37,545 nucleotides of DNA from Candidatus Aminicenantota bacterium. GTDB taxonomy: Bacteria > Acidobacteriota > Aminicenantia > Aminicenantales > Aminicenantaceae. Within the stretch, counting starts at the first letter, position 1. Each line of letters starts with the position of its first letter. Made by a program: the position numbers and the translations under genes. Below are positions 1 to 37,545 of this stretch, in pieces. The DNA lies in assembly GCA_029882525.1 (NCBI GenBank), contig JAOUKO010000005.1, positions 1-37,545 on the forward strand, read 5' to 3'. The notes beneath the pieces were generated by a model. The model did not search any database and was not told the DNA's origin. It saw only the letters and a program-made list of their open reading frames with translations.

Positions 1-1
1 A

Positions 2-610
2 AAGAAATACGGTTTTCCCAAGATTTCTACGGGGGACCTGCTCCGGAGCGAAGTGCATGAAGGGACACCTCTGGGAAAAAAGGCTGAACTCAAGATGAGC
101 CGGGGTGAATTGGTGAGCGATGATATCGTGATCGAGATGATCAGGAGTAGAGTCTTCCGACCGGAATACCGGAGGGGCTATGTTCTGGATGGCTATCCCC
201 GGAATCTGGCTCAAGCTCAAAGCCTGGAGAAGATCGATCCTGAGCAGGATGAGACTGCAATCGAGATTTATTTGAGCGACCAAGCTGTGTTCGACAGGCT
301 CGGAGCGAGAAGGGTCTGTGTGAGCTGTGAAACGATATACAACTTGAACGATAAGCCGCCAAAAAAAGATGAAGTCTGTGATGACTGCGGAGAAGGGCTT
401 ATCTTGAGGGATGATGATAAACCGGAAGTGATCCAGGACCGCTTAAAAGTCTATCATGAACAGGCAGAGGCACTGATCGATTATTATTCGAGGAAAAGGG
501 TCTATTTCAGAGTGGATGGCGAAGGTCAGATCGAGACCGTTTTCGACCGGATTTGTTCTGTTTTGGATGGAGAACTGGCCAAATTCAGAGAAGTTGAGAT
601 CAGAAAATGA
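2..610 (+). CDS. adk: Adenylate kinase, 5'-truncated by window edge, zinc-binding (Cys4) lid type
   Basis: Frame 2 is open from base 2: KKYGFPKISTGDLLRSEVHEGTPLGKK...; LDGYPRNLAQAQ; lid CVSC...CDDC; syntenic with map/infA. Confidence 0.96.
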   Translation, partial: KKYGFPKISTGDLLRSEVHEGTPLGKKAELKMSRGELVSDDIVIEMIRSRVFRPEYRRGYVLDGYPRNLAQAQSLEKIDPEQDETAIEIYLSDQAVFDRLGARRVCVSCETIYNLNDKPPKKDEVCDDCGEGLILRDDDKPEVIQDRLKVYHEQAEALIDYYSRKRVYFRVDGEGQIETVFDRICSVLDGELAKFREVEIRK

Positions 611-1395
611 TTATCTACTGCGAAGAAGAGGTGCACGCCATAAAGAGGAGCAATCAGATCGTGGCCAAGATTCTGGAAGAATTGGGCTCGATGATCAAAC
701 CCGGTGTCCGCACCAGGGAGCTGGATGAGCACGCCGAAGCGAGAACCAGAGAGATGGGAGCTATTCCGGCTTTCAAAGGCTACAGGGATTTTCCCTCATC
801 TCTCTGCACATCCATCAACGAGGAAATCGTCCATGGCATCCCCTCTTCCCGCGCCCTGCGCGAGGGAGACATCATCAGTCTGGATTTCGGCGTTCTCTAT
901 GAGGGATATTATGGAGATGCAGCGGTCACCTTTCCCGTGGGAGAGATAACTCCCAAGGCAAAAAAGCTCATCCAAGCTGCGAAAGAAGCTTTTCACAAAG
1001 GTCTGGAGCAGGCTAGAGCCGGAAACAGGCTGTCCGATATCTCTTACGCCATTCAGGCCTATGTTGAAGCGCAAGGGTTTTCGGTCATTCGCTCCTTTGT
1101 CGGACATGGAATCGGCCTTTCCCTTCACGAGGAGCCACAGATTCCGAATTTTGGTCTGCCCGGAAGGGGTCCGAAAATAAAGCCGGGAATGGTTTTTGCT
1201 TTAGAGCCGATGATTGCCATGGGGGACTGGAACGTTGAAATCCTGGAGGATAACTGGACAGCCATTACCAGAGACAAGAGCCTTTCAGCTCATTATGAGC
1301 ACACGGTGGCCATCACTGAAGATGGTGCTGAGATTTTGAGCGAGTTGGATAAAAAGGAGGCTTCACCCTTTTTAAAGGAGAATCGGTATGCCTAA
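607..1395 (+). CDS. map: Type I methionine aminopeptidase
   Basis: Metal-site motifs [39 protein letters not shown]; overlaps adk stop (ATGA). Confidence 0.97.
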
Positions 1396-1606
1396 AGAAG
1401 ATGTTTTCGAGACAGAAGGCACTGTCATAGAGACGCTCCCCAATGCCATGTTTCGGGTCGAGCTGGCGAATAAACATATCATTCTCGCTCACATATCAGG
1501 AAAGATGAGGAAACATTTTATCCGTATCCTTCCTGGAGATAAGGTGCTTGTCGAGCTTTCGCCTTATGATTTAACAAAAGGAAGAATCACTTATCGTTTC
1601 AAATAA
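1388..1606 (+). CDS. infA: Translation initiation factor IF-1
   Basis: 72 aa S1-fold protein: [61 protein letters not shown]. Confidence 0.98.
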
Positions 1607-1617
1607 AGGTCAGAATA

Positions 1618-1731
1618 ATGAAAGTCAGAGCATCCGTGAAGAAAATTTGCAGGAATTGTCGAATTATCAAGAGGAAAGGGACTCTTCGTGTGATTTGCAC
1701 CAATCCCAAGCACAAACAAAAGCAAGGATAA
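1618..1731 (+). CDS. rpmJ: 50S ribosomal protein L36 (37 aa, C+ zinc type)
   Basis: Manual translation [37 protein letters not shown]; lies between infA and rpsM; missing from supplied ORF track because <60 aa. Confidence 0.97.
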
Positions 1732-1743
1732 AAAGAGGTTAAA

Positions 1744-2115
1744 ATGGCAAGAATAGCAGGAATCACGCTTCCCTCTAACAAGAGGATCGAGATAGGATTG
1801 ACTTACATATTTGGGATCGGCCGTTCCAAGGCAAACAAGATTCTCCTTGAAGCAAAGATTGATAAGGATAAGAAGGTCAAAGACCTTAGTGAGGAAGAGG
1901 TCAGAATTATCCGTGATATCATCGAGAAGCGAGAGAAGATTGAGGGTGACCTGAGAAAAGAAGTTACCCAGAACATAAAACGACTGATCGATATCAGTTC
2001 TTATCGCGGCTTTAGGCACAAAAGGAAATTGCCCGTGAGAGGCCAGAGAACCAAGACCAACGCGCGGACAAGAAAAGGGCCTCGAGGCCAGTCGATCAAG
2101 AAGATCAAAAAATAA
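1744..2115 (+). CDS. rpsM: 30S ribosomal protein S13
   Basis: [30 protein letters not shown]...[28 protein letters not shown]. Confidence 0.98.
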
Positions 2116-2126
2116 GGGAGTCATAA

Positions 2127-2519
2127 ATGCCGAAAGCGAAAAGGAAAACAAAGAAGAAAAAAGTTAAAAGAGAAATAGGGTTCGGGGCAGCTTATGTCCA
2201 GTCCACCTTTAACAATACAATCATCACCATCACTGACCAGCAGGGCAACACGGTTTGCTGGAGCAGTGCTGGAACGTCCGGGTTCAAAGGCGCCCGGAAA
2301 GGGACGCCTTTTGCGGCCCAGTTGGCAGCTAAAGAAGCTGCGTTGAAAGCAAAAGATTTTGGCGTCCGGTATGTGGACGTGAGAGTCAAAGGTCCGGGTG
2401 CCGGGAGAGAATCCGCCATTCGGGCTCTTCAAGCCAATGGTCTGGAGATAAAGTCGATCAGGGATGTCACTCCGATACCTCACAACGGCTGCCGTGTCCG
2501 GAAGAGAAGAAGGGTCTAA
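2127..2519 (+). CDS. rpsK: 30S ribosomal protein S11
   Basis: [40 protein letters not shown]...[13 protein letters not shown]. Confidence 0.98.
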
Positions 2520-2547
2520 ATGAGAAGAGGAATGTAAGGAGAAGAAG

Positions 2548-3174
2548 ATGTCAAGATACAGAGAACCTGTCTGCCGTCTCTGTCGAGGAGAGAAGGTCAA
2601 GCTTTTCCTGAAGGGAAACAAGTGTCTCACCGACAAATGTCCGATAGAGCGGAGGCTTTATCCCCCTGGAGAGCACGGAAGAATGAGGAGAAGAATCCTG
2701 GGATACGGTCTTCAGCTCAGAGAGAAACAAAAGCTGAAAAGATATTACGGCATGTCCGAGAAACAGTTCAGGCTTTTTTTCCTGAGAGCTGAGAGAAAAA
2801 GAGGTATCACGGGAGAAAATCTTCTTTCCACACTGGAAAGAAGGCTGGATAATGTTATCTATCTTGTCGGATTTTCTCATTCCCGGAGCCATGCCCGCCA
2901 GTTGATCACCCATGGGCACTTTCGAGTCAATGATTGGAATGTCAATGTTCCCTCTTTCCTGGTGGATAAGGGGGATACCATCGCTTTCAAAGACAAGTCA
3001 GGTAAGAATGAAACGCTCAAGGCCATCGTGGATTCCAACAAGAATAAGACTGTTCCGGGTTGGCTGGATATCGACTGGGAGGGGATTCAGGCTAAAGTCT
3101 TGGATTTGCCAACCCGTGAGGACATCACCTTTCCGGTGGAAGAGCATTTGGTGGTCGAGCTTTATTCGAAATAA
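2548..3174 (+). CDS. rpsD: 30S ribosomal protein S4 (C+ zinc form)
   Basis: MSRYREPVCRLCRGEKVKLFLKGNKCLTDKCPIERR; S4 RNA-binding domain RLDNVIYLVGFSHSRSHARQLITHGHFRVN. Confidence 0.98.
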   Translation: MSRYREPVCRLCRGEKVKLFLKGNKCLTDKCPIERRLYPPGEHGRMRRRILGYGLQLREKQKLKRYYGMSEKQFRLFFLRAERKRGITGENLLSTLERRLDNVIYLVGFSHSRSHARQLITHGHFRVNDWNVNVPSFLVDKGDTIAFKDKSGKNETLKAIVDSNKNKTVPGWLDIDWEGIQAKVLDLPTREDITFPVEEHLVVELYSK

Positions 3175-3268
3175 TTTATTTATAGGAGTCTGGAGAAGCG
3201 TAATTCACTTGAATCACCGTTTCTTACTGAGTAATTTTGATATAGCTGGAGGCTGAAAAGGAGGGAGC

Positions 3269-4297
3269 ATGATAGAAACAGGTTTTCAGAGGCCGAAATA
3301 CCTTGAATGCGATTATGATTCTTTAACCGAGACCTATGGCCGCTTTTCGGCACAACCTTTTGAAAGAGGTTTTGGCATCACCATAGGAAACGCGCTGCGG
3401 CGGATACTGCTTTCTTCTGTAACGGGAGCAGCGATTACCGCAGTCCGGATACAGGGAGTTCTTCATGAGTTCTCGAGCATCCCAGGAGTAGTGGAGGATG
3501 TGACAGACATCATCCTGAACCTAAAAAGCGTTCCGTTGAAGCTGGAAGGACAGGAGCCCAAAGTCATGACTTTGAAGAAAAAGGGGCCGGTCGAAGCCAA
3601 GACATCTGACATCGAGCACGACTCGGATATTGAGATTCTGAACAAGGATATCCATATCGCCTCCTTGGATAAGGACGGCAAATTGGATGTCGAAATGATC
3701 ATCCAGAACAACAGAGGATATATCTCTGCCGAACGCAACTTCGATCCGAATTTGAGCGTGGATTATATCCCCTTGGATTCTTCTCATTCTCCGGTCTTAA
3801 GAGTGAATTACAGAGTTGATCCAGCAAGAGTCGGCAAGAGGATTGATTACGAGAAGCTGAACCTGGAGATCTGGACCACAGGCGCTGTTTCTCCAGCTGA
3901 TGCACTTGCTCAAGCAGCGAAGATCATGCGAGACCATCTGGTCATTTTCTTGAATATAGTTGACGAGCCAACGGAGAGAGAGCAGGTAGCTGCCAAGAAA
4001 GAAATCCCTTATCTCTCCAAATTGGATATCCTTTCTAAATCCATTGACCATCTGGAACTCTCGGTTCGGTCCAATAATTGTCTCAGGTCAGCTGGGATCG
4101 ATAAAATCTATGAACTCGTTCAGAAGACCGAAGATGAGCTCTTGAAGACGAAAAACTTTGGCCGCAAATCCTTATCTGAAATCAAAGAGACACTGCAGGA
4201 GATGAATCTGGGTCTTGGCCTCGAATTACACCCAAAACTGCTGGAAAGGATCGAAGCGGAAAAAAAGGAGCAGGAGCAAGAGGAGCAGGATGAATGA
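3269..4297 (+). CDS. rpoA: DNA-directed RNA polymerase subunit alpha
   Basis: [58 protein letters not shown]-terminal domain [22 protein letters not shown]. Confidence 0.98.
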
Positions 4298-4710
4298 GGC
4301 ATCTGGTTAAAGGAAAAAAGCTTCGAAGAAACACTGCCCAGAGGCGCGCTCTCCTGCGCAATCTCGTGACCTCTTTCTTGGAAAAGGAGCGAGTCAGAAC
4401 AACTCTGGCCAAGGCGAAAGCGGCAAGACCCCTTGCTGAGAAGATGATCACCCTTGCAAAAAAAGATACTCTTCATGCCCGACGCCAGGCTCTGAGATTC
4501 ATCTACAGGAAGCCTGTGGTGAAGAAGCTTTTCGAAGAGCTCGGACCACGCTTCAGCGAAAGACCCGGGGGGTACACGAGAATCGTCAAAGTCGGAGCCC
4601 GGTCTGGGGATGGAGCGGAGATGGCCATTCTGGAGCTCATCGGCACCGAGTTCAAGAAGAAAGCAAAAAAGAAGAAGGATATCAAGAAAAAGCTGAAAGA
4701 AAAAAAATAG
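4294..4710 (+). CDS. rplQ: 50S ribosomal protein L17
   Basis: [57 protein letters not shown]; 4-bp overlap with rpoA. Confidence 0.97.
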
Positions 4711-4889
4711 CCGCTTTTTATCCATCTCTGTCCTCATTATCCGCCTATCCACTATTAAGCGCTTAGTGCACAGGTCGTTTCAGCCATTCCTGTGTATTTT
4801 GCCTACTTTATTATGAGTTTGAGCAATTGGATTATAGAACCGTAATGTGTTGGCGAGAAGATTTGATAGGCTGGAGGGGAAGGGCTTGT

Positions 4890-6701
4890 TTAATCCTTGG
4901 GGATGACCCAGAGCTCCTGGCCTGGATAGATTTTCGACCTCTGGCTGAGGCCGTTGATCTGAAGGAATGTGGTGAGGTTCATCCCGAATCTCTTGGCGAT
5001 TTCAAAAGGCGTGTCCCCTGATTTGACAGTATAAGTGGTGGCTCCTTCAGGCTTTCCAGACTGAATCACCAGCTTCTGCCCGACTTCCAGGTCGTTGCTC
5101 GTCAGGCTGTTCTCTTCCCTTATTTTCTGGATGGTTGTGTTGAAAGCGCTGGCGATCTTGTAAAGAGAATCTCCTCTCCTGACAACATAGATCAGTTCTT
5201 CTCCCTCTTTGATAAGCGGAGGAGGCGTGGAAACCTGTACGGAACTTCCAGAAACCGGGACCTTCAGCCTCTGTCCGGGCTTGATGATATTGATGCTGCG
5301 CAGACCGGTCAGCCTGGCTATGGCTCTTACACTTGTCCGGTATCGCTGGGCGATTTGGGAAAGAGTCTCTCCTCTGCGCACATAATGGGTGATATAGCTG
5401 GCTTCAGGAGGAACGTACTTGGCAAGGGTGTCTATGGCAGTGAGTATCTGTTCTCCGTAGCCAAACGGAGCTTTCAGGAGGTATTCCCGGTCAGGGGTGG
5501 ATTTCTGCCGGAGTTCAGGGTTGAGGTTGGCCAGCGTCTCAGGTTCCAATCCCAGAGTCTTGGAGAGAGAGGAAAGCTGGACGGGTTTATTCATGGAGAC
5601 GGTCTCGTACTCGAGAGGAGGATCAGGAACCGGGAGGTCAAACCCGTATTTCTCCGGGTTGTTGATGATAAGAAGGGTGGCGATGAACCGGGGAACAAAG
5701 CGAGCGGTCTCAAGGGGCAGCTTAGGATAGAGATCCCAGAAGTTATCCATATAGTTTATCCGCTGAGTCCGGATAACTCTCTTGACTCTGTACTCTCCAC
5801 AGTTGTAGCCAGCCAGAGCCGTTGTCCAATCGCCAAAGTGAGAATGGAGCTCGTTCAGGTATTTCACAGCAGCTCTGGTCGATTTGATGGGATCCATGCG
5901 TTCATCTATAAAGCGGTCTCTTTTCAAGTCGAACCGGTTTCCTGTCGAAGCGATGAACTGCCACAGACCCAGAGCTCTAGCCCGGGAGTAGGCTCGGGTG
6001 TTGAACCAGCTCTCGATCATCGGGATCCAGGACAGCTCCTCGGGAAGACCGGACTTTTTGAGTTCTTCCAGGATCATCTTCAGGTATTGTCCGGAGCGTT
6101 GGTAGGCTGTCTCGAAAAGATTTCTCTCCTGTCCTTGGAATAATTTTATTTCATCCAGGACAAACTTGTTTTCCTCAAGAGGAATACTTTGGTGATTGTT
6201 TCCGACCGCCGTCTCCTGGGAGGCATAGAGCTCCTGGATTCTCTGGGCGATCATCAACCGCAGCTCATTCTTTTCCTGATTAAGAGGGGAGTCAGGTGGG
6301 AGCCCGAGCTTCAGGAGAAGGCTATAGGACTCGTCCAGAGCAGCCAGGGCTGTGTCGCTATCCCCTTTTTCCCAGGCAAGCTGGGCGTCCTGGTAGGCAT
6401 ACAACGCTTCCTCGAGAATGACCAGGGGATCGTTTTCCTTCTCCACCTTTTTATCCGCTTGCATTTCCTCCTGGTTAGAGACTTCCTCCTGAACAGAAGT
6501 GCCGTTTGTCAGGGCTGTTCCTTCAGTCCCCGCCTGCTCCTGCACTTCTGTTGGGACAGCTTCGTTGAGCGGATTCCCGGCTGGCGTTGAAGGCGGAGGC
6601 GGATGCGGTTGCCTTGGAGTTTTGTGGAAGATAGAGCATCCCCCAAGAAGAACAATAGAAAGGAGAAAGACAGCGATGTATATAAAGGATCTTTTTGTCA
6701 T
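4890..6701 (-). CDS. mltD: Membrane-bound lytic murein transglycosylase (GH23/SLT, MltD-like) lipoprotein with three LysM repeats
   Basis: Lipobox LLGGC; SLT motifs ELSWIPMIESWFNTRAYSRARALGLWQFIASTG, ALAGYNCGEYRV; LysM units THYVRRGETLSQIAQRY, YVVRRGDSLYKIASAF, YTVKSGDTPFEIAKRFG. Confidence 0.93.
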   Translation of the reverse strand: MTKRSFIYIAVFLLSIVLLGGCSIFHKTPRQPHPPPPSTPAGNPLNEAVPTEVQEQAGTEGTALTNGTSVQEEVSNQEEMQADKKVEKENDPLVILEEALYAYQDAQLAWEKGDSDTALAALDESYSLLLKLGLPPDSPLNQEKNELRLMIAQRIQELYASQETAVGNNHQSIPLEENKFVLDEIKLFQGQERNLFETAYQRSGQYLKMILEELKKSGLPEELSWIPMIESWFNTRAYSRARALGLWQFIASTGNRFDLKRDRFIDERMDPIKSTRAAVKYLNELHSHFGDWTTALAGYNCGEYRVKRVIRTQRINYMDNFWDLYPKLPLETARFVPRFIATLLIINNPEKYGFDLPVPDPPLEYETVSMNKPVQLSSLSKTLGLEPETLANLNPELRQKSTPDREYLLKAPFGYGEQILTAIDTLAKYVPPEASYITHYVRRGETLSQIAQRYRTSVRAIARLTGLRSINIIKPGQRLKVPVSGSSVQVSTPPPLIKEGEELIYVVRRGDSLYKIASAFNTTIQKIREENSLTSNDLEVGQKLVIQSGKPEGATTYTVKSGDTPFEIAKRFGMNLTTFLQINGLSQRSKIYPGQELWVIPKD

Positions 6702-6894
6702 TTTTTTCTTATAAGGTTAAGTTTATACCATTTGCAGATGAGCCAGTCAAATGGCTCGTCGCTCTTCCAGGATACAAAAATCCCTGATCTAAGTAAATCG
6801 CCTTTAGGGATGATATGCGGAGTGATTTTTTTCCCGGGATTTCTCACCCGTGAAGAGGAATGATTTGCTCGTTTCTCGAACTTCGCCAGGCTGT

Positions 6895-7878
6895 TCAGGC
6901 TTTCTTTTTGGCCGTTTTCTGGTGCCAGCTCCAGGCTGTCTCGATGATGGTCTCGATACGGGAAAGGGATGGCTTCCAGCCCAGGATTTTTTCTGATTTT
7001 TCCTTCGAAGCGAGCAGGACGGGCACATCCCCTTTCCGTCTCGGCTTTTTTCTGTATGCCACTTTTTTCCCGGTGACTTCTTCTGTTTTGTGTATGACTT
7101 CCAGTACAGAATAGCCTTTGTTCGTGCCGAGGTTGATAAACTCGCTCCAGGGGGATTCCATAAGCTTTTTCAAAGCCAGCACATGGGCTCCGGCGAGGTC
7201 GGTGACATGAATGTAGTCCCTGACCGCTGTTCCGTCCTCTGTGGAGAAATCCGTCCCGTAAACATCAAAATTCTCTTTCTCTCCGAGAAGGAAGAGAATA
7301 ATGTTAGGGATAAGGTGTGTTTCCGGATCGTGCATCTCCCCCAGAAAACCCTCTGGGTCAGCGCCGGAAGCGTTGAAGTAGCGGAGGGATATGAATTTTA
7401 GCCCATAGGCCCTGTGGTAATCTTCGAGTGCTTTCTCAATGAAGACTTTGGTCTGTCCGTAGGGGTTGATGGGGTTGAGGGGATGGCTTTCCGGAATCGG
7501 AACCTGGAGAGGGACTCCGTAGACAGCAGCACTCGAGGAAAATACAAACGCTTTGACATTCCTCTCCAGCATGGCATCCAGAAGGTTCAGGCTGGTGATC
7601 AGGTTATGGGTGTAATATTTTCGGGGATCCTTGTAGGATTCTCCCACCTGGATGAAGGAGGCAAAGTGAAGGACAGCCCCGATGTTCTTTGTCCTGAAGA
7701 CTCCGCTTATGGATTCCTTATCCATGAGGTCGCCTTCTACCAGCTCTCCCCCCACAAGCAGCTCTCTTTTTCCGGTGGAGAAATTATCGAAGACGACGAC
7801 CTCGTATCCTTCTTCGAGAAGCAATTTAACGGTATGAGACCCGATATAGCCGGCTCCCCCAGTCACCAGGACTTTCAT
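6895..7878 (-). CDS. galE: UDP-glucose 4-epimerase
   Basis: MKVLVTGGAGYIGSHTVKLLLEEGYEVVVFDNFSTG; YGQTK catalytic YxxxK; DYIHVTDLAGAHVLAL. Confidence 0.95.
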   Translation of the reverse strand: MKVLVTGGAGYIGSHTVKLLLEEGYEVVVFDNFSTGKRELLVGGELVEGDLMDKESISGVFRTKNIGAVLHFASFIQVGESYKDPRKYYTHNLITSLNLLDAMLERNVKAFVFSSSAAVYGVPLQVPIPESHPLNPINPYGQTKVFIEKALEDYHRAYGLKFISLRYFNASGADPEGFLGEMHDPETHLIPNIILFLLGEKENFDVYGTDFSTEDGTAVRDYIHVTDLAGAHVLALKKLMESPWSEFINLGTNKGYSVLEVIHKTEEVTGKKVAYRKKPRRKGDVPVLLASKEKSEKILGWKPSLSRIETIIETAWSWHQKTAKKKA

Positions 7879-9368
7879 CTTTTTTTCCTTCCAACGACCT
7901 GTCTTGCCAGGCGCAGGCCTTCCTTTTTTGTTTCGAACTCGTTATCGAGCTGCAGCTGGTAAAGCTCCTTCAGGATTCTGCCCATCTCCGGACCTGGGTC
8001 GACTCCCAATTTTATCAGGTCTCGGCCCATTATCAACGGCTGGATGGTCTCCTTGGAGACGTTGAGCTCCTTGAATTTTCGGAGGAGCCATCTGGCCTCT
8101 CTATCCAGCTTCAGGAGCGGCGTCTCCTCTCTTCCTCCTCGGTCAACAGCATCCAGATAAACCAGAAGCTCGATCTCTCCGTTGACATCTGCGGCCAAGC
8201 GGTTAAAGGCTTTTTTGGTCACAACCTCTCTGTTCCCCCAGAGTTCCGAGGCCCGATGGTGGCACCTTATGAGGGAGAGAACCGTTTTTCTCAGGTTAAA
8301 TCCGTTGAATGAGAATATCCGAAACCGGTTGAGGATTTTTTTGGTCATTTTCTCGCTGAGTATGTCATGACCGTTGTTGGTGATGACCATCCGGCCTTTC
8401 TTGAACTCCCATCTGGCTGTGGAAGGCTTTCCTACATCGTGATAGAGGGCAGCCAGAAGAAGGGCGAGTCTTTTCTCCCGGGAAAGCCTCTTGATGTCGG
8501 CCAGCCTTTTGGCCTGGTCCACCGTCAGCTTGGTGTGATGCCAGACGGTGTGATGGCCGTACTCGTCTTTTTCAGGATGGAAAAGAGCATCCTGGATGGA
8601 TAGGGTCAGCCTGTAGAGCTCCGGAAAGAGCTGGCGCAGCACTCCAAGCTTGAAGAACCCTTCGAGGCCGACCGAGGGCTGGGAAGAGTTGAAGAGGATC
8701 TTGAACAGTTCCTCGTTCACTCGTTCTACGCTCAGGCCGGAGAGGTCAATCTCCCTGGAGACCTCATATATTTTAGGAGCGATGGAAAACTCGAGTACAG
8801 AGGCAAAGCGGGCCGCCCGGAGAACGCGAAGCGGGTCGTCAGGAAAGGCGTCCGGGTTGGTCAACCTGATGATTCTGGCCTTGGTGTCAGCCTTTCCCCT
8901 GAAAGGGTCGATGACCGCGTTGTCGATAAGCCTTAAGGCCATGCTGTTGCAGCGGAAGTCGCGCCTTTCCAGGTCTTTCTCCAGCGGAAGGTCCGGGTCG
9001 GCAGAGATGACGAAATCCTTGTGTCCCTTCACTCCAGTTCCCTTGGGCTTATCCTTTCGCGGCAGGGCAATGTCGTATGTCTTTTTGTTGACGGTGAATT
9101 TGATCACGCCAAAGCTCTTTCCCACGAGGTCGACCTTCCCGTAGGGCTCGATCTTCCTGATAATGTCTTCGACGCTGTGGCGGGTGATAAGGATATCCAC
9201 CTCTTCGGTGGGCTTTCCCCTGATGATGTCGCGCACGAACCCGCCCACTGCATAGACATCTCCGCCAAAATGCTGGATGAAGAATTTCTTATCCCGAAAA
9301 TCGGCTGCAGGTTTCTTCACAGCATCTCCAGATGTCGATCGTCCGCTTTTGGTGGATCGTCTTTTCAC
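7875..9368 (-). CDS. CCA tRNA nucleotidyltransferase / poly(A) polymerase-family protein with HD domain
   Basis: VYAVGGFVRDIIRGKPTEEVDILI nucleotidyltransferase motif; RRDFRCNSMALRLI; DPLRVLRAARFASVLEFSI; HD motif LYHDVGKPSTARW; 4-bp overlap with galE. Confidence 0.88.
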   Translation of the reverse strand: MKRRSTKSGRSTSGDAVKKPAADFRDKKFFIQHFGGDVYAVGGFVRDIIRGKPTEEVDILITRHSVEDIIRKIEPYGKVDLVGKSFGVIKFTVNKKTYDIALPRKDKPKGTGVKGHKDFVISADPDLPLEKDLERRDFRCNSMALRLIDNAVIDPFRGKADTKARIIRLTNPDAFPDDPLRVLRAARFASVLEFSIAPKIYEVSREIDLSGLSVERVNEELFKILFNSSQPSVGLEGFFKLGVLRQLFPELYRLTLSIQDALFHPEKDEYGHHTVWHHTKLTVDQAKRLADIKRLSREKRLALLLAALYHDVGKPSTARWEFKKGRMVITNNGHDILSEKMTKKILNRFRIFSFNGFNLRKTVLSLIRCHHRASELWGNREVVTKKAFNRLAADVNGEIELLVYLDAVDRGGREETPLLKLDREARWLLRKFKELNVSKETIQPLIMGRDLIKLGVDPGPEMGRILKELYQLQLDNEFETKKEGLRLARQVVGRKKR

Positions 9369-9474
9369 TTCAGGTTTACCTCGTGCTTAGGCAAAATCTT
9401 ATTCTGAATATTTTTTTCCCTTTGACTCTTTTCGCTTTACTTCCCAATTTTTTTCTGAATAGCGGATTCATGAT

Positions 9475-12195
9475 TTATTCTTTTCCGACCACCACCCTTA
9501 ATCCGGTGTACTCTGCAGGAGGTGTGTGTGTTTCTGATTCATCCCCGGGGCTTAGAGCACAGCGACCGATTATCCTGCCTCCCCCTTTTTCATCCACAGC
9601 CCATTCAGCGACATTCCCTCCTAAGCCATAGATCATTTCTTCTCCAGGGACCAGGAACCTGTCGACAGGAAGAAGAAGAGGAGTGGAGCCCTTGAGGTCT
9701 TTGATTTTTTTCAAAAGGAGCCGGGCATCGTCCGGGTTGAGGGTGTAACCCGCCCAGTAATCCAGAGTATTTCCGCTCTTGCCCGCCCTTTGAGTCAGTT
9801 TTTCAGCTTCCGAAACCGTGGGCAGGCGGAATGCCTTACCCGTTATCTTTTTAAGCCAGTTCACGTATTTTTTCGCTTGTTCGAAAGTCACACTGCTCAC
9901 CGGATAATTACCCGTTCCTTCTTCATACTTGTATTTTTTATCAAAGGAGGCCCACTGGGCACGGGTGATTTCAAACCGGCCGGCCTCCAGATCTCCCACT
10001 TTGACCAGCTCGGGCACAAGATTTTCTTTCATTTTTTGACCATACAAACTTCCGGATCTGGCGAATGTTCTCTCTTTGAAGGCGAGGTCGAGCGGTGACC
10101 TTTTCTTAAAAGCTTCGTTTTCAGGTTCCTCTGTCTTGAAGAAATAGTTGTCAAACCAGGCGATTTCCTCTTTCATTTTGCGCTGCTGGTGGGTGAGCAT
10201 TCCCAGTCCGTGGGGCTGTCCGGGGAATACGATAAATCTGACCGGGGCTTTCCCGATCTGCTGCAGGGCCCGGTAGTATTCCCAGCCCTGCCCGTAGGGG
10301 ACATTGGTGTCCTCGGTGCCGTGGAAAATGATTGTGGGGACCCTCATCTCTTTAAGGTGGAAGATGGGTGATTTCTCGATGTAGTGTTGAAGCTCATCCC
10401 ATGGTGCGCCTTTGAAATAGTAGTTGTCGAAACTCACGCCAAAAGCGCAGTTGCCGTAATCGCTGATCCAGTTGACATCAGCTGCTCCCACTCCTGCGAC
10501 TTTAAAGCGGTCGGTCCAGACCGAGAGACCGATGGTTAGAATTCCGCCGTTCGACCATCCCATGGTTCCCAGCTTATCCGGGTCCACCATTCCTTTCTCC
10601 ACGAGAGAATCGATTCCTTTCAGCAGGTCCGGTATTTCATACTCATAATAATGACCTTTGATGGATTCGGCGAATTTCTGGCCGTAGCCACCAGAGCCAT
10701 GATAGTTGGCTTTGAGGACATAGGCTCCTTTTTGAGCCATGATATTGGGATAGGCTCCCCAGGATTCTCGAAAGGAGTCCGTGTCCACACCAGTGGGACC
10801 ACCATGGATCATGAGAATCAGGGGATAGCGTTTTCCCTTCTGGTAATCATGAGGATAGTAGAGGACGCCTTCGATCTCCTCATCCAGGGCCCCGACCCAC
10901 TTAATCACTTCTGTCCTGGCCTTGGTCTTATTCGTTAAATGGGCGTTGAGTTCTGTGATTTGCCGCTGGGATTTGAGCACGTTGTCTTCCAGCTCACCCA
11001 GAAACCACTGAGCCGGTTGGGATGCGGTCGTGTATACGTAGAGGGCTGTGTTTTTCGTTTTGTGAAGAATGAGGCCGAAGATGTTCGGGTAGTGATCTCC
11101 TTCCAACTCCTTGTAGCTGAATGAGGTGCCAGTCCTGTAATAACGGCGCCATTTGGGCCGGGCTCCGTTAGCCAGTGAAACAATGAAACCATCTTTTCTG
11201 GCCCACAGGCCATAATAGAAGAGACCCCATTGCCAATCCAGAGGCACTTCAAAATGTTCTCTGGTTTCAAGGTCGAAATAATACAGGAAATCCGCTCCGG
11301 GACCGTCGTGGACATAGTCACTGGTGCGCAGCACTGAGAAATAAAAGCCTTTGTCATCCAGAGTCCAGATAAACCTGCGTGGCTTGAATGTCGGGTCAGG
11401 AAAGAGCTCTGTGCTGGATTTATCCTTGATGTTGATCAGAAAGAATTTGGGCTTGATCTTTGCATCCACTCCGTAGCGAACGCTCTGGTCGTTCCGGGTC
11501 AGGACCCATTTTTTATCATTGGATAGCGTAAATGAGTTGATTTGGTCCGTGTTCTCTGTGAGTCGGGTCAGTTTCTTTTTCTTTATGTCGTAAATGAAGA
11601 GCCGGTAAGGAGCCATATGCTCCTGGTCTTCGACGATGTAGGAGGTGTCCTTCCTTTCCTTTTTCTCTTCCTCGAGCAGGGTCATTTTTTCCCTTGTGAG
11701 GACCAGGAAGCGGTCGTCGTCCATCCATTCGTACCCTCTCACTCCGAACGGAAGACTGGTTATCTTCCAGGGCTCGCCTCCACGTTTATCCATGAGCCAG
11801 ATTTGAGAGCCTGAGCCCGGGCTTTTATCATCCGGGCTTTTCCGGCTGCTGAGAAAGCTGATGAGCTTTGCTGATGGTGACCACATCGGATTGTATTCGC
11901 TTGTGTCTCCCCTGGTCAGCTGCAGAGTTTCCGGCTTTTCATCGAGACTGCTGAGAAAAATGTGGCTGATACTTCTGTCTTTTTCTTTATCCGGAATTGT
12001 TTTGACCCATAAAGCCCAGTTTCCATCAGGAGAAATAGAGAAACTGCCTGCTGATTCCTGTCCGGTCACATCTTCTATTTTCCATTCGGTCTGGGAAGCG
12101 CCTTTCTTTTCTTCTGGGTAGAGGCCGACTGCCAGACAGAAGATAAGAAGAGAAACAGAGATAATTTTTTTTACGTCTTTCATCACCTGCTCCAA
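9475..12195 (-). CDS. Exported S9 (prolyl oligopeptidase/acylaminoacyl-peptidase-like) serine peptidase with C-terminal FGE-sulfatase/SUMF1-like domain
   Basis: N-terminal signal peptide; catalytic GWSNGG, HGTEDTNVPYGQG, PGQPHGLGM; C-terminal ~170 aa with RFEITRAQWASF, PVSSVTFEQAKKYVNWLKKITGKAFRLPTVSEAEKL, GLGGNVAEWAVDE, TGLRVV. Confidence 0.9.
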   Translation of the reverse strand: MEQVMKDVKKIISVSLLIFCLAVGLYPEEKKGASQTEWKIEDVTGQESAGSFSISPDGNWALWVKTIPDKEKDRSISHIFLSSLDEKPETLQLTRGDTSEYNPMWSPSAKLISFLSSRKSPDDKSPGSGSQIWLMDKRGGEPWKITSLPFGVRGYEWMDDDRFLVLTREKMTLLEEEKKERKDTSYIVEDQEHMAPYRLFIYDIKKKKLTRLTENTDQINSFTLSNDKKWVLTRNDQSVRYGVDAKIKPKFFLINIKDKSSTELFPDPTFKPRRFIWTLDDKGFYFSVLRTSDYVHDGPGADFLYYFDLETREHFEVPLDWQWGLFYYGLWARKDGFIVSLANGARPKWRRYYRTGTSFSYKELEGDHYPNIFGLILHKTKNTALYVYTTASQPAQWFLGELEDNVLKSQRQITELNAHLTNKTKARTEVIKWVGALDEEIEGVLYYPHDYQKGKRYPLILMIHGGPTGVDTDSFRESWGAYPNIMAQKGAYVLKANYHGSGGYGQKFAESIKGHYYEYEIPDLLKGIDSLVEKGMVDPDKLGTMGWSNGGILTIGLSVWTDRFKVAGVGAADVNWISDYGNCAFGVSFDNYYFKGAPWDELQHYIEKSPIFHLKEMRVPTIIFHGTEDTNVPYGQGWEYYRALQQIGKAPVRFIVFPGQPHGLGMLTHQQRKMKEEIAWFDNYFFKTEEPENEAFKKRSPLDLAFKERTFARSGSLYGQKMKENLVPELVKVGDLEAGRFEITRAQWASFDKKYKYEEGTGNYPVSSVTFEQAKKYVNWLKKITGKAFRLPTVSEAEKLTQRAGKSGNTLDYWAGYTLNPDDARLLLKKIKDLKGSTPLLLPVDRFLVPGEEMIYGLGGNVAEWAVDEKGGGRIIGRCALSPGDESETHTPPAEYTGLRVVVGKE

Positions 12196-12204
12196 ATTTT
12201 TGAG

Positions 12205-13437
12205 TTAGAATTTTGCCAGAAGGTCAGCCACAGCGTCCTTATGAACCATGAAGTTCAGCATCTTTAGCCGAACGAAATCATCCCTGTAGAAGTAATAACC
12301 TTTAAACTGACCTTGGTGAGCACTCCCTCCCGAGTCTTTGATCAGAAACCAGGCATGAGCTCCTGTCTCCTTGTAGCCCACGAGATGGATGGCGTGGTCA
12401 TCGGTCGAGGACCTGTTATAGAACCTGTATTCCCGGCTGTCCTGGTCGATCAGCCGCCGGGGAATGTCAAAGGTGGGGACGATGGCCATGTCATTTTCTC
12501 CGCTGATCCCGGGCTCGGAGACATCCCCGCCCAAAGCCACAGTGTACCCTTGATTTATGGCACTGACGATAGCGGCGTAGAAGTCATCGAGAGGAACGTT
12601 ATAATATTCCTGGCTGTGCCACCAGTTATCCGGGACCTTGAATTCTCCCTTGGTATAAAACGGAAATGACTTCAGGCTCATGAAGCATACATAATCATCC
12701 AGGGGAAGCTTGAGGACATTATCCAGGTATTCCCTTGGAGTCAGGGTCTGGCCGTTGACGGAGATCGCCTCCGGTGGTTTCCCCAGGTGTTTATCCAGGA
12801 TGCTCTTGACGTAGTTGACGGCCTTCTCTTCCTCCCAGTAGCCGTTTGTCTTGCAGAATTCCAGATAATTCTTGATTTCCCGCAGGAGCTTTCCGTGGTC
12901 GTGTTCTGTCTGACCCGGGAGAAGACCCGTGTAATCCGAGGCCCTGACCGCCCCGTAGTCTTTCATCCGGGCTGTCACGGCGTTGTGTTCTGAGCCGTGG
13001 TTAACGTAGGATTCTCCTTTTTCTTTGATATAGCGCCTCGCTTTTTCGACGAATTCCCAGTAGGCCGTGTGCATCTCTGAGAGTTTTACCGGGTCTTTGC
13101 CCATACGCTTCATCTCGGATTCGAGAAAAGATGTTGTCGCAAAGCACCAGCAGGTACCGGTATTGTATTGGCGGATGGGAGGGAAATGGAAATACTGCTT
13201 GAATTCTTCGGGTGAAGCCGGTTTTTCGATACCCGAGAAGTCCAAAGAGAGATACGTCCTGGTTCTTCCTCTGACTTCTCTTGTCCTGTAGACAGCCGCG
13301 TTTTTCTCCTGAAGGTCCTGATCCGATATCTGGATCACCTGTTTTTCGGCCGCTGTCTCCTTCTGGCTGCAGGATATCAGGGAAAAGCTGATGCAGAGAA
13401 TGAGACTTGCGGTCAGGATAAAGCCGGTCTTTTTCAT
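12205..13437 (-). CDS. Papain-fold C1 peptidase (bleomycin hydrolase / PepC-like), predicted lipoprotein
   Basis: NTGTCWCFATTSFLESEMKRM catalytic Cys region; DDHAIHLVGY catalytic His; FLIKDSGG Asn/Asp region. Start reassigned from 13521 to ATG at 13437, which has SD AAGGAGGG, MKKTGFILTASLILC and lipobox LISC. Confidence 0.88.
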   Translation of the reverse strand: MKKTGFILTASLILCISFSLISCSQKETAAEKQVIQISDQDLQEKNAAVYRTREVRGRTRTYLSLDFSGIEKPASPEEFKQYFHFPPIRQYNTGTCWCFATTSFLESEMKRMGKDPVKLSEMHTAYWEFVEKARRYIKEKGESYVNHGSEHNAVTARMKDYGAVRASDYTGLLPGQTEHDHGKLLREIKNYLEFCKTNGYWEEEKAVNYVKSILDKHLGKPPEAISVNGQTLTPREYLDNVLKLPLDDYVCFMSLKSFPFYTKGEFKVPDNWWHSQEYYNVPLDDFYAAIVSAINQGYTVALGGDVSEPGISGENDMAIVPTFDIPRRLIDQDSREYRFYNRSSTDDHAIHLVGYKETGAHAWFLIKDSGGSAHQGQFKGYYFYRDDFVRLKMLNFMVHKDAVADLLAKF

Positions 13438-13596
13438 AAGGCCCTCCTTTAAAATCATGTCGTTCAGGCTCAAGCGCCTGTGTTGTGTCTTATTATAAAA
13501 GCAGTATCCCTTTGGATTCAAACTTTTTTTTAAGAAACCTGAGGGCTTGTCCTCTTCCGCGCGTTGGTGTATCCTTTATGACTCAGAGGAGATGAA

Positions 13597-14448
13597 GTGA
13601 AGACCATGAGAAGGATCTGCTTTTTCCTTGTTCTTCTGGGAATCCTATCCGCATTCGCGGCGTCCATGTCCTTGGAAGAGGATATTCAAATCACCCTTCA
13701 AGAGAAAAGGATCAAGGATTTTGACCTTTCCGGGCTTTCCCTTGTGTTTTACCTGAACATCGAGAATTTGTCCTCGAGGACGTATTATCTTTCCAGCTAT
13801 GATTACGGTTTTCTTGTTAATCAACAGGAATTCTTCCGTCTGCAGAGGTCTCTGGAGAGCATGATCAAGATTGAGCCCAGGAAAAACAAGCTTCTCTCTT
13901 TTCCTATAAAGATCACCTTTGCCCACCTTTTCCGGCTTGTCGAGGGAATTGAAAAGGCAGACAAGGCTGAGGGAGCGTGGACTGGCTCCATAGCCTTTTC
14001 CGATGGCAAGAGAGAAAGAGGAAGGCTTTCCTTTGACTTCTCGGGTGAATTCCCTATCTTCAAGAAGCCAGAGTTTAAGTTCATTTCCCTTCAGGTGAGA
14101 GACCTGACCATCGGCGGAGCGGATACAGTCTTTGAGGCAAGTTTTGCCAATCCCAATGCCTTTGACCTGACTGTGGAGAGGATCAGCTACAACTATTTTC
14201 TGAGGGACAGCCTGGTTGGCGAGGGCACCGTCAAGGAGAAGAAGGATGTCAAAAGCAAGGGAGAAGCAGCTTTCTCTTTTCCTATGCTTATGAATTTTTT
14301 TGAGGTGGGAAAGGAAGTTTTTACCATGCTCCAGAGAAGTTCCTCCCTCTGCCGGTTTTCCGGAGAGGTCGAGGTGACGACAGAATGGGGCAGGTTGAAA
14401 ATCCCTTTTGACAAGACCGATAGAGTCATCATCTCCAGAAATCCTTGA
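13597..14448 (+). CDS. Exported LEA type 2 (LEA14-like) domain protein
   Basis: Signal peptide MRRICFFLVLLGILSAFAASM; tandem LEA14-like segments (LSLVFYLNIENLSSRTYYLSSYDYGFLVN; ADTVFEASFANPNAFDLTVERISYNYFL). Confidence 0.7.
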   Translation: MKTMRRICFFLVLLGILSAFAASMSLEEDIQITLQEKRIKDFDLSGLSLVFYLNIENLSSRTYYLSSYDYGFLVNQQEFFRLQRSLESMIKIEPRKNKLLSFPIKITFAHLFRLVEGIEKADKAEGAWTGSIAFSDGKRERGRLSFDFSGEFPIFKKPEFKFISLQVRDLTIGGADTVFEASFANPNAFDLTVERISYNYFLRDSLVGEGTVKEKKDVKSKGEAAFSFPMLMNFFEVGKEVFTMLQRSSSLCRFSGEVEVTTEWGRLKIPFDKTDRVIISRNP

Positions 14449-14469
14449 GAGGGATTCATTCTCAACCCG

Positions 14470-15333
14470 ATGATCAGTGTTATCATCCCCACATACAACC
14501 GAGCGTCGTTTTTAGGAGAGGCTATACGATCCGTCCTGGACCAGGAATATTTCGTTCAAAATGGTCCTTCTTGCTTCGAGCTTTTAGTGATCGATGACGG
14601 CTCGACGGACAATTCACGCGAGATCGTGCGTTCGTTCGGAGACAACCTGAAATACGTCTTCCAGCAGCATAGGGGTGTTAGTGCTGCCCGAAACCACGGT
14701 CTTGAACTTGCCCGGGGAGATTATATCGCCTTTCTGGACTCGGATGACCTCTGGAAAAAAGAAAAGACAGGCGTTCAGATGAGCTTCATGAAGGCCTTTC
14801 CTGAGGCCATGGTCTGCTGCACAGAGGAGACCTGGATAAGAAGGGGCAGGTTCGTGAATCCCAAGAAAAAACACCGGAAGTATTCCGGATGGATTTTCGA
14901 CAAGGTTCTCCCTCTCTGCCTGTTGAGCCTTTCTTCTGCGTTGTTCAAGATGGAATTGTTTGAGGAGATAGGAAGGTTTGATGAGGAACTGCCGGCTTGT
15001 GAGGATTATGACCTGGGGATTCGGATAGCAGCGAAGTATCCCATCCACCTGCTTCCCCGGCCGTTGATCGTCAAGAGGGGAGGACACGCTGACCAGCTCT
15101 CCAGGAAATACTGGGGGATGGACAGATTCAGGGTCAAAGCTTTGGAGAAAGCTCTGCAGCTTGACGTGACTTCACAGCAGGAGCAGCTTGTCAGGCAGGA
15201 GCTGGTGAGGAAGTACAAAGTCTTGGCCGGGGGATTCGAAAAAAGAGATAATCGGGTAGAAATGAAGGAATGCATGGCCCGCATAGAGAAGTATAGGTTT
15301 AGAGAGCAAAATGATGGAACGGAGGTAAAATGA
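14470..15333 (+). CDS. Family 2 glycosyltransferase
   Basis: MISVIIPTYNRASFLGEAIRSVLDQ; IDDGSTDNS; ARNHGLELARGDYIAFLDSDDLW. Confidence 0.92.
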   Translation: MISVIIPTYNRASFLGEAIRSVLDQEYFVQNGPSCFELLVIDDGSTDNSREIVRSFGDNLKYVFQQHRGVSAARNHGLELARGDYIAFLDSDDLWKKEKTGVQMSFMKAFPEAMVCCTEETWIRRGRFVNPKKKHRKYSGWIFDKVLPLCLLSLSSALFKMELFEEIGRFDEELPACEDYDLGIRIAAKYPIHLLPRPLIVKRGGHADQLSRKYWGMDRFRVKALEKALQLDVTSQQEQLVRQELVRKYKVLAGGFEKRDNRVEMKECMARIEKYRFREQNDGTEVK

Positions 15334-15845
15334 GCGTTTTAGAAATCATCCAAAAAAGACGGAGTGTGAGGAGATACAAAGGAAATCCTATTCCTCAGGA
15401 TGTCTTCCTGCGGGTACTTGAAGCCGCCCGCCTGGCACCCTCGGGAAAAAATTATCAACCCTGGAAATTCATCATCGTCCAGGAGGAGGGTTTGAAAAAA
15501 AAGGTAGCCAAGGCATCTGCGGAACAGTATTTTATAGCCGAAGCAGCGCTGATCATCGTAGCCTGTGGCTTTCCTGAAAATTGCTATTCACGTATGGGCC
15601 GCTACATGAAGTCCTGGCCTGTGGATGTGGCCATTGCCCTGGAGCATCTCATCCTCCAGGCTGAGGAAGAGGGGCTGGGGACGTGCTGGATCGGATCTTT
15701 CGAGGAGAAGGAGGTTAAAGCTCTGCTGAACATCCCCGAAGAGGTCAGAGTACTGGCCCTGACTCCCCTGGGATATCCGGATCAGACGCCGTCTGACCGG
15801 GGCCGGAAGAGCTTGGACGAGATCATATCTTACGATAGCTATTGA
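15330..15845 (+). CDS. Nitroreductase family protein
   Basis: MSVLEIIQKRRSVRRYKGNPIP; ARLAPSGKNYQPWKFIIV; EEEGLGTCWIGSF. Confidence 0.92.
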   Translation: MSVLEIIQKRRSVRRYKGNPIPQDVFLRVLEAARLAPSGKNYQPWKFIIVQEEGLKKKVAKASAEQYFIAEAALIIVACGFPENCYSRMGRYMKSWPVDVAIALEHLILQAEEEGLGTCWIGSFEEKEVKALLNIPEEVRVLALTPLGYPDQTPSDRGRKSLDEIISYDSY

Positions 15846-15894
15846 GCCAATTGATAGTCATGGATGTGGAGAGGCTTACGACTGTTAATGTGAA

Positions 15895-16725
15895 TTGACC
15901 AAATGCATACATCCCATTATAATGGAGTCTTTTAAGAGGCAAGAGATGCTGGATGATGTGGTGATTTCCAAGGCCATTATCGAGAGCTACACCAAGGAGA
16001 TTCTGGAGAGCCTGGAATCCGACGTGATCATCTGCGGCGGGGGACCCTCTGGACTCTGCGCAGCCTATTATCTGGCCCAAGAAGGTTTCAAGGTGGTGGT
16101 CTTTGAGAGAACGCTCAGGCCCGGAGGGGGAATGCCTGGGGGCGGAATGATGTTCAACAAGATTGTCGTCCAGGAGGAATCCAAGCCCGTTCTGGATGAG
16201 CTGGGAGTGACCACCACCCATTACAAGGAGAACTACTATCTGGCCTCATCTCTTGAGACTTTAGGAGTGCTGCTCAGCCAGGCCATCAAAAAAGGAGCCC
16301 ATGTTTTCAACTGCATCTCTGCAGAGGATGTTCTGGTCTACGATAATAAAGTTCAAGGTGTCGTGATCAACTGGACAGCAGCCGCTGTGGCCAATTTTCA
16401 TGTGGACCCGCTCACTGCTCGAAGTTCCTGCGTGGTGGATGCGACCGGCCATGCGGCTGAGATCGCTCATGTTGTCAGCCGGAAGTCAGGAGCCAAACTG
16501 ATGACCCCTACGGGCGAAGTGGTCGGAGAAAAACCCATGTGGGCGGAGAAAGGAGAAAAGGTCCTCCTGACCAACACCAAGGAGATCTTCCCGAACCTCT
16601 ATGTCTGTGGAATGGCAGCCAATGCTGTTTTCGGCGGCCCCAGGATGGGGCCCATTTTTGGAGGGATGCTGCTTTCCGGCCAGAAGGTGGCCCGGCTGCT
16701 CAGCGAGAGATTGCGTCAAAAATAA
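15895..16725 (+). CDS. thi4: Sulfide-dependent-type thiazole synthase Thi4 (archaeal/prokaryotic Thi4 family); true start could be 15922 or 15946
   Basis: SDVIICGGGPSGLCAAYYLAQEGFKVVVFERTLRPGGGMPGGGMMFNKIVVQ; INWTAAAVANFHVDPLTARSSCVVDATGH; GPRMGPIFGGMLLSGQKVA. Confidence 0.9.
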   Translation: MTKCIHPIIMESFKRQEMLDDVVISKAIIESYTKEILESLESDVIICGGGPSGLCAAYYLAQEGFKVVVFERTLRPGGGMPGGGMMFNKIVVQEESKPVLDELGVTTTHYKENYYLASSLETLGVLLSQAIKKGAHVFNCISAEDVLVYDNKVQGVVINWTAAAVANFHVDPLTARSSCVVDATGHAAEIAHVVSRKSGAKLMTPTGEVVGEKPMWAEKGEKVLLTNTKEIFPNLYVCGMAANAVFGGPRMGPIFGGMLLSGQKVARLLSERLRQK

Positions 16726-17529
16726 TTAAAACCAGTAGTTTAATCCCACGGAAAGCTGGTATCCACTCAAGTCAAAGGGATCGAATCCTTCAAAGGATGC
16801 ATCGGCTCCTTCTTTGAATTTTCCCTGAACGTAATTGTATTTCAATTCGACTTCGATCGAAAATCTCTGAGCCACGGGCACCATCATCCCGGCGAAACCA
16901 TGATACCCGATCGTTATCCGGCTGTCTTCCCGGGCATCGGTGTAGTAGACAGGATAGACAGGAATATCTGCATCCAAGACTGGGTCATAGTAAGTGTATG
17001 AAGTGTCATTAAAATCGGCCATGTCACCCCGAATCCTGACATACCAGAGATAGACACCAACACCCCCGCCTATGTAGGGAATCATCTTCCCTTTTCTTCC
17101 CAGAGGAGTGAGCTTCAAGGAGAACTGGATAGGGGTAATGGACACGCTAAAACTGTGGAAGATGTTGAACATTTCATCAGAGAAGAAGTCCTCTTCGTAG
17201 CCATTCGGAAAAGCAAGATCATCAGCTATCCCAAAAACACTTCCATAGACGCCAAAATAATTTTCATAGATTCCACCTTTGTTCTTCGTATAGCTGTCGA
17301 CGCCGATGGTGAAGCTCAATTCTTTTGTCAAGAAGTATTCATAGGAGAAAGCGAAGTTGGAATTGTAGAAGTGGGTTTTCCCGAAATTCATGTTTTCGAA
17401 CTCAATATCCCAGAGGTCGCTCTGCGCCTGAGGGATAAAGAATCCTACTTTGAAAGTTAGGATCCCCGAGAAAGCCAGGCTTGGAGTCAGAAGTATCAAA
17501 GCCAAGAGAATGATCAAGTATTTTTTCAT
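16726..17529 (-). CDS. Predicted outer-membrane beta-barrel protein
   Basis: Signal peptide MKKYLIILLALILLTPSLAFSG; alternating amphipathic strands; C-terminal aromatic YQLSVGLNYWF. Confidence 0.72.
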   Translation of the reverse strand: MKKYLIILLALILLTPSLAFSGILTFKVGFFIPQAQSDLWDIEFENMNFGKTHFYNSNFAFSYEYFLTKELSFTIGVDSYTKNKGGIYENYFGVYGSVFGIADDLAFPNGYEEDFFSDEMFNIFHSFSVSITPIQFSLKLTPLGRKGKMIPYIGGGVGVYLWYVRIRGDMADFNDTSYTYYDPVLDADIPVYPVYYTDAREDSRITIGYHGFAGMMVPVAQRFSIEVELKYNYVQGKFKEGADASFEGFDPFDLSGYQLSVGLNYWF

Positions 17530-17839
17530 CTTTTTCTCCTCTCACTCAATCATATGCAAAAGTTATGCCAAATGGAATCCAGAGTAAATTCCTTGTCTGT
17601 TGTGCCCTAAAAAGGTCAACTGTCCTCTTCTCCACAGCATTTTTTATTCAAAATTACTGTTCGTAAATCGGATAGCCCAGGAAGCCAGGAGAAGGAGCGG
17701 GATCGATCACGCAACCTGTTGGGCCACTCCTTTATCATTATATACGAAAGAGAAATTCGAGGAAAGAGGCTGTCTCTCTCGGAAATGTGTCCTGAAATGT
17801 TGAGTCCCGACACTCTTTTGATTTACTATAAAGAAAAAG

Positions 17840-18490
17840 ATGGCTGTTGAAACGAGAATAATCAGGATCAAACCGGACCGGGTAGGGCCGGATGTGATCG
17901 CGCTTATAGCTGGTGTCCTGCGCAAGGACGGCGTCATGGCTTACCCTACAGATACTTTTTACGGGCTGGGAGCGAGCTGTTTTTCAAAGAGAGCCATCCA
18001 GAGAATCTACCGGTTGAAGAAGAGAGAGCGTGCCAAGCCGCTCTCCATCCTCGTTTCCGACCTGGGAATGGTCCGCAGCCTGGCCGTCGGGATTCCTCGC
18101 TTATTCTGGCAGCTGGCCGAGGAGTTCTGGCCGGGACCTCTGACTCTTGTCCTGAAAGCATCCTCCAGTCTTCCTGAAGAGATACTCGGTCCGGAGGGTT
18201 CCGTGGGGATCCGACTGCCCGCTCTTCCCTGGCTGAGAGGGTTGATCAGCAAGGCTGCTTTCCCGATAACAGGCACCAGCGCCAACATTTCCGGTGAGAA
18301 GGAGATCGAAAATCCAGAGGATGTCATCGCTTCTTTCTCCGGTATGGTTGACCTTATCGTTGACGGAGGGAGGACAGAAGGAGGACTTCCCTCTACTGTG
18401 GTGGACCTTGCCTCCCCTGATCCAGTGATAGTAAGAGAAGGGGCCGTGCCCCGTTCGATTCTCGATGGATATCTTCAGGAAAGGTCCTGA
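17840..18490 (+). CDS. L-threonylcarbamoyladenylate synthase family (Sua5/YciO/YrdC)
   Basis: GVMAYPTDTFYGLGASCFSKRAIQRIYRLKKRERAKPLSILVSD; PGPLTLVLKAS; GSVGIRLPALPW; PITGTSANISGE; STVVDLASPDPVIVREGA. Confidence 0.93.
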   Translation: MAVETRIIRIKPDRVGPDVIALIAGVLRKDGVMAYPTDTFYGLGASCFSKRAIQRIYRLKKRERAKPLSILVSDLGMVRSLAVGIPRLFWQLAEEFWPGPLTLVLKASSSLPEEILGPEGSVGIRLPALPWLRGLISKAAFPITGTSANISGEKEIENPEDVIASFSGMVDLIVDGGRTEGGLPSTVVDLASPDPVIVREGAVPRSILDGYLQERS

Positions 18491-18491
18491 A

Positions 18492-19562
18492 CTAAATAAA
18501 AAACTCCATTCCCTCTGAAGCCAGGTCAAACCCCGCTTCTCTGATTTCTTTCCCTGCCTCTCCGTCAGGGTCGAGGGCCGGATTGGAATGGTTGAGGTGG
18601 GTGAAGAAGACCTGCTTTTTTTCTTCTTGGACCACATTCCGGAGGGTTTTTAAGCTGGTCTGGATCAGGGGATGGCCGATCTCAGAGATGTTGCGGCCAG
18701 GAAGCTCGTCCTGGCTGTAGAAAGTCCCGTCCAGAAAGGAGATATCGGTCTTCCCGGCTTCTTCAACGATCGACCGGTTCCAGGCTTCCCAGCTCTGGAT
18801 ATCCGGGATGTAGAGAAGGCTCTTTCTCTCCCCTGAGATCCTGAAGCCGACCGTGTCTGAGTACTCATCCCTGTGGGGAACCAGGAGAGGAGTCAAAGAG
18901 ATCCTGGAAGTCAACAGGAATTCTTTTCCGGGAAAGATGGTCCTGAGGGATATGTTCTTCAAGCGCACCAGCTGACTCCAGGGGCCATTCTGATTCAGAA
19001 AGCTCTGCAGGCGGGAAGAACAGTACACCGGCAGCTCCTGGGCGGACATGGCTTCATAGCCGAAGAACATCAAGCCGGTGTAATGTCCGATATGGGCATG
19101 GGTCAGCACCACAGCGTGGGGAGCATTCTTTCTCCCCAGTTTTTCAGTTCCCAAACGTCCCAGGGCATCATCTGCCTGGAGCCGGATGTCCGGAGTGGCG
19201 TCCAGCAGGAAGTATTTTCTGTCCTTTAAGTCCAGGATGGCAATTGACGAGATGAGTCGGGCAAAACGGGGGTCTTTTCGAGCTCGCAGGCAGTTCTTGC
19301 AGTAACAGCCTAACTGAGGGATTCCCCCATCCTGGGCTGTCCCCAGGACCCTTATCAGGACGCTGGTTTCATCCTGGTGTTTTTTTTCATAGTCGGGGAT
19401 GTCCTCTGCAGGGAGACTCTTTTTTTCGTTCGGTATGAGAGATGGATGAGGGGAAAAAGGATGTCCCTTTCGGAGACGCCCTTCAGCAGAAAGAAAAATA
19501 CCCCAGCCCGCACAGCCCCCGAATACTGAATAAAGAAACTCCCTTCTTTTTATTTTTTTCAT
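18492..19562 (-). CDS. Metallo-beta-lactamase-fold PqqB-like protein with Tat signal
   Basis: KKIKRREFLYS twin-Arg; LGTAQDGGIPQLGCYCKNCLRARKDPRFARLISSIAI; VVLTHAHIGHYTGLMFFGYEAM. Confidence 0.82.
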   Translation of the reverse strand: MKKIKRREFLYSVFGGCAGWGIFLSAEGRLRKGHPFSPHPSLIPNEKKSLPAEDIPDYEKKHQDETSVLIRVLGTAQDGGIPQLGCYCKNCLRARKDPRFARLISSIAILDLKDRKYFLLDATPDIRLQADDALGRLGTEKLGRKNAPHAVVLTHAHIGHYTGLMFFGYEAMSAQELPVYCSSRLQSFLNQNGPWSQLVRLKNISLRTIFPGKEFLLTSRISLTPLLVPHRDEYSDTVGFRISGERKSLLYIPDIQSWEAWNRSIVEEAGKTDISFLDGTFYSQDELPGRNISEIGHPLIQTSLKTLRNVVQEEKKQVFFTHLNHSNPALDPDGEAGKEIREAGFDLASEGMEFFI

Positions 19563-19697
19563 TTTGACCCTCCCCGCCTGGTTTGAATGTGGAGATCGCG
19601 CCTCAATATTTGATATTTGTCATGCAGATGCTGATCAGAAGGATTCTTCTCTGTTGACCAACAGCATAAAGAAGATCGGATATTAAACGGTTTTCGT

Positions 19698-21632
19698 CTA
19701 TCTGACCTTGGCTCCGGCCGGGACGTCCTTGTCGAAAAAGGGTATGATGGCTTTTCCCTCGATCTCCGCTGCCAGGAGCATCCCCCGAGACTCGATTCCT
19801 CGAATGACCGCGGGCTTGAGGTTGACGATGACGATGACCTTTTTTCCGGCCAGTTCCTCTGGAGAATAGACATCGGCTACACCAGCGACCATCGCTCTTT
19901 TCTCGGTCCCGATGTCGACTTCCATTTTGACCAGCTTATCTGTTCCTTCGACTTTTTCGGCAGTGAGAATTTCTCCGACACGAAGGTCCATTCTTTTGAA
20001 TTCATCGAAAGTGATCATGTCCATTTTTTCCTCCTTTTTCGGTGGAGCCTGCCGGGTTTCCTCCTCTTTGAGGAAATCTTTCAGAGCCACTCTCGGGAAA
20101 AGAGGCTTTGGCTCCTTCATGGCTTGACCCAGCTTGAGGTTTTTAAACTTCAACTCTGAAAGTGATTCATCCTCTATGGATTTTTCTTCTCCGAGGAAAT
20201 CCCAGATTTTCTCCGATGAAACGGGAATTACAGGGAAGAGGAGATAACTTATCACCCTGAGAGCTGCGGCAGCCTGGTAAAGGATTCTTCCCAGCCTCTT
20301 CTTCTGGGATTCATCCCTGGCCAGTTTCCAGGGCTCATTATCTGCCAGATATTTGTTCACGGTGCTGATGAAAAACCAGATTTCCTCCAGAGCCCTGTTC
20401 AGGGCGTAGTCTTCATAGAACCGGATAATTTTCTCCTTTGAGTTCTCGAACTCCTCACGAAGTGCTTTATCTGCTTTTTCCTCTTTATCCATTTCCTCGA
20501 TCTTTCCCCCGAAGTAGCTGTGGACCATGGTCAGGGTCCTCTGGACGAGATTCCCGAGGTCGTTGGCCAGGTCGGAGTTGACGCGGTGGATGAATCCCTC
20601 ATGGGAGAAGTTGCCGTCAAGCCCGATCGGGATCTCCCGGAGCAGAAAATAGCGCAGCGGGTCGGGCCCGAATGTCTCAAGGATCAGGTGCGGGTCAAGG
20701 ACGTTGCCCTTGGATTTGGACATTTTGGCTTCATCCTTGAGCCACCAGCCGTGGCCGAAGACAGTCTGGGGAAGGGGGAAGCCAGAAGCCATGAGAAACG
20801 CCGGCCAGAAAATCGCGTGAAACCTGAGGATGTCTTTGCCGATAAGATGGACGTCGGCCGGCCAGAATTTCTCGAAGTGCGGCCTGTCCCAATCATACCC
20901 GATACCCGTCACATAATTGTGGAGCGCGTCAAACCAGACATAGATAGTGTGCTTCGGGTCATCCGGCACAGGAACTCCCCACTCGACCGTAGTCCGGGTG
21001 ATGCTGATATCTTTCAGCCCCTGTTTGACGAAGCTGACAACCTCGTTCATCCGGCTCCGGGGTCTGACAAACGTCGGCTTCTGAGCGTAGAAGTCAAGAA
21101 GCGGCTTCTGGTAAGCGGACAGTTTGAAAAAATAGCATTCTTCAGAGACGATGAAAGCTTTTGTCCCGCACTCAGGGCAGATTTTGAAGCCGCCTTCTTC
21201 AAGCGGAACGTCCTCGTCCAAAAAATGTTCCGTAGAATCACAATACCATCCTTCATAGATACCCTTGTAGATGTCGCCTTTGTCCTTTAATTTTTTAAAG
21301 ATTTTCTGGATGTTCTCTTCATGAATGGGCTGGGTGGTGCGGATGAAAAAATCATAGTCTATGTTCAAAGCCTTCCAGAGTTCTTGAAACCTCACCACCA
21401 CCTGGTCGGCCAGCTCGATCGGTTTCAACCCCTTTTCCTGAGCCGCTTTTTCCACTTTTTGCCCGTGCTCATCGGTTCCGGTGAGAAAAAAGACGTCTTT
21501 TCCCAGAAGCTTCTTGTAGCGGCTTATGGCATCAGCGATGATCGTAGTGTAGGCGTGTCCGATATGCGGGACATCGTTGACATAGTAGATAGGGGTCGTG
21601 ATGTAAAAGGTGTTCTTAGATTTCTTTGCCAC
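19698..21632 (-). CDS. metG: Methionyl-tRNA synthetase with C-terminal EMAP-II/tRNA-binding domain (GTG start)
   Basis: [54 protein letters not shown]-terminal [27 protein letters not shown]. Confidence 0.96.
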
Positions 21633-22245
21633 CGAACATACCTCCTCTGATTAGAGTCATGGCTTCAGCTCGCGTCGCGCTGTGCGTGCGAAATGAGCCT
21701 CGCAGGGCAGAGGTCACTGTGAGAGACTTGGGCTTTTTCGCCCCTCTCATGGACATGCACATGTGCTCTGCTTCGATCACCACCATGACGCCGAGGGGCT
21801 TGAGGTGTTCCATGATCATGTCAGCGACCTGCTTGGTCAGCCTTTCCTGGACTTGCAGTCTGCGGGAAAGAATGTCAACGACCCTGGCGATCTTACTCAG
21901 CCCCACAATCCGACCTCCTTTGGGGATGTAAGCGATATGCGCGACTCCGGCAAAGGGAAGGAGATGATGCTCGCACATCGAATACAGAGGGATGTTCTTG
22001 ATGAGAACCATCTCATCATGCTTTTCACCCTGGATCACCCGGAGATGCCGGGCTGGATCCTCGTTCAAGCCTCCCAGGATTTCTGAGAACATGCGGGCCA
22101 CCCTTTTTGGCGTATCTTTGAGACCTGAACGCTGGGGGTCTTCGCCCACTCCTTCCAGGATGAGCTTCACCCCTTTTTCGATCTTTTCCAGATCCGAAGT
22201 TTTCTTTTTGATCTTTCCGGCCATTTTTGGGTTCTTCCTTATCAT
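21616..22245 (-). CDS. folE: GTP cyclohydrolase I
   Basis: [82 protein letters not shown]. Confidence 0.97.
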
Positions 22246-22265
22246 TCAGGGTGTTTTATTCGCAT

Positions 22266-23450
22266 TTATCTTTTTGAGTCTTTACTCCTCTTATGGTATT
22301 CGTTGACAGCCAGCTGGAGGATTTCTTTGACAGGCCGGCCGCTTTTCTTGGCCAGCCTCAGGCAGTCCGAGAATTCAGGCGCGATGTTGATGACCTCTCC
22401 CAGGTGGGAAGAGACTTTGAAGGTCACTTCTTCTCCGAAGACTCGATGCTTCTCTGACTTCCTCTCCAGCACTTGCCGTTCAACTGGAAAATACCTGACG
22501 CCTATGGAACTCGTCTCTCTGAAGACCGCGCTAATCAGAGCCTCTATTTTATCAATCTCAGCCAGGACGGTCAATTTTGCGGCCAGGCGGTTTTTCTTCA
22601 TCGATACAGGGGTTAAAAATACATCCAGCGCTCCCAGGGCAAAAGCCCTGTCAAAGAAAGCGGCCAGCACCTGAGGCGTGGAATCATCGATGTTCGCCTC
22701 CAGGATATAGACCTTTTTATCGGCCTTGAATTCTTTGCTGTTTCCGAAGAAGACTCTCAGGATGTTGGGAAAGCCTTTGAAATCCCGCGCGCCGGCTCCG
22801 CAGCCGACCTTTTCGTAACAGATCTCAGGGAAGGGAACGAATTTTTTAACCAGAGTGGAGACGATCGCTGCCCCGGTGGGCGTGACCAGCTCTTCCTTGA
22901 CATGCTCGGAATAGACCGGGATGTTCCTCAGGAGCTCTGCCACTGCGGGCGGAGGGACGGGAAGCCTGCCGTGGGAAGTCTTGACCCAGCCCTGACCGAG
23001 GTTCAGAGGCGAGGAATAGAATTCGCTGATATCGAGTGTTTCAGCCAGCCAGCAGCAGCCGACGATATCAACGACCGCGTCATCCGCTCCCGCCTCATGG
23101 AGATGCGCCTCCTCGAATCTATGGCCGTGAACCTTGGCTTCAGCCTGGAAGAGCTTCTTGAAGACGGCCAGAGAGGTCTTTTGGACAGGAGGAGAAAAGG
23201 AGCTTTTTTTGATGAGAGCTTCGATGTCGGGCCACTTCCGGGAAGAACCTTCTTGGGCTTTAACCAGGACATCCACCTTCAGAGCCCGAAGGGAAGATCG
23301 GTAGGTTTCCTTGACCCGGATCTCCACCGGCAGGCTCAATTCTGCCATCTTTTTCTTGAACAGGGAGGCGGATACTCCTAGATCCAGGAATGCGCCGAGG
23401 ATCATGTCGCCGCTTAAACCGGCCGCTGCATCGAAATAAACGTATTTCAT
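22266..23450 (-). CDS. larC: Nickel pincer cofactor biosynthesis protein LarC (single continuous ORF)
   Basis: MKYVYFDAAAGLSGDMILGAFLDLGV; EEAHLHEAGADDAVVDIVGCCW; HGRLPVPPPAVAELL; EANIDDSTPQVLAAFFDRAFALGALDVFLTPVSMKKNR. Confidence 0.93.
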   Translation of the reverse strand: MKYVYFDAAAGLSGDMILGAFLDLGVSASLFKKKMAELSLPVEIRVKETYRSSLRALKVDVLVKAQEGSSRKWPDIEALIKKSSFSPPVQKTSLAVFKKLFQAEAKVHGHRFEEAHLHEAGADDAVVDIVGCCWLAETLDISEFYSSPLNLGQGWVKTSHGRLPVPPPAVAELLRNIPVYSEHVKEELVTPTGAAIVSTLVKKFVPFPEICYEKVGCGAGARDFKGFPNILRVFFGNSKEFKADKKVYILEANIDDSTPQVLAAFFDRAFALGALDVFLTPVSMKKNRLAAKLTVLAEIDKIEALISAVFRETSSIGVRYFPVERQVLERKSEKHRVFGEEVTFKVSSHLGEVINIAPEFSDCLRLAKKSGRPVKEILQLAVNEYHKRSKDSKR

Positions 23451-23456
23451 CTGAGT

Positions 23457-24221
23457 TCAATCCTTTTTTGCGGAAAATGCTTTTTTTAACTCCTCATCTA
23501 TCAAAGGCAGGATCTCTCCCGCTTTTCCTCGGAACGAAAAATTCGCGTAGGGCGTCAGGGGAGTGGGGTCCGGGTTGACCTCCACGACCTTGGCTCCTCT
23601 TTCCGCTGCGGCCAGGGGGAGAGATGCGGCTGGCTGGACCACGGCTGAGGTCCCGACGACAAACATCACCTCGCACGAGGCGCTCTGCTGGAAAGCATTA
23701 TTCAGGACAACAGGGGAGAGGGATTCCCCGAACCAGACCACATGGGGTCTGAGAAGGGCACCGCAGGCAGGACAGAGAGGAGGAATCTTTGTTAAGGGGA
23801 CCTCATGATTTTCCGTGACCGTTCCTTCCTCGGTGCATCTGACCTTCCAGATGTTACCGTGGAGCTCCAGGATGCTTTTCGAGCCTGCTTTCTGATGAAA
23901 GCCGTCTATGTTCTGGGTGATGAGCGAAAAAGAGGGAAAAATATTCTCCCAGGAAGCCAGGACCTGGTGACCGGGATTGGGTGTCTTCTGGGCGATTATT
24001 CCCCGGCGCCAGTCGTAAAATTCCCAGACGAGCTCCGGATTCTGGGTAAAGGCAGTGGGAGTGGCCAGCTCTTCCGCACGGAATTGTTTCCACAGTCCTT
24101 CTTGGCCGCGGAAGGTGGGGATGCCGGATTCAGCCGAGATGCCAGCGCCTGTGGAGACAGTGACGCGTCTTGTCTGGAGGAGGACTTCGACGAGCGCTCC
24201 GATATCCTGTTTCTCGGTCAT
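23457..24221 (-). CDS. cobB: NAD-dependent protein deacylase, Sir2 family (class III-like)
   Basis: VSTGAGISAESGIPTFRGQEGLW; EFYDWRRG; TQNIDGFHQKAGS; LRPHVVWFGESL. Confidence 0.95.
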   Translation of the reverse strand: MTEKQDIGALVEVLLQTRRVTVSTGAGISAESGIPTFRGQEGLWKQFRAEELATPTAFTQNPELVWEFYDWRRGIIAQKTPNPGHQVLASWENIFPSFSLITQNIDGFHQKAGSKSILELHGNIWKVRCTEEGTVTENHEVPLTKIPPLCPACGALLRPHVVWFGESLSPVVLNNAFQQSASCEVMFVVGTSAVVQPAASLPLAAAERGAKVVEVNPDPTPLTPYANFSFRGKAGEILPLIDEELKKAFSAKKD

Positions 24222-24277
24222 TTCGTTTCCTTTCGCACCCTAGGATAATCTTTTCTCGGCGAAAAATCAAAGTGTAT

Positions 24278-24425
24278 TGGGGAATGATAGGCATCTCTAT
24301 CTCCATGACAGTTGATTATGAAGGTGGTATCTGTCACAGTGACGGTTCCCCTCCATCCTAGCCAAGACCCTCCCACCCACCACCATGGGCTTCGGATGGA
24401 AAGGAACCGTCACTGCGCTTCCCCA
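24278..24425. repeat. REP/MITE-like imperfect palindrome: 22-bp arms 24337-24358 and 24394-24415 around a 35-nt loop, with weak outer 7-bp arms
   Basis: CAGTGACGGTTCCCCTCCATCC...GGATGGAAAGGAACCGTCACTG (20/22 complementary; the two mismatches become G:U in a minus-strand transcript); outer TGGGGAA...TTCCCCA. Confidence 0.75.
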
Positions 24426-24488
24426 TTAGGTCAGATGTTTTCCCTCATTACGGAACTAGAGATGCGTGCTGGGCAATATCCGCTGTAC

Positions 24489-24517
24489 TTGACTTGATGT
24501 TCTATAAATTATATATC
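24489..24517 (+). promoter_or_regulatory. Putative sigma70-like promoter
   Basis: TTGACT - 17 bp - TATATC, followed by AAGGAGGAGG at 24531-24540. Confidence 0.4.
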
Positions 24518-24540
24518 AGTATCCGCGTTCAAGGAGGAGG

Positions 24541-24618
24541 ATGGCTGCGGAGAATAAGAAACTGGCTCAGGCAGAAAGAGGCATTCTCAATCGTACTGAT
24601 TCTGCACCATGGCCATGA
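24541..24618 (+). CDS. Possible 25-aa small ORF with strong SD, overlapped by a 12-aa ORF at 24615-24653
   Basis: AAGGAGGAGG immediately upstream; MAAENKKLAQAERGILNRTDSAPWP*; ATGA overlap with MKKKPWNIFGKC*. Confidence 0.25.
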   Translation: MAAENKKLAQAERGILNRTDSAPWP

Positions 24619-24720
24619 AGAAAAAGCCTTGGAATATTTTCGGCAAGTGTTAAAAAAAAATGAGATCGCCACGCTTTGCCCGCGATTACAATTGATCTAG
24701 GTGTATAAAAAGGAAACATC

Positions 24721-25623
24721 ATGAGCCTGGTTATAGTCGGGTCCGTCGCTTTTGACACCATCGAGACGCCCTTTGACAGAAGGGAACGGATCGTGGGCGG
24801 CTCGGGTACCTATTGTTCCTTAGCGGCAAGCTTTTTCACCCAGCCCAAGCTTGTGGCCGCTGTTGGAGAGGATTTCCCTGAGGAAATGGTGGAGTTTTTC
24901 AATCAGAGAAGGATTGATACCAGGGGAGTGGAGATCAAGCAAGGGAAATCCTTTTTCTGGGAAGCCCGCTACGGAGATGACCCCAACCAGAGGACAACCC
25001 TGAAAACCGAGCCGAATGTCTTTGAGAATTTCCGGCCTCAACTTCCTTCTGACTATCGACAAAACGGGATTGTCTTCCTGGCCAACATCGACCCCGACCT
25101 CCAGGACGACATCCTGTCCCAGGTAACAAAGCCCCAGCTCGTGGCCATGGACACGATCAATTTCTGGATCAACCGGAAGCCTGCGTCGCTGTTGAGGGTG
25201 CTGGAAAAGGTGGATCTGTATTTTGCCAATGATGAGGAGATTCGGCTGCTGACCAGAGAAAAAAATTTGATAAAGGCGGGGAAGAAGATTCTGGAGGGAG
25301 GGCCTTCTCTCGTGGCTATCAAAAAAGGTGAGCATGGCGCGCTGGTGATGGGAAAGGATTTTGTTTTTGGTGTTCTCGCTCACCCCTGCGAAGAGGTGGT
25401 TGACCCGACCGGCGCAGGAGACAGCTTTGCCGGGGGCTTTCTGGGTTATCTCGATAAAGCAGGGAACATCCGGGATGAGAATGAGTTCCGCAAGGCTACC
25501 GTTTACGGAAGCGTGATGGCCTCTTTTGTCATCGAGGACTTTGGTATTAACCGGCTTAAATCTTTATCCATCAAGGAGATAGAAGAACGCTTTTCCTATT
25601 TTAAGAAGCTGGTTTCTTTCTAG
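24721..25623 (+). CDS. PfkB-family carbohydrate/nucleoside kinase
   Basis: GGSGTYCSLAASFF; ANDEEIRLLTRE; anion-hole motif DPTGAGDSFAGGFLGYLD. Confidence 0.92.
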   Translation: MSLVIVGSVAFDTIETPFDRRERIVGGSGTYCSLAASFFTQPKLVAAVGEDFPEEMVEFFNQRRIDTRGVEIKQGKSFFWEARYGDDPNQRTTLKTEPNVFENFRPQLPSDYRQNGIVFLANIDPDLQDDILSQVTKPQLVAMDTINFWINRKPASLLRVLEKVDLYFANDEEIRLLTREKNLIKAGKKILEGGPSLVAIKKGEHGALVMGKDFVFGVLAHPCEEVVDPTGAGDSFAGGFLGYLDKAGNIRDENEFRKATVYGSVMASFVIEDFGINRLKSLSIKEIEERFSYFKKLVSF

Positions 25624-25648
25624 GCGAGCTTCTGGTCAAGATTGCCTT

Positions 25649-26803
25649 CTACTTGAAAGCCGCCATCTCCAGAAGCTGCTGGCCGATGGTCAACTGGTGG
25701 ATCTGGGCTGTGCCGCCGAGTATTGTGGCTGTGATCGCATCCTGATAGTGATGGCCTACCGGATAATCATCGAAAGTTCCGAAGGAACCATGGATCTTAA
25801 CCGCCTGTGAGGCAGCCCAGAGAGCCGTCTCAGCCGCAAAATATTTGGCGTAGGACATCTCTTTGATATGGCGGACACCGCGGCTCTTGAGGTCTGCAGC
25901 GCGGTAGGCGAGCCACCGGGCTGCTTCGGTCCTGGTCGCCATTTCAGCAATTATCTCCTGTATCAACTGGTGGCCGCCGATGGGCTTTCCAAACTGGACC
26001 CGCTCCTTGGCGTACTTTAGACAGGAATCGAGGCAGCTCTGGGCCACACCCACACAGCCAGCAGCCAAAAACAAACGCGCCGTATCAATGCCCCGTAAGG
26101 CATCTCTCAATGCACTCCCGACCTCTCCGACCTGGTTCTCCAGCGGCAGCTCCATGTCGGTGAACTGTAAAGCGCCTTCACTTCCTCCTCTCCAGCTTAT
26201 TCTTCCTTTCATGGGTGTGCTGGAGAAGCCTGGAGTGTCTTTTTCGACGATGAAGCTGGTCAGTCCCTTAAGGCCTTTGCTTTTATCGGTCTGGGCAATG
26301 AACAATACGACATCCGCTATCTCGCCGTTGGTGATGAAGATTTTACTGCCGTTGATGATCCAATGATTGCCGCTGCGGGCAGCGGCGGTCTCGATCATGG
26401 ATGAGTCGCTGCCAGCGTTGGGTTCCACAACGGCTCCAGACATGATCCGTTCCCCCTTACATACTGGAGGCAGGTATTTCTGTTTTTGTTCCTCTGTGCC
26501 GGCATCAAGAAGGTTGGTCGCAGGCTGGATAGGGCCGCTCACTGCCGCCTGGGTTACAGCCAAGCTGGCGTGGCACAGAGACTCCCAGATAACAGCTGAG
26601 GTCACATAGTCAAGCCCCATTCCCCCGTACTTCTCGGGCATATGCGGAGCCAAGAGACCCTGTGAAGCCATTTTTTTTATAATCCCGGGATCAAATTTTT
26701 CCTGACGTTCATTTTCCCTGAGTTTCGGTATGATCTCCTTTTCCGCGAATTTTCGAGCCATATCCCGGGACATCATTTGTTCTTCGGAGAGTTCGAAGTC
26801 CAT
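25649..26803 (-). CDS. Acyl-CoA dehydrogenase family protein
   Basis: MDFELSEEQ; PEKYGGMGLDYVTSAVIWESL; IMSGAVVEPNAGSD; IINGSKIFITNGEIADV; ERVQFGKPIGGHQLIQEIIAEM; IHGSFGTFDDYPVGHHYQDA. Confidence 0.94.
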   Translation of the reverse strand: MDFELSEEQMMSRDMARKFAEKEIIPKLRENERQEKFDPGIIKKMASQGLLAPHMPEKYGGMGLDYVTSAVIWESLCHASLAVTQAAVSGPIQPATNLLDAGTEEQKQKYLPPVCKGERIMSGAVVEPNAGSDSSMIETAAARSGNHWIINGSKIFITNGEIADVVLFIAQTDKSKGLKGLTSFIVEKDTPGFSSTPMKGRISWRGGSEGALQFTDMELPLENQVGEVGSALRDALRGIDTARLFLAAGCVGVAQSCLDSCLKYAKERVQFGKPIGGHQLIQEIIAEMATRTEAARWLAYRAADLKSRGVRHIKEMSYAKYFAAETALWAASQAVKIHGSFGTFDDYPVGHHYQDAITATILGGTAQIHQLTIGQQLLEMAAFK

Positions 26804-26842
26804 TTTTTCCTCCGCAAAGTCAAATTATTTTTGTCGCTGATT

Positions 26843-27241
26843 TCATTCCTTTTTTTCCACCAGTTCAACCAGGATACCATGAGTCCCTCTGGGATGAAGA
26901 AAAACGCTCATTCCCTCTGCCCCCGGTTTTGGATCTCCGAGCACATCCAATCCCGCTGCCTTTATCGAAGCGATTTCAGCATGGATATCGTCCACGTCAT
27001 AGCAGATATGATGGAAACCCTCTCCTCGCTTTTCCAGGAATTTGGCCATGACTCCTTCACTTCCTATAGGCTGGAGGAGCTCGATGAGAGTGCTGCCGAC
27101 TCTGACCATACTGACTCTTATCGTCCCGTCGCCGCCTATGATGGGCTCAGACGATTCCAGCCCGAAAACCGAGCGATAGAACTCCCTCGCCTCTTCAAGA
27201 TTCTTCACTGCCATTCCCAGGTGACTGACCTGTTTGATCAT
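26843..27241 (-). CDS. mce: Methylmalonyl-CoA epimerase-like VOC-superfamily protein
   Basis: QVSHLGMAVKNLEEAREFY; GSTLIELLQP; GFHHICYDVDDI; HGILVELVEK (metal ligands H/E/H/E retained). Confidence 0.88.
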   Translation of the reverse strand: MIKQVSHLGMAVKNLEEAREFYRSVFGLESSEPIIGGDGTIRVSMVRVGSTLIELLQPIGSEGVMAKFLEKRGEGFHHICYDVDDIHAEIASIKAAGLDVLGDPKPGAEGMSVFLHPRGTHGILVELVEKKE

Positions 27242-27529
27242 CTCTGGCCTCCAATATGCTGATATTTTATAGTGAATAAGGATATGGCTCGCTCTGACTC
27301 TTTAGAATCGTTAGGGCTTTTTTCGAGCGTAAATTCCCTTTAAATCTGGAACTCTCTCTATTTTCTGGCAAATGACTTATAACATAGGAAAAATTTGATG
27401 TCAAAAAGACAATTTTATTCATTTTTCTCGCAATTCAAAAACAATTCTGGCATAATTCAGTCTTGTATCTTCGATAATAAATTTTGAGAACTCGATGCCA
27501 ATCCATTAGTGATTCATGAAAATAGACCG

Positions 27530-27546
27530 AATGCAGTTAACGCATT
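27530..27546. promoter_or_regulatory. Operator-like dyad just upstream of the aminotransferase operon
   Basis: AATGC-A-GTTAAC-GCATT, flanked by AGAC (27524-27527) and GTCT (27551-27554). Confidence 0.35.
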
Positions 27547-27561
27547 AATAGTCTTGACCTG

Positions 27562-28659
27562 ATGAAAAAGCTAATAAGGGAAAGCATCCTCCGAATTCAG
27601 CAGTATGAACCCGGAATGCCTGCGGAGGTTCTCAAAGGGGAACTTTCTTTAAAGGGAGAATTCAGTAAACTCGCCTCAAATGAAAATCCCCTTGGCCCTT
27701 CACCCCTTGCTGTCGAGGCCATCAAAAAATCTCTTGAGGATGGGAACCTCTATCCGGATAATAGCTGCATCCATTTGAGAGATAGGATAGCCCAATGCCT
27801 GGGAGTCCCCGCAAAAAATCTAGGTGTAGGTAACGGCACTACGGAATTGATTTTCCTCATAGGGGTCGCCTTTTTGAATCCTGGCGAGACTTTCATTATG
27901 AGTGAATCCTCCTTTATCATGGCCAAGATAGTTGCCCAGATTATGGACTGCAATCTGATAGAAGTTCCGTTGAAAGACTACCGGCATGACCTCGATGCCA
28001 TCTTGAAAATGGTCTCCGATGATACAAAACTCGTGTATCTTGATAATCCTATGAACCCAATCGGCACCATGGTTACCCAGCCAGATGTTTCCCGGTTCAT
28101 GGGGGAGATTCCTGAAGATATAATCATCGTCTTCGACGAGGCCTATTTTGAGTATGCAAATAAAGAGAACTTTCCGGATACACTCAGGTTCATTCAAGAA
28201 CGGAGGAATGTAATCGTCCTGCGAACATTTTCCAAGATGTATGGTTTGGCCGGCTTTCGGGTTGGATATTGTGCAGCTCCAGAAGATTTTATTGATGCCC
28301 TCAACAGGGCAAGACCTCCATTCTCTGTTAACCATTTTGCCCAGGTTGGAGCAGCTGAAGCTTTGAGGGATGAGGCCCATATAAAGAAGACACAAGAGAT
28401 CACTGAATCGGGGAAAAGATTCCTTTATGAGAATTTCGAGAGCATGTCTTTGTTTTATATTCCGTCTGAAACGAATTTTGTGACTGTGGATGTAAAGACC
28501 GATGCCCAAAAAATAGCTGATGAATTCAAAAAGAGAAGCGTGATCGTCAGACCTTTGACAATGTACGGGAAACCCACATTTTTAAGAGTGACGATAGGTA
28601 CCCCCGAACAAAACAAGAAGTTTATTGAGGTGCTGCAACAAATTCAGATGAATGATTAG
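27562..28659 (+). CDS. Class I/II PLP-dependent aminotransferase, histidinol-phosphate aminotransferase-like
   Basis: KLASNENPLGPSPLAVEAIKKSL; GNGTTELIFLIG; VFDEAYFEYA; PLP lysine RTFSKMYGLAGFRVGY; LRVTIGTPEQN. Confidence 0.92.
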   Translation: MKKLIRESILRIQQYEPGMPAEVLKGELSLKGEFSKLASNENPLGPSPLAVEAIKKSLEDGNLYPDNSCIHLRDRIAQCLGVPAKNLGVGNGTTELIFLIGVAFLNPGETFIMSESSFIMAKIVAQIMDCNLIEVPLKDYRHDLDAILKMVSDDTKLVYLDNPMNPIGTMVTQPDVSRFMGEIPEDIIIVFDEAYFEYANKENFPDTLRFIQERRNVIVLRTFSKMYGLAGFRVGYCAAPEDFIDALNRARPPFSVNHFAQVGAAEALRDEAHIKKTQEITESGKRFLYENFESMSLFYIPSETNFVTVDVKTDAQKIADEFKKRSVIVRPLTMYGKPTFLRVTIGTPEQNKKFIEVLQQIQMND

Positions 28660-28701
28660 GGATTTCACCGGTCATTTAAAACAGATCCAAAAATAATTAA
28701 A

Positions 28702-30567
28702 GTGGCTGAGAAAGAGACGAGAATCTTATTGGGCAATGCCGCCATAGCCAGAGGTCTTGTTGAAGCTGGCTGTCATGTCGTGACATCTTATCCGGGAACA
28801 CCGAGCTCGGAAATCATTCCCGCCGTGGTGGAGTATAAAAAAGAGTTAGGCCTGAACACTTACATCGAGTGGTCAGCCAATGAAAAGGTTGCCTTTGATA
28901 ATGCCTTGGCAGCCAGCTTAACCGGAAAAAGGTCAGCCGTCGCCATGAAACAGGTGGGATTGAATGTCGCTTCTGATTCTCTGCTGAGTTCAGCATATAC
29001 AGGCGTTATCGGAGGGATGGTCGTTATCAGCTGTGATGACCCAGGCCCGCTCAGCTCACAAACCGAACAGGATTCCCGTTTCTTCGCCATGTTTGCCAAG
29101 GTGCCGGCCTACGATCCTTCGACTCCACAAGAGGCAAAGGAAATGGTCAAGGAGGCCTTTGAGCTTTCAGAAGCGTATCAGATTCCTGTCATTTTGCGTC
29201 CGACGATCAAGGTGTCCCATGCCAAGCAGAGCGTGAAGATTTCGCCGGTGAAAGTGCTCGATAGAAAGGCCGATTTCAAGAAAGACCCAGAGCGGTGGGC
29301 CGCCACTCCCAAATACAGGTTTGTTCTACACAAGAAATTGAATGAGGCCCTCAAGAAAATAGAGGAAAGATTTGAGCAGGAATCCCGTTGGAATTATGAA
29401 GTCAAGGCCAGCCGCGACGCTCCTCTTGGAATCATCACCTGCAGTGTGAGCTTTGCTGTGCTCATGGATATTCTGGAGGAGTTGGACTTAAAAAAAGAAA
29501 TCAATATCTTTAAAGTTGGAACTCCTTTTCCCCTTCCCCAAAAAAGAGTTGCGGATTTCATCGAGAGGCATAAGAGGGTTCTGGTGATGGAGGAGACCGA
29601 TTCTGTTATCGAGTATCAAATAGTTGATAAAAGCAAGGTGCTCGGGAGGCTGACCGGCCACATTCCATTGCAGGGAGAGCTCACTCCGGATGTGATTTAT
29701 GATATCCTGGCAAGAGTTTTGAAAGAGATGGGAATGGCCGATTTGGAGAAGAGCGGGGATGAGCGGCTTGCCAAGCTCATCGAAGACCTGAATATTGATG
29801 TGCGCAGGCCGACCTTATGTGCGGGCTGCCCCGAGAGAGCGGCGTTTTTTGCGATCAAGAGAGCCCTTCCCAGGGCCATCTACAGCAGTGATATAGGCTG
29901 TTACACCCTCGGGCTCAACCTGAAAGCGGTGGACACCGTCCTCGATATGGGAGCTGGCATTACCCTGGCAAGCGGATTTTATCATGCCTATCATCAGGAT
30001 GAAAATGATGTCCCGATAGTGGCGACCATGGGTGACTCGACTTTTTATCATTCGGGCCCGGCTTCACTTTTGAACGCAGTCTACAACAAGGCGAGATTTG
30101 TTTTGGTCATCATGGACAACGAGATAACCGCCATGACAGGGATGCAGCCTACTCCGGGCTCAGGGATAACGGCTGAGGGGAGCAAAGGGGAAAAGATCTC
30201 TCTGGAGGAATTGATTAAAGGGTGCGGAGTGAGATGGATCAAGACAATAGATCCTTACGATGTGGAGAATTTAATAGTACTGCTGAAAGAAGCAAGAAAA
30301 TATACTCAGAAGCGCGACGGAGGCATAGCTGTCATAGTTGCCAGACATCCCTGTCTGATCCGCTATCCGGATGTGTGCAGGGAAAATCCTGTTAAAGTTG
30401 TGATAACCTCTGACTGTGATGGCTGTCAGTATTGCCTGGATTATTTTGAGTGTCCTGCGCTTTATCTGAATGAAGAAAAAGATCGTGTCGAGATCGACCG
30501 GAATTTCTGTGTCGACTGCGGCGTGTGCATCCATGCCTGTCCGAAAGGAGCTATCATACCGGTATGA
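28702..30567 (+). CDS. iorA: Indolepyruvate ferredoxin oxidoreductase alpha subunit (GTG start)
   Basis: VTSYPGTPSSEIIPAV; ThDP motif GDSTFYHSGPASLLNAVYN...IMDN; C-terminal two Cys4 ferredoxin clusters CDGCQYCLDYFECP / CVDCGVCIHACP. Confidence 0.94.
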   Translation: MAEKETRILLGNAAIARGLVEAGCHVVTSYPGTPSSEIIPAVVEYKKELGLNTYIEWSANEKVAFDNALAASLTGKRSAVAMKQVGLNVASDSLLSSAYTGVIGGMVVISCDDPGPLSSQTEQDSRFFAMFAKVPAYDPSTPQEAKEMVKEAFELSEAYQIPVILRPTIKVSHAKQSVKISPVKVLDRKADFKKDPERWAATPKYRFVLHKKLNEALKKIEERFEQESRWNYEVKASRDAPLGIITCSVSFAVLMDILEELDLKKEINIFKVGTPFPLPQKRVADFIERHKRVLVMEETDSVIEYQIVDKSKVLGRLTGHIPLQGELTPDVIYDILARVLKEMGMADLEKSGDERLAKLIEDLNIDVRRPTLCAGCPERAAFFAIKRALPRAIYSSDIGCYTLGLNLKAVDTVLDMGAGITLASGFYHAYHQDENDVPIVATMGDSTFYHSGPASLLNAVYNKARFVLVIMDNEITAMTGMQPTPGSGITAEGSKGEKISLEELIKGCGVRWIKTIDPYDVENLIVLLKEARKYTQKRDGGIAVIVARHPCLIRYPDVCRENPVKVVITSDCDGCQYCLDYFECPALYLNEEKDRVEIDRNFCVDCGVCIHACPKGAIIPV

Positions 30568-31133
30568 AAGTACAGATCGTTTTAGCCGGGATCGGGGGGC
30601 AGGGGATACTGTTTTCTTCAAAGATATTTTCAGAATTGGGGTTGAGGTTGGGTCTGGATGTCATGGGCTCAGAAACCCACGGCATGAGTCAACGGGGTGG
30701 CTCAGTGACCGCTCATCTGAAGCTGGGTGGGTATCAAAGTCCTATGATCAGGACAGACACGGCTGATATTCTCTACTCTTTTGAGGAAAAAGAGACTTAC
30801 AGGACCTTGAGATTCTTGAGAAGAGCAGGCACGTGTTTTATCAATCTTTTGAGCGAGGATCGATTTGATAAAAAAATCCTCGATCATCTTAAGAAAAAAG
30901 AGATAACATTGAGAGCATACGATGCCAGCGGAGCGGCCTCTAAGATCGGATCGATCTTAACTGCCAATATAATGCTCATCGGCTATTCTGTGGGGACAGG
31001 ATTGGTCCCTTTTAGGCACGAGGATTTGAGATGTGTACTGGCATCGGTGAGCAAAAAGAAAGACCTTAAGATGAACCTGAAGGCCTTTGACTCCGCTGTT
31101 CGGGAAGGACGGTCATCCCTAAATCCTCTTTAG
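30564..31133 (+). CDS. iorB: Indolepyruvate ferredoxin oxidoreductase beta (gamma-domain) subunit
   Basis: MKVQIVLAGIGGQGILFSSKIFSELGLRLGLDVMGSETHGMSQRGGSVTAHLKLG; start set to ATG 30564, overlapping the iorA stop. Confidence 0.94.
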   Translation: MKVQIVLAGIGGQGILFSSKIFSELGLRLGLDVMGSETHGMSQRGGSVTAHLKLGGYQSPMIRTDTADILYSFEEKETYRTLRFLRRAGTCFINLLSEDRFDKKILDHLKKKEITLRAYDASGAASKIGSILTANIMLIGYSVGTGLVPFRHEDLRCVLASVSKKKDLKMNLKAFDSAVREGRSSLNPL

Positions 31134-31147
31134 AAAGGAAGGTTATC

Positions 31148-33169
31148 ATGGCTTGGGAAATTTTTGGACGCAATATTCGTAAGATAGGAGTCGTCGGCTC
31201 CGGCAATATCGGACCTGATATCGCTCTCTATTTCAGCAAGGTTATCCATGAGCTGGGAGTTCCTGTCGTGGTTGTCGATATAGCTGAGAAAGCGCTCAAG
31301 TCCGGAGAAGCCCGTGTCAAGGGAAAATTGAGCAGGGGAGTCAAAACCGGAGCATTCCGGAAGGAAGAAGTGGATTCGATGGTCGCCAATATCTCCTGGA
31401 CTGCTGATTACTCTCAGTTGAGTGGAGCCGACCTGGTGGTTGAGGCGGCCACAGAAGACAGGATGATAAAAAGCAAGGTCTTTACTCAACTGGAGAAGAT
31501 CTGTCCTGAGACGACGATATTTGCTTCAAACTCCTCCCATCTGGAACCCGAGATCATTTTCGCAGACTTGAAGAATAGAAAGAGATGTCTGGTTATCCAC
31601 TACTTTTTCCCTGCGGAGCGAAGTATTATCGTCGAGATTGTTCCTGGAAAGGACACCGAATCCGGGATCACGGATTTTGTGATGAAGTTCTACGAACAGA
31701 TCGGCAAGGCTCCGATCAAGGTAAAAAGTCGGTACGGGTACGCGATCGACCCTATATTTGAAGGGATCTTCCTGGCCGCCGCTCTTCTGGTGGAGAAAGG
31801 AATTGGAACCGTTAAGCAGGTTGATGCCATTGCTCAAAAAGCGTTGGGTCTGGGAGTGGGCCCTTTCACCGCGATGAACCTGACCGGGGGAAATCCGATT
31901 ACCCAGCATGGCCTTACCCAGATGCATGAAAAGATCAATCCCTGGTTTCACTGCCCCGGAATCCTGGACAGACAGATCTCGATCGGAAGACCATGGGAGA
32001 CGCCGATGATGGGTGAAGCTGTTGGCTATAATGAGAATGATTTTGAAATGGTGTCGAACCTTATCAAAGGCGCTTTCTTCGGGCTCGTGTGCGAAATACT
32101 CGACTCTGGAATATCGAACATCGCGGATTTAGAGATGGCTGTAGAGAATGCCCTTGTCATGAACCCGCCTTTTCAGACGATGAACAAGATTGGAGTGGAT
32201 AAATCCCTCGAACTGGTTAAAGCCTGCGCCAAGGAATGGCCAGAATTCCCTGTTCCCAAAGTCCTTGGTGAACAGGCTCGGTCCGGAAAACCCTGGAATA
32301 TTCCGTTTGTCTTTAGAGAAGACAAGGACGATGTCGCTGTGGTCACCATTCGAAGGCCAAGGTCATTGAATGCCCTCAATTCCTCAGTCATGATTCAACT
32401 GGCTGAAATATTCACTGATATAAAAAAAGATAAAAAAATAAAAGGGGCTGTCCTGACCGGTTTTGGCGTAAAGGCTTTTGTCTCAGGTGCGGATATCAAT
32501 GTTTTGGCTCGAATAAAGACACCTAGAGACGCAGAAACTGTGGCCTTAGAGGGTCAGGAGGTACTCAACCTGATTGAGAACCTTGGCAAGCCTGTTATCT
32601 GTGCGCTGAATGGTCTTGCCTTCGGAGGCGGGAATGAGCTGGCGATGGCCTGTACGGCAAGGATCGCAAAAAAGGGATTGGCGGTTCTTGTCGGCCAGCC
32701 CGAGCCCAAGCTCGGTGTTATTCCCGGATTTGGAGGAAGCCAGAGGCTCCCTCGAATCGTGGGGCTCGAGAAGGCCTGGCCCATTCTTCGGACTGGAAAC
32801 CCTATCTCTTCATCAGAGGCCATAAAAATAGGCTTGATCAGTGAAGAGGTAGATGGAGATATCAAGGAAGCAGGCATCGCCTTTGCCCAGAAAGTGATTT
32901 CAGGGAAAGTGAAGGTTCTGCCCATAGAAAGAAAGCCGATGAAGGTTCCCGAATCTCTTCCTGAAGTGGACATAGGACATCTTTCTCGGAAGACCGATGA
33001 ATTTCTTAAGAAGGCAATCCTTGAAGGAGCCCGAATGACCCTTGAGGAAGGACTCAAGCACGAAGCCAAGACGTTCGGTGAATGCGCGAGGACCAAGGAT
33101 ATGAGGATCGGGATGGAAAATTTTCTCAAATATGGACCTAAAAAGAATGCTCAATTTTCACACGCGTGA
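31148..33169 (+). CDS. Fused 3-hydroxyacyl-CoA dehydrogenase (N-terminal) / enoyl-CoA hydratase (C-terminal)
   Basis: IGVVGSGNIGPDIALYFSK Rossmann; VIHYFFPAER; crotonase FVSGADINVL, GLAFGGGNELAMACTARIAK, GQPEPKLGVIPGFGGSQRLPRIVG. Confidence 0.93.
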   Translation: MAWEIFGRNIRKIGVVGSGNIGPDIALYFSKVIHELGVPVVVVDIAEKALKSGEARVKGKLSRGVKTGAFRKEEVDSMVANISWTADYSQLSGADLVVEAATEDRMIKSKVFTQLEKICPETTIFASNSSHLEPEIIFADLKNRKRCLVIHYFFPAERSIIVEIVPGKDTESGITDFVMKFYEQIGKAPIKVKSRYGYAIDPIFEGIFLAAALLVEKGIGTVKQVDAIAQKALGLGVGPFTAMNLTGGNPITQHGLTQMHEKINPWFHCPGILDRQISIGRPWETPMMGEAVGYNENDFEMVSNLIKGAFFGLVCEILDSGISNIADLEMAVENALVMNPPFQTMNKIGVDKSLELVKACAKEWPEFPVPKVLGEQARSGKPWNIPFVFREDKDDVAVVTIRRPRSLNALNSSVMIQLAEIFTDIKKDKKIKGAVLTGFGVKAFVSGADINVLARIKTPRDAETVALEGQEVLNLIENLGKPVICALNGLAFGGGNELAMACTARIAKKGLAVLVGQPEPKLGVIPGFGGSQRLPRIVGLEKAWPILRTGNPISSSEAIKIGLISEEVDGDIKEAGIAFAQKVISGKVKVLPIERKPMKVPESLPEVDIGHLSRKTDEFLKKAILEGARMTLEEGLKHEAKTFGECARTKDMRIGMENFLKYGPKKNAQFSHA

Positions 33170-33226
33170 TTCAAGAAAAGACATTGGATTTATCCTTTTC
33201 AATCAGAATATTTTAAGCTGGAGGCA

Positions 33227-34438
33227 ATGATGGCTCTTAAAAAAGCATTTATTCCTTATGACGGATACTGGAGCACGCCCTTTTGCCGCTGGCAGGGGAG
33301 CTTTGCCAATCTCCATTCAATGGAGTTTGCCGCTGAGGTCTGCAAGGGAGCTCTTCCCGCGCGAGGGATCCCGCCGAAGACATTTGACAGCCTGATCCTA
33401 GGCATAACCGTTCCCCAGAAAAGCAGCTTCTACGGAGCTCCCTGGGTGGCCGGGATGATAGGAGCTGCCGGGATAACAGGCCCCACAATCAGTCAAGCGT
33501 GTGCGACCTCGGCGAAATGTGTGGCAGTTGCTTCCGGGGATATAGAACTGGGTAATAATGAAGCGATTCTCGTCGTGACCTGCGACCGGACAAGTAACGG
33601 ACCTCACATCTATTACCCCAACCCTCTGGGCACTGGAGGAACCGGAGATAAGGAAGATTGGGTGTGGGACAATTTTGGCCGTGACCCCTATGCCAAGAAT
33701 GCCATGATCGAGACCGCTGAAAACGTAGCCAGGGAGGCTGGCATCTCTAAGGAAGAACAGGATGAAGTGACCCTTATTCGATACAATCAATACCAGGACG
33801 CCCTCAAAGACAACAGTGCCTTCCTTAACCGCTTCATGGTTGTTCCTGTTGAGGCCAGAGACCCGGCTGGCAGGAAAGTGATAGCGACCGTGACCGGTGA
33901 TGAAGGAGTCTTTCCGACCACTGCTGAGGCCCTGGCCAGGCTGAGACCCGTAATTCCCAACGGGACTGTTACCTTCGGAACTCAGACTTACCCCGCTGAC
34001 GGAAACGCCAGCATGGCCATATCCACCAGGGAAAAGGCCCGCGAACTGAGCCGTGATCCAAATATCGAGATACAGGTCCTTTCCTGCGGCGAGGCAAGAG
34101 CCAAGAGAGGTTTTATGGCCATGTCTATAGTCCCTGCAGCCAGAAAAGCGCTTTCATCTGCGGGAATAGGGATCAAGGACGTCAAGGCGATAAAGACTCA
34201 CAATCCTTTTGCGGTCAATGACATCTATTTCTGCAGGGAGATGGGGATCAAGCCTGGTAACATGAACAATTACGGCTGTTCTCTTATCTGGGGTCATCCT
34301 CAAGGCCCGACCGGTACTCGTTTGATCATTGAACTGATCGAGGAACTGGTGATCAAGGGCGGTGGATATGGTCTATTCGATGGCTGTGCGGCAGGAGATA
34401 CTGCGGCAGCAGTCGTTCTCAAAGTGGACGTGAAGTAA
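33227..34438 (+). CDS. Thiolase-family acetyl/acyl-CoA acyltransferase
   Basis: Nucleophile region TISQACATSAKCVAVASGDI; NNYGCSLIWGHPQGPTGTRLI; FDGCAAGDTAAAVVLKV. Confidence 0.9.
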   Translation: MMALKKAFIPYDGYWSTPFCRWQGSFANLHSMEFAAEVCKGALPARGIPPKTFDSLILGITVPQKSSFYGAPWVAGMIGAAGITGPTISQACATSAKCVAVASGDIELGNNEAILVVTCDRTSNGPHIYYPNPLGTGGTGDKEDWVWDNFGRDPYAKNAMIETAENVAREAGISKEEQDEVTLIRYNQYQDALKDNSAFLNRFMVVPVEARDPAGRKVIATVTGDEGVFPTTAEALARLRPVIPNGTVTFGTQTYPADGNASMAISTREKARELSRDPNIEIQVLSCGEARAKRGFMAMSIVPAARKALSSAGIGIKDVKAIKTHNPFAVNDIYFCREMGIKPGNMNNYGCSLIWGHPQGPTGTRLIIELIEELVIKGGGYGLFDGCAAGDTAAAVVLKVDVK

Positions 34439-34451
34439 TTTTCGACAAAAT

Positions 34452-34502
34452 GAGACTGTCCCTTTCAGTCCTTATTTTAATAAGATTGGGACTGTCCCCT
34501 TT
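34452..34502. repeat. REP-like / bidirectional-terminator-like element with two GACTGTCCC cores and internal stem-loop
   Basis: GAGACTGTCCCTTT...GGGACTGTCCCCTTT; hairpin CAGTCC-TTATT...AATAAG...-GGGACTG between convergent genes. Confidence 0.55.
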
Positions 34503-34511
34503 TTACTGAGT

Positions 34512-36896
34512 TTACTTGATCTTTTTCAGTGCGGCCAGTATCTTTTCCGGTGTGATGGGCAGGTCGCGGATCCGGACACCGACGGCGTCGTAGATGGCGT
34601 TGGCAATGGCCGGGGCAGTGGGAACCAGACCGGGCTCAGCGACTCCTTTTGCTCCAAAGGGTCCGTAGCTGTCATCGGTCTCGATGAACTCGAGGTCGAT
34701 GGGAAAGTTCATGTCACAAACACTGGGGATTTTATAATCCCTGAAATTCGGGTTCATGATCTTCCCCTGCTGAGACTGGAGCTCTTCGTAAAGAGCGTAA
34801 CCCAAGCCCTGAGCGAGTGCCCCGTAGATCTGGCCTTTGAGCGCCAGGGGATTCAGGACTTTACCCACATCATGGGCCGCGACCATGCGGAGGATCTTGA
34901 CCTCTCCTGTCTCGGTGTCTACCTCAACTTCTGCACCCTGAGTTCCGAAAGCATAGGTGGCAGAGATATTCCCCAATCCTTTTTCAAAGTCAGGAAGTTC
35001 GTTCGGAGGGTCGTAGAAGACTTCCGTGGTCAGCATCTGGCCCTGGGTGCGAAAGTGGACAGCCCGCAGCAGCCGTCCCAGCTCCAGCCGCAGCCAGGGT
35101 TCCTGAGGACTGTCCTTGATAAAGATAAATCCGTCGTGCAGCTCGAAGCGGTCGCGCCTGGCCGCCTTCATAACATCGAATTTCGGCGGCTTATAGCCAG
35201 GATTTTTCTCTCTATACTTTTTGAGGTTTTGTTCTGTTTCTCTGGGAAAGAATTCTTCGGCCAGTTCGAAGATCTTACTCCGTAGCTTGTTCGCCGCAAG
35301 AATAGCCGCATTACAGGCCATAAAGGCGCCGCGGCTGGCATGCGTTCCCACATCCCAGGGGCACGTTCCTGTGTCTGTGGGGTTGATGATTACCTGCTCA
35401 GGCCTCACTCCCAGAGCCTCAGCCACGGCCAGCGTCAGGACCGAATGAAGTCCCTGCCCCATCTCCACACCGCCGTGAAAAACATTCACGTTGCCGAAGT
35501 CATCCAGTTTGAGGATCAGGCCGCTGGCATCTGACCGGTAGATTCGTCCTCCTCCACCCACATGAATCAGAGAAGCCATGCCTACTCCGGAACGTTTTCC
35601 TTTTTTGCGTTTTTTCTTCCAGTCCAGCTTCCTGGCAACGGTTTCCAGACACTCTTTAAGACCACAGGTGCTGACTTTCAATCCCATGGGGGTGGTCTCG
35701 TTGGGCTGGTTGCGGTTCAGCATCCGGAAGTCGAACGGGTCGATCCCGGCTTCTTCGGCCAGTTCATCCATGTTGCTTTCCAGAGCCCAGGTATGTTCGG
35801 GATTGCCGTAGCCGCGCATAGCCTGACAAAAGGTATTGTTTGTGTAGACCAAGCGGGCGTTAAAATACACATTGGGCACCCGGTAGAGAGAGGTGGCCGG
35901 CATCATCATCACCGACGGATAGGTCGCTCCCCAGGATGTGTAGGCTCCGTTATCTTGAAGCACCTCGACCTCGCGGAAAGTGAGCTTACCGTTCTGGTCA
36001 CACCCCTGGATGATTTTGGTGATGGATGATTGTCGAGGCGAAAGGTTGGCAAACTCTTCGGTTCGGGTATAGACGATCTTCACCGGACGGCCTGTCCGGA
36101 AGGCCAGCAGGATGGCGATATACTCGTAGGCGTGGGTATCCAGTCCCGACCCAAAAGCTCCCCCGAGAGTGGGAACGATGACGCGCGTGTTCTTGCCGGG
36201 CAATCCCATATCGGAAAGAGCCCGGTTGAAATCACGCTGGGCCAGAAAAGGTATCTGGGTTTTGGCCCAGATGGTCAGGTTATTGCTCATGTCGAACTCA
36301 GCGATGCATCCCGCTGTTCCCAGGCAGCATTGCTGCACCATCGGGGTCGAGTACTCTCCTTCGGCAACATATTTTGCGGTACGCTTTCCCGCTTCCAGGT
36401 CGCCGGATTCGTGATGGAACTTCAGAGGAATAAGATTGTCTGTCCTGGGGCGGCCCTGGGGATCGCTTTCGTGAATGAGGGGAGATCCTTCCTTCATCGC
36501 CTCATGGGGACAGAAGACGCCCGGCAGAGGTTCGTATTCCACTTCGATCAGCTCGACAGCCTCTTCAGCGGTTTCAGGATCGATGGCGGCCACAGCGGCA
36601 ATTTCGTCCCGGTAATGACGAACCTTGTCTTTTTTCAGGGCAAAGTTATCCCGCAGGAAGCCGAAGCGGATTTCCGGAGTGTTGGCGGCAGTGATCACTG
36701 CCCTTACTCCGATCAGCTTTTCGGCTCTGGAGGTGTCGATACGCTTGATCCGGGCATGAGGGTGGTCGCTGAACTTGATTTTCCCGTAGAGCATTCCTGG
36801 ACGCTCGAGGTCATGAATGTAAAGGGCTTTGCCGGCAGCCTTATCAGGGCCATCAGGCCGGGATGCTTTTTTCCCGATATGGTAAAAGTCTGTCAT
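34512..36896 (-). CDS. Xanthine dehydrogenase family molybdopterin-binding large subunit
   Basis: DGPDKAAGKALYIHDLERPGMLYGKIKFSDHPHARI; TLGGAFGSGLDTHAYEYIAILLAFRTGRPVKIVYTRTEEF; AMRGYGNPEHTWALE; GGVEMGQGLHSVL; GAKGVAEPGLVPTAPAIANAIYDAVG. Confidence 0.94.
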   Translation of the reverse strand: MTDFYHIGKKASRPDGPDKAAGKALYIHDLERPGMLYGKIKFSDHPHARIKRIDTSRAEKLIGVRAVITAANTPEIRFGFLRDNFALKKDKVRHYRDEIAAVAAIDPETAEEAVELIEVEYEPLPGVFCPHEAMKEGSPLIHESDPQGRPRTDNLIPLKFHHESGDLEAGKRTAKYVAEGEYSTPMVQQCCLGTAGCIAEFDMSNNLTIWAKTQIPFLAQRDFNRALSDMGLPGKNTRVIVPTLGGAFGSGLDTHAYEYIAILLAFRTGRPVKIVYTRTEEFANLSPRQSSITKIIQGCDQNGKLTFREVEVLQDNGAYTSWGATYPSVMMMPATSLYRVPNVYFNARLVYTNNTFCQAMRGYGNPEHTWALESNMDELAEEAGIDPFDFRMLNRNQPNETTPMGLKVSTCGLKECLETVARKLDWKKKRKKGKRSGVGMASLIHVGGGGRIYRSDASGLILKLDDFGNVNVFHGGVEMGQGLHSVLTLAVAEALGVRPEQVIINPTDTGTCPWDVGTHASRGAFMACNAAILAANKLRSKIFELAEEFFPRETEQNLKKYREKNPGYKPPKFDVMKAARRDRFELHDGFIFIKDSPQEPWLRLELGRLLRAVHFRTQGQMLTTEVFYDPPNELPDFEKGLGNISATYAFGTQGAEVEVDTETGEVKILRMVAAHDVGKVLNPLALKGQIYGALAQGLGYALYEELQSQQGKIMNPNFRDYKIPSVCDMNFPIDLEFIETDDSYGPFGAKGVAEPGLVPTAPAIANAIYDAVGVRIRDLPITPEKILAALKKIK

Positions 36897-37372
36897 CGTC
36901 TTCCTTTGAGCTGCCGAGCTGCCTTTTTCACGGCTTGGATGATCTGGACATAACCGGTGCAGCGGCAGAGGTTTCCCTGCAGGGCATTCCGGATATCGTC
37001 TTCAGAAGGTGCCGGGTTGGAATCGAGAAGAGCTTTGGCTGACATGATCATCCCGGGTGTGCAGAAACCGCACTGGATCGCGCCTTCCTCGACAAAAGAT
37101 TTCTGGAGGACAGACAGCTCATTTTTTGGGCCCTGCAGACCCTCGATGGTTGTGACGCTCTTGCCTTCAACCTCAAGAGCTGGATAGAGGCAGGAATTCA
37201 CGGCCCGGCCGTCGATGATGACCGTGCAGGATCCGCATTCTCCCTCGCCACATCCCTCCTTGGTTCCGGTCTGCCTCAGAGGACCGCGCAGGACGTCGAT
37301 CAACCTATGGTGGCCCTCGACCGCCACTCTGACTTCCGAACCGTTGAGAATAAAAGAAATCTCCGTCTTCAT
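36893..37372 (-). CDS. Xanthine dehydrogenase family [2Fe-2S] small subunit
   Basis: GCGEGECGSCTVIIDGRAVNSCLYPALEVEGKSVTTIEGL; CGFCTPGMIMSAKALL; GNLCRCTGYVQIIQAV. Confidence 0.96.
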   Translation of the reverse strand: MKTEISFILNGSEVRVAVEGHHRLIDVLRGPLRQTGTKEGCGEGECGSCTVIIDGRAVNSCLYPALEVEGKSVTTIEGLQGPKNELSVLQKSFVEEGAIQCGFCTPGMIMSAKALLDSNPAPSEDDIRNALQGNLCRCTGYVQIIQAVKKAARQLKGRR

Positions 37373-37545
37373 GGCTGGCTCCAGTCCAGAGCTTTTTCGA
37401 GTGCACGCTTCACCAGAACGCCAATAATTTGACGACGGTATTCTTCGGTGGAGCGAATGTCTGTGATCGGAATGATATTGTCCTCAGCCAATCGTTGGGC
37501 TCTGGCAACTGCCCTCCTGGAAATAGCGGCTCCTTCGAACAAGGC
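37369..37545 (-). CDS. Xanthine dehydrogenase family FAD-binding medium subunit, C-terminal 58 aa only (runs off window)
   Basis: Manual reverse translation ends ...ITDIRSTEEYRRQIIGVLVKRALEKALDWSQP*; ATGA overlap with the small subunit. Confidence 0.85.
   Translation of the reverse strand, partial: ALFEGAAISRRAVARAQRLAEDNIIPITDIRSTEEYRRQIIGVLVKRALEKALDWSQP

Follow-up and report, generated by a model that had tools for sequence, protein, structure and literature searches.

Gene content of the window

The window analyzed here is the whole 37,545-nucleotide stretch of contig JAOUKO010000005.1 in the Candidatus Aminicenantota assembly GCA_029882525.1. Five consecutive forward-strand genes encode a PLP-dependent aminotransferase of the HisC family (27562-28659), the alpha subunit of indolepyruvate:ferredoxin oxidoreductase with a C-terminal 2x[4Fe-4S] domain (IorA; 28702-30567), IorB (30564-31133), a 3-hydroxyacyl-CoA dehydrogenase/enoyl-CoA hydratase fusion in HAD-ECH order (31148-33169), and a divergent thiolase (33227-34438). 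The start of IorB was corrected to the ATG at 30564, where homology begins, which overlaps the IorA stop by 4 bp. The resulting gaps of 42, -4, 14, and 57 bp bear out the original prediction that these genes are consecutive and tightly spaced. It had also described an acyl-CoA dehydrogenase (25649-26803) and an epimerase-like VOC protein (26843-27241) as divergently encoded, and both are indeed on the reverse strand. Beyond position 34438 the cluster runs on into reverse-strand Mo hydroxylase genes: a large subunit of the XDH/4-hydroxybenzoyl-CoA reductase family (34512-36896), a 2Fe-2S subunit (36893-37372), and the C-terminal 57 codons of an FAD subunit (37375-37545) truncated by the contig end. 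A promoter and terminator scan was uninformative, with promoter-like sites at chance level and 12 terminator-like sites against 8.4 expected.

IorA passed TIGR03336 (661.6 bits, cut-off 650.9), and all eight of its Fe-S cysteines are invariant in orthologues. IorB scored below the TIGR03334 cut-off (115.6 versus 205.8 bits), and its Pfam POR domain was above its own cut-off. The aminotransferase passed TIGR01141 (320.6 bits, cut-off 276.6), a model of histidinol-phosphate transaminase, which is also its closest family; we propose it as a tryptophan or aromatic aminotransferase. A second HisC homologue over the cut-off is located on C24, a short contig of the same genome. Catalytic residues are present and invariant among orthologues in both the HAD-ECH fusion (H151/E163 and E497/E519) and the thiolase (C92, H357, and C387). 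Among the matches listed for HAD-ECH, those on plasmids were only remote (~27-33% identity).

The neighborhood in relatives

In two relatives (G012 and G024), a single contig holds the aminotransferase-IorA-IorB and HAD-ECH-thiolase genes together with genes for XdhL/S/M, a CaiB/Frc-type CoA-transferase, OYE, ferredoxin, a second epimerase, both mutase subunits (S and L), HyuA, and HyuB. Two more (G015 and G007) have an almost identical set, partly rearranged. Orthologues of the Mo hydroxylase large subunit are 81-85% identical and occupy the same position. Adjacency of IorB and HAD-ECH was found only in the window genome; relatives have 2.3-6.7 kb of intervening genes, among them those for an AOR and a sodium-coupled transporter. 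Hence, the expectation that the gene block would be conserved held for the set, which stays in one neighborhood, and failed for the tight operon. We considered the AOR gene as a BamBC-type benzoyl-CoA reductase and rejected this assignment, as its closest match was Pyrococcus AOR (381 bits) with BamB far behind (180 bits).

Outside the window contig (C310), which ends in XdhM, the window genome carries OYE, ferredoxin, and the start of the second epimerase on C166, and part of the mutase gene (residues 255-536; C8:3-851) followed by HyuA and HyuB on C8. The gene order on C166 and C8 fits that of relatives. A family-III CoA-transferase, present in relatives, was not found in this incomplete genome, where its place coincides with an assembly gap. 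The role of the OYE protein in the cluster has no explanation in the pathway proposed below.

Besides the window, seven Aminicenantes loci show linkage of HAD-ECH with IorAB or IorB, several others being short contigs, and IorAB occurs within 10 kb of a HAD-ECH gene in Aminicenantes only. Across 41 genomes, HAD-ECH co-occurred with IorA (6 shared, p = 4e-5) and with the mutase (7 shared, p = 3e-6), both values being uncorrected for kinship.

Active-site residues and the putative middle-step enzymes

The window acyl-CoA dehydrogenase lacks the catalytic glutamate, having LGGT for YEGT, and has no base at the usual position or at the isovaleryl-type one. Glycine replaces this glutamate in every Aminicenantes orthologue whose sequence was read. 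G007 instead has a different dehydrogenase with the exact GGG motif, encoded beside the mutase, and the remaining dehydrogenases with a readable motif retain the glutamate. IaaF enzymes, which oxidatively decarboxylate benzylmalonyl-CoA, have GGG for YEG, and the glutamate is also missing in sulfinopropionyl-CoA desulfinase and in butyrobetainyl- and pimelyl-CoA enzymes (PMC8360864). The window enzyme thus differs from the IaaF subclass in having LGG versus the reported GGG, and we propose it as an IaaF-like decarboxylating (2-aminobenzyl)malonyl-CoA dehydrogenase. In G015, genes for the epimerase, dehydrogenase, FixC, a 92-amino-acid ORF, and ETF subunits lie in one row; iaa operons of strict anaerobes include an ETF paralogue (PMC8360864).

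The VOC protein exceeded the cut-off of the methylmalonyl-CoA epimerase model TIGR03081 (116.1 versus 115 bits). We propose that it is either an epimerase of arylmalonyl-CoA or an ordinary methylmalonyl-CoA epimerase, the assignment being ambiguous because the cluster contains a second epimerase. An enzyme of the methylmalonyl-CoA epimerase type is active on benzylmalonyl-CoA in vitro.

The cluster mutase shares one clade with deltaproteobacterial mutases encoded beside HAD-ECH, apart from generic methylmalonyl-CoA mutases (MCMs), with 100/100 support. It retains Tyr89, Arg207, and Tyr243-His244, which we take to be MCM functional residues, so a free-carboxylate substrate would be expected. 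Generic MCMs and glutamate-bearing dehydrogenases are encoded separately in the window genome. HyuA and HyuB on C8 make up a putative two-subunit ATP-dependent lactamase of the hydantoinase type. The hydantoinase branch contains predicted 2-oxoindoleacetyl-CoA lactamases (PMC5214803), and IaaCE is the lactamase of the iaa pathway (PMC8453981). For the aromatic ring, the window itself contains no type I or II ring reductase. The window genome does have the ring-opening hydrolase Oah, above its cut-off, and an activase and an HGD-D subunit on C131; a full ring reductase was not established.

A proposed route for tryptophan

Gene presence, neighborhood, families, active-site residues, and the clade of the mutase were read directly from the sequences. 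From these we infer the substrates, the direction of the pathway, and co-regulation. The window probably covers the entry and exit parts of a Candidatus Aminicenantes gene cluster for degrading tryptophan anaerobically, one based on the indoleacetate (iaa) pathway. The aminotransferase would convert tryptophan to indolepyruvate, from which IorAB, in place of a CoA ligase, would produce indoleacetyl-CoA along with CO2 and two reduced ferredoxins. The gene set matches the iaa pathway; indoleacetyl-CoA is both its first intermediate and the product of indolepyruvate:ferredoxin oxidoreductase. The Mo hydroxylase is then predicted to oxidize C2, yielding 2-oxoindoleacetyl-CoA, and the ATP-dependent lactamase HyuAB to open the ring, giving (2-aminophenyl)succinyl-CoA. 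After the putative action of the CoA-transferase, the B12 mutase would form (2-aminobenzyl)malonyl-CoA, followed by the epimerase, and the base-less dehydrogenase would oxidatively decarboxylate this ester to 2-aminocinnamoyl-CoA. Hydration and oxidation by HAD-ECH would lead to 2-aminobenzoylacetyl-CoA, from which the thiolase may release acetyl-CoA and 2-aminobenzoyl-CoA, the latter entering a benzoyl-CoA-type ring pathway. Because genes for the intervening steps lie in the same neighborhood, HAD-ECH and the thiolase most probably complete a pathway of the indoleacetate type, with an arylacrylyl-CoA as their substrate. The broader prediction of an amino acid passing through a 2-oxoacid to an acyl-CoA plus reduced ferredoxin, with the acyl-CoA processed further rather than hydrolyzed for ATP, is supported, and its neighborhood is conserved.

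The iaa pathway of Aromatoleum aromaticum and A. evansii includes IaaB (CoA ligase), IaaL (CoA-transferase), and IaaGH (mutase) (PMC8360864). At the level of gene families and motifs, the Aminicenantes cluster resembles it in having a CoA-transferase (in relatives), an MCM-type mutase, a glutamate-less acyl-CoA dehydrogenase, and a putative hydantoinase-type lactamase. However, it has IorAB and an aminotransferase where the ligase is expected, and no IaaB-type indoleacetate CoA ligase was recognized in the Aminicenantes clusters. Its dehydrogenases are not GGG throughout, the motif being LGG except for a GGG version in one relative, and OYE, ferredoxin, and AOR genes are added. Given IorAB in place of the ligase, we call the cluster a variant working like iaa rather than a plain member. 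Work by Ebenau-Jehle in 2012 is said to place a Mo dehydrogenase, an HAD/ECH fusion, and a thiolase in iaa clusters, and the window contains a Mo-cofactor hydroxylase and both of the others.

Clusters in Syntrophaceae and other Deltaproteobacteria (L065-L067, L069-L077, L092, and L106) share HAD-ECH (~61% identity), the mutase (~61%), and hydantoinase alpha and beta subunits. Unlike the Aminicenantes loci, they have a GntR regulator and never IorAB; 9 of the 14 encode an AMP-forming CoA ligase. Their hydantoinase subunits are only ~35/32% identical to HyuA/HyuB and may serve another lactam, and the iaa label is an inference for these clusters as well.

Alternative explanations

In Pyrococcus-type fermentation, an aminotransferase and IOR act with an ADP-forming acyl-CoA synthetase. 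The window shares the aminotransferase and IorAB, but its product is apparently sent to further degradation and no synthetase gene is adjacent. The original prediction that no such synthetase was visible stands within the window and fails genome-wide: several occur there, and one of them immediately follows a second IorAB (IorA2-IorB2) on C206. In G007 the gene for an ADP-forming acyl-CoA synthetase overlaps that of the aminotransferase by 4 bp, a hint that the IorAB product may serve to conserve energy, so both fates of the acyl-CoA may coexist. This overlap favors a reading in which two unrelated units are merely neighbors: an aromatic amino-acid fermentation unit (aminotransferase and IorAB, with AOR or the synthetase in relatives) beside an iaa-like or other lactam or arylsuccinate pathway fed from outside. 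The distance between the two halves in relatives, and the AOR and transporter genes between them, point the same way. We nevertheless consider it unlikely: a pathway fed from outside would lack activation, with no CoA ligase recognized in the Aminicenantes clusters, the linkage recurs in the seven further loci, and the window genome already owns an IorAB with a synthetase on C206.

Oxidation of isoleucine or other branched-chain substrates, with the acyl-CoA from IorAB passing through the dehydrogenase, HAD-ECH, and thiolase and propionyl-CoA through the epimerase, is very improbable. All needed gene classes are in the window, including an epimerase above its model cut-off, but the dehydrogenase has no base for alpha-proton abstraction at either position, and IorA passes an indolepyruvate equivalog cut-off. 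This reading would not account for the conserved Mo hydroxylase and lactamase, and the genome has its separate generic MCMs and glutamate-bearing dehydrogenases.

We give slightly less credence still to another N-heteroaromatic or arylsuccinate substrate degraded along similar lines, through Mo hydroxylation, hydrolysis of a lactam, a mutase step, and oxidative decarboxylation, with IorAB supplying a different arylacetyl-CoA. The Mo hydroxylase and lactamase families are broad and HyuAB diverge from their deltaproteobacterial counterparts, but to our knowledge tryptophan alone among common 2-oxoacid precursors yields an arylacetyl-CoA whose ring nitrogen could take part in such a lactam.

Least probable of all is the original prediction, made from tight spacing, that HAD-ECH and the thiolase beta-oxidize the product of the neighboring IorAB without intervening steps. 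Arylacetyl-CoA esters have no side-chain beta-carbon and cannot enter beta-oxidation directly, and gene order in relatives, with its 2.3-6.7 kb between IorB and HAD-ECH, largely refutes this reading.

Implications

Returning to the tryptophan route, we see an even chance that it is a complete ligase-free anaerobic pathway in which IorAB feeds iaa directly and the LGG dehydrogenase represents another type of oxidative decarboxylase without the catalytic base. We found no literature linking Aminicenantes to the iaa route, although few Aminicenantes papers were covered and this absence does not imply novelty. If the proposal is true, the route would spare the ATP of IaaB and yield reduced ferredoxin, and it would show how the known anaerobic auxin pathway can be joined to an entry enzyme of amino-acid fermentation. 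The dehydrogenases would provide natural variants with which to test whether, as has been proposed, acyl-CoA dehydrogenases without the base rely on decarboxylation instead of proton abstraction. For uncultured Aminicenantes, tryptophan or indoleacetate would become a defined substrate open to testing.

Gene content of the cluster and its conservation in relatives

All genes of the originally predicted block were confirmed as stated, with only minor refinements. Aminotransferase, IorA, IorB, a HAD-ECH fusion and thiolase occupy positions 27562-34438 of the forward strand, and an acyl-CoA dehydrogenase and a VOC protein are encoded divergently. IorB starts at 30564 with an ATGA overlap with IorA, and the VOC protein scored above the cut-off of the methylmalonyl-CoA epimerase model in a profile search. 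Beyond 34438, the cluster extends into an XDH-family Mo hydroxylase that is interrupted by the contig end. Elsewhere on the contig, a 906-aa ORF (9475-12195) matched Dpp5-like peptidases, with PvdO/GldK-type matches toward its C-terminus, which suggests an unusual domain fusion.

The nearest HAD-ECH orthologues (71-78% identity) all came from Candidatus Aminicenantes MAGs, and the window genome is placed in this group through these neighbours. Among 40 relatives, IorA orthologues were present in six (72-81% identity), and HAD-ECH (71-78%) and thiolase (78-84%) orthologues were each present in seven, one of them partial in either case. Conservation of the block, the check originally proposed, held for HAD-ECH and thiolase, which lie side by side in every Aminicenantes case where both were captured together. 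It did not extend to the tight junction of IorB with HAD-ECH, since direct adjacency was specific to the window genome among the loci compared. The IorAB and HAD-ECH halves share a strand in relatives, yet other genes intervene. Between them, G024 and G012 have AOR, an Fe-S protein and a sodium symporter, G007 has genes for an aminotransferase, a deacylase and a glutamine synthetase, and G015 has a GWxTD protein.

The window genome also encodes a second pair, IorA2-IorB2, on contig C206 (L038:635-5373), and the next gene there specifies an ADP-forming acyl-CoA synthetase of 792 aa. IorA2 has no ferredoxin domain. Judged by sequence, this arrangement is a classical IOR-synthetase operon.

HAD-ECH loci outside Aminicenantes and the middle of the proposed pathway

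HAD-ECH orthologues of about 61% identity were carried by 14 loci of deltaproteobacterial type. A GntR regulator and both subunits (S and L) of a methylmalonyl-CoA mutase (MCM)-type mutase were present in all 14. Hydantoinase alpha accompanied them in 13 loci and hydantoinase beta in 11, and 9 loci encoded an AMP-forming CoA ligase. Scanning up to 10 kb of flank identified IorAB in none of the 14. One Syntrophaceae locus has a second hydantoinase alpha (L069:10963-13068), located 3' of its own and 73% identical to the Aminicenantes type.

We used the mutase and hydantoinase from these loci as queries for Aminicenantes counterparts. The mutase search returned close orthologues (60-65%), which share a contig with the IorAB/HAD-ECH cluster in G024, G012, G015 and G007. 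Across 41 genomes, HAD-ECH co-occurred with IorA in 6 (p 4e-5) and with the mutase in 7 (p 3e-6), p-values that take no account of kinship. In a tree, the mutase formed a clade separate from generic MCMs, and it retains the MCM residues that we take to be those for a free-carboxylate substrate. At about 35% identity, the Aminicenantes hydantoinases resembled their deltaproteobacterial counterparts less closely than the mutases did, and their assignment to the iaa pathway of anaerobic indoleacetate degradation rests on family and context. The set is divided among contig fragments in the window genome, in an order that agrees with relatives: the window contig ends in XdhM, the Mo hydroxylase FAD subunit; C166 holds OYE, ferredoxin and the start of a second epimerase; and C8 holds the C-terminal half of the mutase, HyuA and HyuB. 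Our search of the window genome did not find a CoA-transferase, the expected place of which is an assembly gap.

An acyl-CoA dehydrogenase without the catalytic-base motif

The window dehydrogenase reads ILGGT where short-chain enzymes read IYEGT, and its isovaleryl-type Glu position is occupied by Ala. LGG also occurs in the G024, G012, G015 and G003 dehydrogenases, with G004 (a neighbouring gene) included by orthology only. In place of the LGG type, G007 has a GGG dehydrogenase adjoining the mutase. Glu was kept in the remaining dehydrogenases with a readable motif, which represent a subset of those in the genomes. IaaF enzymes, which catalyze oxidative decarboxylation of benzylmalonyl-CoA, have a GGG motif (PMC8360864), whereas the window type has LGG. 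Benzylmalonyl-CoA is also a substrate accepted by methylmalonyl-CoA epimerase (PMC8360864).

Proposed pathway and downstream ring metabolism

The iaa pathway has indoleacetyl-CoA as its first CoA-bound intermediate, which a ligase usually forms (PMC8360864). In Aminicenantes, by contrast, IorAB would supply indoleacetyl-CoA, its expected product, for entry into the pathway. The simplest reading of the cluster is a putative tryptophan-fed iaa pathway without the ligase, which would end at 2-aminobenzoyl-CoA. A TrpB-like PLP enzyme adjoins the aminotransferase or IorAB at L035:11130-12521, L063:1674-3065 and L089:570-1958, assigned by TIGR01415 for L035 and by clustering for the other two. This placement may be taken as a circumstantial link to tryptophan.

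In four Gemmatimonadetes loci (L083, L084, L085 and L091), HAD-ECH adjoins a three-subunit Mo hydroxylase, and three of the four have a thiolase of the window type (56-59%). L085 encodes two BcrAD-type and two HGD-D proteins, as do L084 and, partly, L083 and L091 according to gene clusters.

A profile search placed the ring-opening hydrolase Oah above cut-off in the window genome, on contig C131 (L152). Nearby are a Mo enzyme resembling 4-hydroxybenzoyl-CoA reductase (HCR), an acyl-CoA dehydratase activase, an HGD-D subunit and an ADP-forming synthetase, and the region is likely a benzoyl-CoA-type module. Because Oah, HCR-like and activase/HGD-D genes lie on one contig, ring metabolism downstream of 2-aminobenzoyl-CoA is plausible in this organism.
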